Shown here: in pieces, positions 1 through 64,000 of the stretch
Position numbering within the stretch: the stretch's first letter is position 1
Layout: every line of letters starts with the position of its first letter
DNA from: Cohaesibacter haloalkalitolerans
GTDB lineage: Bacteria > Pseudomonadota > Alphaproteobacteria > Rhizobiales > Cohaesibacteraceae
DNA: 64,000 nucleotides
NCBI RefSeq assembly: GCF_003574655.1
Contig: NZ_QNUM01000003.1
Coordinates: 124,001 to 188,000, forward strand
Direction: 5' to 3'
The notes under the pieces: generated by a model
Told to the model about the DNA's origin: nothing
The model's input: the letters and a program-made list of their open reading frames with translations, nothing else
The model's database searches: none
Translations under genes and position numbers: made by a program

Positions 1-1
1 T

Positions 2-742
2 GCCGGTGAGGGCTATCTGTCCCCTGAGACTGTCGGCATGTTCATAGAGCCCCACATCGAGCAGGGGCCAGTGCTGGTGGAAAGGGAAATCCCAGTTGGC
101 ATCGTGACAGGCATCCGCGGTTCTTTCCGGTTCCGCGCCGCCCGCTGCCTTGGCGAATATGGTCACTCCGGCGCCACACCGCGCACCTATCGAGCCGACG
201 CCGTCCGCGCCGTTTCCACACTGGTCGTGCGCATGGATGAAGCATGGATGAAACTGGCCGAAGAAGGACACGATCTGGTCGTCACCTTCAGCCAGTTCTA
301 TACCGACCCGGACGAAGCCGCCTTCAGCAAGATCGCCGGAGAGGTGGCCTTTTCCCTCGATGTACGCAGCGAGGAACAGGAAACGCTGAACCGCATGCAG
401 ACCATTCTGCACGAAACCGTTGCCAAGATCGAAACGGAACAGAATGTCCGGTTCCAGATGGGCACGGTTTCAACCAGCACACCGGCGATCATGGCGCCCG
501 GGATCGTCAAGGGGCTCGAAAAATGCGCGGAAGATCATGGGCTTGAAACCCTGACCATGCCCTGCGGGGCTGGCCATGACGCCGCCGTGTTTGCCGGGGA
601 AGGGGTGCCCACGGGAATGATCTTCATCCGCAATGACAATGGCAGTCACAATCCCGAAGAACATATGGAAATGAGCGACTTCACAAAAGCGGCCGAACTA
701 CTGTCGGCCTTTTGCCTTTCCGACCCCATCTCCGCGCTTTGA
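2..742 (+). CDS. Zn-dependent amidase, hydantoinase/carbamoylase family (3' part)
   Basis: The window opens inside this gene; 246 residues are readable. They match the C-terminal part of the M20-like N-carbamoyl-L-amino-acid hydrolase / allantoate amidohydrolase family. The reading frame is open from base 2 and begins upstream. FIEPHIEQGP (visible residues 14-23), then GHSGATP with RADA, belong to the dimerisation/substrate region. HDAAVFAG and SHNPEEHMEM near the end supply the last conserved metal-binding histidine. The N-terminal zinc ligands lie outside the window. The family releases ammonia or carbamate from N-carbamoyl amino acids, ureidoglycolate-type or related amides; the substrate cannot be read from this part. 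A 5-oxoprolinase subunit and an aminotransferase follow on the same strand, so a role in amino-acid-derivative catabolism is inferred. Confidence 0.88.
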   Translation, partial: AGEGYLSPETVGMFIEPHIEQGPVLVEREIPVGIVTGIRGSFRFRAARCLGEYGHSGATPRTYRADAVRAVSTLVVRMDEAWMKLAEEGHDLVVTFSQFYTDPDEAAFSKIAGEVAFSLDVRSEEQETLNRMQTILHETVAKIETEQNVRFQMGTVSTSTPAIMAPGIVKGLEKCAEDHGLETLTMPCGAGHDAAVFAGEGVPTGMIFIRNDNGSHNPEEHMEMSDFTKAAELLSAFCLSDPISAL

Positions 743-1087
743 TCAAAAAGGCTGCCTGAACGTCAGGCAGTCACCATTCTGCAAGACATGCCTTCATGGC
801 CACCGACCCCAGTGCGCAGATGGGACAGCAAGCCGATGCGCCCAGACACCGAGCCAATGCCTATGCGCAGCACAGCATCGCGATAAGATAACTCGGATTG
901 GCAAGGCGTTGGAAAAGCCGACCGTGGGCCGTCGGCTTGCCTTGTCAATCCGGTATACCAAATGTATCCATAATACTGCAAAGAATAGCAAGAACCTGCC
1001 GGTCACATTCATGCGTCAAAGATCCGTCACACATGGATGGGACAACGGCATGGCACGCATCACCAGAACACAAGAAGGGAACTCAAG
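743..1087. other. Intergenic region with two hairpins and a small palindrome
   Basis: No gene is seen here. A perfect 8-bp stem (752-759 with 763-770, loop ACG) lies 10 bases after the amidase stop and may end its transcript, although no T-run follows on the forward strand. A second 8-bp stem (915-922 with 931-938) follows. The octamer GGTATACC at 952-959 is a perfect palindrome about 130 bases before the next start codon and resembles the core of some GntR-type operators. The function is inferred only. Confidence 0.5.
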
Positions 1088-1861
1088 ATGGGCAAATCCG
1101 TCGATTTGAACTGTGATATGGGAGAGGGCTTTGGCGCTTACCGCATTGGCGACGAGGCGGCCATGCTTGATATTGTCACCACCGCCAACATCGCCTGCGG
1201 ATTTCATGCTGGCGACCCTGTGGTGATGCGCGAAACGATTCTGGCAGCAAAAGAGCGCAAGGTCTCCATCGGAGCCCATCCGTCCTTCATGGATCTCTAT
1301 GGCTTTGGTCGCCGCCGCATTCTTGGTGACAGCCCTGAAGATCTGGAAGCGCAGATCGTCTACCAGATTGCCGCCATCGACGGCATGGCCCGTGCCCTCG
1401 GCTGGCCAATCACCCACATGAAGACCCATGGCGCGCTCGGCAACATGGCAGCCGAAGATCCTGAGTTGGCGGCCATCTGCATTCGGGCAACCAAAGCCGT
1501 CAATCCTGATCTGGTGATCGTTGCCCTGCCATATTCCGAGATCATGAAAGCGGCCGAGAAGGCCGGGATGGCCGTGGTTTGCGAGGTCTATGCCGACCGC
1601 ACCTATACGGCAGAGGGCATGTTGACCCCGCGCAAGGAACCCGGAGCCGTCATCAAGGATCACGCCCAATCCGTGGAACAGGCCCTTACCATGGTGCGCG
1701 ATGGTTTTATCCCCACCACTGCGGGAACAAGACTGCCGGTAGAGGCCGCCTCCATTTGCGTCCATGGCGACACCCCCGGCGCCGTGGCCACGGCTGGTCA
1801 ACTGCGCACGGCCTTCCTTGACGAGGGGATTGAAGTTCGCCCCTTTGCCTTTCCTGCATGA
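1088..1861 (+). CDS. pxpA: 5-oxoprolinase subunit A (LamB/YcsF family)
   Basis: A 257-residue protein of the LamB/YcsF family, the PxpA subunit of the ATP-dependent PxpABC 5-oxoprolinase, which opens pyroglutamate to glutamate in the cytoplasm. Family signatures are VDLNCDMGEGFG (residues 5-16), NIACGFHAGDP (34-44) and IGAHPSFMDLYGFGRR (61-76). ATG at 1088 is chosen because AGAAGGGAA lies just upstream and the family sequence starts there; the frame is open 51 bases further up. PxpA normally needs PxpB and PxpC. Neither is downstream, so they would have to lie before the window or elsewhere. The gene sits between an amidase and an aminotransferase, all forward, which fits breakdown of modified amino acids or peptide-derived pyroglutamate. 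Confidence 0.9.
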   Translation: MGKSVDLNCDMGEGFGAYRIGDEAAMLDIVTTANIACGFHAGDPVVMRETILAAKERKVSIGAHPSFMDLYGFGRRRILGDSPEDLEAQIVYQIAAIDGMARALGWPITHMKTHGALGNMAAEDPELAAICIRATKAVNPDLVIVALPYSEIMKAAEKAGMAVVCEVYADRTYTAEGMLTPRKEPGAVIKDHAQSVEQALTMVRDGFIPTTAGTRLPVEAASICVHGDTPGAVATAGQLRTAFLDEGIEVRPFAFPA

Positions 1862-1964
1862 TCAGTCATTAAGACAGGCTGTTGAAATCGGCCATTGACT
1901 GTCGGCACCCCCGGCAGGACAGTTTCATTCATACTTTTCAGCATACATTCAGGAGCATTTCATC

Positions 1965-3329
1965 ATGACGGATTCAGCCAATTCCATTGAGGCAAGAGAC
2001 ATTGCCTATCACATGCATCCAGTCGTCAACCTGCGCAAATACGAAAAGACCGGCGGGCTGGTCATCGAGCGCGGCGACGGCATCTATGTCTATGACAACA
2101 CCGGCAAGCGCTATATCGAGGGACTGGCCGGTTTGTGGTCGGTCGCCCTTGGCTTTGGCGAAAAGCGGCTCGCAGAAGTTGCCAAGGCGCAGATGGAAAA
2201 GCTGCCCTATTATCATTCCTTCAACTACAAGGTAAACGGCCCGTCGGTCGATCTGGCGGAACTGTTGATCAAGCTCGCGCCCGTTCCGATGTCGAAGGTG
2301 CATTTCACCTCGTCCGGTTCGGAAGCCAACGATCTGGTCGTCAAGATGGTCTGGTATCGCTCCAACTCCCTTGGCAAGCCGGAAAAGAAAAAGATCATCG
2401 GCCGCATCAAGGGCTATCACGGCGTGACCATTGCCTCGGCGTCGATTACCGGATTGCCTGCCAACCACAAGAGCTTTGACTTGCCACTAGACCGCATGGT
2501 CCACACCTCCTGTCCGTCCTACACCCACTTTGCAGAAGCGGGAGAAACCGAAGAAGCCTTCACAGCCCGCATGCTCAAGGATCTGGAAGATCTCATTTTG
2601 GAGCAGGGCCCGGAAACCATCGCCGCCTTCTGGGGAGAGCCGGTCATCGGGGCAGGGGGCGTTCTGGTGCCACCGAAAGGCTATTGGGAAGGCGTTCAGA
2701 CCATTCTGAAGAAATACGACATCCTGCTGGTGGCCGACGAGGTGATCTGCGGTTTCGGTCGCACCGGCAAGATGTTTGCCTGCGAAACCTACAACATCAC
2801 CCCGGATGTAATGGTCACCTCCAAGCAGATTTCTTCGTCCTACATGCCGCTTTCTGCCATCCTGATGAATGATGCCTTCTACCAGCCGATCGCAGACGAA
2901 TCCGAAAGGATCGGTGTCTTCGCTCATGGTTTCACGGCTTCCGGCCATCCGGTCGCCACGGCTGTCGGGCTGGAAAACCTGAAGATCATTCTTGAACGCG
3001 ATCTGGTCGGCAACGTTGCCCGACTGGAATCAACCTTCCTTGCAGGGCTTGCCAAACTCGCCGAGCATCCGCTGGCCCAATCCTCCCGTGGCGTCGGGCT
3101 GTTGGGTGCTCTGGAACTCAAGCCGTGGGACGATCAGCCCGCAGGCGCTGCCGCTTTGGCTGTGGCAACCCAGTTGCAGGAAGAAGGCGTGATCATCCGC
3201 AACATTGCTGAAGCCATCTGCTTCTGCCCGCCAATGATCATCACAGCCGAACAGATCGAAGAGATGTTCGCAATTGTCAGGGTCGCCCTCGACAAGGTGC
3301 TGGCAGCCAGAGAAGCAGGCGAAAAATAG
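1965..3329 (+). CDS. Class III (omega) aminotransferase, PLP-dependent
   Basis: A 454-residue fold-type I aminotransferase of class III, the group that includes omega-amino acid:pyruvate, beta-alanine and putrescine transaminases. Seen directly: SSGSEAND (116-123) for phosphate binding, ADEVICGFGRTG (257-268) with the Asp that pairs with the pyridine nitrogen, and Lys287 in TSKQISSSYMPL, the expected Schiff-base lysine. Length is normal for the family. AGGAG at 1951-1955 sets the ATG start. It transfers an amino group, usually to pyruvate; the donor cannot be decided from sequence. About 100 bases separate it from pxpA, so the two may be co-transcribed. It could equally be annotated as an aspartate-aminotransferase-family protein. 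Confidence 0.88.
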   Translation: MTDSANSIEARDIAYHMHPVVNLRKYEKTGGLVIERGDGIYVYDNTGKRYIEGLAGLWSVALGFGEKRLAEVAKAQMEKLPYYHSFNYKVNGPSVDLAELLIKLAPVPMSKVHFTSSGSEANDLVVKMVWYRSNSLGKPEKKKIIGRIKGYHGVTIASASITGLPANHKSFDLPLDRMVHTSCPSYTHFAEAGETEEAFTARMLKDLEDLILEQGPETIAAFWGEPVIGAGGVLVPPKGYWEGVQTILKKYDILLVADEVICGFGRTGKMFACETYNITPDVMVTSKQISSSYMPLSAILMNDAFYQPIADESERIGVFAHGFTASGHPVATAVGLENLKIILERDLVGNVARLESTFLAGLAKLAEHPLAQSSRGVGLLGALELKPWDDQPAGAAALAVATQLQEEGVIIRNIAEAICFCPPMIITAEQIEEMFAIVRVALDKVLAAREAGEK

Positions 3330-3345
3330 CCCGGAAGACAAAAAG

Positions 3346-3365
3346 GGGAAGCCCTCGGGCTTCCC
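3346..3365 (-). terminator. Hairpin terminator between convergent genes
   Basis: A 9-bp inverted repeat, GGGAAGCCC with GGGCTTCCC, lies between the aminotransferase and the convergent asparagine synthetase. On the reverse strand the stem is followed by a run of T, so it is best read as the rho-independent terminator of the reverse-strand gene. It may also stop forward transcription. Confidence 0.75.
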
Positions 3366-3390
3366 TCCATCTCCTGTCCCTGTCAAGGGA

Positions 3391-5250
3391 TCAGGCCGCG
3401 GTCTTGCTGATCGGCAATCTGGCTTCCAGTGCCGAAACCACGAGCAACCGCTTGGCCAACGACGTTTTCAGCAACCCTGGGCTGCGCGATGCAGCAGCGC
3501 AGAAACGCTCGACATCGATCTGTGAGCGGTAGGTACGGTTTTCCCTGATCAGTTCGATGATCTGCACTGCATTGGTTTTGACAAACTCGCGCCCGTCCCA
3601 CCGGAATCCCTGTTTCTGCTTGCGCCACTGGGTGGGAAGCGAATGAAACGCATCAAACAGGCGCCTCAGTTCATGTTTGTTCCAGTCACCGACAAACTTG
3701 TTCTGATAGCCAGACCGGATATAGGGGAACAGGCGGTAGTCGAGGATCGGGCTTCGAGCCTCGATGCTGGCGCGCATCGAATTCCGGTCATTGTGCCAGA
3801 GCCATTCCCCAAGCCGACCTCCCGGCGAGACATCGGCGATCAACGCCTCGTCAAAGCCGAGGGAGGGGGTGATCGGGTCGATCTGCTGGCACTGGCGAAT
3901 GGCAGCCATATCCATCTTCATGATTGGATTGAGGCGGGTTCTGAGGCGGGTCTTTTCCAGCGCGAATTTTTCGACCATGGCATCAGGCATGAATGCGCTG
4001 GCCAAATGGGAAAGTGTCTCCTTCTTGCGGCTGCTGGCGAGCTGTTGACGGACCCACGACCAATCGCCGCCCTTGACCGCTTGCCGCACGGCTTGCGGGT
4101 ACTGTCGGCTCCAGTAGCCACCGAAAATTTCGTCGCCGCCCGTGCCGTCAAGCACCACCGGAACGCCACGCTCGGCAATCGCTTCATACATGACGGGCAT
4201 TGCCATCGAGCTCCCGTTGAGCGGAATGGGTTTTTCCATATGGCCGCAGATATCAAGGAAGCGCTCAAAGGCATTGGTGTTGTAATCGAGCTTTATGACT
4301 TCCGCGTCGACGCCCAACTGATCGGCGGACCGCTTGGCATAAATGTGATCATCCGATCGGCCGGTATCGCCGATGAAGATCTTGCATTGTTCATGGAGGC
4401 CGAGCGAATAGAGACAGGAGAAAACCAGCGAACTATCGATGCCGCCAGACAGCAACAGGCCGACCGGACGATCGGAGATCAGACGCTTTGTCAGGCTATC
4501 CCGAAGAAGATCCGCAAGCGACTCCTGAGAATGGATGTCGGGCGCATCAGCCTGAATGGCATAAGTGTCGAAATACGCTTCACAGGCAAAATCCCAGCGG
4601 TTGAGATCAAAGCGGGCGTTGTGCCCCGGAGGCACCTGCTTGATGCCGACCAGATGCGTGTTGAGCCCGTTTTGCGGGAACATGTCACCGAAAACCAGAA
4701 AATCGCTCATGATGCCTGCGTCAAACGCAAAGTCTCTGCCCAAATAGTCCATGATCGACCGGGCGGTAGACGACAGGCACAGGATGTTGTCATCCATATA
4801 GAAGAACAGCGGCTTCTTGCCATAGCGGTCTCGTGACGCCGAAACCGTCATCGTGCTGATGGTAAGCGACGAGAAGGACCACATTCCGTTCATGCGCGGC
4901 ACACGGGCAAGGCCGTGCAGCTGCAAATAGCGGCTCAGAACCTCGGTATCTCCGCGCGGGTGAATGTTCACACCTTCCGCTCTCAACTCCTCGGCAATGT
5001 CGCGGAAATTGTAGATCTCGCCGTTGAACAGCAGGATGCTGTCTTCCGACTGGTAGGGCTGGTTAGAGGTTTCCTGCACATCCAGAATCGACAGTCTCTG
5101 ATGCCCGAAGGCACAGTGAACATTGTTGATTTCCTTGAAGACAACGCCGGTGTTGTCGGGTCCACGATGCTTCATCGTGTCGAGCGCCTGCCTGAAACGG
5201 GCCTCATCTATCGGCGCATTCTTGCTAAATACCTGAAAAAATCCACACAT
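3391..5250 (-). CDS. asnB: Asparagine synthetase, glutamine-hydrolysing
   Basis: A 619-residue two-domain AsnB. The N-terminal glutaminase domain starts with the catalytic Cys2 (MCGFF) and has RGPDNTG (29-35), GHQRLSI (49-55), FNGEIYN (75-81) and GDTE (100-103). The synthetase domain has the ATP-binding PP-loop LSGGIDSS (267-274) and a late DRNSM...EARSPILD segment typical of the family. It would make asparagine from aspartate, ATP and glutamine; single-gene AsnB relatives also amidate surface sugars or secondary metabolites, which cannot be excluded. It is alone on the reverse strand among forward genes, with no glycosyltransferase or peptide-synthesis neighbours. The start is ATG after AGAGAA, and Cys2 requires that start. 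Confidence 0.9.
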   Translation of the reverse strand: MCGFFQVFSKNAPIDEARFRQALDTMKHRGPDNTGVVFKEINNVHCAFGHQRLSILDVQETSNQPYQSEDSILLFNGEIYNFRDIAEELRAEGVNIHPRGDTEVLSRYLQLHGLARVPRMNGMWSFSSLTISTMTVSASRDRYGKKPLFFYMDDNILCLSSTARSIMDYLGRDFAFDAGIMSDFLVFGDMFPQNGLNTHLVGIKQVPPGHNARFDLNRWDFACEAYFDTYAIQADAPDIHSQESLADLLRDSLTKRLISDRPVGLLLSGGIDSSLVFSCLYSLGLHEQCKIFIGDTGRSDDHIYAKRSADQLGVDAEVIKLDYNTNAFERFLDICGHMEKPIPLNGSSMAMPVMYEAIAERGVPVVLDGTGGDEIFGGYWSRQYPQAVRQAVKGGDWSWVRQQLASSRKKETLSHLASAFMPDAMVEKFALEKTRLRTRLNPIMKMDMAAIRQCQQIDPITPSLGFDEALIADVSPGGRLGEWLWHNDRNSMRASIEARSPILDYRLFPYIRSGYQNKFVGDWNKHELRRLFDAFHSLPTQWRKQKQGFRWDGREFVKTNAVQIIELIRENRTYRSQIDVERFCAAASRSPGLLKTSLAKRLLVVSALEARLPISKTAA

Positions 5251-5607
5251 GCCAATTCTCTAAAAAACATCTCGAAGCACGTTCGAAACTAACGTGTTTC
5301 TGTCGGGAAAACCACTGAAATATAACAGGGTATTCCGCAAACCGGAGAAACAGACAAAGCCCGTCATTTCCCCCCGACAGGAGCAACAAATGTCATATCA
5401 CAGAGGCCAGAGTGTTTGCAGTGCTGGAATGGCGGAAGATTTGGACACAGTTCGTTACAATTCGATACCGAGCAGCGACAGAAATGTAGGACATAAAGCA
5501 GCAGACCTTCAGGTTGGTGTAAGGTGGAGATGATTAATCGGGTACACTGCTTCAGAATTCGTGTCTGCCAATCAGCAGACCACCGTTAATTGAATAGGAA
5601 TACCCGA
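5251..5607. other. Divergent intergenic region, asnB / reductase
   Basis: These 357 bases hold the two divergent promoter regions of asnB and the flavocytochrome reductase. I see no convincing gene, repeat or strong hairpin. A short open frame near 5294-5533 has no ribosome-binding site and no recognisable protein signature. Confidence 0.5.
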
Positions 5608-6951
5608 ATGCGCCGCGTCATCCTGTCCCTGACTACAATCGTCATGCTCTTGTTGCTCATCTTCGGAATCAGCTCATTGAGTGCCGTCGATTTCACCGAT
5701 CAAAAGAGCCTTGCTCAGGCCTTCACCCAATTGACCGGCTTCCTGTCGCTGGGAATGATGGCGATAGCAATCGTCCTTGCCCTACGGCTTCGCTGGCTCG
5801 AACCCGTCTTTGGCGGCCTCGACAAGATCTACCGCCTGCACAAGTGGCTGGCGATCGGCGCGCTGCCGATGCTACTTGCCCACTGGCTGGTCAAGACCGG
5901 AGAGGGGCATCACCCCGAGGCAACAGTCGACGCAGCAGGCAATACCGTTGCCGCTGTCCATAGCTTTGACCCGGTACAACTCGCAACACAAACGCTGTTT
6001 CCGAGCCTTTATGGCCCGGCCCGCGGCATAGCCCAGCCAATCCTCTTTCTGCTGTTCGCCTTGTTGGCATTGGCACTCATCAAGCGCATACCTTACCGGA
6101 TATTCAGGAAGGTCCACTTCGTGATGGGCATCGCCTTTGTCATTTTCGCGTATCACAGTGTCATCCTGATGCGTCCTGAATACTGGTCGACGCCATTTGG
6201 CTGGTCCACAGTAGCCCTGAGCGTTATCGGAAGCCTTGCGAGCATCTATCTGGTCGTCATCCACTTCAAGGGCTTCCCATCTTCGAGGGCCGTTGTCGCC
6301 TCGACCCACTACTTTCCGGAACTCAAGGTGCTTGAAATCGATCTCGACATGCAGGAGGCATGGCGCGGTCACAAGCCAGGACAGTTCGTCTTTGTCGAAA
6401 CAGATCGCAAGGAAGGACCGCACCCGTTCACACTTTCCACCCATTGGTCGCCAGAATCCGGTCGTATCGGCATTATCGCCAAGGAACTCGGCGACTATAC
6501 TGCCAAAATCAGGGAAAGATTTGCACCCGGCACCCCGGTCAAGATTAATGGCCCTTATGGCCGCTTCAATTTTGAATGCAAGAAACAACGGCAGGTCTGG
6601 ATCGGGGCGGGCATCGGAATCACGCCATTCGTTGCCAAGATGCGCGATCTGGCAGGCACGCCGTCAGACAAGGTGGTTGACCTGTTTCATACTACACGAG
6701 AGGTATCCGAAGAAGGTCTCGCCCGCATGCAGGCCGATGCGGACGCCGCCGGTGTCAATCTTCATATCATCATCAGTGAGCGAGATGGCCGACTCAATGT
6801 GGCCAAACTCATCGCCATGGTGCCGGACTGGAAGGACGCCAGCTTCTGGTTCTGCGGACCAAGCCAGTTCGCCGAACAACTGCGCAAGGGTCTCGTAGCG
6901 GAAGGGCTCAGCGCCAGCAACTTCCATCAGGAACTCTTTGAGATGCGCTGA
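5608..6951 (+). CDS. Membrane flavocytochrome reductase (ferric reductase/NOX-like)
   Basis: A 447-residue protein combining an N-terminal ferric-reductase-like membrane domain with a cytoplasmic FAD/NAD(P) reductase module. About six hydrophobic segments are visible within residues 4-220. Paired histidines (His78, His92 and His170, His183) are placed as in b-type haem-binding helices. HPFTLS (272-277) is the FAD signature and GAGIGITP (333-340) the NAD(P) pyrophosphate loop; the C terminus ends in FEMR. It would pass electrons from NAD(P)H through FAD and haem across the inner membrane, to an unknown acceptor such as ferric iron or oxygen. ATG at 5608 is preferred because AGGA lies just upstream; the frame also opens at a TTG at 5590. 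No iron-uptake genes are adjacent. Confidence 0.82.
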   Translation: MRRVILSLTTIVMLLLLIFGISSLSAVDFTDQKSLAQAFTQLTGFLSLGMMAIAIVLALRLRWLEPVFGGLDKIYRLHKWLAIGALPMLLAHWLVKTGEGHHPEATVDAAGNTVAAVHSFDPVQLATQTLFPSLYGPARGIAQPILFLLFALLALALIKRIPYRIFRKVHFVMGIAFVIFAYHSVILMRPEYWSTPFGWSTVALSVIGSLASIYLVVIHFKGFPSSRAVVASTHYFPELKVLEIDLDMQEAWRGHKPGQFVFVETDRKEGPHPFTLSTHWSPESGRIGIIAKELGDYTAKIRERFAPGTPVKINGPYGRFNFECKKQRQVWIGAGIGITPFVAKMRDLAGTPSDKVVDLFHTTREVSEEGLARMQADADAAGVNLHIIISERDGRLNVAKLIAMVPDWKDASFWFCGPSQFAEQLRKGLVAEGLSASNFHQELFEMR

Positions 6952-6960
6952 CCCTTGAAA

Positions 6961-6983
6961 AGGGGCGCCCTTCCGGCGCCCCT
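6961..6983 (+). terminator. Hairpin after reductase gene
   Basis: A perfect 9-bp stem, AGGGGCGCC with GGCGCCCCT and a five-base loop, lies 10 bases after the reductase stop codon. There is no T-run downstream on the forward strand, so termination is likely but not certain. Confidence 0.6.
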
Positions 6984-7000
6984 GCCACTCAGAGAACTGA

Positions 7001-7009
7001 AACCTATAA
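7001..7009 (+). promoter_or_regulatory. Motif AACCTATAA upstream of dap, shared with pip
   Basis: The nonamer AACCTATAA lies 77 bases before the dap ATG. The same nonamer, in the same orientation relative to the gene, lies 69 bases before pip at 14804-14812. A shared regulator site is inferred; chance is not excluded. Confidence 0.3.
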
Positions 7010-7086
7010 CAAATAGCATCTACAAACTGGCCCGGAATCGTTGTTAGGTTGATCATCAGGATTTTCCCAACCGAGCGGATTTGCAG

Positions 7087-8640
7087 ATGATTGATACTCT
7101 CCGACTAGACCAGATTCTAGATGCATTACCCAACATGTACCGTGGCCCCGGCGGGGTTGCTGGCGTCGTCAAAGACGGAAAGATCATCGCCTCCCGCGCC
7201 TGGGGCTATTCGGACCTTGCCTCCCACCGCAAGATGACAAAAGGCACGCGCCTGCCGATCTGTTCCATCTCCAAGCAGTTCACCTGCGCGGTCCTGTTGC
7301 ACACCTTCGATGACTTTGCACCACTCAATGCCCGCCTGCCGGAGCTGCTGCCCAATTTCGAAGGCCAGCTGCCGACCATCGAACAGCTTTGCCACAACCA
7401 GTCGGGCCTGCGCGACTATTGGGCTCTGACCATCCTCGAAGGGGCCAAGGCAGAACAGACCTTCGCCCGCAATGATGCCTATGCGATGTTCGAGAGGATG
7501 AAGAGCTGCCATTTCGAACCCGGCACCAGCTATTCCTATTGCAACGCCAACTTCCGCATCGTCGGAGAGCTGATCGAACGGGAAACCGGCCGCTCGCTTC
7601 AGGGGCTGCTTGCGGAAACCGTCTGGGGACCGGCAAACATGAAGACCGCCGCGCTGCTCTCCGACAGCCGCGTAACCGCCGATGGCGTCATCGGCTACGA
7701 AGGCAACGAACAGGTCGGCTTCATGCCAGCAGACAATGGCATCTACTGGTTCGGGGATGCCGGCATTTCAGCATCCCTTGAAGACATGCTCGCCTATGAA
7801 TGCTGGATTGATCAGACCCGAGACGACCCGGATAGCCTCTACAATCGCATTTCAACGCCACCGACCTTCAAGGACGGGACACCTGCCGGCTATGGCTACG
7901 GGCTGGCCCACATGGAGCTGGCCGGTCGCAAGGTGACCGGTCACGCAGGAGCCCTGCGCGGCTTCCGCGCCTTCCGCATGCATTGCGCATCCGAGCGCAT
8001 GTCGGTGGTCGTCATCCTCAACCATGAAGGCAGTGCCTATGGCGCAGCCGAGGCCCTGTTCAATGCCGCCCTCGGCTATAAAGCACCAAAGCCGATGCCC
8101 ATGCCTGAAGGTTGGGATGGCCAATGGCTCTGCCCCGAGGCCAACCTGCTGACCGCCATCGAAAGTGGCAAGACAGATGCCCATCTGCATTACTCGACCG
8201 GCGGCGACATTGTCTTTGCAGCCGAAGACGGCACCTTGAAAACTGCAAGCGTCACCCTCAGCAAGACCCAAGACACAATGACCATGACGAGGAAGGGTGA
8301 AAATCTGGTCTCCAAACTGGTGCCGCTGCCAAAATCGCCAGTAACGCCGGACGCAGAGTTCGCAGGTCGTTACTATTCGGACGAGCTCGACGCGACCTTC
8401 ACCGTGGTTGCCGAGGATGGCGGCCTCTATGCCTACTGTCAGGGCGTTCTTGGAACCGGCATCATGGAACGTGTCCATCCGGTCGGGCTCGACACATGGG
8501 TATTCGTCACCCGCCGCTCGATGGATGCGCCTGCACCAGGGGATTGGACCATCACGGCAACCCGTGGCGACGATGGCACCATCGAAGGCATCACGCTTGG
8601 TTGCTGGCTGGCACGCAAACTCGACTACCGCCGCCTGTAG
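7087..8640 (+). CDS. dap: D-aminopeptidase (penicillin-binding-like serine hydrolase)
   Basis: A 517-residue protein that I recognise as a homologue of the Ochrobactrum anthropi D-aminopeptidase DAP (about 520 residues). That enzyme is a cytoplasmic serine peptidase of the beta-lactamase/PBP fold that removes N-terminal D-alanine and other D-residues from peptides and amides. Catalytic positions fit: SISK (Ser60, Lys63), the Tyr motif YSYCN (Tyr151) and HAG (His286). The last two beta-barrel domains are present, with RYYSDELDATF and GCWLARKLDYRR near the end. There is no signal peptide. The frame also allows a TTG two codons earlier, which would give Ser62/Lys65/Tyr153, the numbering I recall for DAP. 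The facing peptide transporter and proline iminopeptidase suggest that it finishes degradation of imported peptides. Confidence 0.9.
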   Translation: MIDTLRLDQILDALPNMYRGPGGVAGVVKDGKIIASRAWGYSDLASHRKMTKGTRLPICSISKQFTCAVLLHTFDDFAPLNARLPELLPNFEGQLPTIEQLCHNQSGLRDYWALTILEGAKAEQTFARNDAYAMFERMKSCHFEPGTSYSYCNANFRIVGELIERETGRSLQGLLAETVWGPANMKTAALLSDSRVTADGVIGYEGNEQVGFMPADNGIYWFGDAGISASLEDMLAYECWIDQTRDDPDSLYNRISTPPTFKDGTPAGYGYGLAHMELAGRKVTGHAGALRGFRAFRMHCASERMSVVVILNHEGSAYGAAEALFNAALGYKAPKPMPMPEGWDGQWLCPEANLLTAIESGKTDAHLHYSTGGDIVFAAEDGTLKTASVTLSKTQDTMTMTRKGENLVSKLVPLPKSPVTPDAEFAGRYYSDELDATFTVVAEDGGLYAYCQGVLGTGIMERVHPVGLDTWVFVTRRSMDAPAPGDWTITATRGDDGTIEGITLGCWLARKLDYRRL

Positions 8641-8663
8641 AAAGCCCAAGCCCTCAAACAGAC

Positions 8664-8699
8664 AAAACCCGCAGCGATCACCTGATCCCTGCGGGTTTT
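8664..8699 (+). terminator. Terminator of dap
   Basis: An 11-bp inverted repeat, AAAACCCGCAG with CTGCGGGTTTT, begins 24 bases after the dap stop codon and ends in its own T-run. This is a good rho-independent terminator. Confidence 0.8.
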
Positions 8700-8753
8700 C
8701 TGTATCTGCTGCGACCTTGCGCAGTGCAATGCCCAGAGGCAGAGGCAAAAGAG

Positions 8754-8781
8754 GGCACCGCCCGGCTTGCTGGGCGGTGCC
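8754..8781 (-). terminator. Terminator of the peptide ABC operon
   Basis: A perfect 10-bp stem, GGCACCGCCC with GGGCGGTGCC, lies 13 bases past the stop codon of the reverse-strand binding-protein gene. On the reverse strand it is followed by CTCTTTTGC. It marks the 3' end of the operon. Confidence 0.8.
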
Positions 8782-8793
8782 TTGTATCAGAGG

Positions 8794-10311
8794 CTATTCA
8801 GCCGTCTTGACAGTGTCTTCCAGGAAGAAGCGACCGAGAGGGTTCTGGTCGAAATTCTTGATGCCCTTCTGGGTGACATTGATGAACGGGCTATAGAACA
8901 GATCAATCCAGTGTGCATCAGCCTTGGCCAATTTCTGGATTTCGAAATACATGGCCTTGCGTTTGGCCGAATCCAGCTCAAGACGGGCTTCGGCAACCAG
9001 CTGCTTGACCTTTTCGTTGTTGTACCGGGTCATGTAGTTCATGTTGACGTCATGGCCCACAACGAAGGTGGTCTTCTGATCGGGGTCGAGAATGTCGTTG
9101 GTCCAGTACATCATGGACAGGTCATAATCGCCAGCAACCAGCATGTCCCAGGTCTGACTCGGGTCCATTTTCACCAGATTGATGGTGATGCCGATAGCGG
9201 CCAGCTGCTGCTGGATCAAAACGGCAACCTGTTCGTCAACTTCGTTGCCGGCATTTACCAGATAATCAAGCGAAATGCCGTCGACGCCAGCTTCTGCAAG
9301 CTCGGCCTTGGCTTTTTCGAGGTCGAAGTCACGAGCCCCGTTTTCATCGCTGTGATAGAGAGCCCCAGCCGGAATGAAGCTGTTGGCAACCTTGCCCTGA
9401 CCGAAGGTCACGGCATCAACGATAGACTGCTTGTCGATGGCGTAGTCGATGGCAGCACGGACATGAACATTGTTGAGTGGCTCATGCTCGTGGTTCATCA
9501 GAAGATGATCTTCACGGGTGGAGGGCTCGATGTGAACGGTAAGCTTGTCGTCGGCCTTCAGCTCTTCCACGCGGGAGAACGGCACATAGATGGCGGCATC
9601 AAGCTCGCCGGACTGAACGCTCAGCATGCGGGTGTTGTCATCCGGCATGGAGATCCATTCGACGCCATCAAGGCTAACCTTGTCTGCTTGCCAGAACTCG
9701 GGGTTCTTGGCAAGGATGACGCGGTCACCGCGCAGCCATTCCTTCACGACGAAAGCGCCGGAAGCAACCGGGTTCTGGGAATAGTCTTCCTGACCCTTTG
9801 CTTCAAAACCGGCCTTGGAAATGACAGAGGTGGCAGGCATGGCGAGGGTGGAAAGGAACGGAGCCGACTGTTCGGACAGGGTGATGACAAGCGTCTTGGG
9901 ATCCGGGGTCTGCATGTCGGAGATGATCTTGTAGCTGTCAGACCACAGGGAAAGTTCATCGTCACGAACGCGCTCAAGAGAGAATTTGGCGTCTTCGGAC
10001 GTGATGGCAGAGCCATCGGAGAATTTCGCATCACGAAGATGGAAGGTGTAGGTCAGGCCGTCCGTGGAGATGTCCCAGCTTTCGGCAAGACCGGGCACCA
10101 GCTCGGCACCGGTTTTGTCGACGCGGACCAGCACGTCATACACGTTCATGAAAACCCAGAAGTCGATGTTCTGGGCGGTGTTGATCGGGTCGAAGGTGCT
10201 GGAGTCCTCACGGCGACCGATGGAGAGCACGCCTGCAGCATCGGCCACAGTCATCGCGCCCATGACAAGGGTCATTGCAAGAAGTCCCACACGGGAAAAT
10301 TTTCTGAACAT
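8794..10311 (-). CDS. Peptide ABC transporter substrate-binding protein
   Basis: A 505-residue periplasmic binding protein of the SBP_bac_5 (DppA/OppA/NikA) family. Residues 1-25 form a signal peptide with a positive start, a hydrophobic core and cleavage near ADA-A. The sequence then reads as a family member with LVPGLAESW, the family signature region, and a C-terminal YSPFINVT stretch. There is no lipobox. It would bind oligopeptides or related solutes and deliver them to the permeases encoded just upstream. It is the last gene of the reverse-strand operon, 48 bases after the ATPase gene. In PipR-type systems the matching transporter is reported to be needed for signal response, so this protein may bind the inducing molecule as well as nutrients; that part is inference. 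Confidence 0.88.
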   Translation of the reverse strand: MFRKFSRVGLLAMTLVMGAMTVADAAGVLSIGRREDSSTFDPINTAQNIDFWVFMNVYDVLVRVDKTGAELVPGLAESWDISTDGLTYTFHLRDAKFSDGSAITSEDAKFSLERVRDDELSLWSDSYKIISDMQTPDPKTLVITLSEQSAPFLSTLAMPATSVISKAGFEAKGQEDYSQNPVASGAFVVKEWLRGDRVILAKNPEFWQADKVSLDGVEWISMPDDNTRMLSVQSGELDAAIYVPFSRVEELKADDKLTVHIEPSTREDHLLMNHEHEPLNNVHVRAAIDYAIDKQSIVDAVTFGQGKVANSFIPAGALYHSDENGARDFDLEKAKAELAEAGVDGISLDYLVNAGNEVDEQVAVLIQQQLAAIGITINLVKMDPSQTWDMLVAGDYDLSMMYWTNDILDPDQKTTFVVGHDVNMNYMTRYNNEKVKQLVAEARLELDSAKRKAMYFEIQKLAKADAHWIDLFYSPFINVTQKGIKNFDQNPLGRFFLEDTVKTAE

Positions 10312-10359
10312 TGTTTTGGTGTTCCTTCTGTTATGTGATTGCGTTTGTTGTGTGTTTTC

Positions 10360-12036
10360 TCAATTGCCCTGAATTGCGCGGGCGACCGTTCTGGTGCCAA
10401 TCGGCTTGTCGGGATCAATATTGGGGATCGCGGCCAGCAGATTTGCGGTGTAGTCCTGCTCGGGATTATCGAAGACGTCTTCGGTTCTGCCAGCCTCGAC
10501 AATGCGACCGTGATGCATGACAATCACGCTTTCACAAAGCTCGCGGACGATGGCGAGGTCGTGGGCAATGAAGATGATGGTCAGCGCCATTTTCTCCCGC
10601 AGTTCCTTGAACAGCGAGATGATCTGAGCCTGAATGGTCACATCAAGCGCGGCAACGCACTCATCGGCGATGATCACCTTGGGATTGACGGCGAGGGCAC
10701 GGGCAATGCCGACACGCTGACACTGGCCACCGGAGAGGCTCTTTGGCTTGCGTGGGCGGAAGGATACATCAAGGCCCACCAACTCCAGCAATTCGTCAAT
10801 CCGGCTGTCAATGGCGTTCCTTGCGATCTCGCCCTGCGTTTCCAGAACCTCGCGCAACATCGCTTCCACCGTCATGCGTGGGTTCAGCGCATTGAACGGA
10901 TCCTGAAACACCATCGCCACTTCCCGGCGCAGTTTCCTGAGGGCCTGATCGCGTTTCAAGGTCAGCACGGCACCATCATAGGCAATATCACCCGAGGTGA
11001 TGGGGGTGAGGCCGATCATGGCCCGCGCCAGTGTGCTCTTGCCCGAACCGCTTTCCCCTACGATACCGATCGTATCGCCGGGGAAGATCTGGCAACTAAC
11101 CCCCGCCAACGCCCGGAAGGCAGCTTTGGAGCGAAACCAGCTTTTGCCTGCGTTGAACTCGACCACCAGATCATCCACCTCGAAGATCGGCTTTATGTGC
11201 GGTTCTTCCACCACGATATCATCGTCAAGCGCACGGCTTGCCAGATGGTCATCGAATGAGGGGTGAGAAGCGATCAGCGTCTTGGTATAGCTGTGCTGCG
11301 GAGCAGACAGCAGCTTGCGCTTTTCTTCAATTTCGACGATCCGGCCTTCTCGCATCACGGCAATCCGGTCGCAGGTTTGCGCCACGACGCCCAGGTCATG
11401 CGTGATGAGAATGATGGAAAGCCCGCGTTTCTTGCGCAACTCCAGCAAAAGCTCCAGAATTTGCGCCTGCACGGTCACATCAAGCGCCGTGGTCGGCTCG
11501 TCGGCAATGAGAATTTCCGGCTCGCAGGAAAGGGCGATGGCAATCATCGCGCGCTGGCGCATGCCGCCGGAAAATTCGTGTGCATAGCTGCGGAAAGCCC
11601 GGGCGGGATCGGGAAAGCCGACCTGTGTCAACAACTCGATAGCCTGCACTCTGGCATCCTGTTTGGAATAGGAGCCGTGACGGAACAAGCCTTCGCAGAT
11701 CTGGTCGCCGATACGCATGACCGGATCCAGATGGCTGGTCGGGTTCTGGAAAATCATCCCGATGCGCCGACCGCGCACATCCATCATCGCCTTTTCCTCA
11801 AGGCCGAGAATGGACCGGCCCTCGAGCACAACGTCGCCGCTGGTAACCGACAGTTTCGTTGAGGGCAGCAAACCGATGATCGCCCGACACAACAGGCTCT
11901 TGCCAGACCCGCTTTCGCCCACAAGGCCAAGAATTTCCGACTGGCCAAGATCGAAAGTGGCATCTTCCAGCAAAGAACGGGTTTCCACCTTGTCCTGATA
12001 GCTGACCGAGAGGCCTTTTACGGAGAGAATGGTCAT
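10360..12036 (-). CDS. Peptide ABC transporter ATPase, two fused domains (DppD-DppF type)
   Basis: A 558-residue protein with two complete ABC ATPase domains in one chain. Domain 1 has Walker A GESGSGKS (40-47), signature FSGGMRQ (155-161) and Walker B LIADEP. Domain 2 has Walker A GESGSGKS (327-334), signature LSGGQCQR near 444-451 and a second Walker B IIADEC. Peptide importers usually use two separate ATPases, but the fused form is known. The Walker B of domain 2 ends in Cys after Glu rather than the usual Pro; the catalytic Glu is kept. The start overlaps the upstream permease stop by four bases (ATGA), showing translational coupling. Confidence 0.9.
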
Positions 12037-12884
12037 ACTTCAGCCTCCCACATGTCACCAAGGGCATCGCCCAGCAACGAGAAGCCCAAAGCGAGGCAGA
12101 CAATGGCAAAGCCGGGGAAGAAGGTGATCCACCAAGCCTGCGTGATGAAGCCCTGTCCTTCGGCAACCATGATGCCCCATTCGGCAGCAGGCGGCTGAAC
12201 CCCAAGCCCCAGATAGCTGATGGCAGCACCATTCAACAGCACCAGAATGACATCGGACATAGCAAAGACGATGGAGCCGGTGAGAGCGTTCGGCAGCAGG
12301 TGACGAAACATGATGCGTAGCCGAGAGTAGCCCAGACTCTGGGCAGCAACGGCGAAATCCATCGTTTTCAGCACGAGAATCTGCGCCCGCACCAGTCGGG
12401 CATAGCTGACCCAGCCAACCAGCGCCATGGCGATATAGAAACTCGCCAGACCGGGGCCGAGAATGGTGATGATGGACAGCATCAGAACGAGAAAAGGAAA
12501 GGCCAGCACAATATCGATGATGCGCATCAGGATGGTATCGACGATACCGCCCAGAAAACCGGCCACCGTTCCCAGAATCGTCCCGATGATCATCGGGAAC
12601 AGCACGCCCAGCAAGGCTATCTGCAAGTCGATCCGCACGCCCCAGATTACGCGGGAAAGAACGTCTCGGCCGAAGTTGTCCGTGCCAAACGGATGCAGCA
12701 GAGTAGGGGCCTGCAGTCGCGCACTGGCGTCCTGCAGAATCGGATCGAACGGAGCCACCAGCGGCGCCAGAAGGGCCGCCGCGATGAAGAAAGCCAGAAT
12801 GCAGAACCCGAGCGTCAGGGTCGTGTTACTGCTCATCAGGGCGCGCCATTTGAGCTGAGGGAAGAAGGGTCTTGTTTGCGCCAT
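12033..12884 (-). CDS. Peptide ABC transporter permease (DppC type)
   Basis: A 283-residue inner-membrane permease of the DppC/OppC type. It has an N-terminal membrane helix (about 18-42), a periplasmic stretch with FGTDNFGRDVLSRVIWG typical of DppC proteins, and about five more hydrophobic segments. The cytoplasmic EAA-like loop is around QSLGYSRLRIMFRHLLPNAL. It forms half of the translocation channel with the DppB-type permease. Its ATG shares a base with the stop of that gene (TGATG), so the two are coupled, and its own end overlaps the ATPase gene. Confidence 0.9.
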   Translation of the reverse strand: MAQTRPFFPQLKWRALMSSNTTLTLGFCILAFFIAAALLAPLVAPFDPILQDASARLQAPTLLHPFGTDNFGRDVLSRVIWGVRIDLQIALLGVLFPMIIGTILGTVAGFLGGIVDTILMRIIDIVLAFPFLVLMLSIITILGPGLASFYIAMALVGWVSYARLVRAQILVLKTMDFAVAAQSLGYSRLRIMFRHLLPNALTGSIVFAMSDVILVLLNGAAISYLGLGVQPPAAEWGIMVAEGQGFITQAWWITFFPGFAIVCLALGFSLLGDALGDMWEAEV

Positions 12885-13825
12885 CAGAATTTCACTCTCG
12901 GATCAAGGGCTACGGTCAGGATGTCGGCAAGGAAGTTGATCAACAGGGTTGCAACGGCAAACACCATGGCAACGCCCTGAACCACCATGTAATCTCGCGA
13001 GAAGATGCCGCGAACCAGCAGTTGCCCCATACCGGGCAGAGCGAACACGCTCTCCACCACCACCGTGCCACCGATCAGCCAGCCGATATTGACGGCAAGC
13101 AGGTTGATGGTGGGCACCAGCGCATTGGGCACCACATGCCGCCAGAACACCGTGTTTTCCGATACCCCACGCGCCCGGGCAGCCGTCGCGATATCCGAAT
13201 TGAGACCGGAAATCATCGCCGCCCGCAAGCTGCGGGTGATGACCGAAGACAGCGAAAGCGCAATGGTCAGACAGGGCAGAACAAGGTGAAGAGCCTTGTC
13301 CTCGAAGGACTTGCCATAGCCGGACACCGGCAACCAATTGAGACTGACCGCAAACAGGATGATCAGCATGACGCCAAGCCAGAACTGCGGAAAGCCAAGC
13401 CCGGCAGTCACGGCGATACGGGCAAAATGATCCGGCCATTGGCCCTGCTTGCGCGCCGAAAGAGCCGCCAGCGGAACGGCGATCACCAGCGACAGCAGCA
13501 CTGCAAAGAAAACCAGCATCAGCGTTGGTTCAATGCGCGTAGCGATCAGCTTCAATACGTCGATCTTGTAAAGGGTCGAACGCCCCATTTCACCGTGAAC
13601 CAGATTTTTCAGGAAATAGAAATACTGGGTGATCATCGGCTCATCGAGCCCATATTGCGCCCGTATCTTGGCAAGGGCAGTCGGGGTCGAACGCGCACCC
13701 AGCAACACCCGTGCAGGATCCCCGGGGATAAGGCGCACGAGAATGAAGGTGACAACCGAGATGCCAAACATCACAGGCAGCAACTGGAACGGACGGAACA
13801 GGACAAAGCGATAACGACCCAGCAT
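12884..13825 (-). CDS. Peptide ABC transporter permease (DppB type)
   Basis: A 313-residue permease of the DppB/OppB type. The N terminus RFVLFRPFQLLPVMFGISVV and LIPGDPARVLLG are the expected first helix and following family motif. YGLDEP and LGEMGRS-like text (here HGEMGRS) precede the remaining helices, and the coupling loop lies around ARARGVSENTVFWRHVVPNA. It pairs with the DppC-type protein in the inner membrane. Its start lies three bases after the stop of the pip gene, so peptidase and transporter are almost certainly one transcript. Confidence 0.9.
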   Translation of the reverse strand: MLGRYRFVLFRPFQLLPVMFGISVVTFILVRLIPGDPARVLLGARSTPTALAKIRAQYGLDEPMITQYFYFLKNLVHGEMGRSTLYKIDVLKLIATRIEPTLMLVFFAVLLSLVIAVPLAALSARKQGQWPDHFARIAVTAGLGFPQFWLGVMLIILFAVSLNWLPVSGYGKSFEDKALHLVLPCLTIALSLSSVITRSLRAAMISGLNSDIATAARARGVSENTVFWRHVVPNALVPTINLLAVNIGWLIGGTVVVESVFALPGMGQLLVRGIFSRDYMVVQGVAMVFAVATLLINFLADILTVALDPRVKF

Positions 13826-13828
13826 GCT

Positions 13829-14734
13829 TTACTCGCTATCATACTTCGACAGGAAGGCTTCTACGACGGCCATACAATCCTCTTTTTCCTCTACATGGGG
13901 CATGTGGCTTGAGTTGGGGAAGACATGCGCAACCACATCGGGGATATTGTCCCAAAAAGGCTGCAAGCACTCGGTGGTTGCTTCGTCATGGGCGCCGCGA
14001 AACGCCAGCGTTGGCGCTTTGACCTTGTGCAGGCGATCAATGATCGACCAGTCCTTCATGGTGCCGATGACGTGAAATTCGGTTGGACCATTCATGGTGT
14101 GATAGACAGTGGGGTCTTCATCCATCGCATCGAAGGTCCGCTGCACCTCCACCGGGCGTGGCTTGGTGCGACAGACATGACGATCATAGAAGACCTCGGT
14201 CGCTGCTTTATAGTCGGGATGGTCGATTGTGCCAGCCTTTTCATGCAGATCCAGAGTGTCCTGCACATCCTGCGGCAATTGGGCCCGCAGCTCGGCAGCC
14301 CCTTTCAACCAGATTTGCATGTTGCACGGCGAGTTGGCCAGAACCAGCGCCTTGAGGCCAGCCGGCTGCCTGACTGCATGTTCAGACCCGAGCATGCCGC
14401 CCCAGCTTTGCCCCAGATAGGCATAGCGGTCCTGAATGCCCAGATGGCTGAGCAGCGCGTCCAATTCGCCTAAAAAAAAGTCAACTGTCCAAAAATCAGC
14501 CCCTTTTTCGCGCAGGTGCGTCGACTTGCCGTTGCCGATCTGGTCATAGTGGATGACAGGGCGGCCCGTTTTGGCCAGGTCCATAAAACTGTCGATATAG
14601 TCGTGAGTGCACCCTGGACCGCCGTGCGCCACCACCAGGGGAAGCTTGGGCGAGTCGAGGGATCCGCAGATCCGATACCAAGTTTTATATGTCTGATAAG
14701 GCGAATAGCCTTCCTGAATCTCAAAATCTGCCAT
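13829..14734 (-). CDS. pip: Proline iminopeptidase / L-amino acid amidase family (S33 hydrolase)
   Basis: A 301-residue alpha/beta-hydrolase of peptidase family S33. Seen directly: HGGPG oxyanion motif (37-41), nucleophile elbow GQSWGG with Ser110 (108-113), acid Asp250 in GAHDEAT and His277 in SSHMPH. No signal peptide is present. Family members release N-terminal proline from small peptides, or hydrolyse amino acid amides (LaaA type); the two cannot be separated by sequence alone. GAGG at a five-base spacing precedes the ATG. It is the first gene after the LuxR solo and leads directly into the transporter genes. In OryR/XccR/PipR-type loci the gene next to the regulator encodes exactly this enzyme family and is its target. 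Confidence 0.88.
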   Translation of the reverse strand: MADFEIQEGYSPYQTYKTWYRICGSLDSPKLPLVVAHGGPGCTHDYIDSFMDLAKTGRPVIHYDQIGNGKSTHLREKGADFWTVDFFLGELDALLSHLGIQDRYAYLGQSWGGMLGSEHAVRQPAGLKALVLANSPCNMQIWLKGAAELRAQLPQDVQDTLDLHEKAGTIDHPDYKAATEVFYDRHVCRTKPRPVEVQRTFDAMDEDPTVYHTMNGPTEFHVIGTMKDWSIIDRLHKVKAPTLAFRGAHDEATTECLQPFWDNIPDVVAHVFPNSSHMPHVEEKEDCMAVVEAFLSKYDSE

Positions 14735-14762
14735 CTAAACCTCATTGTCTTGCTGAGATCCA

Positions 14763-14790
14763 ATCCTAGGCACATTCGACCATTCACCAA
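14763..14790 (-). promoter_or_regulatory. Candidate promoter of the pip operon
   Basis: On the reverse strand TTGGTG (14785-14790) and TAGGAT (14763-14768) are 16 bases apart and stand about 30 bases before the pip start codon. This fits a sigma-70 promoter of modest quality. The prediction is by eye only. Confidence 0.35.
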
Positions 14791-14811
14791 TAGCTAATGA
14801 ATCTTATAGGT
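14786..14811 (-). promoter_or_regulatory. Candidate LuxR-type operator (imperfect dyad)
   Basis: An imperfect 26-bp dyad with outer arms ACCTATA and TATTGGT (six of seven positions symmetric) overlaps the proposed -35 hexamer of the pip promoter. LuxR proteins typically bind a dyad of about 18-20 bp overlapping or just upstream of -35. Position fits; symmetry is weak in the centre and the length is larger than a classic lux box. Confidence 0.3.
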
Positions 14812-14821
14812 TCTGCAAATT

Positions 14822-15589
14822 TCAGTTGGTTGTTTCGAGCAATTGATAGTGCGCAGCGAGCACCAGCGCGTGAAAGCGGTTGCGCGCGCCGAGCTTTTTG
14901 GTCGCCGAGGTGAGATGCAGGGTAACCGTAGCAACCGAGCGCCCGAGCTCATGAGCAATTTCCTTGGCAATCAACCCCTTTGCACACAGCTGCAGACACT
15001 GCCGCTCGCGAGCAGTGAGCCTGACATGCGGCGTGCGAAAAGCTTGTGGAGGAAAGCCCTTGACGACCGCTTCATGAAAGATATGAGCCAGATAACCAAC
15101 TGACGAAACAGCATTGTTCAGGTCATCAATGTCGATTCTGGACGTGCTGATCGCTGTAAAGGTCGCCAAAGCACCACCTGCGCCGCGAATGGGCACCGTG
15201 ATGCCGCTTTCCATGCCGGTGTCACACAGATAATCGACCACCGGCCGATGGCGCTGATCCAGAATCCGGCTCATGATATCACTTTGCTGGCCGCGATAGG
15301 TCCAGATGAACGGGCAGGACGTTTCGCGCGACGCATCCATGACCGGATCATGGGCATAATAATGCTGGCCACACCACAGGTCCGTCATGTCACTGGGGGT
15401 GTTCTGCATGGCGTAGACAGTGGGGACGATGAATTCACCGTCATGGGTGAGGGGGACGGGGGAGAAATCGTAGCTCGATGCATCAAACCCCAGGGGACGC
15501 AGAACGGTTTGCGCGATCTCCATCGCATCGTCGAGTGCAATTCCCGAAGAGAGTGCACTTACGAAATCATGTTGCATATTACTCACCAT
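14822..15589 (-). CDS. LuxR solo with altered ligand pocket (PipR/OryR-like)
   Basis: A 255-residue regulator with an N-terminal autoinducer-binding domain (about 15-165) and a C-terminal LuxR helix-turn-helix beginning LTARERQCLQLCAKG (near 191). In TraR numbering the conserved pocket residues Trp57 and Tyr61 are replaced: counting back from the conserved Asp-Pro (Asp81-Pro82), Met68 and Trp72 occupy these places. Trp96 (TraR 85) and Gly129 (TraR 113) are kept. This Met/Trp pair marks the subfamily that answers plant-derived compounds instead of acyl-homoserine lactones. No luxI gene is in the window. AAGGAGG lies only a few bases from the first ATG, so GTG at 15586 or ATG at 15577 may be used instead. 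It probably controls the downstream pip-transporter operon. Confidence 0.9.
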   Translation of the reverse strand: MVSNMQHDFVSALSSGIALDDAMEIAQTVLRPLGFDASSYDFSPVPLTHDGEFIVPTVYAMQNTPSDMTDLWCGQHYYAHDPVMDASRETSCPFIWTYRGQQSDIMSRILDQRHRPVVDYLCDTGMESGITVPIRGAGGALATFTAISTSRIDIDDLNNAVSSVGYLAHIFHEAVVKGFPPQAFRTPHVRLTARERQCLQLCAKGLIAKEIAHELGRSVATVTLHLTSATKKLGARNRFHALVLAAHYQLLETTN

Positions 15590-15762
15590 TGCCTCCTTTC
15601 TTGCGTACCAGTCTTTATCTTATGCAAGTGCCACGCCAATCTCGTTTAACATGCAAAACAGGGGCGAGGCCAAAGGCAGACATTAGACATCCATTCCGCA
15701 GAATATCCGGCACGTAAGCCAAAACCGGCGGAGCGGTATCAAGACAATCTTTCAGGAGGAAA

Positions 15763-15850
15763 TGGCGGAGGGGGAGGGATTCGAACCCCCGGGACCGTGA
15801 AGCCCAACGGTTTTCAAGACCGCCGCAATCGACCACTCTGCCACCCCTCC
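15763..15850 (-). tRNA. tRNA-Ser (anticodon UGA)
   Basis: An 88-base serine tRNA on the reverse strand. The acceptor arm GGAGGGG pairs with CCCCTCC, the discriminator is G and CCA is encoded. The anticodon loop CTTGAAA gives UGA (bases 15814-15816), reading UCA codons. A long variable arm and a T-loop TTCGAAT are present, as expected for class II tRNA-Ser. Its 3' end faces the accessory peptide region and its 5' end the conserved rlpA cluster. Confidence 0.96.
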
Positions 15851-16241
15851 GGCGTCATGTGGTTGGAGGCCCTTTTGACGCTATTTTCTGACAATTGCAA
15901 GTCTTCTTGCATTTCATCAGCCGATGCTGTTGAAAACACCGCACCATTCCCTTAAAAAGCCTCATTCCCGACCGAACTAGCCACTACGAGCGGGAAAAAA
16001 ACCGTTGAAATTCAGGCATCCATTAACAGGCACCACAATTTTGCCACCATAGCTTTACACTTCCTTCACCAAGAAACCTGTAAAGCGTCAATTTTTCTGG
16101 TAAAGTCTGCCTGTTTCGGAAATATTGAACTTTTGCAGGTTACTATGCCATAAGGTCGGTTCAGTTGTAGCTGTTAACCTTGATGCTATGGGATTTTACC
16201 GATTGAGAGGACGTCGGCTGAAGAGTAATGAGTTTGTCGGC
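15851..16241. other. Region between tRNA-Ser and rlpA
   Basis: This stretch holds the divergent promoters of the tRNA and rlpA. It is richer in A and T than the flanking genes. The rlpA frame stays open up to 16125, so part of it could be coding if an upstream TTG or ATG (16125, 16188) is used. No repeat or further gene is seen. Confidence 0.4.
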
Positions 16242-17567
16242 ATGCTAGATAAGAACAAATCAATCCTGCTTTCTGCAAAGCAACCAACGGGGTATGACGT
16301 GGTGGTTTCAATCGCAAAGAATACTCGGGTAGGAATGCTGATCGCGCTGTTGAGTGTGACGGGCCTTGTCTTGTCAGGATGCTCCAGTTCGTCGAAGAAA
16401 AGCAGGGTCGATCCCAAATATGGCGTGTCGGCCAGTGCCCGTGTGGCCACGAAGTCTGGCGAGTTTGTAAAAGGTGGCGGTGTCTACAAGGTCGGCAAAC
16501 CCTACAAGGTTGCCGGGCGCACCTATGTTCCAAAGGAACAGCCATCCTACAACAAGGTTGGCAAGGCCTCCTGGTATGGCGATGATTTCCACGGGCGCCT
16601 GACGGCGAACGGCGAAATCTTCGACATGAATTCGCTCACTGGCGCTCATCCAACACTACCCTTGCCGTCCTACGTCCGCGTGACAAACCTCAATAATGGC
16701 AAGTCGACACTGGTTCGCGTCAATGACCGTGGCCCCTATGCCCACGGCCGCATTATCGACCTTTCCCATCGCGTTGCCCAGAAACTCGGTTTCATCAATG
16801 ACGGCATCACCAACGTCCGTGTCCAGTATGTGGGTCGGGCGCGCATGGATGGCCATGACACGGCATTTCTTGAGAATTCCTATCGCGACAGGGGACAGCC
16901 GATCGGCAACGACAAGCTCAATCTCCCGACAGGCGGCGGCAGCTTCGAATCCTCTCCCGTCATGATCGCATCGGCCTCGGTTCCAAGATCCAAACCGCAG
17001 CCGGAAACCAACGATTTGATTCTGGGGCAATTGCCGCAGTTGACTGCTCCCGATGCCACTGCCTTTGTGCCGAGCACGATTGACCTTGCTTCGTCATCCC
17101 CAAGCGCAGGCTGGGCACCTGTCGACCTTGTCGGAGACGGCTATTTCCCGCCGGAAGGCATGGGCACTCTGGGCACCCCGATCGAGCTGGCCAGCATGGC
17201 CCCGATCCAGCTAAACTATGCCCCTTCCAGCTCCATGCGGGTTGAGGCTGGATATGCCGCAATCGATCGCATTCTCGGGCAGAACAAGCAGGCGGGCCTT
17301 GCCGAGGCTCTCGCCCGCAAAGCACGTGACTTCAACGAAACAGACAGCACCGAGGCAGCTGTTGGTCCTGCACCGAAGGCTCTCGATCAGATCGGTCGCT
17401 TCGAACCGTCCTATGGCATGCGACTCGCTCAGGAATTTGCCATGCTGGCAGCCGTCGACATCCGCAACGAGGATGACGGGACCGTTTCTCTGGCGATCAA
17501 CAAGCTCAAGCCCGGTGTGACATGGTCCGACATCGCGGATATGAGAAGCCAGTTGGGTCTCAGCTAG
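16242..17567 (+). CDS. rlpA: RlpA-family septal ring lytic transglycosylase, lipoprotein
   Basis: About 441 residues from this ATG. A basic segment and hydrophobic stretch end in the lipobox LSGC (cysteine about 45 residues in), followed by a serine-rich linker, so it is an outer-membrane lipoprotein candidate. The double-psi beta-barrel domain starts at GKASWYGDDFHGRLTANGE and includes VNDRGPY, with the catalytic Asp expected in this barrel. RlpA proteins cleave denuded septal glycan and bind at the division site; the usual C-terminal SPOR domain is not evident here. The start is uncertain: the frame is open from a TTG at 16125, and a GTG closer to the signal peptide is possible. It leads the rlpA, carboxypeptidase, tmk, holB series. 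Confidence 0.85.
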   Translation: MLDKNKSILLSAKQPTGYDVVVSIAKNTRVGMLIALLSVTGLVLSGCSSSSKKSRVDPKYGVSASARVATKSGEFVKGGGVYKVGKPYKVAGRTYVPKEQPSYNKVGKASWYGDDFHGRLTANGEIFDMNSLTGAHPTLPLPSYVRVTNLNNGKSTLVRVNDRGPYAHGRIIDLSHRVAQKLGFINDGITNVRVQYVGRARMDGHDTAFLENSYRDRGQPIGNDKLNLPTGGGSFESSPVMIASASVPRSKPQPETNDLILGQLPQLTAPDATAFVPSTIDLASSSPSAGWAPVDLVGDGYFPPEGMGTLGTPIELASMAPIQLNYAPSSSMRVEAGYAAIDRILGQNKQAGLAEALARKARDFNETDSTEAAVGPAPKALDQIGRFEPSYGMRLAQEFAMLAAVDIRNEDDGTVSLAINKLKPGVTWSDIADMRSQLGLS

Positions 17568-17606
17568 GGTTCAACAGCGTACAAATCCGAAATATCAAGT
17601 TTTTTC

Positions 17607-17638
17607 AAGGAGAGCGCCATGCTCTCCTTTTTCTTTTT
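17607..17638 (+). terminator. Terminator of rlpA
   Basis: A perfect 9-bp stem, AAGGAGAGC with GCTCTCCTT and a five-base loop, is followed by a long T-rich tail. This is a strong rho-independent terminator 39 bases after the rlpA stop. Confidence 0.9.
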
Positions 17639-17774
17639 CCTCAGTTAAGATACTATCCCTCCCAACGGAAATGGCACACGCAAAGGTGAATTGCCTGAAG
17701 CTGTGTTTTTTCTAAAGATGTCTGTCCGCGCCGGATATGGCAGCGGGCACCAAACCTAACGTTGGGGGGGAAGG

Positions 17775-18944
17775 ATGCTCAACGGCATGTTTAAGAAATT
17801 TTTCTGCCTTTTGCTTTTTCTGACGATTGTCTCTTTATCGCCGATCTCTGGCGCCATGGCGCAAGTCTATGAAACAGCCGCCAAACACGCCTATCTGATC
17901 GACTTCAATTCGGGATCGGTGCTGTTTTCCAAAGAGGAAGATGAACCAGTTCCTCCGGCTTCCCTTGCCAAGCTGATGACCCTTGAAGTGGTGTTTCATG
18001 CTCTCAAGACCGGCCAGCTCAAGCTTGATGAGGAATTCTACATCTCCGAACACGCATGGCGGGAAGGGGGCGCGAACTCCGGCGGCTCCACGATGTTCGC
18101 CAAGCTCGGCTCGATGGTGCCTCTGGATGCACTGTTGCACGGCATCATTGTCCAATCTGGCAACGACGCCTGTATCGCGGTTGCCGAAGGCATGGCTGGC
18201 AACGAAGAGACATTCGCCCAGCTGATGAACAAGCGCGCCGAGGAAATTGGCCTCACCAGTTCCCATTTCGTCAACTCCACCGGCCTTCCAGCTGATGGCC
18301 AGAAGGTCACGGCACGGGATCTTGCCGTGCTGGCGCGCCATATCATCGAGGAATATCCGGAATACTATCACTATTTCGCCATTCCCGAGTATACGTGGAA
18401 CAACATCACCCAGCAGAACCGCAACCCGATTCTCGGATTCACCGAAGGCGCTGACGGACTGAAGACCGGCCATACGGAAGCTGCCGGCTATTGCCTTGTC
18501 GCCTCGGCAAAGCGCGGCGATGAGCGGCTCATTGCGGTTCTGACGGGCATGAAATCACAGAAGGAGCGCCGTGAAGAAGCCCGCAAGATCATGAACTGGG
18601 GCTTTCGGGCCTTCACCTCCCGGCGCATTTTTGATCCGGATGAAAAGATCGCCTATGCGAATGTCTTTGGCGGCGACAAGGCTGAGGTCATGCTCGTCAG
18701 CAAGCGCCCGGTCAGTCTGTTCATGCCACGCTCCCAGGAAGGCAACCTGAAGGCTCGCGTCGTCTATGACGGCCCTCTGCGTGCGCCGCTTGAAGAGGGC
18801 GTCGAGGTAGCCACACTCAAGGTCTGGAATGATGACAAGCTGATCTATGAGGCTCCACTGATCACCGGTGAATCCATCGGTCGTGGCACCACATCCCAAC
18901 GGGCCATCGGGGCGTTGAAAGAACTCCTGCTTGGTTGGTTCTAG
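17775..18944 (+). CDS. D-alanyl-D-alanine carboxypeptidase (low-molecular-weight PBP)
   Basis: A 389-residue class C penicillin-binding protein of peptidase family S11. Residues 1-29 are a signal peptide ending AMA-Q. The three active-site motifs are seen: SLAK (63-66), SGN (128-130) and KTG (230-232). The C-terminal part has the beta-rich PBP5 domain and ends with an amphipathic stretch suited to membrane anchoring (GALKELLLGWF). It trims the terminal D-Ala from peptidoglycan pentapeptides in the periplasm. GGGGGGAAGG immediately before the ATG sets the start. It is preceded by the rlpA terminator, so it has its own promoter, and is followed at 112 bases by tmk. Confidence 0.93.
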   Translation: MLNGMFKKFFCLLLFLTIVSLSPISGAMAQVYETAAKHAYLIDFNSGSVLFSKEEDEPVPPASLAKLMTLEVVFHALKTGQLKLDEEFYISEHAWREGGANSGGSTMFAKLGSMVPLDALLHGIIVQSGNDACIAVAEGMAGNEETFAQLMNKRAEEIGLTSSHFVNSTGLPADGQKVTARDLAVLARHIIEEYPEYYHYFAIPEYTWNNITQQNRNPILGFTEGADGLKTGHTEAAGYCLVASAKRGDERLIAVLTGMKSQKERREEARKIMNWGFRAFTSRRIFDPDEKIAYANVFGGDKAEVMLVSKRPVSLFMPRSQEGNLKARVVYDGPLRAPLEEGVEVATLKVWNDDKLIYEAPLITGESIGRGTTSQRAIGALKELLLGWF

Positions 18945-19056
18945 GCCAACTTCCTGCTACAAGCAGAACTCGAAACCAGCGTGAGGGAAGCGATTCCCTC
19001 CGTCCCTAGTCTTGTCTGCAAGGCGGGACGACAGCTTATCGGGAGCAGGCTGCGGC

Positions 19057-19761
19057 ATGTCACAAGGAAAATTCATTACCTTTGAAGGCGGCGAAGGCGT
19101 CGGCAAATCGACCCAGATCAGCCTGTTGGCAAGGCGCCTGCAGCAACGGGGCATAAATTGCATCCAGACGCGCGAACCCGGCGGTTCCCCCAAGGCCGAA
19201 GCCGTTCGCGAGCTGCTGCTCTCAGGCACTGTCGAGAGAATGGGCATCCCGCCAAGTGGCGAGGCTGTGCTTTTCGCTGCGGCAAGAGCCGATCACGTCG
19301 ACACGAAAATCCGCCCGGCGCTGAAAAGCGGCCAATGGGTGCTGTGCGACCGCTTCATGGATTCTACCCGCATCTATCAGGGCGAAAACACGGATGTCTC
19401 GGAGGATCTAGTCAATATCCTCGAGCGTCTGGCGATTGATGGTGTGCGCCCGGATCTGACATTCATTCTCGACCTGCGGGCAGAAATTGGCATGGCCCGG
19501 GCCAACAAGCGCCGCGCCGAGGGGGAAATGGCCGACCGCTTCGAACGCGAAGCTCTGGCCGTGCATGAAAACCGGCGCAACGCCTTTCTGCATCTGGCCC
19601 ATAACGATCCTGACCGCTGCAAGGTGATTGACGCTTCGCAGAGCATTGAGGACATTGCCTACGATATCTGGCAGATTGTCGAACGCGAGCTGATCGACCC
19701 GGAGCAGGGGGCTTCGCCGTCGCAAGTGGCAAACAATACGGACGCGAACACAAAGGGATAG
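19057..19761 (+). CDS. tmk: Thymidylate kinase
   Basis: A 234-residue dTMP kinase that makes dTDP from dTMP and ATP. The P-loop is FEGGEGVGKSTQ (8-19), CDRFMDST is the DR(Y/F) substrate motif, and RANKRRAEGEMADRFE forms the LID region. Length is slightly above the common 210 residues because of a short C-terminal tail. ATG at 19057 is chosen since family sequences begin just before the P-loop; the frame extends to a TTG at 19012. The stop codon ends where holB starts, so the two are translationally linked, a common arrangement in this class. Confidence 0.95.
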   Translation: MSQGKFITFEGGEGVGKSTQISLLARRLQQRGINCIQTREPGGSPKAEAVRELLLSGTVERMGIPPSGEAVLFAAARADHVDTKIRPALKSGQWVLCDRFMDSTRIYQGENTDVSEDLVNILERLAIDGVRPDLTFILDLRAEIGMARANKRRAEGEMADRFEREALAVHENRRNAFLHLAHNDPDRCKVIDASQSIEDIAYDIWQIVERELIDPEQGASPSQVANNTDANTKG

Positions 19762-19763
19762 TG

Positions 19764-20849
19764 ATGGCTGATACGGATCAGGACAGCCCCGTCTATGACG
19801 CACTCGAGGGCCTTGAACCGCCACACAGGCAGCGGCTCTTCTTTGGCCACACTGCCGACGAACAGCGCTTCCTTGCCTCCTGGCAATCGGGAAAGCTGCA
19901 TCACGCGTGGCTTCTGACTGGCCCCAAGGGCATCGGCAAGGCGACCTTTGCCTATCGTGCGGCACGTTTCATCTTCAACGAGGGTGCCGCCCAGCTCTCC
20001 GGAGGAGGCCTGCTTGGGGCCAGCGCTGCACCAACCAGCCTTGACAGCCCGGACGATAGCCACGCAGTGCATCTGGTCAGCAATCTGGCGCATCCCAACC
20101 TGCTGGTCATCGACCGGCCCTATGACGACAAGCTCAAGCGCTTCAAGACCGAAATCACCGTCGATGAAGTGCGCAAGACGGTGCGCTTCTTCGGGTCAAC
20201 GGCGGGCGAACGCACATGGCGCGTTTGCATTGTCGATCCGGCAGACGATCTCAACAACAACGCGGCGAATGCGCTTCTGAAAATTCTTGAAGAGCCACCG
20301 GCACGGACAATCTTCTTTCTCGTCTCCCACGCACCGGGGCGGTTGCTGCCCACCATCCGTTCCCGCTGTCGGCGCCTCAATTTCTCGCCGCTCGAAAGCC
20401 CTGTGCTCGACAAGGCGATTGCCGGCCTCGGTATCGCCGAAGGCGACACCATCCCACAGCTCGTCCAGAGCTGCGACGGATCCCTGCGCAAGGCAGCCGA
20501 GCTCCAGTCTGACGAGGGGTTGGTCCTCATTCATGCCTTCGACCGCCTGCTGACGCCGCCCTATACGCCGGATTACGAAAGCCTCAATGCCTTTGCCGAA
20601 ACGGTTGCATTGCGCGGCAAGGACCAACGCTTTGACGGCTTTGCCGATCTCGTTCACCGCTTCCTCAGCCGCCAGTTGCATACCAACAGCCGCAGGGATG
20701 GCATCAGGGGCGAAGACCTGTTTCCGCTGGCACGGGTTTGGGACGATGCACGCGACAAGATACAGGAAACCCGCGTGTTCAATCTGGACAAGAAGCAGAC
20801 TGTGATCGAAGTCATGCGCATGGTGGCCAAGGCGGCCCGAGGCGAATAG
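19764..20849 (+). CDS. holB: DNA polymerase III delta-prime subunit
   Basis: A 361-residue clamp-loader subunit. HHAWLLTGPKGIGKATFAYR carries the P-loop, and PADDLNNNAANALLKILEEP followed by FFLVSHAPGRLLPTIRSRCR is the conserved AAA+ segment with the SRC motif of clamp loaders. Delta-prime normally does not hydrolyse ATP but keeps much of this architecture. With gamma/tau and delta it loads the sliding clamp at replication forks. The first possible start is a GTG overlapping the tmk stop; ATG at 19764 is two bases after it. Lower-scoring alternatives such as DnaX are excluded by the length and lack of a zinc finger. Confidence 0.93.
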   Translation: MADTDQDSPVYDALEGLEPPHRQRLFFGHTADEQRFLASWQSGKLHHAWLLTGPKGIGKATFAYRAARFIFNEGAAQLSGGGLLGASAAPTSLDSPDDSHAVHLVSNLAHPNLLVIDRPYDDKLKRFKTEITVDEVRKTVRFFGSTAGERTWRVCIVDPADDLNNNAANALLKILEEPPARTIFFLVSHAPGRLLPTIRSRCRRLNFSPLESPVLDKAIAGLGIAEGDTIPQLVQSCDGSLRKAAELQSDEGLVLIHAFDRLLTPPYTPDYESLNAFAETVALRGKDQRFDGFADLVHRFLSRQLHTNSRRDGIRGEDLFPLARVWDDARDKIQETRVFNLDKKQTVIEVMRMVAKAARGE

Positions 20850-21035
20850 AATATTGGCTCGAAAGCGGCCTCTGTCCACCGTCATTGCACAAAAAACCTT
20901 GACGATCAGCGCCCCTTCGCCCACAAACCTTTCTGAAAGAATTCCATGCTCTGCACAGCCGTTCTCATGGCAAACCAAACCATGATGGCTCCATGCAGGC
21001 GAAAATCCACCCATTGATAGAAGACGACCATCGGC

Positions 21036-22598
21036 ATGACTGACAAATCTCCGTTTTTCATCTCCACAGCTATCTCGTATCCCAACGGCGCCCCTCATAT
21101 CGGGCATGCCTATGAAATGATGGCAACGGACTCGATGGCACGCTTCAAGCGCCTCGATGGATATCCGGTGTTTTTCCTGACCGGAACGGATGAGCATGGC
21201 CAGAAGATGCAGCAGACGGCCGAAAAATTCGGCATGACAGCCGCCCAGCTGGCCGACCAGAATGCACCAGTGTTTGAAAGAATGGCCAAGGCGCTGAACC
21301 TGTCCAACGATGACTTCATCCGCACCACGCAGCCACGCCACTATGAAGCCTCCAAGGCGATCTGGAAGGCGATGGAAGCCAACGGCGACATCTATCTGGA
21401 CAGCTACGCGGGCTGGTACTCCGTCCGCGACGAAGCCTTTTACGCCGAGGGCGAAACCGAAGTACGCGAAGACGGTGTCCGTTATGGCCCGCAGGGCTCG
21501 CCCGTGGAATGGACCGAAGAGGAAAGCTATTTCTTCCGCCTCTCCGCCTATCAGGACAAGCTGCTGGCCCTCTATGAAGACCATCCGGATTTCATGGGCC
21601 CATCCGAGCGCCGCAACGAAGTCATCAGCTTCGTGAAAAGTGGCCTGCGCGATCTGTCGATCTCCCGCACCACCTTCGACTGGGGCATTCCGGTGCCCGG
21701 TAATGACAAGCATGTCATGTATGTCTGGGTTGATGCTCTGACCAACTATATCACCGCCCTTGGTTATCCCAATGTCGACGCCGAGAAGTTCAAGACCTTC
21801 TGGGGCAACGCCACCCACATCATCGGCAAGGACATCATCCGCTTCCATGCAGTCTACTGGCCAGCCTTCCTGATGTCGGCAGGCATCGATGTGCCGGGCC
21901 GCGTGTTTGCACATGGCTTCCTGTTCAACCGCGGTGAGAAGATGTCCAAATCCGTGGGCAACGTCATCGATCCGTTCGGCCTCATTGAGGAATACGGCCT
22001 TGACCAGACCCGCTTCTTCTTCCTGCGCGAGGTGCCATTCGGTCAGGATGGCAACTACAGCCACGAAGCAATCGTCAACCGCACCAACGCCGATCTTGCC
22101 AACGACCTTGGCAACCTCGCAAGCCGTTCGCTTTCGATGATCGCCAAGAACTGCGACAATGCGCTGCCAGCACCGGGGGCCTTCAGCCCTGAAGACAAGG
22201 CAATGCTTGACCAGACCGATGCGATGCTTGAAAAATGCCGTGAGTTCATGGACAAGCAGTTGATCCACAAGGCTCTTGAGGTCATCTGGGACGTTGTGGG
22301 CGAAGCGAACCGCTATTTTGCGAGCCAGGAACCATGGGCTCTTCGCAAAACCGATCCTGCCCGGATGAACACCGTGCTCTATGTCACGGCCGAGATCATC
22401 CGTCAGGTTGGCATCCTTGCTCAGGCCTACATTCCGGACTCCGCCGAGAAGTTGCTCGATCTCTTCGCTCTTCCGTCTGACAAGCGCGATTTCACCTCCC
22501 TTGGCCCTGTTGGCCGTCTGGCAGCAGGCACTCCGATCGACAAACCAAGCCCGGTATTCCCGCGCTATGTCGAGAAAACCGAAGAAGACGAGGCATAG
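21036..22598 (+). CDS. metG: Methionyl-tRNA synthetase
   Basis: A 520-residue class I synthetase charging tRNA-Met. HIGH is at 21-24 in PHIGHAYE and KMSKS at 302-306; TGTDEHG near 49-55 and FVHGFL-like AHGFLF near 292-297 also fit. The insertion region around residues 120-160 has no cysteines, so this is the zinc-free form, and there is no C-terminal tRNA-binding (Trbp111-like) domain. That short form is usual in alphaproteobacteria. About 186 bases separate it from holB. No clear ribosome-binding site precedes the ATG, but the family start fits. tatD follows after eight bases. Confidence 0.95.
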
Positions 22599-22606
22599 AC
22601 GGGATC

Positions 22607-23383
22607 ATGCTGGTTGATAGCCATTGCCATCTGGATTTTCCTGACTTTCAGGAAGAACTGGACGATGTCGTCCGCCGCGCCAAGCTGGCGGGCGTCGGGC
22701 ATATGGTCACCATATGCACACGCATCAACAAGTTCGATGAAATCAAGGCCATCGCCGAGCGGTATGACAATGTCTTCTGCTCGGTCGGCACCCATCCGCA
22801 CAATACGGACGAAGAGCTGAACTACAGCGCCGAAGACATCGCCAGACTGGCCGAGCATCCCAAATGCGTCGCCATTGGTGAGGTCGGCCTTGACTATTTC
22901 TACGACAACGCACCGCGTGAAGCACAGGCAGAAGGCTTTCGCAGGCATATCAAGGCGGCCCGGATGACCGGTCTACCGCTGTCCATCCATACCCGTGACG
23001 CAGAAGACGACACCATCGCGATCCTCAGGGAAGGCATGGAGGAGGGGGCCTTCCCCGCCCTTTTGCATTGCTATTCCTCCAATCGCGAACTGGCGATGCG
23101 ATCACTGGAAATGGGGCTGTATGTCTCCCTCTCCGGCATTCTGACCTTCAAACGCAGTCAGGAAATCCGCGATACCATCAAGGACGTGCCGCTTGATCGC
23201 CTGCTGGTCGAAACCGACGCTCCTTATCTGGCCCCGATGCCATATCGCGGCAAACGCAACGAACCATCCTATGTCGTCAACACGGCTCAGGTTCTGGCTG
23301 AGGTGAAAGGCGTATCGCTGGAAGAGATTTCCAAAATTACGACGGACAATTTCTTCCGCCTGTTCAGCAAGGCTGCGCGATAA
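22607..23383 (+). CDS. tatD: TatD-family metal-dependent deoxyribonuclease
   Basis: A 258-residue TIM-barrel hydrolase. The metal site is visible: DSHCHLD (His6, His8), IGEVGLDYFYD with the bridging Glu, IHTRDAEDD, LLHCYSSN and VETDAPYLAP with the last Asp. TatD-family proteins are 3'-5' DNases linked to DNA repair and fragmentation. It is not related to the Tat export genes elsewhere in this window. It lies eight bases after metG and is followed by the phosphodiesterase gene, so metG-tatD-MBL reads as an operon. Confidence 0.94.
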   Translation: MLVDSHCHLDFPDFQEELDDVVRRAKLAGVGHMVTICTRINKFDEIKAIAERYDNVFCSVGTHPHNTDEELNYSAEDIARLAEHPKCVAIGEVGLDYFYDNAPREAQAEGFRRHIKAARMTGLPLSIHTRDAEDDTIAILREGMEEGAFPALLHCYSSNRELAMRSLEMGLYVSLSGILTFKRSQEIRDTIKDVPLDRLLVETDAPYLAPMPYRGKRNEPSYVVNTAQVLAEVKGVSLEEISKITTDNFFRLFSKAAR

Positions 23384-23411
23384 GGCAACAGATTGCGGAA
23401 AGCAATAAGTG

Positions 23412-24218
23412 ATGACAAAGGACAACGGATACAAGCTGCATATTCTGGGCTGCGGATCATCGCCGGGCGTGCCACGGGTTGGCAACGACTGGGGCAAATG
23501 CGATCCGCATAACCCGAAGAACCGGCGCACCCGTTGTTCGGCTCTTGTCGAAAAATGGCAGGACGGTCAGGTGACCCGTGCGCTCATTGACACCGGCCCG
23601 GATTTCCGCGAGCAGATGTTGCGCGAGAATATCGACTGGGTTGATGGCGTTCTCTATACCCATCCTCATGCGGACCACACCCACGGCATCGATGATCTGC
23701 GCGCCTTTGTGTTCAACCGTCGAGAGCGGGTGAAAGTCTATGCCAACGAGATGACGCTCAAGCGTTTACATCAGGGTTTCGGCTATTGCTTTGAAACGCC
23801 GGAAGGCAGCAGCTATCCACCCATTCTGGTATCCGAGTGCATCGCCCATGGTGGCATGGTAACCATTGACGGTCCAGCAGGCTGCATCGAGGCAATGCCC
23901 TACAATCAGGTGCATGGCGATATTCATTCGCTCGGTTTCCGCATTGGCAACCTGGCGTACTCGTCGGACGTCAACGATCTCGAACCCGAAACGATTTCGA
24001 TGATGCAGGATCTCGATGTCTGGATTGTCGACGCCTTGCGCTATGCACCGCATCCGAGCCATTTCTCGCTTGATGAAGTTTTGCACTGGGTCGAGCGTCT
24101 GAAGCCAAAGCTGACCATCCTGACCCACATGCACATCGATATGGACTACGATACGCTCCGGCACATATTGCCCGAAGGCGTCATTCCTGCCTATGACGGG
24201 CTGACGCTGTCCTTCTGA
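23412..24218 (+). CDS. Metallo-beta-lactamase-fold phosphodiesterase (PhnP-like)
   Basis: A 268-residue MBL-fold protein. THPHADHTHGIDDL holds the HxHxDH metal motif (His84, His86, Asp88, His89), and SSDVNDL and THMHIDMDYD supply later ligands. GCGSSPGVPRVGNDWGKCD near the N terminus is the group signature of PhnP-like phosphodiesterases, some of which cleave phosphoribosyl cyclic phosphate. No phosphonate genes are nearby, so the substrate here is unknown. In alphaproteobacteria this gene commonly follows tatD, as here. A GTG one codon earlier is possible; ATG at 23412 is preferred. Confidence 0.88.
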   Translation: MTKDNGYKLHILGCGSSPGVPRVGNDWGKCDPHNPKNRRTRCSALVEKWQDGQVTRALIDTGPDFREQMLRENIDWVDGVLYTHPHADHTHGIDDLRAFVFNRRERVKVYANEMTLKRLHQGFGYCFETPEGSSYPPILVSECIAHGGMVTIDGPAGCIEAMPYNQVHGDIHSLGFRIGNLAYSSDVNDLEPETISMMQDLDVWIVDALRYAPHPSHFSLDEVLHWVERLKPKLTILTHMHIDMDYDTLRHILPEGVIPAYDGLTLSF

Positions 24219-25040
24219 ACAGATCTCTCCGATCCTCAGTCCCACTTTGCGCGGCTCTGATGCCGCGCCTGCATCCGTGCAGGCTCTGACCACCAAGTAT
24301 CCAACACAGCTTGCCAACAGAGCCCTGATCGCATCGGGAGCATGTCTCCATCTCGATTTCACCGATACGACTGCCTCAGAGCCACGTCAGGCGAGACTGT
24401 CTGAGGTCGACGGGTTCGCGCTTGCGAGCAAGTGGCTCGATGCCATGAGACGACAGACCAACGACGGTACGGAGCTGACTGCGCGTGCACATGCCACGCA
24501 GGCCAGTCGCCAATGCCTTCTGAGCGCCACAGCACGAACAGCACGACAAGCCAACGGTAGCGAGCTGGAACACTTCAGGTGAGACATCACGTCAACACGA
24601 AGTGGCGCATTTCTTTGATTCCCTGCGTCTTCCTCAATTGCCTTGTCAATCAGAAGAAAAATTGGCGCTTCCAGCACACGAATGAGAGACGCCTAAAGGG
24701 ATTTAGTTGAACCTCTGAGTCATGACTCCATAAAGTGATTGTAAGACACTGGAATCTCGTCATAATACTCATTCATCCACCAGCCACGAACCAGTCACGA
24801 TATTTCTATTTAGTTCCATAATATAGATTATGCGTCTTTTGGATGGACAAAGAAAACTCAGCGGAACGCACTCTCCATACCCGCTTTCCCGGTGCACAAT
24901 TCAAAGGCCTCCTCCCTGACAGGCACCTTATCGACGCCCCGCAGCAACGTCCCCTTACGCACCTCATTCGCTGCTCGCAAAAGAAAAGCCGCCAGACACA
25001 CATCTGGCGGCTCTCTCGTATTTATACGATTGCAACGGAG
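24219..25040. other. 822-base region without a convincing gene
   Basis: Two adjoining hairpins follow the phosphodiesterase gene: GCGCGGC with GCCGCGC (24249-24268) and CCTGCA with TGCAGG (24268-24283). The left half is GC-rich, with open frames in both directions but no ribosome-binding site or family signature. The right half (about 24650-24850) is AT-rich and includes the 12-bp palindrome GAGTCATGACTC at 24717-24728. It could hold a decayed gene or a small RNA; nothing can be named. Confidence 0.45.
24987..25012 (-). terminator. Terminator of the FAD oxidoreductase gene
   Basis: A perfect 10-bp stem, AGCCGCCAGA with TCTGGCGGCT, lies 28 bases past the reverse-strand stop. It is followed on that strand by TTTTCTTTTG, a good rho-independent terminator. 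Confidence 0.85.
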
Positions 25041-26219
25041 CTAATGCTTACCCCAGGCCTTGCCATCAAGATGATAGGTCATCTCGAAGCTCTCAGGCAG
25101 TTTCAGGGTTGACTGCAGCTTGGCCAGACGCTCAACAGAAACCTGAGCGATGGCATGCGCCAACCCGAACCCGATCTTGAACCCACCCGTTGCGATATAG
25201 ATGCTTGAAGATCCCGGCAGGAATCCGACCATCGGGTCACGTTTTTCGGCCTTCGGACGAATGCCCGCCCAGCGCTGCAGGATCTCGGCACCTTCCAGCA
25301 TCGGACACAGGTTCAGCGCCTTGGCCCAGATCTCATCGCAGCGCTCGTCCGTGCTGTGCTCGTCGTCCCAGACCTCTTCGGTCGTGCTGCCGATCGCACA
25401 AACCCCGTCATCATGTGGCACGACATAGACTGTGCGGTCGTAAAGGATCGGCAAGCCCGGCTTCTGGCCAACGTGAGCGATCAGCGCCTGTCCCTTGACG
25501 CCCTGGCCGAGTTCCGTCATGCCCGTCAGCGCCTCAATCATCGCAAAGCTCTTGTAACCGGCTGACAGCACCACGATGCCGGCAGAAAGCCTGTCACCGT
25601 TGCTGAGTGTAACCTCGGCCCCCTCGCCCAGATCCTTGATATCAACCACCTCGGCATTCTCCAGCACCGTGCCGCCGCGCTTGATTACCGAGGCTCTGGC
25701 AGCCTCGCAATAGGCGCGCGGATTGGCGCGAGCGGAGAAATTGTCGAACGCATAGCCCTCGGAACAAAGGTCGGCATTGAGCCACCCGCCCAGATCGTCC
25801 TGCGGCATGACCTTGTGATAGTATCCGGTCTCGGCGCCGTGCCAGAGGGTTTCAGCCTCCTTGGAACGCACTTCGTGGCGCTCTCTGAGGTTGGCTGTCC
25901 CGAGGGGCACGACACGGCCGCAACGGTCGTAGCCGATTGACAGCCCGACCTCTTCTTCAAGTTCCACTTTAACATTAGAAAGATTTTTTAAAGCATTGAA
26001 TTGAAACTCTTTTTTCTCATTCCATCTTTCCGACATATGCGGCAGGAGCGCCCCCAGAAGACCATAGCTCGCACCCTGCCCGATCTCCTGTTTGTCAACG
26101 AGTGTAACGCTCATGCCTGCACCCAGACAGGCTCTGGCGATGGAAAGGCCGAACACGCCGCCTCCCACGATAAGGCAATCACTGTGAGAAGCAGATGAGG
26201 TATTAAGAGCACTTGGCAT
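25041..26219 (-). CDS. FAD-dependent oxidoreductase, MnmC C-domain-like
   Basis: A 392-residue DAO-family flavoprotein. LIVGGGVFGLSIARA (16-30) is the dinucleotide-binding fold, and the C-terminal RWAGIRPKAEKRDPMVG and GGFKIGFGLA are typical of the D-amino-acid-oxidase/ThiO/MnmC group. The divergent neighbour is the methyltransferase MnmD, the other half of the enterobacterial MnmC fusion. The likely role is therefore the oxidative step that removes the carboxymethyl group from cmnm5(s2)U34 in tRNA before methylation. That is inferred from context; a D-amino acid or glycine oxidase is the alternative. A segment near residues 67-86 uses strongly AT-rich codons unlike the rest. Confidence 0.78.
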   Translation of the reverse strand: MPSALNTSSASHSDCLIVGGGVFGLSIARACLGAGMSVTLVDKQEIGQGASYGLLGALLPHMSERWNEKKEFQFNALKNLSNVKVELEEEVGLSIGYDRCGRVVPLGTANLRERHEVRSKEAETLWHGAETGYYHKVMPQDDLGGWLNADLCSEGYAFDNFSARANPRAYCEAARASVIKRGGTVLENAEVVDIKDLGEGAEVTLSNGDRLSAGIVVLSAGYKSFAMIEALTGMTELGQGVKGQALIAHVGQKPGLPILYDRTVYVVPHDDGVCAIGSTTEEVWDDEHSTDERCDEIWAKALNLCPMLEGAEILQRWAGIRPKAEKRDPMVGFLPGSSSIYIATGGFKIGFGLAHAIAQVSVERLAKLQSTLKLPESFEMTYHLDGKAWGKH

Positions 26220-26327
26220 GGCAGACTTTTCTTTTTATGAAGGGAAGCGGTATGACGGCAGAGGCCCCACTTTGAAGCTTCCAAAGTTACGGTTGCTGCA
26301 CCCTAATCGATCAAAGGCAAAATTGAT

Positions 26328-27047
26328 ATGGCGAACCCTCCCGAACTCGTGTGGCTGGACAATTTGACCCCTAAATCCACACGCTTCGATGACACCTATT
26401 ACACCCGTGACAACGGTCTGGAGGAAACGCGCCATGTCTTCATTGGGGGCAACAGACTGGAGGCGCGATGGTCAGAGGGCCAGTCGCCGGTGATCGGAGA
26501 GTTCGGCTTCGGCACCGGGCTCAACTTCCTCGCCACCTGGCAGGCATGGGACAGCCATCTTGCCCGGCAAAAAGATCTCAGCCCCTCGGGCACCAATCTG
26601 CAAGACGCACAACTGACTTTCATCTCATTCGAAAAATACCCGCTCGACAGAACCAGTCTGGAAAGAGCGCTGTCATGCTGGCAGGACCTCTCCCCGTGGA
26701 CGGAACGACTTGTAGCCGCATGGAAGCCGGAAGCCGACGGATGGCAGTCTCTCCATTTCGGCTCCGTTACGCTCATTTTGTTTATCGGCGACGCTGCGGA
26801 TGGCATCAGCAGCATCCCCCATGGAATCGACGCATGGTATCTTGATGGTTTCAACCCAAAGACCAACCCGGAACTCTGGTCGCTTGAGTTGATGACAGCC
26901 GCCTTTGCCGCGTCCAATCCCGGCGCAACGCTTGCCAGCTACACCGCGGCCGGATGGGTTCGCCGCACCCTGCAATCAGCAGGTTTCTCCATTGCAAAGC
27001 GCAAAGGCTTTGGGCATAAACGGGACATGACCATCGGAACCCGGTGA
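26328..27047 (+). CDS. mnmD: tRNA mnm5(s2)U34 methyltransferase
   Basis: A 239-residue stand-alone form of the methyltransferase half of MnmC. GEFGFGTGLNFLATW (57-71) is the SAM-binding motif, and DAWYLDGFNPKTNPELW (about 164-180) is the family signature. The C-terminal TAAGWVRRTLQSAGF closes the Rossmann fold. It methylates the aminomethyl group at wobble uridine 34 in tRNAs for Lys, Glu, Gln and others. It shares a 108-base promoter region with the divergent FAD oxidoreductase gene, and is followed by mazG after about 50 bases. No strong ribosome-binding site is seen before the ATG, but the start fits family sequences. Confidence 0.92.
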   Translation: MANPPELVWLDNLTPKSTRFDDTYYTRDNGLEETRHVFIGGNRLEARWSEGQSPVIGEFGFGTGLNFLATWQAWDSHLARQKDLSPSGTNLQDAQLTFISFEKYPLDRTSLERALSCWQDLSPWTERLVAAWKPEADGWQSLHFGSVTLILFIGDAADGISSIPHGIDAWYLDGFNPKTNPELWSLELMTAAFAASNPGATLASYTAAGWVRRTLQSAGFSIAKRKGFGHKRDMTIGTR

Positions 27048-27098
27048 GTCAATCTGCACGCGTTAGGCGTGCCACCGCAAATAATCTTGAGTTCAAAT

Positions 27099-27944
27099 AT
27101 GACACTTCAGCCCTCTCGCGACATAGCAACGCTTGTCGAAATAATGACCCGTCTTCGTGACAAGGAGACAGGTTGCCCTTGGGACATTGAACAGGATTTC
27201 GCCTCCATCATCCCCTATACCATAGAAGAAGCCTACGAAGTTCAGGACGCCATCGAGCGGAACGATCTCTATGATATGCGGGATGAGCTGGGGGATCTTT
27301 TGCTCCAGGTTATCTTCCACGCACAAATGGCCAGCGAAATGGAAGACCATCCGGCCCGCTTCGACTTTGGCGACGTCGTTCTTGCTGTGACAAAGAAGAT
27401 GCTGCGCCGCCACCCCCACGTATTCGGCACCACTGAGGCCCGCGACAAGGGCATGGTGCGTGAAGCATGGGAAGCCATCAAGACCGAGGAAAAGGCCGAA
27501 CGCGCCAAGGAACGGGAAGCCATCGGCCTGACCGAAAAGGAGCAGACCTTCCTTGATGCCGTACCGCGCGGCATGCCAGCGATGAAAGCCGCCGTCAAAC
27601 TGCAGAAGCAGGCCAGCAAGGTCGGGTTCGACTGGAATGACCCCATTCTCGTGCTCGACAAGATCGCCGAGGAAGTGGAAGAAGTCCGCGCCGAACTCAT
27701 CGACCATGAGCTTGACGAAAAGGCCATCCGCAATGAAATCGGCGACCTGCTGTTTGCCGTGGCTAACCTCGCCCGCCATCTGAACGTCGACCCGGACGAA
27801 GCGCTGTCCTATACCAACCAGAAATTCCGTGACCGCTTCGGTCACATCGAAAGCGAACTGGCTGAACGGGGGGGCAACCTCGAAAGTGCCACGCTCGATG
27901 AAATGGAAGATCTCTGGCAGGAAGCCAAGAGTGAACGGGACTGA
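27099..27944 (+). CDS. mazG: Nucleoside triphosphate pyrophosphohydrolase MazG
   Basis: A 281-residue protein with two MazG domains. The first has CPWDIEQDF, IEEAYEVQDAI and ELGDLLLQVIFHA with the EExxE and ExxD metal ligands. The second has EEVEEVRAEL and EIGDLLFAVANLARHL. It hydrolyses NTPs to NMP and pyrophosphate, cleaning damaged nucleotides and lowering ppGpp. ATG at 27099 is preferred over an in-frame GTG at 27069; neither has a good ribosome-binding site. It converges on hflX, the usual neighbour at the end of the ntr-hfq-hflX series. Confidence 0.93.
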   Translation: MTLQPSRDIATLVEIMTRLRDKETGCPWDIEQDFASIIPYTIEEAYEVQDAIERNDLYDMRDELGDLLLQVIFHAQMASEMEDHPARFDFGDVVLAVTKKMLRRHPHVFGTTEARDKGMVREAWEAIKTEEKAERAKEREAIGLTEKEQTFLDAVPRGMPAMKAAVKLQKQASKVGFDWNDPILVLDKIAEEVEEVRAELIDHELDEKAIRNEIGDLLFAVANLARHLNVDPDEALSYTNQKFRDRFGHIESELAERGGNLESATLDEMEDLWQEAKSERD

Positions 27945-27967
27945 CCGTCTCCGGCTATCATGAACAA

Positions 27968-27998
27968 GGGCTCCGAACGCGACTTGCATCCGGAGCCC
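27968..27998. terminator. Hairpin between convergent mazG and hflX
   Basis: An 8-bp repeat, GGGCTCCG with CGGAGCCC and a loop of about 15 bases, sits midway between the two convergent stop codons. No T-run follows on either strand, so termination is plausible but weakly supported. Confidence 0.45.
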
Positions 27999-28024
27999 CT
28001 GCCCTGATTTAATGACTGGGTTGA

Positions 28025-29422
28025 CTAATCGACGTCAAAACGGCTGCGCAATTCGGACTGAAGCTTGTCCTGCGCCCGCACATGAAGAGCAATCCCGTCT
28101 TCGCCGTCGGCCCGATCGAGCACATCGCAATGGCGATACAGCCAGGCGAGCCCTTCCCCGTCCTCGAAATCGAGATGAACCGTCAGGATGTTGTCCTCTT
28201 CAGACAGCTTTTCCTCGATTTCGGCCAACAGAATACTGGTGCCCTCACCGGTCACGGCGGAAACCGCGACAGGTTGCATCTGCCCCGTTGCTCGGGACGG
28301 CTGCTGAATGGCAGCCCTGTCAAGCACAGTCTGTCGTTCTTCTTCGGGCAGCAGGTCTATCTTGTTCCAGACTTCGATCACCCGCGGATCAATGTTGATC
28401 TCGATCCCGAGGTCATGCAGAACGCTGGCAACGTCTTCCGCCTGCGCGTTGGTATCCTCATGCACGATGTCCCGCACATGCAGAATGACATCGGCTTCAA
28501 GGACTTCTTCCAGCGTCGCACGGAAAGCGGCGATCAGATGGGTCGGCAGATCGGAGATGAACCCGACCGTATCGGACAGGATGACCGACCGCCCATGCGG
28601 CAACACCATTGTGCGCAGGGTCGGATCAAGCGTTGCAAAGAGCAGATCCTTGGCAAAGATCCCGGCTCCGGTAAGATAGTTGAACAGCGTCGATTTGCCA
28701 GCGTTGGTGTAGCCGACAAGCGCAACGATGGGATGCGGAACCTTCTGCCGGTTGGAGCGGTGCAGCCCACGGGTCCGGCGTACCTGCTCGAGATCCTTCT
28801 CAAGCCGGTTGATCTTGTCCTGAAGGGCCCGCCGGTCGGCCTCGATCTGCGTTTCGCCGGGACCACCCATGAAGCCGATACCGCCGCGCTGACGCTCAAG
28901 ATGCGTCCAGCTGCGTACGAGACGACCTTTCTGGTAATTGAGATGGGCCAGTTCGACCTGCAGGCGCCCTTCCTTGGTCTGGGCGCGGCGACCGAAAATT
29001 TCGAGGATCAGTCCGGTTCTGTCGAGAACCTTGCTATCCCATTCCTTTTCCAGATTGCGTTGCTGGATAGGCGAAAGCGGATGATCGATGATGACGAGAT
29101 CAACCTTCTCGCGGTCGATGATCTCCCAGATATCTTCCAGCTTGCCCTTGCCGATCAGCGTCGCAGGTCGAATGGCATTGAGCGGCACGCGCAAAACATC
29201 GACAATATCGAGATCAATAGCGGCAGCAAGCCCGGCGGCTTCTTCAAGACGCGCCTCATCTGTGCGCCGGATAACACGTCCGTCCGACGCAGCCTTGTTT
29301 TGCAAATGCTGTGAAAGAATAGGAACAAGCACCAGCGCACGTGTAACAACGGCGCCGCGATCAATCATCTTGCTCGCACGTTTGCCTGTTTCCTGACCTT
29401 CAAATTCGTCTGAGTCTGACAA
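28025..29422 (-). CDS. hflX: GTPase HflX
   Basis: A 465-residue ribosome-associated GTPase that splits stalled ribosomes. The HflX N-terminal domain is followed by the glycine-rich motif GGPGETQIEADRR (186-198), then the G domain: G1 GYTNAGKS (237-244), G3 DTVGFISDLP, G4 NKID. The reading frame begins with a TTG touching the hfq stop codon, with no intergenic base. An internal ATG at residue 19 is the alternative, which would drop a variable acidic tail. Either way, it is coupled to hfq as in many proteobacteria. Confidence 0.93.
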   Translation of the reverse strand: MSDSDEFEGQETGKRASKMIDRGAVVTRALVLVPILSQHLQNKAASDGRVIRRTDEARLEEAAGLAAAIDLDIVDVLRVPLNAIRPATLIGKGKLEDIWEIIDREKVDLVIIDHPLSPIQQRNLEKEWDSKVLDRTGLILEIFGRRAQTKEGRLQVELAHLNYQKGRLVRSWTHLERQRGGIGFMGGPGETQIEADRRALQDKINRLEKDLEQVRRTRGLHRSNRQKVPHPIVALVGYTNAGKSTLFNYLTGAGIFAKDLLFATLDPTLRTMVLPHGRSVILSDTVGFISDLPTHLIAAFRATLEEVLEADVILHVRDIVHEDTNAQAEDVASVLHDLGIEINIDPRVIEVWNKIDLLPEEERQTVLDRAAIQQPSRATGQMQPVAVSAVTGEGTSILLAEIEEKLSEEDNILTVHLDFEDGEGLAWLYRHCDVLDRADGEDGIALHVRAQDKLQSELRSRFDVD

Positions 29423-29677
29423 TCAGCCCTCAGCCTTTTCGCCATTCTCGCCAGCTTCGAACAGCGTCAATGGTCCATTTGGCATGATCGTGGAGATGGC
29501 ATGCTTGTAGACCAGCTGCGAATGCCCGTCGCGGCGCAAAAGCACGCAGAAATTATCGAACCAAGTTACAACACCTTGCAACTTGACCCCATTGACCAGA
29601 AAAATGGTCAGAGGTGTCTTCGTTTTTCTAACATGATTGAGAAAGGTATCTTGGAGGTTCTGGGCGCGTTCAGCCAT
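29423..29677 (-). CDS. hfq: RNA chaperone Hfq
   Basis: An 84-residue Sm-like protein forming a hexameric ring for small RNA-mRNA pairing. Gln8 and the Sm1 segment [13 protein letters not shown] are followed by Sm2 with YKHAIS (57-62), the proximal-face lysine-histidine pair. A short acidic tail (about 12 residues) follows the core, typical of alphaproteobacteria. AGGCAGGA lies upstream of the ATG. It is directly followed by hflX; trkH precedes it on the same strand at 346 bases, so hfq probably has its own promoter. Confidence 0.97.
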
Positions 29678-30023
29678 GTGTCCTGCCTTATTTTCTTTTC
29701 ATTCAACATGAGGTCATCAAGACCTGTCATGTGATTTCAGTATGACGTAGTCCGGTAGATTTCACCAGCCTGAGCCACGCCATTTTTGATCGCGTGAAGC
29801 CATTAGGCTGATATTGTCCACATATCTTGGGGGAATTCTGCCAGTGATCACCCGGCAGCCCCCCACAAACCGCATCGGCAATCTTGCTCATAAAAATCGA
29901 AGTTTTCTAAGATATCGATTCTCAGACTACCAGTTTAACTAAAACCGGTCGCTTGCCAAGCTGCAATCGCAACCAAATTGGGCATTGTGCCCAATAGCCA
30001 ACCAATGTGTTGCAACTTCAGGC
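29678..30023. other. Intergenic region trkH / hfq
   Basis: This 346-base stretch carries the end of the trkH transcript and the hfq promoter region, both read on the reverse strand. A perfect 8-bp stem ATTGGGCA with TGCCCAAT (29977-29995) lies 28 bases after the trkH stop and is followed on the reverse strand by a short TTT, a possible weak terminator. A 5-bp stem AGGTC/GACCT lies near 29711-29725. No gene is seen. Confidence 0.5.
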
Positions 30024-31493
30024 TTATCTGAGCCATGTCCTGAAGCTCAGTGCCCCCAAAAGGACGATGATTTCCACCCGCCCGAGCAGCATTGTCGCCG
30101 CCAGAGTGTATTTCACAACCGGTGCCATTTCGAAATAGCTGGGCCAGTCGGCAGTCTGCGTCCAGTTGGTGCTGTAAAGCGGGCCGATATTGGCGAAGCT
30201 CGAAACGGTAGCCAGAATACCACCATCCAGATATCCGATATGGCTTGTGACGATCCCGACGACCACAGCGATCAGGGTGAGCGACAGGAACAGCGAAGTC
30301 CAGACACCGTTCATGAACTGGATCGTTGGCCGCGCATCGCCAAGCCGCCCCTTGCGGATCTTGTTGGGGTGGAGCAGCCGGCTGACTTCACTCACCAACT
30401 GCATGAACAGCGCGGCCACACGATAGATCTTGAGGCCGCCAGACGTGGAAAAGGAAGTTGCCCCCATCAGCGCCAGACTGACCACCAGCAGCCCGGGAAA
30501 GACCGTAACGTCTGCGTGACGCAGTTCGATGCCGGTAGTCGAAATCAACGAAATGGCGGCAAAGAATCCCTGCCGGATCGCAGCACTTGGCGCCAGCACA
30601 CTCGCGCCGCCGGCAAGCTGAAAGAGGGTTATGGAATAGAACAGCCCGACCACGAACATCAGCGCAAACAGGATGTAGCTTTCCCGGTGTTCGATGAGAA
30701 ACTGCAATTTCTTGCGCACCGCCATCCGATGCCAGACGACACTGGACGACCCGGCGATCATGCCAAGGGCAATGACAAGCTCGGCCAACCGGTTGTCATA
30801 ATGCTCGCCGATCGCGCCATCAAAGGGCAGAAAGCCGCCAGTACTGATGGTCGAGAAGGCAATACAGGTGGAATCGAAGGGTGGAATTCCCACCACCACC
30901 AGCAACACCGCAAGCGCCAGCGTGATCAGCCCATAGGCCGTTCCCACCTGTCGCAGGACATTGGTCGTCCAGCCGATTTCATCGCCCAGACTCTGCTCCA
31001 TGAACTTGCTGTAGGTATCGCGAATGACACCGACCCCGCTTGGTGCCAGCACCAGAAGGAAACTCAGCAAGGTAAGGAAGCCGCCGAACCATTGCAGGAT
31101 GGCCCGCCAGAAGATGATCGCCTTCGGCACCCCTTCAAGGGTCGGAAAAATGGTTGCCCCCGTAGTGCTGATCCCCGATGCAGCCTCGAAAAAGGCGTCG
31201 ACCCACGCCATATGACCAGACATCACAAAGGGAAAGGCCGCAGCCACGGGCAGACCGAACCAGGCGAAAACACACAGCAGAAAGGTCTGCTGGTTGACCA
31301 TCTCCCGTTCCTGACCACGCAAGGCAAAATAGATTCCGCCGGAGAGAAACCCCGTAAGACCGGAGGTCAACAGAAACCCCTCGGCCAATTCCGCATCCCC
31401 CGCGCTGAGCGCCACCAGCGCCGTCGGCAGCATAAGGCTGCCGAGGGCTCCGAGCAGAATGGACAGATAGTAGAGAATAGCGGTCATCCGCAA
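30024..31493 (-). CDS. trkH: Potassium uptake protein TrkH
   Basis: A 489-residue inner-membrane potassium channel subunit with about ten hydrophobic segments. Filter-like loops typical of the SKT family are visible in SGISTTGATIFP (near 105-120), FSTISTGGFLPFD, ISTTGIELRH and VSSFANIGPLYS. It imports K+ with TrkA as the cytoplasmic gate. It lies 15 bases after trkA on the same strand. The arrangement ntrX-trkA-trkH-hfq is a known alphaproteobacterial variant of the ntr locus. Confidence 0.94.
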   Translation of the reverse strand: MRMTAILYYLSILLGALGSLMLPTALVALSAGDAELAEGFLLTSGLTGFLSGGIYFALRGQEREMVNQQTFLLCVFAWFGLPVAAAFPFVMSGHMAWVDAFFEAASGISTTGATIFPTLEGVPKAIIFWRAILQWFGGFLTLLSFLLVLAPSGVGVIRDTYSKFMEQSLGDEIGWTTNVLRQVGTAYGLITLALAVLLVVVGIPPFDSTCIAFSTISTGGFLPFDGAIGEHYDNRLAELVIALGMIAGSSSVVWHRMAVRKKLQFLIEHRESYILFALMFVVGLFYSITLFQLAGGASVLAPSAAIRQGFFAAISLISTTGIELRHADVTVFPGLLVVSLALMGATSFSTSGGLKIYRVAALFMQLVSEVSRLLHPNKIRKGRLGDARPTIQFMNGVWTSLFLSLTLIAVVVGIVTSHIGYLDGGILATVSSFANIGPLYSTNWTQTADWPSYFEMAPVVKYTLAATMLLGRVEIIVLLGALSFRTWLR

Positions 31494-31508
31494 TCAGCCT
31501 CGTTGGGA

Positions 31509-32885
31509 TCAGAAAAATTCGAAACTGACGCGGAACAGCAGTTCCACCTGCTTGACGCGATCTGCAAGGGCAAAAAGAATGACCCGGTCACCGGCCTGAA
31601 TGGTCGTCTCGCCATCAGGCATCAACACCTCGCTGCCACGGTAGATGGCACCGACACGAACGCCTTCGGGGAATTCAACGCTGCGCAACGGTCGACCGAC
31701 CAGTGGAGAGGTCTCCAGAGCTTCTGCTTCAATGCCCTCGGCGGCACCGTCTTCCACAGCATGAACCCCACGGATACGACCGCGCCGAACATGCTGCAGA
31801 ATCTTGGAAATGGTGACCGAACGCGGGTTGACGCTGGAATCGATTCCGAGATCATGCACCAGCGCGGAATAATGGGAATCATTGAGCAGCGCCATCGTGC
31901 GCGAACAGCCAAGACGCTTGGCCATTGCACAGCTCAGAATGTTCACCTGATCATTGTTGGTCAGTGCAATCATCGTGTCCGCTTCGCGAATATCGGCTTC
32001 CTTCAGAATATCCTGATCAAGCGCACTGCCCTGCAGAACGATGGTATCGTTGAAATCGTTGGCGATCTTGATGGCCCGATCGCGATTGAGCTCGATGACC
32101 TTGGCGCGGGTCCGCTTGCGGCGTTCCTCAATGGCCATCGCAACATAGCGGCCAATGTTACCACCACCGGCAATCACCACCCGGTTGGCCTGAGCCTCGT
32201 CATGGCCGAAGATGCTGAGGGTACGCCAGACATGATCGCGGGAGACAACGACGTAAGCCAGATCGCTGGCCTGCATGTGGTCTTCCGCGTGCGGCACAAA
32301 CAGTTGCCCCTCGCGCCGGATGCCAACCACCACGGCCTGCAGATCGGGGAACAATTCGGTCAGCTGCCGTAGCGGCGTATCAACAACCGGACATTCCTCT
32401 TCGCACTCGATCGCGATCATCAACACTTCGCCATCGGCAAAGCGCACCGTATCTTCCGCGCCGGGCATGGCCATGCGTGACAGCACCATTTCCCCCACTT
32501 CCACCTCGGGAGAAATGATCACGTCGATAGGCAGATGTTCGCGCGAGAACAGGTCTGCATAATGCTTTTCAAGATAGGACTGCGCGCGCACACGCGCCAC
32601 CTTGGTGGGTACGTTGAAAATGGAGTGGGCGACCTGACAGGCGATCATGTTCACCTCGTCATAGAGCGTGACCGCGATGATCATGTCCGCTTCCTTGGCC
32701 CCGGCTCGCGCCAGAATGTCCGGATGCGCCCCGTGGCCGACATAACCGCGAACGTCCAGCGTATCGCGAATGGCAGCGACGAGCTGCGGAGAGCTGTCAA
32801 TCACGGTAACATCATTCTGCTCTGACGACAGATGCTTGGCGATGCCATATCCCACCTGCCCTGCGCCGCAAATCACCACTTTCAT
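31509..32885 (-). CDS. trkA: Potassium transport NAD-binding regulator TrkA
   Basis: A 458-residue cytoplasmic protein with two RCK units, the same length as E. coli TrkA. The first Rossmann fold is [17 protein letters not shown] at the N terminus; the second, [14 protein letters not shown], begins near residue 230. Each is followed by a TrkA-C domain, the last with [13 protein letters not shown]. It binds NAD(H) or ATP/ADP and gates TrkH. ATG at 32885 is chosen since the Rossmann motif starts immediately after it; the open frame extends 39 bases upstream. ntrX lies 226 bases upstream. Confidence 0.95.
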
Positions 32886-33110
32886 AACTGACCGCTTTCG
32901 TTTTTCGGTCTGCCGCCAAAGCAACAGCCCTTGCGCATTGAACCCGATGAGCGACTTGCACCATGAACCGGAACAGATGGCCGCTCTAGAGATGTCATCC
33001 GCGCTTTATTGCATATTTTGGAGCCAAGCCCAACGAAAGAAACGCATAGCCTCCTTCACGACAGAAGGCAAGAGAGGCGACGGGGAAGGCATATCCCCGC
33101 AAGCCAACCC

Positions 33111-34481
33111 TCAAACCACGCCGAGACTCTTCAGCTTGCGATGCAACGCCGAGCGCTCCATGCCGACAAATTCCGCTGTACGCGAGACGTTTCCGCCAAA
33201 TCGGGCGATCTGTGCCTTGAGATATTCGCGCTCGAAAACTTCCCTCGCCCTCTTCAGCGGCAGCGACATGATCTGCTCGCCCGCTTCTCCACCGCCAGGA
33301 ATGCTCGGCACGGTCTCGCCAACTTCGCTTGGCAAAAGATCAGCGGTAATGATCGCATTTTCATCTCCCTTCGTGAGAATCAGCAGCCGCTCGATGTTGT
33401 TGCGCAACTGGCGGATATTGCCCGGCCAGTTGTGCGCCTGCAGGATCGCCATGGCGTCTTCCCCGATCTTGCGCGCAGGCAAACCAGCGGTCGCCGACAG
33501 CTGCTCCATGAAATGCAGGACAAGCTCGGGGATGTCCTCCCGCCGGTCAGCCAGAGGTGGAACGGAAAGCGGAACGACGCTGAGGCGATGGAACAGGTCT
33601 TCACGGAACGTTCCTTCGGTAATCAGGCCCTCCATATTGCGCGCAGTGGAGGAAATCACGCGCACATCCACCTGAACCGGCTTGCTGCCACCAACGCGGA
33701 TGAACTTGCTCGTCGTCAACACCCGTGTCAGCTTGCTTTGCAGGTCGATCGGCAGGTCGGCGATTTCCTCAAGATAGAGCGTACCGCCGTGCGCTTCTTC
33801 AAAGGCGCCGACCTTGCGCTGGGTAGCACCATCCGCTTCTGTGCCAAACAGCTGCAATTCCAGATCTTCCAGCGCAAACTGGATGGAGGAAAAGATCACG
33901 AAAGGCGCTTCAGCCCTTGGCGACTGCTGATGGATGCAGCGAGCGACCAGCTCCTTGCCGGAGCCGGACTGACCGGAGATAAGAACCCGACTGTTGGTCG
34001 GCGCGACACGCTGGATCATCTGCCGAAGGTTGTTCATCGAGCCGGACGAGCCGACCAGTTTGGTCTCCACGCCGCTGCGCGACTGCAGATCCTTCACCTG
34101 CCGCTTGAGGCTGGAGGCTTCAAGGGCACGCTCGGCCACCAGAATGAGCCGATCGGCCTTGAACGGCTTTTCGATGAAATCATAGGCCCCGCGCTTGATC
34201 GCCGCCACTGCGGTTTCCACCCCGCCGTGGCCGGAAATCATCACGACCGGCAATTCGGGGTGCTTCTGCTTGATGACAGCCAACAGCGCCAGACCATCAA
34301 GGCGCGAGCCCTGCAACCAGATATCGAGAAAGATGAGAGAGGGTCGGCGCTGCTCGATCAGCTCCAGCGCTTCGTCGCTGTGCGACGCCATGCGCGTATC
34401 GTACCCTTCATCTTCCAAAAGGCCTGCAACAAGCTCACGAATGTCGACCTCGTCATCGACCACAAGAATATCGGCAGCCAT
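33111..34481 (-). CDS. ntrX: Two-component response regulator NtrX
   Basis: A 456-residue NtrC-family regulator: receiver domain with phospho-acceptor Asp53, AAA+ domain with Walker A GQSGSGKE (170-177), and a Fis-type HTH at the C terminus ([20 protein letters not shown]). The loop that contacts sigma-54, GAFTGA in NtrC, is absent: the region reads [17 protein letters not shown] (211-227). It is therefore not expected to activate sigma-54 promoters by the usual mechanism, as is known for other alphaproteobacterial NtrX. With NtrY it controls envelope, nitrogen and redox responses. Two bases separate it from ntrY. Confidence 0.95.
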
Positions 34482-34483
34482 AC

Positions 34484-36898
34484 TCAGTCCTCCGTTGCAT
34501 TGTTTGTCGTAGTTGTAATGGCCAATCCGGAATTGACATTCTGGATGGCATCTTCGTCCTCATCCGTACCAAGACGGTCCGCCCCCTCCTTCGGAATGCG
34601 GATCTCGATGCAGGCGCCCTGCTCGAAATCCGAAACCTCGCTGGCGTCTCTGAGCTGAATGCCGCCGCCATGCTCACGCAGAATCTTGCGCACGATCGCC
34701 AGACCCAGACCACTGCCCTTTTCCCGGGTCGTCATGTAGGGCTCAAGCAATCGCTGCCGGTTGTTGGCCGGGAAGCCGATGCCATTGTCAATGACGCGAA
34801 CACAATAGTTGACGTCCTCTTCCTCGGCCCGAACGATGACATGCCCGTCAATCTCCTGACGATCTTCCCGTCCGGCAATGGCTTCGGTGGCATTCTTGAT
34901 GACATTGGCCATGGCCTGCGAAACAAGGCGATGGTCGAAGGAAACCGGCATCTTCTCGGGGATTTCAGTGGTAAACTCGATATCGTGGTTGGCAACCTCG
35001 ATCAGGAACACCGATTGCTTGATCACCTCGGACAGGTCCCCGTGCTCGAATACCGGTTTCGGCATCCGGGCAAAGGACGAGAACTCATCGACCATGCGCC
35101 CGATATCGCCCACCTGCCGCACAATGGTGTTGACGCATTGTTCAAACACCTTCTGGTCATCCTCGGCAATCTTCTTGCCGTAGCGCCGACGCAAACGCTC
35201 CGCCGAAAGCTGGATCGGTGTCAGCGGGTTCTTGATTTCATGGGCGATGCGCCGGGCCACGTCAGCCCAGGCAGCCGAGCGCTGCGCACTGACCAGCTCG
35301 GTGATATCATCAAGCGTGACTACATAGGAATGGCTCTCGTCCTCATTGCTGCGTTCCAAGGTGACCCTTGCACGCAGGGAGTATTCGATGCCATTGCGGA
35401 CCACCAGAATCTGGCCTTCCTTGTGGGCTTCGGCCAGATTGTCCGCCTCATCCACCAGCGTCGCCACCTCTGGCAGCACCTTGTCGAGATCCTCGCCCAG
35501 AAGGTCCCGCTCCTTGAGCCCGAGGATCTTCAGCACCGAAGGGTTGGCCAGCGTGATTTCGCCAGTCTCGTCGACACCGATCACCCCGGCACTAACCCCT
35601 TGCAACATCGCCTCGGTGAAGCGTCGGCGAGCATCAATGGCATCGCGGGCCAGGATCAGCTCATCGCGCTGCAGCCTGAGCTCGGTGGTCATGGTGTTGA
35701 AGGTCTGGTTGAGGTTGGCAAAATCGGTCGAATCCTTTTCAACCGGCAGTCGCGCATAGAGATCCCCATGGCGCACACGCTCCGCAGCACCGATCAACCG
35801 GCTGATCGGCGCCACCAGACGGTTGGAGAAGCCAATGGCGAACCAGGTCGTCGACAACAGGATGATCAGCCCTGCCCCGATATAGAGCATGGCAAAAGCC
35901 GCCTGAATATTCGATCGACTGTCAAAGAACGCCCGGTATTCCTGCGCATTTTCAGACGTCATACGCAGGAAGTTGGAAACGACAGGGTCGATCACCCGCA
36001 GCACGAAAAGATAGGCGTCGTTGAACTCCTCAAGCCGCATGATACCGGCTACGAGATTGGAATCTCCAAGCGCAATGAACACCGGCTGGCTATGAGCCTG
36101 TTCCAGAAGGTCCGGCCCCGGCATCTTTGGCACAGGCTGATCAAGGCGGCTCGGCGAGGCCATCAGCTGCTCACCGGCACCATTGACAACAAAGGCCGCA
36201 GGAATGCCGCGAATGCGGGTCTGGCGCGAGAAGATGGCACGGAAGCGGTCTGAATCGAGCAGAAAATAGGGCTCTGCATCGTTGAGCGCCTGAGCAATGC
36301 CCAAAAGCTCGTTGCGCAGAACGCGCGCATGTTCCTTGGTGTAAGCACTGGCGACGGTCTGTGAGCTGTTAATGATCGCCTGAGTTCGCGACGAGAACCA
36401 GCGATCAAGGCCCTGGTCGAGGGTAATGGAGGCGAAAATGGCGACCAGAATCGTCGGTAAAGTCGCGACCAGTGCAAACAGCCCCATCACCCTGATGTGC
36501 AGACGCGCCCCGGCCCGACCCTTTTGTCGCGCCCGCAAGACTGCGCAGGCTTCCAGGAAGATCACCAGAGCCAAAAGGAACAACAGCGTTCCGTTGACGA
36601 TCATCGCGATCCGGATGACATCATCGGTCGGCTCAATCGGGGTAAGCCCCAGAAGAATGACAAAGGACGTGATACCGGAAACGACCGACAGCACCACGCT
36701 CGCCAGCCCCAGATAGCGCAGTCGGCTCCTCGGTTCCGGCTTTTCGGGAATGGAGGCCGTTGCAGGCTCCTTGCCGCCCAAAGGCTCAGCACCACCATCC
36801 CGCTTCGCGGAATAATCAGACTCGGAAAGATAGGACACCGGCAACAAATCCTCGAGAAAAGGGACAACCCAATAGAGGGAATCGTCCCTTCTATCCAA
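34484..36898 (-). CDS. ntrY: Sensor histidine kinase NtrY
   Basis: An 804-residue membrane kinase. Three hydrophobic segments near the N terminus precede a periplasmic domain of about 170 residues and a fourth helix. HAMP, PAS (FTEAMLQGVSAGVIGVDETG), HisKA with AHEIKNPLTPIQ and an HATPase domain with DNGIGFP and GSGLGLAIV follow. It phosphorylates NtrX. The first codon available is a TTG; no good ribosome-binding site is seen, so the true start may lie some 20 residues further in (a GTG before SYLSESD). The C-terminal tail after the ATPase domain is acidic and threonine/asparagine-rich. It is followed immediately by ntrX. Confidence 0.94.
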   Translation of the reverse strand: MDRRDDSLYWVVPFLEDLLPVSYLSESDYSAKRDGGAEPLGGKEPATASIPEKPEPRSRLRYLGLASVVLSVVSGITSFVILLGLTPIEPTDDVIRIAMIVNGTLLFLLALVIFLEACAVLRARQKGRAGARLHIRVMGLFALVATLPTILVAIFASITLDQGLDRWFSSRTQAIINSSQTVASAYTKEHARVLRNELLGIAQALNDAEPYFLLDSDRFRAIFSRQTRIRGIPAAFVVNGAGEQLMASPSRLDQPVPKMPGPDLLEQAHSQPVFIALGDSNLVAGIMRLEEFNDAYLFVLRVIDPVVSNFLRMTSENAQEYRAFFDSRSNIQAAFAMLYIGAGLIILLSTTWFAIGFSNRLVAPISRLIGAAERVRHGDLYARLPVEKDSTDFANLNQTFNTMTTELRLQRDELILARDAIDARRRFTEAMLQGVSAGVIGVDETGEITLANPSVLKILGLKERDLLGEDLDKVLPEVATLVDEADNLAEAHKEGQILVVRNGIEYSLRARVTLERSNEDESHSYVVTLDDITELVSAQRSAAWADVARRIAHEIKNPLTPIQLSAERLRRRYGKKIAEDDQKVFEQCVNTIVRQVGDIGRMVDEFSSFARMPKPVFEHGDLSEVIKQSVFLIEVANHDIEFTTEIPEKMPVSFDHRLVSQAMANVIKNATEAIAGREDRQEIDGHVIVRAEEEDVNYCVRVIDNGIGFPANNRQRLLEPYMTTREKGSGLGLAIVRKILREHGGGIQLRDASEVSDFEQGACIEIRIPKEGADRLGTDEDEDAIQNVNSGLAITTTTNNATED

Positions 36899-37006
36899 TG
36901 AAATTGTTGCTTAAATGTGACAGCTCTCTGTGAAACTGTCCATGCAAAAGGCCACATCTGTGTCAAAAAGGGCACAGATGGGCTATTGCCATGTCAAATC
37001 AAGACC

Positions 37007-38440
37007 TTAGGCTCCGCGAACAACCTGTATATCGAGGTCCTTGATTTTCTTGCGCAGGGTGTTCCGGTTGAGCCCGAGCAGTTCTGCGGTCTTGATCTGG
37101 TTGCCCTTGGTTGCAGCCAGAGAAGCGCAGATCAGCGGATATTCGATCTCGCGCAACAACCGGTGATAAAGCCCCGGAGGTGGTAGATTATCGCCAAACT
37201 CCTTGAACAGCTGTTCCAGATAGGATTCCATGGCCCCGGCCAGATTCTGCACCTTCTGCTCCGGCTGGATGTCGGTCGACAGGCTGATCTGATTGAGCTC
37301 ATTCTCGATCTGGTTGGCCGTGATCGTGTCTTGCGGATAGAGCGCGGCAAGGCGACGAACGAGGTTTTCAAGCTCGCGCACGTTGCCCGGCCAGCGATAG
37401 CGCAACATGACGTCGAGTGCATCCGGCTGGATCTGTTTGACCGGCAGGCCTTCCCGCTCGCCAAGCGCAAAGAAGTGGCGCACCAGATCCTTGATGTCCT
37501 CGGCCCGCTCACGCAATGGCGGCAGGCGCATGGGCACAACGTTGAGGCGGAAGAACAGGTCTTCGCGGAACAGGCCCTGATGAATGAGCGACTGAAGGTC
37601 CTTGTTGGTCGCAGCAACAATCCTGACGTTGGTCTTGATCGGGGTGCGCCCGCCAACCGTGGTATATTCACCCTGCTGGAGCACGCGCAGCAGACGGGTC
37701 TGCGCTTCCATCGGCATGTCGCCGATCTCGTCAAGAAACAGCGTACCACCCTCAGCCATTTCGAACTTGCCCGCCGAACGGCCATGGGCGCCGGTGAACG
37801 AGCCTTTCTCGTGGCCGAACAGCTCGGATTCAATGAGATCCTTCGGGATGGCAGCCATGTTGATGGCGACGAACGGTCCCTTGCGACGCTTGCCATAGTC
37901 ATGCAGCGCCCGGGCAACCAGTTCCTTGCCGGTGCCGCTCTCGCCGGTGATCATGACGGTGAGGTCATTCTGCATCAACCGGGCCAGCATCCGGTAGATG
38001 TCCTGCATGGCGGCCGAGCGACCGATCAGCGGAATGTCCGTGCCGTCATCTTCCGATGGCTGCAGGCTCGGCCGCGGCTCTGACAGCGCGCGCCCGGCGA
38101 TATTGATCAGTTCCTTGAGGTCGAACGGTTTGGGCAGATATTCATAGGCACCACGCTCAGAGGCCTTGATCGCCGTCATGAAGGTATTTTGCGCGCTCAT
38201 GACAATGACAGGCAAATGGGGTCTGGCCTTCTTGATGCGAGGCAGCACATCGAAGATGTTCTCGTCAGGCATCACGACATCGGTAATCACGAGGTCGCCT
38301 TCGCCTTGCGAGATCCAACTCCACAGCGTTGTCGCATTCGAAGTCAGACGCACAGTGTATCCGGCACGAGACAGCGCCTGATTGAGCACTGTACGGATTG
38401 CAGTATCGTCATCCGCTAGCAGGATTGTCCCTTTAGGCAT
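37007..38440 (-). CDS. ntrC: Nitrogen regulator NtrC (sigma-54 activator)
   Basis: A 477-residue response regulator: receiver with Asp54, AAA+ domain with Walker A GESGTGKE (166-173), sigma-54 loop GSFTGA (213-218) and C-terminal Fis HTH ([16 protein letters not shown]). The loop has Ser in place of the common Ala (GAFTGA), a tolerated change seen in other NtrC proteins. It activates nitrogen-scavenging genes when phosphorylated by NtrB under nitrogen limitation. It follows ntrB after 14 bases. About 108 bases separate it from ntrY, enough for a separate promoter. Confidence 0.96.
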
Positions 38441-38454
38441 GGTGGTCCAAACTC

Positions 38455-39564
38455 CTATAACTGATCCAGATCGCTTGTGGGCAGCATGACCCGGAAGATG
38501 GTCTGTCGACCAGAACCGTCAAACTCGATGACGCCGCCATGATCCCCGATCAACTTGGCAACCAGAGCCAGCCCGAGGCCGGACCCGTTGGTCTTGGACG
38601 TCACAAACGGATCGAACAGGCAGTCCTCAAGTTCCTTGGGAATACCCGGTCCGTTGTCCTTTACGCAGATTTCCAGCGGCAGAGAGGTCTTCTCGCTCGA
38701 GCCGGGAACCTGAATGCGAATGCCGGGCCGGAAGGCCGTGGTCAGCACGATCTCCGGATCGGGAACCTCGATCACCGCTTCGGACGCATTCTTGACCAGG
38801 TTCAGGAACACCTGCACCAGCTGGTCCTGATTGGCGTGTACCGAAGGCAGGGACGGGTCATACTGCTCGACGATTCGGATCTTGTCGCCGAATTCGGCCT
38901 TGGCAAGCTGCTTGACGCGATCGAGCACCACATGGATATTGACCGCCTCGCGCTCGACCGGCCGCTGGTCGGAGAAGACCTCCATACGGTCGATCAGGCG
39001 AACGATACGATCGGTTTCCTGCGTGATCAGCTGCGTCAAGGCCCGGTCTTCATCCGAAACTGAGCTTTCCAGCAACTGGGCAGCACCACGAATGCCGGAG
39101 AGCGGATTCTTCACCTCGTGGCCAAGCATCGAAGCAAGACCTGTGACCGAACGGGCCGCATCGCGATGGGTCAGTTGGCGGTCCATCTTGTCGGCAATCG
39201 ACCGCTCCTGCAACATCACCGTCACCGCCCCCGTCATGTCGGGCACCGGTGCGGCATAGACATCAACCACCTTCTCGACACCGATCCGGGGATTGGAAAT
39301 ATCGACGCGATATTCATTGACCGGGGCAAGTCTGTCCCGCGCCTGATCAACCAGCGCCAAAACGGGGCTGCCAAACGGCAAAAGTTCGGACAGTCGCTGT
39401 TTGCGCAAGTGGGATGCACTCGACTGGAAGAAAAACTGCGCCATATCATTGGCGGCAGCAACAAACCCATCCTTGTCGACCATGACAATGGGATGCGGCA
39501 AAGCGCTCATCATCGCCTGATAGGGGTTGTTGGCAAGGCTGCTGCCCTTTTTGCTATCGATCAT
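38455..39564 (-). CDS. ntrB: Nitrogen sensor kinase NtrB
   Basis: A 369-residue soluble histidine kinase with a PAS-like N-terminal domain, HisKA with His149 in [17 protein letters not shown], and an HATPase domain with DNGPGIPKE and GSGLGLALV. There is no membrane segment. GlnB/GlnK control its kinase/phosphatase balance and it phosphorylates NtrC. Its ATG overlaps the dusB stop by four bases (ATGA), so dusB-ntrB-ntrC is one translationally coupled unit, as in Rhizobium and Rhodobacter (nifR3-ntrBC). Confidence 0.96.
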
Positions 39565-40610
39565 GCTACGTGCCTCTCCGCAGCAGCGCCAAAAAACTCG
39601 CGCAAGGCAATGCGCACCGTTTGAGGCTCCTCTGCGGTTATAATGACTTTTCTTAATTGAGAGAGTTCGGATGAAACGGAACTGGCGCCCTCAAGGACAC
39701 CATCCAGATAACCATCCATGTACCAGCCCAGATGCTTGCGGGCGCACCGCACACCCACCACATCCGGGTAATAGTCGAGCATTGCATCATAATGCTCGAG
39801 GATAAGGTCCAGCAGCTCCCCGCCGGACAGCGCGTCCCTGAATTCACCAGTCTGGAGATAATGGGCGATGAAACCGGGCAACCACGGGCGACCATAGGCG
39901 CCGCGCCCGACCATGACGCAGTTCGCGCCGGATTGTTCGAGGCAGGCTACCGCATCCTCTTCGCACAGGATATCGCCATTGGCGACCAGCGGAATGGATA
40001 CCACCTCGGCGACCTTGCGAATGGCGCGCCAGTCCGCCTCGCCCTTGTAGAACTGGTTGCGCGTGCGCCCGTGAACAGTCACCATGGCAACGCCACTCTG
40101 TTCGGCTCGTCTGGCCAACTCGGCAGCATTGTGGCTGTCATCATCCCAGCCGAGACGCATCTTGACGGTCACCGGAACAGAGACCGCGCCCAGAACAGCA
40201 TCGATCAGACGGAGCGCCTGATCGAGATCCCGCATCAGGGCAGAACCGGAATAGCCCGAGATCACCCGCTTGGCCGGGCAGCCCATATTGATATCGATGA
40301 GTGAAGCCCCTGCCCCTTCGGAAAGACGCGCTGCTTCCGCCATCCAGTCGGCCTGATTGCCAGCCAGTTGAACCGCATGCACATCCATGCCCTGCCCTTC
40401 GGCCCTCAGGCGCATTTCTTCCTGCCCGACGGCAAAGGCCCTGCTGGCCACCATTTCGGAAATCACCAGCCCCGCGCCAAAGCGTTTCGCAAGCCTACGA
40501 AACGGCAGATCCGTGATCCCTGACATCGGCGCAAGAAACACGCCGTTTGGCAAGGAAACGGATCCAACTTTCAGGCCGTTTCCAGCCCTATGAAATGGAA
40601 GCGATGGCAT
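39561..40610 (-). CDS. dusB: tRNA-dihydrouridine synthase (NifR3/DusB)
   Basis: A 349-residue FMN enzyme that reduces uridine to dihydrouridine in tRNA D-loops. [13 protein letters not shown] near the N terminus binds [13 protein letters not shown] holds the catalytic Cys, and [12 protein letters not shown] and [13 protein letters not shown] are family motifs. It is the first gene of the ntrBC operon. ATG at 40610 is chosen over an in-frame TTG at 40628; neither has a convincing ribosome-binding site. Confidence 0.94.
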
Positions 40611-40920
40611 AAGGAGATCAGCTTTCAAAACTCACAACATCAGACAGTATATCTGTGCCTAATTAATGTGCAAGCAAATTCGCTGATCAATTTTTGATCA
40701 TTAACACCCTAAGTGAACAAGCAGCCCGAAAGATGCCTTGACCGCAGCTTCTTTTTCATGAAATGCCTAACTGCAAACAAATGCAATCGCTATTCTTGCA
40801 GGCAAGCGGCTGGCAATGCAAAAACAAATGGTAATCTGACACAACAGAACCTGAGATTTCATCAAGCCCTCCGAATCGCCGCGCCCAAGCATATGCCGAG
40901 AGACCAAGGAACAATACAGC

Positions 40921-42153
40921 ATGTCATGCGCCGCCCTTATCGTTGCCGCCGGATCAGGCAGTCGCGCCAGACGCAACTCGGACAACGTGGCCAAGCAATA
41001 TGTTGAAATCGGTGGCAAACCCGTTCTGCAGCGCACGATCGAGATATTTCTCGCAAATGATCGGGTTGACAGCATTCAGGTGGTCATCGGGCCGCACGAC
41101 AAACAGCAATATGGCAACATGATCGCGCCACTGCTTGAAGGCCCTCTTGCCACGGAAGCACGTGCCAAACTGCTGCCCGCCGTCGCGGGCGGTACGACAC
41201 GCCAGATTTCAGTCTACAATGGCCTCAAGGCACTGGAACAAACCGCCCCACGGCTCGTGCTCATTCATGACGCCGCGCGACCCTTCGTCACACACACCAT
41301 TCTGGACCGCTGCTTCGAGGCGCTCGCAACCCACAAGGCCTGCCTTGTCGCCACCCCCGTCACGGACACCGTCAAGAAGGTCGATAGCAACGGTGCGATC
41401 ATCGAGACGATTGACCGCAGCACGCTCTGGTCTGCCCAGACGCCCCAGGCCTTCGACTATGGCTTCATTCTCGAAGCGCACCGGAAAGCCAACCTTCAGA
41501 ATATCGACCATTTCACAGATGACGCTCTGGTGGCCGAATGGGTGGGCGAAACCGTCTATATCGTTGAGGGAAGCCCCTCCAACCGCAAACTGACCAGCAA
41601 GGAAGACCTGACTATGGCCGAAACCATGATGGGCCTGACCGAACCCGCCCCCCGCCCCTTAACCGACATCCGAGTGGGAACCGGCTATGACGTTCACGCC
41701 TTCGAAGAAGGAACAGCGGTCATTATCGGCGGCACTGCCATTCCCCACGACAAGAAACTCAAGGGCCATTCCGACGCCGACGTCGGGCTTCACGCTATAA
41801 CGGACGCCCTTCTCGGCGCTATCGCCGATGGCGACATCGGCACCCACTTCCCGCCCTCTGACCAGCAGTGGAAAGGGGCAGCCTCGGATCTATTTCTGAA
41901 AGACGCCGTCCGGCGTGTCACCGAACGGGGCGGCAAGATCTCCAACATTGACATGACCATCATCTGCGAGGCCCCGAAAATTGGCCCGCACCGTCCAGCC
42001 ATCCGCACGTCCATTGCCGAAATCTGCGGCATCGCCATGGACCGCGTCAGCGTCAAGGCAACAACCTCCGAACGTCTGGGCTTCACCGGACGAAAGGAAG
42101 GCATCGCCGCCATCGCGACCGTTTGCGTCCGCCTGCCGGAAACCGAAGACTAA
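40921..42153 (+). CDS. ispDF: Bifunctional IspD/IspF (MEP isoprenoid pathway)
   Basis: A 410-residue fusion. The N-terminal IspD half has LIVAAGSGSRARR (7-19), the CTP-binding loop, and HDAARPFV; it joins CTP to methylerythritol phosphate. The C-terminal IspF half starts near residue 250 with RVGTGYDVHAF, carries metal ligands in DVH and SDADVGLHAI, and ends with TSERLGFTGRKEGIAA; it forms the 2,4-cyclodiphosphate. This fusion is standard in alphaproteobacteria and some epsilonproteobacteria. It is divergent from dusB across 310 bases and is followed by cinA after 84 bases. Confidence 0.96.
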   Translation: MSCAALIVAAGSGSRARRNSDNVAKQYVEIGGKPVLQRTIEIFLANDRVDSIQVVIGPHDKQQYGNMIAPLLEGPLATEARAKLLPAVAGGTTRQISVYNGLKALEQTAPRLVLIHDAARPFVTHTILDRCFEALATHKACLVATPVTDTVKKVDSNGAIIETIDRSTLWSAQTPQAFDYGFILEAHRKANLQNIDHFTDDALVAEWVGETVYIVEGSPSNRKLTSKEDLTMAETMMGLTEPAPRPLTDIRVGTGYDVHAFEEGTAVIIGGTAIPHDKKLKGHSDADVGLHAITDALLGAIADGDIGTHFPPSDQQWKGAASDLFLKDAVRRVTERGGKISNIDMTIICEAPKIGPHRPAIRTSIAEICGIAMDRVSVKATTSERLGFTGRKEGIAAIATVCVRLPETED

Positions 42154-42237
42154 TCGCTGCCAACACCAGTATTGAAGCGTTGCGACAACCCGGCACCCTG
42201 CCTATCATTCCGCATCGCCTTCAAGAAAGGATGAACG

Positions 42238-42756
42238 ATGTATGTAACCATGGATGCAATCGAGCAGGCCAATCAGGTTCTCGAACTGGCAAGAGAGCGA
42301 GACTACAAGATTGCAACAGCGGAATCCTGCACCGCAGGCATGATCAGCGCCACCCTCACGGAAATCCCCGGCGCCTCGACCGCCTTTGATCGCGGCTTTG
42401 CCACCTATTCCAACGAAGCCAAAACCGAAGTGCTTGACGTACCGGCCGAGATGATCGAGGAATTCGGAGCTGTCAGCGAAGAAGTCGCCCGGGCCATGGC
42501 AGACGGAGCCCTCAATCATTCCAATGCCGACTTCGCCGTAGCAGTGACAGGCATCGCCGGTCCTGGCGGCGGCTCAGACGAAAAGCCGGTTGGCCTTGTG
42601 CATTTTGCCGTTTCTTCGAGACACTACCCGCAAGCCCATGACAAGAAAATCTTCGCGGCCATGGATCGCGAAAACGTGCGCGCCGCCACCGTTGAGCATG
42701 CAATAATCATGCTCATAGAAGCGATGACTCAAAAACATTTCATTGCAACTGAATAG
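42238..42756 (+). CDS. cinA: CinA-family nicotinamide-nucleotide amidase (short form)
   Basis: A 172-residue protein that is only the C-terminal CinA domain (PncC type), which deamidates nicotinamide mononucleotide to nicotinate mononucleotide for NAD recycling. [15 protein letters not shown] (21-35), [10 protein letters not shown] and [19 protein letters not shown] are the family motifs. AAGGATGAAC precedes the ATG at 42238; a second in-frame ATG four codons later is possible. It lies downstream of ispDF, its usual place in this class. Confidence 0.93.
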
Positions 42757-42781
42757 ATCTTGTTTCGTTTGCAACAATACA

Positions 42782-42811
42782 AAAAGCCGTCACTCAGTGG
42801 CGACGGCTTTT
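42782..42811. terminator. Bidirectional terminator, cinA / nlpD
   Basis: A 10-bp repeat, AAAAGCCGTC with GACGGCTTTT, lies between two convergent genes. A-run and T-run on both flanks allow it to work in both directions. Confidence 0.85.
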
Positions 42812-42832
42812 CTATTTCTGTCTTCAAGCTTT

Positions 42833-44923
42833 CTAGATCAGATACGGCACCGGATCGACCGGATCACCCTTGATGCGCAGCTCGAAGTGAAGCTGCGGGC
42901 TGGTCACGTTACCCGAACTGCCAGCCTCGGCAATAATCTGACCGCGGCGAACATGCTGGCCCTTGCTGACCAGAATCTTTTCATTATGTGCATAGGCAGT
43001 CACCCAGCCATTCGGATGACGAACGAGGATGAAGTTGCCATACATTTTCAGCTCGTCACCAGCATAGATGACCGTGCCACTTTCTGCCACGCGAATGGAA
43101 GAGCCCATCGGAACCGACAGGTTGATGCCCTCGTTGCGAGCTCCACCGTTGTTGGCACCAAATCCGGAGATGATGCGACCGCGAACCGGCCAGCGGAATT
43201 TTGAATCATCGTCCAAAACCGGGTTGGCATTGGAAGAAACCGCAGCAACTGGTGCCGCGCTAACCGGAGCAGGAGCAGAAGCCGGGGCCACTGCAGGCGC
43301 AGAAGCTTCCGTCGGCAGCCCGACCGCATTGTCAACCGAAGCCACCTGCTGACGCCGGCTAGGCTTGGCGCTGGAAGCCATTTCCGTCACCCAGCGCGGC
43401 TTTGCCTTAGGCACAGCAGAGATAGCAGCATAGGCAGAGGCCGCAGCAGTATCATTGGCATAGGCACCGGCAGCATTGCTGTTGATTGAGGCCGTGCTGG
43501 TATAGTCAATTCCTGCGCTCTGGTTCGGACGCGGGATATGCAGGCGTTGCCCCATGCGCAGTGGTGCATCAACCGACATGCCGTTGGCCTGGGCCAACGC
43601 ACGCGGCGAGACCTGATACCGACTGGCAATTCCACCCAGCGTTTCACCCGGCGTTACCATATGGCGGTTTTCGGCATTTGCATTCTGCTGCAGCTTGACC
43701 ATCTGCTGACCGTAGGCCGACTGACCACGCAAGCGCAACGGATTGCCCTTCGGCACACGCATCACAAACGGCATCGTGGCCACGTCCGGACCGATCGATG
43801 CCACCTGCATCGGCGCAGCGCCCACTTGAGGCGCCGGTTGCCGGTTCGATGCGTAGTTCTGATAACTAGGCTGCTGGAAAACAGGAATCAGCATTTTCTG
43901 ACCCGGCGCGACAAAGCTCTGATCGACCAGACCATTGACATCTGCGATTGCCTTGGAAGGCACGCCATACCGGCGCGACAAGGACTGAAGATCTTCGCCC
44001 CGCTCCACCGTCACCATGGTGCCACCAACGCTAGTCCACTGCCCACTGGTCCGCGCCGCTCCACCAGCCGAAGCAGCCGGAGACTGCGCATTGATGGACT
44101 GCGTGGTGTAGGAACCGGAATATTGTGAACCACCGGAAATCGGATTTGGCGGCGTGATAGAGGCCGTCGACGTGTAGTCGATGTCCCTTGACTTGGGCGC
44201 ATTCTTCGGCAGCGAGAACAGCCGAGCAATACTGAAACGGGACGGCTCAGACGTCTGCTGACCCTGCTGCTGCGCAGCAACAGGAACGGAGACCGGCATC
44301 CGCTGGGATCCGTAGGACGAAGAACCATAGGCAGGTGCCGATGCAACATTCATCTTCGTGCGCGGCGCATCATGCGGCAGTGAGTCAAACCGGGATACAA
44401 CAACCGGAGGCCCGTTGAGCACGGACTGATCAACCGACGTCCGCGAGGCATAGACATTCGACTCGTTGCGAACTGGCACATCCACATAAACCGTCTGGGA
44501 TGCCCCCTGACCGCCAGATGGCGCACCCGGCATTGGATAGGCTTGAGCAGAATAGCCATTGCTCGAACGATTGATCGATCCGGTTGTCAAAGAAACAGGG
44601 GACTGCGTCCGAACGGTCGGCTCGGCATAGACCGGCTGACGATAGACAGGCACCTGAGCCTGATAGGACGGATCCGTGTATACGGGCGCCGAGCGAGACA
44701 CAGCAACCTGATTTGGCGAAACCGCCGCAGGCATCGGCTGATTGACCGCAGCCGGAAGAGGCCGGGAGCTGACCGAATTGGTGAAAATCTCGTTCTGATT
44801 GGAAGTGAACCCTGATCCGGGCGTTCCAAAACGCTCCACACCGCCGCTGCAGGCTGCAAGCGTAGCCGCCACGGTCAGCAATGAAGTCGTAGATAGAAGC
44901 TTACGCAATACTGAATAGTCCAT
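42833..44923 (-). CDS. nlpD: NlpD-like lipoprotein, LysM and degenerate LytM (M23) domains
   Basis: A 696-residue outer-membrane lipoprotein candidate: hydrophobic signal ending in LAAC with lipid Cys25, a long Pro/Ser/Gln-rich region, two LysM domains (about 303-349 and 420-465) and a C-terminal M23/LytM domain (about 580-696). In active M23 enzymes the first metal ligands form HxxxD; here the place reads NEGIN (597-601), so two zinc ligands are missing while LHFELR is kept. This matches E. coli NlpD, a non-enzymatic activator of the amidase AmiC at the division septum. The neighbour surE supports it, though pcm, often between them, is absent. ATG at 44923 is chosen to place the signal peptide. 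Confidence 0.88.
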   Translation of the reverse strand: MDYSVLRKLLSTTSLLTVAATLAACSGGVERFGTPGSGFTSNQNEIFTNSVSSRPLPAAVNQPMPAAVSPNQVAVSRSAPVYTDPSYQAQVPVYRQPVYAEPTVRTQSPVSLTTGSINRSSNGYSAQAYPMPGAPSGGQGASQTVYVDVPVRNESNVYASRTSVDQSVLNGPPVVVSRFDSLPHDAPRTKMNVASAPAYGSSSYGSQRMPVSVPVAAQQQGQQTSEPSRFSIARLFSLPKNAPKSRDIDYTSTASITPPNPISGGSQYSGSYTTQSINAQSPAASAGGAARTSGQWTSVGGTMVTVERGEDLQSLSRRYGVPSKAIADVNGLVDQSFVAPGQKMLIPVFQQPSYQNYASNRQPAPQVGAAPMQVASIGPDVATMPFVMRVPKGNPLRLRGQSAYGQQMVKLQQNANAENRHMVTPGETLGGIASRYQVSPRALAQANGMSVDAPLRMGQRLHIPRPNQSAGIDYTSTASINSNAAGAYANDTAAASAYAAISAVPKAKPRWVTEMASSAKPSRRQQVASVDNAVGLPTEASAPAVAPASAPAPVSAAPVAAVSSNANPVLDDDSKFRWPVRGRIISGFGANNGGARNEGINLSVPMGSSIRVAESGTVIYAGDELKMYGNFILVRHPNGWVTAYAHNEKILVSKGQHVRRGQIIAEAGSSGNVTSPQLHFELRIKGDPVDPVPYLI

Positions 44924-45163
44924 ACCAACACCGGTTAAACGCACAACACCCCACATGTTGATACCAATTTAATCGCGGTATCCTTTCCAAACCTTTAAAA
45001 CAGCCTCTAAATTCGTAACGAATGGAGCAATCTGTGGTTACCGGATCATTTATTCACGAACACACAAAAAAGGCCGCAACGCCCTGGCGTCACAGCCCTG
45101 TCAAAAACTGGAAAATATCGAAAAAGCACGCCTAAGCGGCTGATGAAACGAGTAATTCAGGGA

Positions 45164-45916
45164 TTATCCCTTTTTCAGAACAGCAAGCGTCGTGTTGTCC
45201 GTCATGTCGAGATGAAGCGGTGTCACCGAAATTTTCTTGTGCATCACAGCGTGCAAATCGGTCCCCTCGTCCGGATTTGAGCGACGGTCTTCAAACCCGA
45301 GCCAGAAATAGGACATTCCGCGCGTATCAACCCGAGGAACCACACTCAGATGCGCCTGATCGCGTTTGCCCTGACGGGTGTAGACCACTTCTTCCACCTC
45401 ATCGGCAGGGCAAGCCGGGAAGTTTACATTGAGCAATGTCTGACGCGGCAGGCTATGTTCCAGCAGATCCTTGACCACGCGGGCACCATGTTCTTCAGCA
45501 GCGCTCCAGTCAAACGGATCGCAGCTTTCCCAACTGTAGGACTGGCTGAGCGCGATGGACCTGATTCCAAGCAGAACCCCTTCCATCGCCCCGGCGACCG
45601 TACCAGAGTAGGTCACGTCTTCGGCCATGTTCTGCCCGCGGTTGACGCCGGAAAGCACCAGATCCGGACGGCCATCGAGAATGTGGTCAACACCCATGAT
45701 TACGCAATCGGTCGGCGTCCCGTGAACCGCATAGCGCTTCTCGCCCAGCTTGCGCATCCGCAACGGGTCATGCAGGGTCAGCGAATGGGCCATGCCGGAC
45801 TGCTCGGTTTCCGGCGCGACAACCCAGACATCATCAGAGAGGGCATGCGCGATTTTCTCCAGCACCTGAAGGCCGGGTGCATTGATTCCATCGTCATTGG
45901 TCAGAAGAATACGCAT
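45164..45916 (-). CDS. surE: 5'/3'-nucleotidase SurE
   Basis: A 250-residue phosphatase acting on nucleoside monophosphates. LLTNDDGINAPGL (4-16) gives the metal ligands Asp8 and Asp9, and SGVNRGQN the Ser/Asn motif; PTDCVIMGV is also conserved. Length and order fit the family. It lies 130 bases after serS and 240 bases before nlpD on the reverse strand. SurE is linked to stationary-phase survival in other bacteria. Confidence 0.95.
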   Translation of the reverse strand: MRILLTNDDGINAPGLQVLEKIAHALSDDVWVVAPETEQSGMAHSLTLHDPLRMRKLGEKRYAVHGTPTDCVIMGVDHILDGRPDLVLSGVNRGQNMAEDVTYSGTVAGAMEGVLLGIRSIALSQSYSWESCDPFDWSAAEEHGARVVKDLLEHSLPRQTLLNVNFPACPADEVEEVVYTRQGKRDQAHLSVVPRVDTRGMSYFWLGFEDRRSNPDEGTDLHAVMHKKISVTPLHLDMTDNTTLAVLKKG

Positions 45917-46046
45917 TTCATTCCCTCGTCAGTCAAAGTTGCAAAGCCCGCATGCAGACAGTCGCACGCAGAAAAGGAAGAGCGCACAAGACCCGACCAT
46001 AAGGGCCGGGTCCCATGCGTTATGGCACCTGTCGAAGCCGATGGCC

Positions 46047-47324
46047 TCAGGCAGAAATCTTTTCCAGACCGCCCATATATGGCCGCAACACGTCAGGAAT
46101 CACGATGGACCCGTCTGCAGTCTGGTAATTTTCCATGACCGCAATCAGACAACGGCCGACAGCAACGCCGGAGCCGTTCAGGGTGTGCACATATTTGACA
46201 GTCTTGTCAGCGACATCACGATAGCGCGCATTCATGCGGCGAGCCTGAAAATCTCCACAAGTGGAAACCGAGGAAATCTCGCGATAGGTATTCTGCCCCG
46301 GCAGCCATGCCTCGATATCGAAGGTGCGGCGAGCAGAGAAGCCCATGTCGCCAACGCAAAGGGTCACGACGCGGTAAGGCACCCCGAGCTTCTGCAAAAT
46401 CGCTTCCGCGCAGCCAAGCATCCGCTCCTGTTCGGCAACGGAGCTGGTCTCGTCGGTGATCGACACCATCTCGACCTTGGTGAACTGGTGCTGACGCAGC
46501 ATGCCGCGGGTATCGCGACCAGCAGAACCAGCCTCCGAACGATAGCAGTGGGACAGCGCCGTAACACGCATCGGCAGCTTGTCGCCATCGATGATGCTCT
46601 CGCGCACCATGTTGGTCAGCGGAACCTCGGACGTCGGGATCAGCCAGCGATCATCGTCAGTGTGGAAGGCATCCTCGGCGAATTTGGGCAACTGGCCAGT
46701 GCCAAACATCACCTCGGAGCGCACAAGCGTCGGCACGGAAACTTCCTCGTAGCCATGCTCGCTGATATGGGTATCAATCATGAACTGACCGATGGCGCGT
46801 TCCAGACGGGCGAGCTGACCCTTGAGCACAACAAAGCGCGAGCCGGACAGCTTGGCCGCCGTTTCGAAATCCATCATGCCGAGCGCTTCGCCCAGTTCAT
46901 AATGCTCTTTCGGCTCAAACCCCTTGTCGGCAATTTCGCCCCAGGCGTGATGCAAGACGTTATCATTCTCGTCCTTGCCTGCCGGCACGCTGTCGAGCGG
47001 AATGTTCGGTAGGCTGGAAAGCGCTTCACTCAGCGCATCCTGCAAGTCACGTGTCTTGGCTTCGCCTTCCTGAATGGCGCCCTTGAGCTGGCTGACTTCA
47101 GCCATCAGAGCCGCAGCCTTTTCCTCGTCGCCCGAGCCTTTGGCCTTGCCGATTTCCTTCGAAGCCGCATTGCGACGCTGCTGGGCGTCTTGCAGTTTCT
47201 GAACCTCGACAACCCGCTCCTCATCCAGCGCGATGAGCCGGGATGACGATGCTTCAGCTCCGCGTGCAACCTGAGCCTTGTCGAATGCTTCTGCATTCTC
47301 GCGAATCCACTTGATGTCAAACAT
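46047..47324 (-). CDS. serS: Seryl-tRNA synthetase
   Basis: A 425-residue class II synthetase. The N terminus [17 protein letters not shown] opens the tRNA-binding coiled coil (about 30-100). Motif 2 [10 protein letters not shown] and motif 3 around [18 protein letters not shown] follow, together with [11 protein letters not shown]. It charges tRNA-Ser, including the tRNA-Ser(UGA) in this window. ATG at 47324 is chosen as the family start; the frame is open 96 bases further upstream. A strong terminator lies between it and tatC, so it is transcribed separately. Confidence 0.96.
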
Positions 47325-47457
47325 GTCAATAATCCCGAATCTAGCTTTGTTGGGAGGAGTTAAAAATTTGGACGGGCGAAAAATAGGCAAGCCCCAAGCA
47401 TGAAGCAAGCACAATGCCACTTAGTCACTGCAAAGAATCCATAAAACCCACAAACAA

Positions 47458-47490
47458 TGCCCCGAAAGATGAGCATTTTCTTTCGGGGCA
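47458..47490 (-). terminator. Terminator of the tat operon
   Basis: A perfect 11-bp stem, TGCCCCGAAAG with CTTTCGGGGCA, lies 24 bases after the tatC stop and is followed on the reverse strand by TTGTTTGTGG. It separates the tat operon from serS. Confidence 0.85.
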
Positions 47491-47514
47491 CGCTTGATGA
47501 TGGATTTGAGCCGG

Positions 47515-48306
47515 TCAGGAGGTCTCTTCGGCGTCCCTTGCTGCGCGTTTCCTCTCGACCGATCGCACAGAAAGGATCGACAGCTCGTAGAGCAACAGGG
47601 TCGGCAATGCCAGCCCCATCTGACTGATAGGATCGGGAGGCGTAAGAATGGCCGCCATGATAAAGGCGACAACCACCGCATATTTGCGCTTTTTCTTCAA
47701 AAAGTCGGAGTCGACCAGCCCCGCCCGCGCCAGCAATGTCAGAACCACCGGCAGCTGGAACACCAGACCAAAAGCAAAAATCAGGGTCATGATCAGACCG
47801 AGATATTCACTGACCTTGGGCAGATGCCGAATCTCGACAGGCCCCTCGCCTATCTGCTCCATGGACAGGAAGAACTGCATGGCCAGCGGCATCACCACGA
47901 AGAAGACGAGGCAGGCACCAAGGACAAACAGGATGGGCGTTGCAATGAGGAACGGCCGGAAGGCTTCCCGTTCATGCTTGTAGAGGCCAGGTGCCATGAA
48001 CATGTAGATCTGGCTGGCAATGACCGGGAAAGCGATGAACAGCGCACCGAACAGCGCGATCTTCAACTGCGTGAAGAAATATTCCTGCGGCGCGGTAAAG
48101 ATCATCTCGACCTGATGGGCTCCGCCGACGGCGCGCTCATAGGGAACGACCAGAATATTGAAAATATCGCTGGCAAAATAGAAGCAGAAAAGAAAAGCGA
48201 TCGCGATGGCGATCACTGTCTTGAGCAGGCGACTGCGAAGCTCGATCAAATGCTCGATCAAGGGCGCCTTGCTGCTCTCGATCTCGTCTCTTTCACTGTC
48301 ACTCAT
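47515..48306 (-). CDS. tatC: Twin-arginine translocase subunit TatC
   Basis: A 263-residue inner-membrane protein with six hydrophobic segments. APLIEHLIELRSRLLKT near the N terminus is the TatC signature with the conserved Glu and Arg that bind the twin-arginine signal peptide; FFTQLKIALFGA and PPDPISQMGLALP are further family motifs. With TatA and TatB it exports folded proteins. Its ATG shares one base with the tatB stop (TGATG). The terminator just downstream ends the operon. Confidence 0.96.
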   Translation of the reverse strand: MSDSERDEIESSKAPLIEHLIELRSRLLKTVIAIAIAFLFCFYFASDIFNILVVPYERAVGGAHQVEMIFTAPQEYFFTQLKIALFGALFIAFPVIASQIYMFMAPGLYKHEREAFRPFLIATPILFVLGACLVFFVVMPLAMQFFLSMEQIGEGPVEIRHLPKVSEYLGLIMTLIFAFGLVFQLPVVLTLLARAGLVDSDFLKKKRKYAVVVAFIMAAILTPPDPISQMGLALPTLLLYELSILSVRSVERKRAARDAEETS

Positions 48307-48809
48307 CAGTCAACCTTTTGACTTGCATCGCTCTTGAGAGGCGCCTGGGGTGAACTGTCCGACGCGCTTTTATCCGTGCCCGAGGCATCCGCCGCAACGA
48401 CAGGCTCAGACGCAACAGCGGATTCAGTCGCAGCTGGGCTGCCTTCCGCAGGCTTGTCAGCAGCCACATCCTTGTTCAGCGACGCATTGATCTCGTCAGA
48501 GCTTTCTTTCATGCTCTTGGAAACCTCATCGCTGACGTCTCCCAACTCGCCCAGATGCTTGGTAACGGCATTCTTGACGGCGTTGCGCGGATTGAGGCTG
48601 CGAATATCGCTGATGGAATTTGCCACGTCGTCGAGCTCGGCTTCGCGCAGGGCGTCGTTGAACTGGTTCTGAAAATCGCCAGCCATGCGCCTGAGGTTGG
48701 CAACAGTCTTGCCAACAGTCCTGAGCAATCCCGGCAATTCCTTCGGCCCTACCACCAGAATCGTGATGATGACCACCACGAGGATTTCGCTCCAACCGAT
48801 ATCAAACAT
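48306..48809 (-). CDS. tatB: Twin-arginine translocase subunit TatB
   Basis: A 167-residue protein with one N-terminal membrane helix in MFDIGWSEILVVVIITILVV, then the hinge GPKELPGLLRTVG and an amphipathic helix. The C-terminal half is acidic, Ala/Ser-rich and of low complexity. It forms the signal-peptide receptor with TatC. The start at 48809 is set by the TatB consensus MFDIG; the frame opens six codons earlier. It is between tatA (60 bases upstream) and tatC (overlapping). Confidence 0.94.
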   Translation of the reverse strand: MFDIGWSEILVVVIITILVVGPKELPGLLRTVGKTVANLRRMAGDFQNQFNDALREAELDDVANSISDIRSLNPRNAVKNAVTKHLGELGDVSDEVSKSMKESSDEINASLNKDVAADKPAEGSPAATESAVASEPVVAADASGTDKSASDSSPQAPLKSDASQKVD

Positions 48810-48869
48810 GGAAACGCACCGGACCAATCATGAAAAACAAAAACGAAAAGAAAAAAGGAGCCAAGATCC

Positions 48870-49088
48870 TTAGCTCACCTTGTCCTTTTGTTCGCTCTCT
48901 GCAGAGACCTTTTCGGACGGCTTGTTTTCCAGAGCAGGCTGGTCTTCCTTGTCTTCGTCCTTGAGGCCCTTCTTGAAGCTGTTGATGCCCTTAGCGACAT
49001 CACCCATGAGATCGGAAATCTTGCCCCGACCAAAGAGAAGAATAACGACGACGGCGATGATTACGACCTGCCAGACACCAATCTGCAT
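48870..49088 (-). CDS. tatA: Twin-arginine translocase subunit TatA
   Basis: A 72-residue pore-forming subunit. One short membrane helix ([18 protein letters not shown]) is followed by [20 protein letters not shown], the hinge and amphipathic helix with the conserved FGRGK, and an acidic tail. The start at 49088 follows the family consensus; the frame opens ten codons upstream. It is the first gene of tatABC and lies downstream of an ABC ATPase gene on the same strand. Confidence 0.95.
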
Positions 49089-49198
49089 GCTGAATTCCCT
49101 TTTTCTGCTTTGCGCCACAAAAACATCTCTGTGTGTGGCTCGAACACAAGAGAGCCTTTTGCCAGTTTTGGGCTTACTTTGTCAAAGAAATAAGTGTT

Positions 49199-50314
49199 TT
49201 AGGACGGTTTGGCAAATATCAGCACGTCCTTTTTGCGAAACGATACACCGATATTCTCACCTTGCACAAAATTTTGTCCAGAAGTTGACCGGACGAAAAA
49301 TGGAACCTCGCAATCCTTGATGGTGATTTCATAGAGATCTATTTCGCCAAGGAACATCCGGCGCTTAACCCGTCCGGGCAAGGCAGAGACATATCCGTCG
49401 TTGATTGCCTTGTGCAGTTTGACCCCTTGCTGACGGATGCAGACCTGCACATCCTGCCCGTCGGCAAACTGGCTCGTCTGAAAGCTGCCGACTGCGGTTT
49501 CAGCTTGGTTACCACGCACCACACCATCCACCTCATTGAGATCGGAAAAGAAGCGCGCCACCCAATGGTCGACCGGATTGAAATACAGCTCTTCCGGTGC
49601 CGCATATTGCACAATGCACCCGCCCCGAAGCAGTAGAATGCGATCACTCACCCGCAAGGCCTCTTCCGGGTCATGGGTAACAATGACACAGGTTGCGCCG
49701 ATTTCGCGCAATACAGCAAGGGTTTCGTCCCGCACCCGGTCTCTCAAACGGTTATCAAGGCCGGAAAACGGCTCGTCCATTAAAAGGATACCCGGACGGG
49801 GGGCAATCGCCCGCGCCAGCGCCACCCGTTGCTGCTGCCCGCCTGAGAGCATGTGCGGATAGTGGTCGACATAGGCTTCGAGCCCGACACGAGCAAGCGC
49901 ACCGTGGGCTTCCACCTCCGCATCGCGGGTCGGCAGATCCCGCAATCCAAACATGACATTCTTCAGGATGGAGAGATGGGGAAAGAGAGCATAGTCCTGA
50001 AACATCAGGCCGACATTGCGGTGTTCAGGCGGCATGAATGCCCCCTCACCGGCCACGATCTGGTCGTCAATCCGCAACACGCCGGACGTCGGCGCCTGGA
50101 TACCGGCGGCAATGCGCAACAGCGTCGTCTTGCCCGCCCCCGATGCTCCGAGAAGAGAGACGACTTCGCCGGGCATGATGGAAAAGGAAATGTCGCGCAA
50201 AACATCCTGACCATCGAATGAACAACCGATGGCCTCAAATGCGAGCCCCGTCGCGATGGATACGCGCGCAGTACCCCGGTCTCCCCAACGATTGCGCCCT
50301 TCCTGCATAGCCAT
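49199..50314 (-). CDS. Orphan ABC transporter ATPase (FbpC/PotA-like, TOBE domain)
   Basis: A 371-residue CUT1/ferric-iron/spermidine-type ATPase. Walker A GASGAGKTT (about 55-63), Q-loop MFQDYALFPHLS, signature LSGGQQQR and Walker B LLMDEPFSGLD are all intact; a TOBE-like beta domain follows from about residue 290. It should energise an importer of iron, thiamine, polyamine or a similar solute. No permease or binding protein gene is adjacent, so the partners are elsewhere. It lies between scpB and tatA on the reverse strand, with gaps on both sides of about 110-140 bases. A short variable N-terminal tail precedes the ATPase fold, so the start may be 15-20 residues further in. Confidence 0.85.
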   Translation of the reverse strand: MAMQEGRNRWGDRGTARVSIATGLAFEAIGCSFDGQDVLRDISFSIMPGEVVSLLGASGAGKTTLLRIAAGIQAPTSGVLRIDDQIVAGEGAFMPPEHRNVGLMFQDYALFPHLSILKNVMFGLRDLPTRDAEVEAHGALARVGLEAYVDHYPHMLSGGQQQRVALARAIAPRPGILLMDEPFSGLDNRLRDRVRDETLAVLREIGATCVIVTHDPEEALRVSDRILLLRGGCIVQYAAPEELYFNPVDHWVARFFSDLNEVDGVVRGNQAETAVGSFQTSQFADGQDVQVCIRQQGVKLHKAINDGYVSALPGRVKRRMFLGEIDLYEITIKDCEVPFFVRSTSGQNFVQGENIGVSFRKKDVLIFAKPS

Positions 50315-50451
50315 TCACAAACTCCATTCAGATCTCGCAAATGACCTTATAACCTTGGGGGGCAAAAACACAACTCTCACATTCATATTATTGTGACCTG
50401 GCCCCCGAAGGGTCCACAGCAGGCAACGCCGCCAGCCGCGAAGCAGTGCAG

Positions 50452-51210
50452 CTATTGGCCGCTTTCATCCGCATCGTCGGATTCGTCATCTTCCCCGTCC
50501 TCGTCATCCTCAAGGACGACCAGATCGAGTTGATAGGTGTCCTCCAACGGATCCTCGTCATCGGCAAGGTCTTCGTTGTCATCAGGCGACGGCATGGAAA
50601 AGGCCGGTGGCAGCGCCGAATCCAGCATTCCCGCCCCCTTCAGCTCTTCGAGGCCGGGCAGGTCCTGAATCGACGATAGGTCGAAATGGATGAGAAACTT
50701 TTCGCTGGTGCCATAGGTCACCGGCCGACCGGGCACGCGTCTGCGCCCCCTCACCCGGATCCATTCGGTCTGCAACAGCACATCCAGCGTGCCACGCGCA
50801 ACGGAAACACCGCGAATCTGCTCGATATCCGCCCGGGTGACCGGTTGATGATAGGCGATGATGGCGAGAGTTTCGAGCGCTGCCCGCGACAGCCTTCTGG
50901 GCTCGAACGCTTCGGCCTGCATCATGAAGGACAGGTCCTTGGCCGTGCGGAACAGCCATTTGCCATTCACCTCGATCAGATTGACCCCACGCCCCTTGTA
51001 ATCTTCCTTCAGTTGGGCCAGCAGAGCCGCCACTTCAACATTGTCGGGAAGACGGGACGCAATTTCCACGGCGCTAATCGGCTCCGCGCTGGCGAACAGA
51101 AGCGCCTCAACCATGCGCTTGAGCTGAAGTCTTGCTTCCTTGGCAAGCGCTTCGAACTCGCTCTCGGCGCGCCGTTTCGGCTCTGATGACGACTTGCTTT
51201 CTTCGGTCAT
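50452..51210 (-). CDS. scpB: Segregation and condensation protein ScpB
   Basis: A 252-residue kleisin-associated protein with two winged-helix units, from RMVEALLFASAEPIS to GTSEKFLIHFDLSS. PRRLSRAALETLAIIAYHQP and GVSVARGTLDVLLQTEWI are family motifs. The last 50 residues are strongly acidic and probably disordered. It binds the ScpA-SMC complex that organises the chromosome. Its ATG overlaps the scpA stop by four bases. Confidence 0.94.
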   Translation of the reverse strand: MTEESKSSSEPKRRAESEFEALAKEARLQLKRMVEALLFASAEPISAVEIASRLPDNVEVAALLAQLKEDYKGRGVNLIEVNGKWLFRTAKDLSFMMQAEAFEPRRLSRAALETLAIIAYHQPVTRADIEQIRGVSVARGTLDVLLQTEWIRVRGRRRVPGRPVTYGTSEKFLIHFDLSSIQDLPGLEELKGAGMLDSALPPAFSMPSPDDNEDLADDEDPLEDTYQLDLVVLEDDEDGEDDESDDADESGQ

Positions 51211-52130
51211 GGAGCTTCCTTCTGTTTGCTGCGCAGGTAGATCGTTCCGAACGCCTCGGTTTGCCGGATCTCCAGATGTCCCTCGCGCACAAGCTCGAGC
51301 GAGGCAGCAAAGGAACTGGCGAGCGCCGTCGTTCGAACATCGGTGAGCTTGAGATAGCTGCGCAGGATCTCTTCCACCGGCGTCCAGTCATGCAACCCGC
51401 CCACCAGCCGCATCAGCACATCCCGTGCCTCTGGCAGCGACCAGACATTGCGTTTTCGCACATGAACCAGAGACACCGACTGCCGCTGCCGCAAGGAGGC
51501 ATAGCCGGTCAGCAGATCGTAGAGCGAGGCAGAAAACTGCGGTTTGCGGATCAGCGACATATCCTCCGGCTGGCCACGCAAAAAGAAATCCTGCCCCAGA
51601 CTGGGGCGTTCCATCAACTTGGCCGCAGCCTCTCGCATGGCTTCCAGCTTGCGCAGCCTGAAGGCCAGCATGGCGGCCAGTTCCTCGCCGCTCGGTTCAT
51701 CCTCTTCCGGCATTTCTGGAATGAGAAGGCGCGACTTGAGATAGGCCAGCCAGGCCGCCATCACCAGATAGTCCGCCGCCAGCTCAAGACGCAGCTTGCG
51801 CGCCCGCTCGATGAACAGCAGATACTGCTCGGCCAGCGCCAGAATGGAGATTTTCGTGAGATCCAGCTTCTGCTTTCGGGCCAGCGCCAGCAGGAAATCC
51901 AGCGGCCCTTCAAAGCCTTCCACGTCGACGATCAGCGATGGCTCGCCAATCTGGGCCTTGGGCACCAGATTGAGCTCGCCGAACTCCTCCCAGTTGCCCG
52001 ATGGCGCCGGAGCGCTGACGCCCGAACCGTCTTCGCCGAATGGGGCTGCGACATCGGGTGAGCCAACAACCGGGTTGCCTTGCCCGGTATCCTCCCTGCC
52101 GTCGTCCTGATGCCCCTCTTCGTCCGCCAT
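51207..52130 (-). CDS. scpA: Segregation and condensation protein ScpA
   Basis: A 307-residue kleisin. After an acidic, low-complexity start of about 50 residues, VDVEGFEGPLDFLLALARKQKLDL is split by conserved residues that mark the ScpA N-terminal domain, and YLVMAAWLAYLKSRLLIP is the central motif. It bridges SMC heads with ScpB. ATG at 52130 is preferred to an in-frame TTG at 52142. In many relatives nagZ sits immediately upstream; here the upstream gene is the SPOR protein and nagZ is missing. Confidence 0.93.
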   Translation of the reverse strand: MADEEGHQDDGREDTGQGNPVVGSPDVAAPFGEDGSGVSAPAPSGNWEEFGELNLVPKAQIGEPSLIVDVEGFEGPLDFLLALARKQKLDLTKISILALAEQYLLFIERARKLRLELAADYLVMAAWLAYLKSRLLIPEMPEEDEPSGEELAAMLAFRLRKLEAMREAAAKLMERPSLGQDFFLRGQPEDMSLIRKPQFSASLYDLLTGYASLRQRQSVSLVHVRKRNVWSLPEARDVLMRLVGGLHDWTPVEEILRSYLKLTDVRTTALASSFAASLELVREGHLEIRQTEAFGTIYLRSKQKEAP

Positions 52131-52294
52131 GCGTCTTGTCAATCCATATGCAACGGTACTACCCGTCCGCCGATTCTAGCCAAATTCCCCCGAACAATGA
52201 AGAACAGTAGCGATCTTTGAACAGCAAACCAAGCGGGCAAAAGAAAATCCGGCTCGAAAGCCGGATTTTCGCAATTTCACAAAAAGGGCAGAGC

Positions 52295-54955
52295 CTACTT
52301 TCTGGCAACCAGACAGTCGCCACCGGCGGCCTTGATGCTGTTGCAGAAATTGACCGCGCCAGCCTGATCGGCAAACGAACCGACCCGCACGCGATAGTAG
52401 GTACCACGGGCGCCGAGGTCGGCTTCCTTGATATCCGGTTCATAGCCACCCAGAACGCTGCTGAGCTGAGCCTGAATGTTGCGATAGCTCGCCTGCGCCT
52501 GCTCAGGCGTACGCTGAGAGGTAACCTGAACCGTATAGCCGCCAGCGCCGGATGAAACCGCCGTATTCTGCGGAGCCGGGCTGCTCGCTGGATTGAGCAC
52601 GAGCGGAGCCTGACTGACCGGCTGAACGGGCTGTGGAGCCGGAGCAACGGGCTGCGGCACGGAAGCCTGCTGTGCCTGAACCTGCTCTAGACCGGCCGGT
52701 TTGGATTTCGGCAACGGCATGTTCGGATCAACAACACCCTGAGCTGCGGCCCCGTCAACGCCGGTCGCCTGACTGCCATTCATGTTGGTGTTGTAGGTCT
52801 GGGACATGGCCTGTTCCGATGGCGTTGCATCGAGCATCTGCTGATCGACATTGGCGACCTGTGGCTGCTCCTGCGTTGCCTCCGGCTGGTCAGATGTCAC
52901 AAAAGTTCCGTCCGGACGGACAACAACGGTCCGGACCCGCTTTGGTGCAACCGCACCACTATCCGTTGCTTCGCTGCTGGACTGGGAAACCGTAGACTCG
53001 CTACCCGGCAGGGCGATGACGCGCGGTGACTGCCCATTGGCCGTCACATCAATTGGTGTTTCGGTCGCAGGCATCATGGTCGTCGGGCCTTCGTCGCTCT
53101 CTGTCCCGTCGATGCGATCATAAACCGTCTGATCCTGATGCGGAACAACGGTCCCACCCGGGTTTTCCGGCGCTTCCTTGACAGGATCGGTATTGGCCTC
53201 GATGACCGGCGTATCGGTACTGCCGCCGCCGCTTTGCCCGAAGCTCCAGGCAAGAACACCACCGACGACAATCACCAGACCGGCAGCTGCTGCGGCGTAG
53301 AGCCCCTTGCGAGACTTGCGCTTGGGCTGAGGTGTCGCCATGGCAGCAGCCGTTTCCAGCGTCGTGTATTCCTCGTCGCCATAGTTGGGCGCACTCTCGG
53401 CGGCCGCTTGTGCTATGGTCGGATCAGAATAGGTGCCATACTCGGTCTCGGCAGCGCCATAGTCATTGCCGAGTGGATCATTATACCCGCCAGCATCCTG
53501 CGCATAGTCCTGATCGTAGGTCTGTTGGGCTGTCGTGCGATAGGAAGGACCGGATCCATAATTGGCATAATCATCGGAACGTCCGGCAACATTGACATCC
53601 GGCGCATGGCTTGGAGCCGATGGAGCATAGCCGCCATAGGCCGTTGTGCCCTGACTGGCAGCAGGATCGTTGAAGCTCGCATAGGGATCAACACGGCTTT
53701 CACGGGAACCACGCGGTGCGGTCTCTGCCTGCTGTCGGCGATAGTCATATGGCTCCGGTGCTTCCGGCTTAGACCGGCGATTGTCTTCATAGCCGCCAAC
53801 GTAAGGGGCCGGTTCAACAGAGGGCTGTTCGACAGGAGCCTGAGGCCTTGCCCGCTCACCGGCATGCGGCAGACGCGGATCGGCATAGGCGCGTGTTGGT
53901 TCATACGAAGGCTCGGAAACGCTCGGCTCGCGATAATCCTGCGACGGCGTTTCAAGTGGCGTCCTTGACGTATAGTCACCCCAATTGGTCGGCATCACCG
54001 GTTCACGGCGGGTTGCTGGCTGTTGCGTCTCTTCACTGGTACGAAATCCGCTCATTGGATCACGGGCAGGCTGACGCGGTGCCACGGGCTCTTGTGGCCG
54101 ACCGTATTCGGCTCCGGTTGCCCCAAGATCGGCACGGGTGTCGTAGGAAGGAGTACGCGGCGCAGGAGCGGGTGCTGCCGGAGCAACGCCTGCGCCGAGA
54201 TTGACCTCTGGCGCGGCCGGAGCAGCATCTTCTTCAGCCGGATAAGCATCGGACTCTCTTGATGCATGCAGCCCCTTGAAGAAGGACTGGCCGCCTTCCG
54301 CCGGTGGTGCAGATCGACGTCCAAGCTGGCCATAGCTGCCACTGGTCGCAACCGGCGGCTCACCATCATCCTCATCCTCAACAGACAAAACAGGTTCAAC
54401 CCGCGGCGCAGGCCTTGCCGGTTCGGCAGCTCTTGCTGCAGGTTTCGGCGAGATGTCATCGAACAGCGAGCTCCAGTCATCAAGACCGGACTCGCGCTCA
54501 ACAGGACGCTCGGACGAAGGCAACGGCGCCTGCACCCGAGGCGCGGCACGCTGTTCGGAAACCGGCTCATAGCTTCTTCGCACCTGAGGCGCTTCAGGTA
54601 CAGCTTCCATAGGAGGCTCAGCCCCATATGGTGCATACTCTTCAGGGGCCCCATGCTCTGCCGGAGCCTGATCATCCTGTGGATACCCCACCGGAGCACG
54701 CTCCTCAATTTCAGCATGATGACCCCGAAGCTCCCTTATGAGCTCCTGTTCCAGCATCCGCAAATCATCATCAGAAACAGAAGCGCCGCCGCGCTGGCTG
54801 CCGCCCTGCCCGAAATCGCCACTGACGATTCGGTCAAGTTCAGCCAAGGGATCTTCCATAATCTGGCCCGCACCTTGCTTTTCACGAGCCTGACGATCAA
54901 TATCGGACCAGTTGGTTGCGGGTGATTGCGGCTTCTTGTCATTTGGATCTGACAT
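52295..54955 (-). CDS. Large SPOR-domain membrane protein
   Basis: An 886-residue protein. The first 550 residues are a low-complexity cytoplasmic region rich in Pro, Glu, Arg, Tyr and Ala. One membrane helix follows (KGLYAAAAAGLVIVVGGVLAW, here split by family convention near residues 560-580), then a Ser/Pro/Gln-rich periplasmic linker. The C-terminal 75 residues form a SPOR domain (GGYTVQVTSQRTPEQA to GDCLVARK). SPOR domains bind glycan strands lacking stem peptides at the septum, so a division or envelope role is expected. It lies between argS and scpA, as in other Hyphomicrobiales. The start at 54955 has MSDPNDKKP, the usual family opening. Confidence 0.9.
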   Translation of the reverse strand: MSDPNDKKPQSPATNWSDIDRQAREKQGAGQIMEDPLAELDRIVSGDFGQGGSQRGGASVSDDDLRMLEQELIRELRGHHAEIEERAPVGYPQDDQAPAEHGAPEEYAPYGAEPPMEAVPEAPQVRRSYEPVSEQRAAPRVQAPLPSSERPVERESGLDDWSSLFDDISPKPAARAAEPARPAPRVEPVLSVEDEDDGEPPVATSGSYGQLGRRSAPPAEGGQSFFKGLHASRESDAYPAEEDAAPAAPEVNLGAGVAPAAPAPAPRTPSYDTRADLGATGAEYGRPQEPVAPRQPARDPMSGFRTSEETQQPATRREPVMPTNWGDYTSRTPLETPSQDYREPSVSEPSYEPTRAYADPRLPHAGERARPQAPVEQPSVEPAPYVGGYEDNRRSKPEAPEPYDYRRQQAETAPRGSRESRVDPYASFNDPAASQGTTAYGGYAPSAPSHAPDVNVAGRSDDYANYGSGPSYRTTAQQTYDQDYAQDAGGYNDPLGNDYGAAETEYGTYSDPTIAQAAAESAPNYGDEEYTTLETAAAMATPQPKRKSRKGLYAAAAAGLVIVVGGVLAWSFGQSGGGSTDTPVIEANTDPVKEAPENPGGTVVPHQDQTVYDRIDGTESDEGPTTMMPATETPIDVTANGQSPRVIALPGSESTVSQSSSEATDSGAVAPKRVRTVVVRPDGTFVTSDQPEATQEQPQVANVDQQMLDATPSEQAMSQTYNTNMNGSQATGVDGAAAQGVVDPNMPLPKSKPAGLEQVQAQQASVPQPVAPAPQPVQPVSQAPLVLNPASSPAPQNTAVSSGAGGYTVQVTSQRTPEQAQASYRNIQAQLSSVLGGYEPDIKEADLGARGTYYRVRVGSFADQAGAVNFCNSIKAAGGDCLVARK

Positions 54956-55033
54956 GACGATTTGCCTTTTCATTCATACACTTAACTCGTATCGCCTGGC
55001 AAAGTTTTGTCGAGAGAAACGACCGGAATTCCC

Positions 55034-56794
55034 CTATCGCATTTCTTCAGGTGCCGATACACCAAGCAGACCGAGGCCAGAGCTGATTACATTGGCCGCA
55101 GCCTGAACAAGAGCCAAGCGCGCTAGAGTCATTTTCTCATCTTTAACGTTAATAAAGCGTAATTGCGGCATTTCCTTGCCCTTGTTCCACACAGCGTGGA
55201 AATATCCGGCAAGATCATAAAGGTAAAACGCAACCCTGTGGGGCTCTTGTGTTTCCGCTGCACCCTCTACTATTCGAGGATATTCAGACAACTTCCTGAT
55301 CAGGGCAAGTTCTAGCTCGTCATTAATACCACTAAGATCAGCATTCACTAGATCTTCGATGCCGACGGCCAGATGAGGCACCTCACTTGCTGCCTGACGG
55401 AAAATGGAAGCCGTCCGGGCATGGGCATATTGTACGTAGAACACGGGATTGTCTTTGCTCTGCTCGGTAACCTTGGCAAAGTCAAAGTCAATCGTCACTT
55501 CGGACTTGCGATACATCATCATGAAGCGGACAGCGTCCACGCCGACTTCCTCCACCACATCACGCAGGGTAATGAAGTTGCCCGCCCGCTTTGACATCTT
55601 GAGCTGCTCGCCATTGCGCATCAGGTTGACCAGCTGGCAGATCTTGACTTCCAGCCCGCCCTTGCCTTCCGTGATAGCCGCCACAGCAGATTTCAGCCGT
55701 TTGACATAGCCACCGTGATCAGCGCCCAGAATATCGACCTGCTTGGAATAGCCGCGCTTGAACTTGTCAAAATGATAGGCGATGTCGTTGGCAAAATAGG
55801 TGTTGCTGCCGTCTGACTTTTTCAACGGACGGTCGATGTCATCGCCGAATGCGGTTGAACGAAACAGGGTCTGTTCGCGGTCTTCCCAGTCATCGGGAAG
55901 CTGGCCCTTTGGTGGTGGCAGGGTTCCGACATAGACCTGACCCTTGTCCGCCAGCCAGTCGATGGCTTCCTTGACCCGATCCTTGTCGCCATGAATGAGG
56001 CTTCGTTCGGAGAAGAAGACGTCATGCTCCACGTTGAGCGCGGCCAGATCTCCACGGATCATTTCCATCATCGCATCCACGGCAAAGGCACGCACCAGCG
56101 GCAGCCACTCTTCCTCGCTGGCCTTCTTCAGCTTGTCACCATGTTCCTTGGCCAGCGCCTCACCAACCGGAACCAGATAATCGCCAGGATAGAGCCCGTC
56201 GGGAATCGTGCCGATGTCGTCCCCGAGCGCCTCGCAATAGCGCAGGAAGGCCGAACGGGCCAGCACATCCACCTGAGCGCCAGCATCGTTGATGTAATAT
56301 TCGCGGCAGACATCATATCCGGCAAAATCGAGCAGATTGGCAACACAGTCTCCGAGGACAGCACCACGCGTATGGCCCACATGCATCGGCCCCGTCGGGT
56401 TGGCGGAGACATATTCGACATTGATCTTGTCGCCACCACCAAGGTTGCAACGGCCAAAATCCTTGCCTGCCTTGACGATGGAGACAACAAGGCCACGCCA
56501 GAAATCATCGGACAGTGCCATGTTGATAAAACCGGGGCCAGCAACATCCACCCGGTCAATATCCTTGTCTTCAATGAGTTGCGCGGCGATTTTCTCGGCG
56601 ACATCGCGCGGTTTCATGCCGATCTGCTTGGAGAGCACCATCGCTGCGTTGGTTGCCAGATCGCCGTGAGCGGCGTCCCGTGGCGGTTCAACAATCACGC
56701 GCGACAGGTCGAGCTCCGAGCCATCACGGGCAGTCAGCGCGCACTTGCCGATAGCTTCCTTGACCCGGTCGGTGAAAATAGTAAAGACGTTCAT
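55034..56794 (-). CDS. argS: Arginyl-tRNA synthetase
   Basis: A 586-residue class I synthetase. The N-terminal Add-1 domain is followed by [19 protein letters not shown] holding the HIGH-like HVGH, and [12 protein letters not shown] holding KMSKR. The anticodon-binding DALR domain ends the protein ([20 protein letters not shown]). The 3' fifth of the gene is visibly richer in A and T than the rest. It leads the argS-SPOR-scpAB series on the reverse strand and is preceded by dgt at about 200 bases. Confidence 0.95.
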
Positions 56795-56995
56795 CTTCAG
56801 TCCTGTCTGATCTTCGGCCAGTGGCAGCAGAGGTCTGTCCGCTCCCCCGCATAGTAAACACGCGACTGGCGCAAATTGCTAGCAGTGTAACAAAGACGGG
56901 GCAAAGGGGCGCATCCGGCAGCGCCGGTTGCCTCGTTGAAAGCAACGCCCGTTCGGAGCCCAGCCTTGGGAAATCCATATGTTCGGGGATACGCT

Positions 56996-58210
56996 CTAAC
57001 CCAAATCAGGGGTTTCGTCAAACAGACGTTGGTGTTCCTGAATGGCGAAACGGTCTGTCATACCAGCCACATAGTCGGCAACACGGCGCGCAACAACCTT
57101 CTGAGGGGCGCCATCAAGATCGAATTGCCAGGCAAACGGCATCGTATCCGGGGCTTCGAAGTGATAGACAAACAGGTTTCTGAGCACCTTCTCGGCGCTC
57201 TTCATGATCCGCATGACGCTGTCTTCCCGATAGACATTCTCGAACAAAAAGCGCTTGATTCCGGCAACCGAGCGAGCCATTTCGGGAGAAAAGCAGACGA
57301 TGGTCTCCGATGCGTTGCGCACATCGTCGGCCGACTGCGGCGCTATGCGGGAAAGATTGGCCATCGAGGTGTTGATCACATCCTCGACCATCCGGGTGAT
57401 GAGTCGGCGGACGATCTCATGGGTTGTGCGCGACTCGGAAAGCCCCGGATAGATCCCTTCCACTTCTGCAAGCAGATCCGAAACCAGCGGTACATCGCGC
57501 AACTGGTCAAGCGAGATCAGCATCGCCCTGAGACCGTCATCGATGTCGTGGGAATTATAGGCAATGTCGTCGGCGATGGCCGCCGCCTGCGCCTCGATGC
57601 TGGCATAGGACCAGAGCATCAGGTCCTGCTGTTCCGCATAGACACGGATCGCATAGGGCAAGCCATCGGCATAATGGCCGATTCCCTTGCCACTTCGGTC
57701 AGTCAGGGGGCCGTTGTGCTTGACGAGACCTTCCAGCGTCTCCCAGCTGAGATTGAGCCCGTCATGCTCGGCATAGCACTGCTCAAGCGCCGTGACCGCC
57801 CTCAGAGACTGGGCATTGTGATCAAACCCGCCATAGGGCTGCATCACCAGATCCAGCGCACGTTCTCCGGCATGACCGAAGGGTGTGTGGCCAAGATCAT
57901 GTGACAGCGCCAGCGCCTCGGCAAGGTCCTCGTCGACAGACAGGGCACGGGCAATGGAGCGCGCAATCTGGGAAACCTCCAGCGTGTGCGTCAGGCGTGT
58001 ACGGAACATGTCCCCTTCATGATAGAGGAACACCTGTGTCTTTGCCTGCAGTCGCCGAAACGCTGAGGAATGGATGATGCGGTCACGGTCGCGCTGATAG
58101 GGCGTGCGGGTCGGACTGGCTGGTTCATCGAACAGTCGCCCCCTGCTCTGCTCGGCAAGAACCGCATAGCATGCCCGGGGTTGCGCACCAAATCCGATCG
58201 CTGGCATCAT
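56996..58210 (-). CDS. dgt: Deoxyguanosinetriphosphate triphosphohydrolase-like protein
   Basis: A 404-residue HD-domain phosphohydrolase. HSSAFRRLQAKTQVF, TRLTHTLEVSQIARSIAR and ALSHDLGHTPFGHAGE give the H...HD...D metal site. The C-terminal part fits the dNTP triphosphohydrolase type 2 group. It releases triphosphate from deoxynucleotides, lowering dNTP pools. It is divergent from erpA and followed by argS on the same strand, a common order in this class. Confidence 0.93.
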   Translation of the reverse strand: MMPAIGFGAQPRACYAVLAEQSRGRLFDEPASPTRTPYQRDRDRIIHSSAFRRLQAKTQVFLYHEGDMFRTRLTHTLEVSQIARSIARALSVDEDLAEALALSHDLGHTPFGHAGERALDLVMQPYGGFDHNAQSLRAVTALEQCYAEHDGLNLSWETLEGLVKHNGPLTDRSGKGIGHYADGLPYAIRVYAEQQDLMLWSYASIEAQAAAIADDIAYNSHDIDDGLRAMLISLDQLRDVPLVSDLLAEVEGIYPGLSESRTTHEIVRRLITRMVEDVINTSMANLSRIAPQSADDVRNASETIVCFSPEMARSVAGIKRFLFENVYREDSVMRIMKSAEKVLRNLFVYHFEAPDTMPFAWQFDLDGAPQKVVARRVADYVAGMTDRFAIQEHQRLFDETPDLG

Positions 58211-58291
58211 TATTCTTCCATTCCAAATTCAAGAAATTTACAATAGGGCCAGATAGGGCTGGCCAAAACAGTTGACTAACGCTCTTTCGAT

Positions 58292-58330
58292 CTTAACTAT
58301 CAAAAGAAAGAGTAAGCTTTATGAAAGCTT
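58292..58330. promoter_or_regulatory. Inverted repeats in the dgt / erpA divergent promoter region
   Basis: AAGCTTT and AAAGCTT, separated by ATG, form a perfect 7-bp inverted repeat at 58314-58330. Just to its left CTCTTT (from 58292) and AAAGAG form a second, wider repeat that overlaps its edge. They lie in the AT-rich 263 bases between divergent dgt and erpA and could be a regulator site. No known consensus was matched with confidence. Confidence 0.3.
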
Positions 58331-58473
58331 CACCATAGAAACAACGCCCATCACAGGACTTTTCAGACCAGAACACAACCTGCTAGGCGCTTCAGGCTCG
58401 AAATTGGCCCCGAAACAGGGCAAAACAGGGTCTCAGTATTAGCGCGGATGGAAAATGAGACAGGAATAGACAG

Positions 58474-58803
58474 ATGTCAAACCCGATCACGGTGACCGAT
58501 AGCGCCATCAAGCGAATCGCCAAGATCCTCTCCAAGGAGCCGGACGGCTCCATGTTGCGCATTTCTGTAAGCGGCGGCGGCTGCTCCGGCTTCCAGTATA
58601 ACTACGATATCGTCACGAGCCGCGACGACGATGACCTCGTCATCAACAAGGACGGCGCCATCGTTCTTTTCGACTCCCTCTCATTGCAATATATGGATGG
58701 GGCTGAGGTTGATTTCGTCAGCGATCTGATGGGACAGTCGTTCCAGATCAAGAACCCGATGGCCAGCGCCTCCTGTGGCTGTGGCACCAGCTTCTCGATC
58801 TGA
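58474..58803 (+). CDS. erpA: Iron-sulfur cluster insertion protein, A-type (ErpA)
   Basis: A 109-residue A-type carrier. The three cluster-binding cysteines are visible in GGGCSGFQY and near the end in SCGCGTSF. It delivers Fe-S clusters to target enzymes, which would include LipA encoded in this window. It is preceded by an AGGAATAG ribosome-binding region and followed by xthA after 71 bases. The alternative name IscA/SufA-like cannot be fully excluded; the genomic place next to dgt and xthA favours ErpA. Confidence 0.92.
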   Translation: MSNPITVTDSAIKRIAKILSKEPDGSMLRISVSGGGCSGFQYNYDIVTSRDDDDLVINKDGAIVLFDSLSLQYMDGAEVDFVSDLMGQSFQIKNPMASASCGCGTSFSI

Positions 58804-58874
58804 CCGCACAATCCTCCATCCGAACGCCGGCGCGCCTCATCAGCGTCCATTCTGTCCATTATCCGAGAGGCCCC

Positions 58875-59666
58875 ATGCGCATAGCAACCTGGAACATCAA
58901 CGGCATCAAAGCCCGTCACCCCAATCTGTTGCGCTGGCTGGAGGAAGAGAAGCCCGACATCGCCTGTCTGCAGGAAATCAAGTCGGTGGACGAGGCCTTC
59001 CCGCGCGCAGATATCGAGTCACTCGGCTACAATGTCGAAACCCATGGCCAGAAGAGCTTCAACGGTGTAGCGCTGCTCTCGCGGCTGCCGTTCGAGGAAG
59101 TCAATCGTGGCCTGCCCGGTGACGATAGCGATGAACAGGCCCGCTTCATTGAAGGGCTGTTTGCAACCGACAAGGGGCCGCTCAGGGTTGTCAGCCTCTA
59201 TCTGCCCAACGGCAACCCGGTCGACAGCGACAAATATCCCTACAAGCTCAACTGGATGCGGCGCCTCATCAACTGGTCGAAGGAACGTCTGGCACTGGAA
59301 GAGGCCTTTGTCCTGTCGGGCGACTATAACGTCATTCCGAGTGCCGATGACGTTCATGATCATGATGCATGGTGGGGCGATGCGCTCTACAGGGCCGAAA
59401 CGCTGGAGCTGTTCAGGGAATTGAAGGCCGTTGGCCTCACAGAAGCCTTCCGCGCCTGCAACGCCACACCACATCTCTATTCCTTCTGGGACTATCAGGC
59501 GGGCGCCTGGCAGAGAAACAACGGCATTCGCATCGACCACCACCTGCTCTCACCGGAAGCGGCCGACTGGCTCAAATCATGCGCCATTCAGAAGGACACG
59601 CGCGATTGGGAAAAGCCATCCGATCACGTGCCCGTCATGCTGACGCTCAATTGCCATCAATTGTAG
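58875..59666 (+). CDS. xthA: Exodeoxyribonuclease III
   Basis: A 263-residue AP endonuclease/3'-phosphatase of the EEP fold. ATWNINGIKARHPNLLRWL, CLQEIKS with the metal Glu, SGDYNVIP with Asp-Asn, and the final SDHVPV with catalytic Asp-His are all present. It repairs abasic sites and blocked 3' ends. The start is the ATG after CGAGAGG. It is separated from exoR, which converges on it, by 130 bases. Confidence 0.95.
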   Translation: MRIATWNINGIKARHPNLLRWLEEEKPDIACLQEIKSVDEAFPRADIESLGYNVETHGQKSFNGVALLSRLPFEEVNRGLPGDDSDEQARFIEGLFATDKGPLRVVSLYLPNGNPVDSDKYPYKLNWMRRLINWSKERLALEEAFVLSGDYNVIPSADDVHDHDAWWGDALYRAETLELFRELKAVGLTEAFRACNATPHLYSFWDYQAGAWQRNNGIRIDHHLLSPEAADWLKSCAIQKDTRDWEKPSDHVPVMLTLNCHQL

Positions 59667-59796
59667 GAAAATGAAGCCCAGACGATGGAACGGGACACCA
59701 TTCCGGGGTCCCGATCTCAATCTGCTTCTGTCTGGAAAATCTGCTTCTGGCAGGTCCGCTTTTGGCCGATCTGGTCTTCACGCTCTGGCGAGGACG

Positions 59797-60636
59797 TCAG
59801 TCGCCGTCGCTTTCATTGTCGCCTTCGCCGCCGCTGTTGACCCATTCATTGGCCAGCTCGACCGCCTTCTGCCGGGTACTTTCATCAGCAAGGGCAAAAG
59901 CCGCTTCCTGCCGGTCGAGAACCTGCGGGTTGTTGGAGTCGAGAATACGGGCGACGGTCAGCCATTTCAGGCCGTTGACCGGCTGCTGCGGCAGAACGTC
60001 GCCTTCAAGCAGCAAGTCACCCAGCTTCATCTGAGCGGCAACATGCCCCTTGCGGGCTGCCTTGTTGAGCCATCTTGCCGCCATCTTGGGCTCGATCTTG
60101 CCATCCGACTTGTCGAGGTAGGACATGGCCAGATGATACTGGGCATCCGGATCGCGGAAATAGGAGGCTGCATATTGCAGGAAATCGCGCGCCTTCTTGG
60201 GGTTGGGCGCGAGCTTGCCCTTGATGCCGGTGCGCACAAAGGCACTCAGTTTGACAATGGCATTGGAAACGTAGCGTGCTTCGATGGAACCCGGCTGCGC
60301 GTCGCCATACTGGCGCACGATGCCGTTGAACAGGTCAAAGGCCTGCCCTGCGTCCTTGGCCACGCCGTCACCTTCTTCATACATGCTGCCGAGTTTCCAC
60401 TGCGACGCCATATGGCCATTGTGGGCGGCGTAGGTCAGAGCCTGCACGGCGGTCGACTTATTGCCAAACTTGTAGGCCTGCGCGCCGAAGCGAAATGCCT
60501 CGTCAGGCGTGGCCTGACCTTCCTCGATGGTCCGAGGATCGAAGGCATAGGAAGACACACTTCCCGCTGCGCTTAGCAGACCGACAAGGGCAGCAGTCTG
60601 CAAAAGGCTAACCGCAAAACTTGTTTGACGCTTCAT
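59797..60636 (-). CDS. exoR: ExoR-like periplasmic Sel1-repeat regulator
   Basis: A 279-residue exported protein. Residues 1-30 are a signal peptide ending near SSYA-F, and AFDP follows at the mature start. About five Sel1-like repeats are seen, for example AHNGHMASQWKLGSMYEEGD and ARKGHVAAQMKLGDLLLEGD. The order and the FGAQAYKFGNKSTAVQAL stretch match ExoR of Sinorhizobium and Agrobacterium, the periplasmic inhibitor of the ChvG/ChvI system that controls exopolysaccharide and motility. chvG/chvI are not in the window. The start at 60636 is set by the signal peptide. A generic Sel1 protein is the alternative. Confidence 0.8.
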   Translation of the reverse strand: MKRQTSFAVSLLQTAALVGLLSAAGSVSSYAFDPRTIEEGQATPDEAFRFGAQAYKFGNKSTAVQALTYAAHNGHMASQWKLGSMYEEGDGVAKDAGQAFDLFNGIVRQYGDAQPGSIEARYVSNAIVKLSAFVRTGIKGKLAPNPKKARDFLQYAASYFRDPDAQYHLAMSYLDKSDGKIEPKMAARWLNKAARKGHVAAQMKLGDLLLEGDVLPQQPVNGLKWLTVARILDSNNPQVLDRQEAAFALADESTRQKAVELANEWVNSGGEGDNESDGD

Positions 60637-61107
60637 GACACACCACACGTCTGCCCGATCCTTCCATTGCTCAATGGGGTACCAGGCAGAACCCGTCTCC
60701 TGACTTCCGGGCAAACTCAGTCGCCTGCCCGATTTTTCTTTTCTTGACCGCTTCCCGCATCCGGGTCACTGGTTCGAAAACTTCTGCAGCCTATCAAGTC
60801 TTAAAAAATGTCACTTCTATGACGCGCTGCATTAACTTTTCAAAACCCGACCATCCGGGACCATCACGTTGCGCCAATAATGTGGCCGAAGACTGGCATG
60901 ATGGGTTAAGCAAGATGGTTAACAAATCATTTTTCAACAAAACGTTGCTTTTCTGCAACGTCTTACAGGGATTTGTGCCAGCCACTACTGCTTAACAGAT
61001 ATTCTTAACCATATGCAAAGAATCTGGTTCCCTTTCCCATATACGGTTAATCTGTTTGCGATAATTTGAAACGAAAGCAACTCTTGACCGGATCAAGGGA
61101 GGAACGA
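60637..61107. other. Divergent intergenic region exoR / ppk2
   Basis: This 471-base stretch separates two divergent genes. A perfect 7-bp stem, ACGTTGC with GCAACGT (60942-60961), lies in the AT-rich half upstream of ppk2 and could be an operator or leader hairpin. No gene with a ribosome-binding site is seen. Confidence 0.45.
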
Positions 61108-62199
61108 ATGTCAAAATCAAACAGAAAAACTGACACTGCAGGCTCTCCCGATCAGGTAGTCAAGGTGCAAGAAGATCTGGAAAGGCTGGAAAGAGCCATG
61201 GTGCAGAGCACATCAGAGGGCACCCCGGACCTTTCCGAAGGAACATCAGAGAAATTGCCTCCAAAGCAGCCTAACGAGCCCCAAAGCGAGCAACACCTCC
61301 CGCCACCTGAAGAACGGCTGGAAGATGCCGCACGGTCTCTGAGTGAGCGTCGTCACGACCCCAGCGAAATTCAGCGCGTCTTCGAACAGGGCGTCTATCC
61401 TTACAAGACAAGGATGAAGCGCCTAGCTTATGAAAAGCAGAAAAGCCTGTTGCAGGTCGAGCTTCTCAAGGCCCAGAAGTGGGTCGAGGAATCAGGCGAA
61501 AAGATTGTGGTCCTGTTTGAAGGGCGCGATGCCGCTGGCAAGGGTGGCACCATCAAGCGTTTCATGGAGCATCTCAATCCGCGCACGGCGAGCGTCGTGG
61601 CCCTCAACAAGCCATCCGACCGCGAGCGCACCCAGTGGTACTATCAACGCTATGTGGAGCATCTGCCCGGCGCCGGAGAAATGGTTCTGTTCGACCGCTC
61701 TTGGTACAACCGCGCTGGCGTCGAGCGCGTCATGGGCTTCTGTACACCAAGCGAATATCTGGAGTTCATGCGCCAGACACCGGAATTCGAGCGCATGATC
61801 TGCCGGTCGGGCATCCGGCTGTTCAAATACTGGTTCTCTGTCACCCAGGAGGAGCAGCGCCGCCGTTTCTCGGCCCGCGAAACCGACCCCCTGAAACAAT
61901 GGAAGCTCTCCCCGATTGACAAGGCGTCACTGGACAAATGGGACGCCTACACAGAGGCCAAGGAGGCGATGTTCTTCTATACGGACACCGCCGATGCGCC
62001 CTGGACCATCGTCAAATCCAACGACAAGAAACGGGCCCGCCTCAACTGCATGCAGCATTTTCTGGCTTCCCTGCCCTACCCCAACAAGGACCGCCACATT
62101 GTTCACGGCCCCGACCCGCTGATCGTTGGAAGCTACGGCAAGGTGATTGGCAAGGATGACCATATTCTCGGCAGAAGCCTCACGCCGCTTGGAGAGTAG
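61108..62199 (+). CDS. ppk2: Polyphosphate kinase 2
   Basis: A 363-residue PPK2-family kinase that transfers phosphate between polyphosphate and nucleotides. The core begins near residue 105 with YKTRMKRLAYEKQK; Walker A is FEGRDAAGKGGTIKRF, Walker B with the lid is VLFDRSWYNRAGVERVMG, and RRRFSARETDPLKQWK follows. The first 90-100 residues are an acidic, Pro/Glu-rich extension, probably disordered. ATG at 61108 follows GGGAGGAACG; the frame opens 42 bases earlier. Only a single PPK2 domain is present, so AMP- or ADP-specific use cannot be decided. It stands alone on the forward strand. Confidence 0.93.
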   Translation: MSKSNRKTDTAGSPDQVVKVQEDLERLERAMVQSTSEGTPDLSEGTSEKLPPKQPNEPQSEQHLPPPEERLEDAARSLSERRHDPSEIQRVFEQGVYPYKTRMKRLAYEKQKSLLQVELLKAQKWVEESGEKIVVLFEGRDAAGKGGTIKRFMEHLNPRTASVVALNKPSDRERTQWYYQRYVEHLPGAGEMVLFDRSWYNRAGVERVMGFCTPSEYLEFMRQTPEFERMICRSGIRLFKYWFSVTQEEQRRRFSARETDPLKQWKLSPIDKASLDKWDAYTEAKEAMFFYTDTADAPWTIVKSNDKKRARLNCMQHFLASLPYPNKDRHIVHGPDPLIVGSYGKVIGKDDHILGRSLTPLGE

Positions 62200-62243
62200 C
62201 GACACCATCAAGCCGAAGCCAGCACTCGGACCGACCAACAAAA

Positions 62244-62264
62244 AAGGCCGCATCATGCGGCCTT
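62244..62264 (-). terminator. Terminator between ppk2 and ratA
   Basis: A perfect 9-bp stem, AAGGCCGCA with TGCGGCCTT and a three-base loop, is followed on the reverse strand by a run of seven T. It ends the reverse-strand lipA-ratA transcript and may also stop ppk2. Confidence 0.85.
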
Positions 62265-62294
62265 CGTGATTCCTGATGCACCCGCCAGCTTCTT

Positions 62295-62747
62295 CTAGCC
62301 ATAGACGGCATCAGCACGCTGTTCAAAGGCCGTCGAGAATTTCTTGAACGCCTTGTCGAACATCGCGCCCATCAGCCCGGAAAGCATCCGGTTGCGGAAC
62401 TCATAGTCGATATAGAAAACCACGTTGCAACTGTCCGGCTCGCCCTCGATCGGCTCGAAGGTCCAGCGGTTTTCCATGTGCTTGAACGGACCATCCAGAT
62501 ACTCGGCGACAATCTGGTTCTGATCTGGCAGCAAGGTCACCTTCGAGGTGAAGCTTTCGCTGATCATCTTGTAGGCGACCACCATGTCAGCCACCAGAAT
62601 GCTCTGCCCGGCGCTATCCTTGCGGCCACGAACATGCAGTGCCTTGCATAGAGGAACAAACTCGGGATAACGCTCGACATCCGCAACCAGCCTGAACATC
62701 TGATCTGCGGAATGCCTCACTTTATGGCGGGTCTCGAACTTGGGCAT
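62295..62747 (-). CDS. ratA: RatA/COQ10-family START-like protein
   Basis: A 150-residue START-fold protein of the COQ10/RatA family. MPKFETRHKVRHSADQMF and VERYPEFVPLCKAL are the family opening, and WTFEPIEGEPDSCNVVFYIDYEF lies near the end. Family members bind ubiquinone or, in E. coli, act as the RatA ribosome-associated toxin; which role applies here is unknown. No RatB-like partner is adjacent. ATG at 62747 lies 19 bases after the lipA stop, so lipA and this gene form one unit, the usual order in alphaproteobacteria. Confidence 0.9.
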   Translation of the reverse strand: MPKFETRHKVRHSADQMFRLVADVERYPEFVPLCKALHVRGRKDSAGQSILVADMVVAYKMISESFTSKVTLLPDQNQIVAEYLDGPFKHMENRWTFEPIEGEPDSCNVVFYIDYEFRNRMLSGLMGAMFDKAFKKFSTAFEQRADAVYG

Positions 62748-62766
62748 GAAGCGGGCCGGTCCTTGA

Positions 62767-63750
62767 TCAATGGCCAAGCTTGGCGCGACGGGCGGCCTTC
62801 AGCTTCTCGAAATCTTCCCCGGCGTGATGGGATGAACGGGTTAGCGGATTGGCTGACACCATCAGGAAGCCCTTGGTGTAGGCAATCGTCTCATAACCCT
62901 TGAATTCCTGCGGCGTGACGAACTTGATCACCGGATGATGCTTCTTGCTCGGCTGCAAATACTGCCCGATGGTCAGAAAATCGACATCGGCAACCCGCAG
63001 GTCATCCATCAGCTGAAGCACTTCGTTGCGCTCTTCCCCAAGGCCCACCATGATGCCGGACTTGGTGAACATGGACGGGTCCAGTTCCTTGACGCGCTGC
63101 AACAGGCGGATGGAATGGAAATAGCGAGCGCCCGGACGAACCTTGAGATAGTTCGACGGCACGGTTTCCAGATTGTGGTTGAAGACGTCCGGCCTGGCCT
63201 CGACGACGATCTCCAGCGCGCCTTCCTTGCGCAGGAAGTCGGGCGTCAGCACTTCGATGGTGGTTTCCGGCGATGCGGCCCGGATGGCACGGATCACGGC
63301 GGCAAAATGCCGCGCACCGCCATCGTCCAGATCATCGCGATCAACCGAGGTGATCACCACATGCTTCAGCCCCATCTGGGCGACGGCACGTCCGGTGTTT
63401 TCCGGCTCTTCCGGGTCAAGCGCGCCGGGCATGCCCGTTGCGACATTGCAGAAAGCACAGGCACGGGTGCAGATTTCACCCATGATCATGAAGCTGGCAT
63501 GCTTGTGCGACCAGCATTCGCCCATATTCGGACAACCGGCTTCCTCGCAAACCGTGACCAGCTTGTTGCCGCGCACGATGTCGAGGGTCTCCTTGTAGGC
63601 CTTGGAGCCCGGAGCCTTTACACGGATCCAGTCCGGTTTTCTCTGAATGGGATTGTCAGGCCGATGGGCCTTTTCAGGATGGCGAGGTCTGGCAAGAGCC
63701 TTGTCAGCGGCATCTGCCTTTACGGAAACGGTGTCAATGATGGTGACCAT
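62767..63750 (-). CDS. lipA: Lipoyl synthase
   Basis: A 327-residue radical SAM enzyme that inserts two sulfurs into octanoyl groups on lipoyl domains. Both clusters are visible: the auxiliary site Cys68, Cys73, Cys79 ([14 protein letters not shown]) and the radical SAM site Cys94, Cys98, Cys101 (CTRACAFC). RSSHHAGE near the C terminus contains the conserved serine that ligates the auxiliary cluster. Fe-S supply by ErpA is known for this enzyme family. It is followed by ratA. Confidence 0.97.
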
Positions 63751-63821
63751 TCAGGAGCCTCGTCATTCCTGTTATTTCGGTTGATCAGCAATATCCAACC
63801 AGCAACAGGTGGTCAAGCCGG

Positions 63822-64000
63822 TCAGGATCGAACTTTTTGATAGACAAACAGCACGAGGATCGCGCCGAGTGTCGCAACGATCGTGGTATCCAGAAACATG
63901 CTGTGAACAAAGCGGATACCGAATCTGTCAGCGATAAATCCGCCGACAAATGCACCAATCAGCCCCACGATCAAATTTGTAAACAGACCATGGTCCGAAT
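63822..64000 (-). CDS. GlsB/YeaQ/YmgE-family membrane protein (3' part)
   Basis: The window ends inside this reverse-strand gene. The last 58 residues are readable, with stop TGA at 63822-63824. Two hydrophobic segments are seen, GLFTNLIVGLIGAFVGGFIA and TIVATLGAILVLFVY, with the glycine spacing of the small transglycosylase-associated (GlsB/YeaQ/YmgE) stress-response membrane proteins. The function of the family is poorly known. The N terminus lies beyond the window. Confidence 0.8.
   Translation of the reverse strand, partial: SDHGLFTNLIVGLIGAFVGGFIADRFGIRFVHSMFLDTTIVATLGAILVLFVYQKVRS

Follow-up and report, generated by a model that had tools for sequence, protein, structure and literature searches.

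An OryR/PipR-type LuxR solo in one operon with a proline iminopeptidase-family hydrolase and an AapB-F-type importer in Cohaesibacter haloalkalitolerans

Results

The window, a 64,000-nucleotide stretch of contig NZ_QNUM01000003.1 of Cohaesibacter haloalkalitolerans, carries genes for a LuxR solo, a hydrolase of the proline iminopeptidase family (PIP), two permeases, a fused double ATPase and a solute-binding protein (SBP), with a D-aminopeptidase gene at the far end (Table 1). The protein families were checked against Pfam and NCBIfam. A sequence-only reading had proposed a reverse-strand set of six genes from luxR to the SBP gene, and all six were found in place on the minus strand. The tight packing described from pip through the ATPase gene was likewise confirmed: pip and the first permease gene are 3 nt apart, the permease genes overlap by 1 nt, and the second permease gene overlaps the ATPase gene by 4 nt. 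The spacers are 87 nt between luxR and pip and 48 nt between the ATPase and SBP genes. In the genus, luxR, pip and the importer form a single operon, whereas the usual layout elsewhere has two divergent arms, one with the importer and AapA and the other with luxR-pipA. The D-aminopeptidase gene had been called divergent; it is in fact convergent with the SBP gene, and both stop codons point toward the gap at 8641-8793. Matches to sigma-70-like promoter and terminator patterns in the region, being at or below the shuffled background, were discarded.

Table 1. Genes and sequence elements of the locus, in window coordinates
Feature	Position	Strand	Basis
D-aminopeptidase, S12 family	7081..8640	+	Pfam, NCBIfam, motifs, structure match
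AapF-type solute-binding protein (SBP)	8794..10311	-	Domain, structure and sequence matches
Fused double ATPase, AapD-AapE equivalent	10360..12036	-	Pfam, NCBIfam, locus comparison
AapC-type permease	12033..12884	-	Pfam, NCBIfam, locus comparison
AapB-type permease	12884..13825	-	Pfam, NCBIfam, locus comparison
PIP, PipA type (not AapA type)	13829..14734	-	Pfam, NCBIfam, locus comparison
LuxR solo, OryR/PipR type	14822..15589	-	Autoind_bind and GerE domains, residues, trees
OryR/PipR-type box AACCTATAAGATTCATTAGCTA, centre 67.5 bp before pip start codon	14791..14812	-	Box model score
Weaker OryR/PipR-type box AACCTATAACAAATAGCATCTA upstream of D-aminopeptidase gene	7001..7022	+	Box model score
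Sigma-54-like -24/-12 element TGGCGTGGCACTTGCA upstream of luxR	15623..15638	-	-24/-12 consensus
Terminator-like hairpin 3' of SBP gene	8754..8781	-	Pattern match; such matches not above shuffled background

In the LuxR solo, M68 and W72 occupy the positions of W57 and Y61 of TraR (W57M, Y61W), which are kept by AHL receptors; W and Y are present there in 8/8 rows taken as AHL type, including the two other LuxRs of the same genome. D70, P71, W85 and G113 are retained. Phylogenetically, the solo belongs to the OryR/PipR clade, apart from the AHL receptors (support 100/99 in both trees). The trees drew on 24 (first) and 25 (second) of 80 named loci. PipR itself (L033) is in the second tree, cut at its own stop, and OryR is represented by Xanthomonas homologues; the first tree was built without L033 and L099, for which the alignment range extended beyond the stop codons, the second without four long AHL rows, and L099 is in neither. 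The luxR reading of L018, with an in-frame TGA, was left out of protein alignments and trees. The nearest named relatives of the solo come from Tropicimonas and Oceanicella, which are marine genera. The locus has no luxI, and the sole LuxI match in the genome lies on another contig (C22), adjoining a different LuxR. A regulator grouping with canonical AHL receptors, or a luxI adjoining it in relatives, had been named beforehand as speaking against the PipR-like assignment. The regulator stands separate from those receptors in the trees, and a LuxI occurs in one of 89 related loci (L083), 6.7 kb from its luxR. We rejected the identity of a canonical AHL receptor on the loss of W57/Y61, the lack of a paired luxI and the tree placement.

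The pip gene adjoins luxR and has an OryR-type box upstream. The structure 7a6g is an L-proline amide hydrolase. The SBP matches the AapF structure 7kz8 with 687.9 bits (next structure, 195.5 bits) and is 64.4% identical to AapF of Pseudomonas sp. GM79; comparison of the SBP, permeases and fused ATPase assigns the importer to the AapB-F type. Together with the clade and the pocket residues, the SBP identity upholds the claim of a PipR/OryR-type solo with its own PIP and AapF-type importer. The further claim that the locus reproduces the whole PipR set had to be given up, and so had the reading as a complete GM79 locus: the genome yielded no AapA (a search with an AapA sequence at E values up to 1e-5 matched PIP only), and one operon stands in place of two arms. 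The locus is genuinely related to the plant-sensing OryR/PipR (Pip) systems, but it does not duplicate the PipR locus.

The D-aminopeptidase passes NCBIfam NF009622 (696 bits against a cut-off of 443) and matches the DAP structure 1ei5 across residues 2-519 (490 bits). It contains SxxK at 62-65 and YxN at 153-155, presumably the catalytic motifs; translation may begin at the ATG at 7087 instead of 7081.

The pip box, scored at 21.6 bits with a model for which one training site (L022) was taken from the wrong place, is the top site in the 64-kb window, and 4 Mb of random sequence held no site of at least 20 bits. Allowing up to two mismatches, a degenerate pip-box pattern hits the 5.0-Mb genome once. 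The box upstream of the D-aminopeptidase gene reaches 11.8 bits, a score at which about 0.5-1 sites are expected per 64 kb, and it is not repeated in the genome (a single match to a search pattern built from the site itself). A convincing box at this gene in all five genus genomes with the system was considered and rejected, as it holds for three only (11.8, 12.9 and 16.3 bits); L013 and L014 have 8.8 and 7.1 bits, with different spacing. In Shinella HZN7, Neorhizobium SOG26 and Rhodobacter CZR27, the D-aminopeptidase gene has no such box of its own. Upstream of luxR, an element was named sigma-54-like after the -24/-12 consensus. By itself the pattern is not significant (1 found against 0.35 expected; looser form, 16 against 15), and it is worth naming only because such elements lie at the equivalent place in 5/5 genus genomes.

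LuxR, PIP and SBP co-occur in the same five of 18 genus genomes. The D-aminopeptidase is found in those five and in one more, the sister genome G004, from which the block of six genes is absent. Since the gene order, D-aminopeptidase included, is the same in four further genus genomes, the arrangement is more than chance; the convergent D-aminopeptidase lies at the far end in all five genomes with the system, and the flanks differ. Outside the genus, D-aminopeptidase genes are joined to Aap importers in three other lineages (Neorhizobium, Rhodobacter and Shinella). This pairing is in the minority there, because, of 18 D-aminopeptidase neighbourhoods read on plasmids (from 25 places in all), 15 are away from Aap importers, and 24 plasmid records have a D-aminopeptidase against 151 with an AapF-type protein. 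In the nearest relatives the regulator is paired with an unrelated importer or with amidase genes; the Tropicimonas/Oceanicella importer is 27-29% identical to that of the window, the Tropicimonas binding protein being compared minus its first 95 residues.

Discussion

We regard the locus as probably a Pip-type circuit of sensing, import and hydrolysis that has been rewired into one operon. The AapF-type importer would deliver to the cytoplasm a small compound, peptide-like or an amide, and the LuxR solo, with non-AHL substitutions in its pocket, would bind it there and activate the promoter at the box at 14791-14812. Activation would raise PIP and, since pip and the importer genes are packed nearly end to end, importer levels as well, giving positive feedback on uptake. 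PIP would then cleave the compound and stop the response, a negative feedback of the kind proposed for GM79. The D-aminopeptidase may serve as the second hydrolase of the circuit, replacing the absent AapA, under its own weaker box in the window and in close relatives. Reading of luxR from a sigma-54-type promoter, if it occurs, would tie this gene to nitrogen supply. Gene content and order, protein families, pocket residues, box sequences, co-occurrence and the lack of the block in G004 are observed, whereas sigma-54 dependence, transcriptional control, the roles of the hydrolases and the class of ligand are inferred.

The part given to the D-aminopeptidase can be doubted, since its gene runs opposite to the others, has a weak box and is kept in G004 without the other six. 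A mere neighbour outside the circuit is nevertheless unlikely in our view: it lies beside the block in every genus genome with the system despite the differing flanks, only one of the 13 block-less genomes has it (Fisher p = 0.0007, uncorrected for kinship and linkage), and it has been joined to Aap importers in three other lineages. The solo might also eavesdrop on AHLs, answering the signal of the cell's own LuxI or of neighbours and turning on peptide uptake. The LuxI/LuxR pair on another contig and the four other retained residues would allow this, but M/W at 57/61 against W/Y in all eight AHL-type rows, and the strongly supported place inside the OryR/PipR clade, make it very improbable.

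The pocket substitutions and the box, both as in known OryR/PipR systems, would suit sensing of a plant, seagrass or algal compound, with peptide uptake as signal entry. Several observations weigh against this, so that we consider it possible but somewhat unlikely: the nearest named relatives are from Tropicimonas and Oceanicella and have an unrelated importer, and the patchy presence in the genus, like the links with amidases and D-aminopeptidase, fits nutrient use. In addition, an aquifer-isolate regulator with the same substitutions has been reported (PMC8105983), and PipR of GM79 responds to peptone as well (PMC4981722). Given that relatives combine the regulator with an unrelated importer or with amidase genes, we find plant sensing and a nutrient or amide switch equally plausible. 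A bolder and decidedly tentative extension is that the basic role of OryR/PipR regulators is to switch on the scavenging of small amides, including D-amino-acid and glycine amides, and not to sense plants. A portable regulator-pip core would take up varied importers and amide hydrolases (AapA, D-aminopeptidase, formamidase, nitrilase-like enzymes), and the genus would have swapped an L-alanine aminopeptidase for a D-aminopeptidase, making the inducer a D-alanyl or glycyl amide. HEHEAA, a known inducer of ethanolamine-glycinamide type, would be one such substrate; binding of HEHEAA by AapF is a trait of the GM79-type complete Pip system.

A 2023 review describes the OryR/PipR circuit as confined to plant-associated bacteria and reading a plant signal (PMC10134790). 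Here, the exchanged second peptidase, the importer behind the target promoter of the sensor, and the sister loci with other importers and amidases together make a testable case for a small amide or peptide nutrient as the signal class. Within the open-licence PMC literature, we found no report of D-aminopeptidase, LuxR and proline iminopeptidase together, and among the matches listed there was none linking OryR/PipR-type systems to marine settings or to RpoN.

Comparison with known systems

Among the closest described counterparts is PipR/PipA/AapA-F of GM79 (L033; PMC4981722), with the same LuxR clade, an adjoining PipA-type hydrolase and also an AapB-F-type importer. In that account, the importer is required for the response and two peptidases damp it, and the pip box is centred at -71.5, compared with -67.5 in the window. 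GM79 has two divergent arms and AapA, whereas the window has one operon, a fused ATPase and the D-aminopeptidase at the far end; position 57 is W in PipR of GM79 and M in the window LuxR.

Pip loci in rhizobia and allied bacteria (L015, L066, L068-L072, L077-L085, L087-L095, L097, L098, L100, L101) have OryR/PipR-type boxes in common with the window, as well as the fused ATPase (60-63% identity), AapF-type SBP (63-70%) and PipA-type pip (62-67%). They differ in being divergent, two-armed and equipped with AapA, and their LuxR is only 38-42% identical to that of the window. The Xanthomonas OryR/XccR/XagR type, represented by X. dyei and other species with OryR itself outside the set, shares the M/W pocket pair, the downstream pip and the same kind of box. 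Unlike the window, these loci have no ABC importer in our locus comparison, in agreement with PMC4981722.

For the D-aminopeptidase, DAP (1ei5) is applied in biotechnology as a D-amino-acid amidase (PMC7431475). Plasmid pShin-11 of Shinella sp. HZN7 (L132) combines a PipR-type LuxR, an Aap importer and a D-aminopeptidase, as the window does, but there the D-aminopeptidase stands in place of pipA and AapA is kept, a mirror image of the window. The two swaps, of AapA for D-aminopeptidase here and of PipA for D-aminopeptidase in Shinella, are a pointer to the chemistry of the ligand.

Results

The reverse-strand gene set described in the sequence-only reading is present. A LuxR-type regulator, a hydrolase of the proline iminopeptidase family (PIP), two permeases, a fused double ATPase and a family-5 solute-binding protein are encoded in succession, with 87 nt between luxR and pip and 3 nt between pip and the first permease gene (from gene ends), overlaps of 1 nt between the permease genes and 4 nt between permease and ATPase genes, and 48 nt separating the ATPase gene from that of the binding protein. 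The D-aminopeptidase gene, wrongly called divergent in that reading, lies on the plus strand and is convergent with the minus-strand binding-protein gene; between the two is a terminator-like hairpin, a type of match that is not above background.

Coordinates of features in the window
Feature	Position	Strand	Remark
Six-gene block, luxR to binding-protein gene	15589-8794	-	
D-aminopeptidase gene	7081-8640	+	converges on binding-protein gene
Box-like site before D-aminopeptidase gene	7001-7022	+	11.8 bits
Best box in the window, AACCTATAAGATTCATTAGCTA	14791-14812	-	21.6 bits; next best in window 13.5
tRNA-Ser(tga)	15763-15850	-	at one block edge; in L119, 7215-7302

PIP passes TIGR01250 (243 bits, cut-off 167.65), and its best solved-structure match is 7a6g (438 bits). 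Its identity to PipA-type neighbours of related regulators is mostly 56-67% (45-47% in L067, L074 and L075; 73-82% in L022-L024), and 32-38% to AapA-type neighbours. The binding protein scores 687.9 bits against the AapF structure 7kz8 (next structure 195.5) and is 64.4% identical to AapF of GM79 over 500 residues, matches that identify the importer, by sequence, as AapB-F type. A search of the same genome with Shinella AapA, 70% identical to that of GM79, returned PIP as its sole match (37%), and PIP searches (E up to 1e-25) gave a single match in each of the five block-bearing genomes. The order luxR-pip-permease-permease-ATPase-SBP, in a single direction, is found in 5/5 of these genomes. 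Among 80 named loci, an AapF-type binding protein (63-70%) lies upstream of luxR on the opposite strand in 43, as it does in L015, and on the strand of luxR in none within the DNA stretches examined. The one-direction layout possibly predates the genus, since in the MAG locus L022 pip is likewise followed immediately, at a contig end, by the gene of an AapB-type permease (75% over 163 residues).

The regulator has Autoind_bind and GerE domains, both above cut-off. Compared with TraR, it has M68 at W57 and W72 at Y61 and retains D70, P71, W85 and G113; two more regulators of this domain type, on contigs C22 and C24, keep W and Y, and that on C22 adjoins the only LuxI match of the genome. In a 42-row tree, the window falls with Xanthomonas, Pseudomonas and rhizobial loci in a 32-row clade (support 100/99) with M at position 57 in 28 members and W at position 61 in all 32. 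Rows taken as AHL type are W/Y in 8/8, and the two rows outside both groups are W/Y and W/W. OryR itself was absent from the set; PipR of GM79, added in a further tree, joined the same clade with residues W/W, and the PipR-like assignment of the regulator, apart from AHL-type rows, is upheld. Within the clade, a 9-row subclade (99/99) unites the five genus genomes with L022, Tropicimonas isoalkanivorans (L023), Oceanicella sp. (L024) and Aureimonas sp. AU20 (L127). The regulator had also been read as a solo: six LuxI queries against 89 related loci matched in L083 alone, 6.7 kb from its luxR.

A second LuxR solo of this genome (L016, C24:85032-85496) has intact AHL residues; judged by eye, its neighbours resemble an SsuB/TauB-type ABC transporter and a regulator of XRE type. 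Eight loci of Pseudomonas oryzihabitans/rhizoryzae type (L035, L037, L043, L044, L048, L055, L062, L064) carry a LuxR of OryR/PipR kind, inside the clade and M/W in the two checked (L035, L044). None has a PIP match in about 9 kb on each side (window PIP query, E 1e-5), in contrast to the statement that pip adjoins in all known members.

A dyad is common to the luxR-pip intergenic regions of related loci; a site of the searched form is present in 67/71 loci (those of L022-L101 with pip at most 500 bp after luxR), at a median of 67.5 bp before pip. A matrix of 30 distinct sites from these loci, none from the window's genus, gave the scores in the table; 4 Mb of random sequence held no site of at least 20 bits. 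A degenerate box with up to two mismatches matches once in the 5,014,206 bases of the genome, at the best site before pip (reversed pattern: 10). In GM79, PipR-dependent transcription requires the counterpart of this site, which has its centre at -71.5 (PMC4981722). Of the 80 named loci, 68 carry a site scoring 10 bits or more on the pip side, and 72 carry one on the divergent side.

Directly upstream of luxR, TGG-N8-TTGC is among the columns invariant in the five genus genomes. The window copy, TGGCGTGGCACTTGCA, scores 15.7 of 16.9 on a sigma-54 consensus and the five score 15.3-16.9, 33-39 nt before the start used; random 250-bp pieces of the window have their 99% point at 15.3. A single match is not significant alone. 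RpoN is present in the genome, and from sequence nitrogen control of luxR is possible. A sigma-54-like TGG-N8-TTGCT element also precedes luxR in Pseudomonas L025-L029 and L031 (15.9 of 16.9) and in the eight loci lacking a PIP match (14.9 of 16.9, below the 99% point).

The LuxR query (E up to 1e-20) matched in 5/18 genus genomes (16 with completeness of 90% or more and contamination of 5% or less) and 1/43 others (61 searched), and in 5/385 genomes, this one included, of a class-wide draw with at most six candidates scored per genome. The genes luxR, pip and SBP occupy the same 5/18 genomes; the D-aminopeptidase is in these and in genome G004 (co-occurrence, Fisher p = 0.0007, uncorrected for kinship or linkage). 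Flanks of the block vary: between the first 40 kb of the window and a 16-kb stretch of G016, DNA similarity is limited to 7073-15585; three tested flanking genes were not found in 18-kb stretches of G011 and of G006, and are all present in G001. G004 has the window flanks at 90-92% identity with 261 bp in place of 8646-15759, most simply a loss of the six genes, and also lacks 3446-5442. The block edge by tRNA-Ser(tga) is a variable spot: window and G004 diverge at 15760, adjoining the end of the tRNA gene, and G001 has about 1.3 kb extra between luxR and the tRNA.

The D-aminopeptidase passes NF009622 (696 bits, cut-off 443); its match to 1ei5 spans residues 2-519 (490 bits). The box-like site before its gene scores 12.9 bits in G001 and 16.3 in G016, is poor in the other two block-bearing genomes, and in G004 is interrupted by a tandem duplication of 9 bp, a single event in a single genome.

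Discussion

In GM79, the response depends on the importer and rises when the peptidases are lost, and PipR activates pipA (PMC4981722). By analogy, import in the window probably leads to sensing, induction and hydrolysis. A new feature of this locus is the position of the importer genes, almost gap-free behind the regulated pip promoter, and therefore uptake should induce itself through that promoter. In GM79, the aapA promoter shows only a slight PipR response (PMC4981722), although that side has a box as well. Alternatively, the circuit may sense a plant or marine host. HEHEAA, the inducer of GM79, is an N-substituted glycinamide. We infer an amide chemistry common to PIP, AapA and the D-aminopeptidase; the family of the last is employed as a D-amino-acid amidase (PMC7431475). 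The genome's ethanolamine ammonia-lyase is compatible, not specific.

Other importers and amidases also adjoin such regulators. In L023 and L024, the box-bearing divergent gene set (17.3 and 28.3 bits) is a different family-5 importer, with binding proteins 85% identical to each other and 27-29% to that of the window; Aureimonas AU20 has this type after luxR. In L022, luxR-pip adjoins an amidase operon with genes of formamidase-family, AmiC/UrtA-like and AmiR-like proteins, and the same operon (formamidase 82% identical) lies beside an Aap importer in Rhodobacter CZR27. In Nitratireductor OM-1, pip and luxR occur together with a carbon-nitrogen hydrolase, a box and yet another importer.

On plasmids, the D-aminopeptidase occurs at 25 places in 24 records, with an Aap importer beside it in three of the 18 neighbourhoods examined; the other 15 are elsewhere, several beside other peptide importers or D-amino-acid enzymes. 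Since AapF-type proteins are found on 151 plasmid records, the pairing is a minority one. At L135, L148, L150 and L141, D-aminopeptidase genes are grouped with peptidases of the P1 and M55 families, with D-amino-acid transaminase or with a gene of the L,D-transpeptidase family, an arrangement suggestive of D-peptide or muropeptide catabolism.

Neorhizobium SOG26 has a complete Pip locus in which, as in the window, the D-aminopeptidase gene runs towards that of AapF. In Rhodobacter CZR27 the D-aminopeptidase converges on the Aap importer beside the formamidase/ANTAR operon, with neither luxR nor pip in the stretch examined, and in Shinella HZN7, where AapA is retained, it directly follows luxR at the usual place of pipA. 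None of these three genes has its own box of at least 10 bits. A rule of two hydrolases fits the window (PipA and D-aminopeptidase) and HZN7 (AapA and D-aminopeptidase); SOG26 carries all three. The locus genuinely belongs to the OryR/PipR family, in rearranged form; what is new in this variant is its layout and its D-aminopeptidase.
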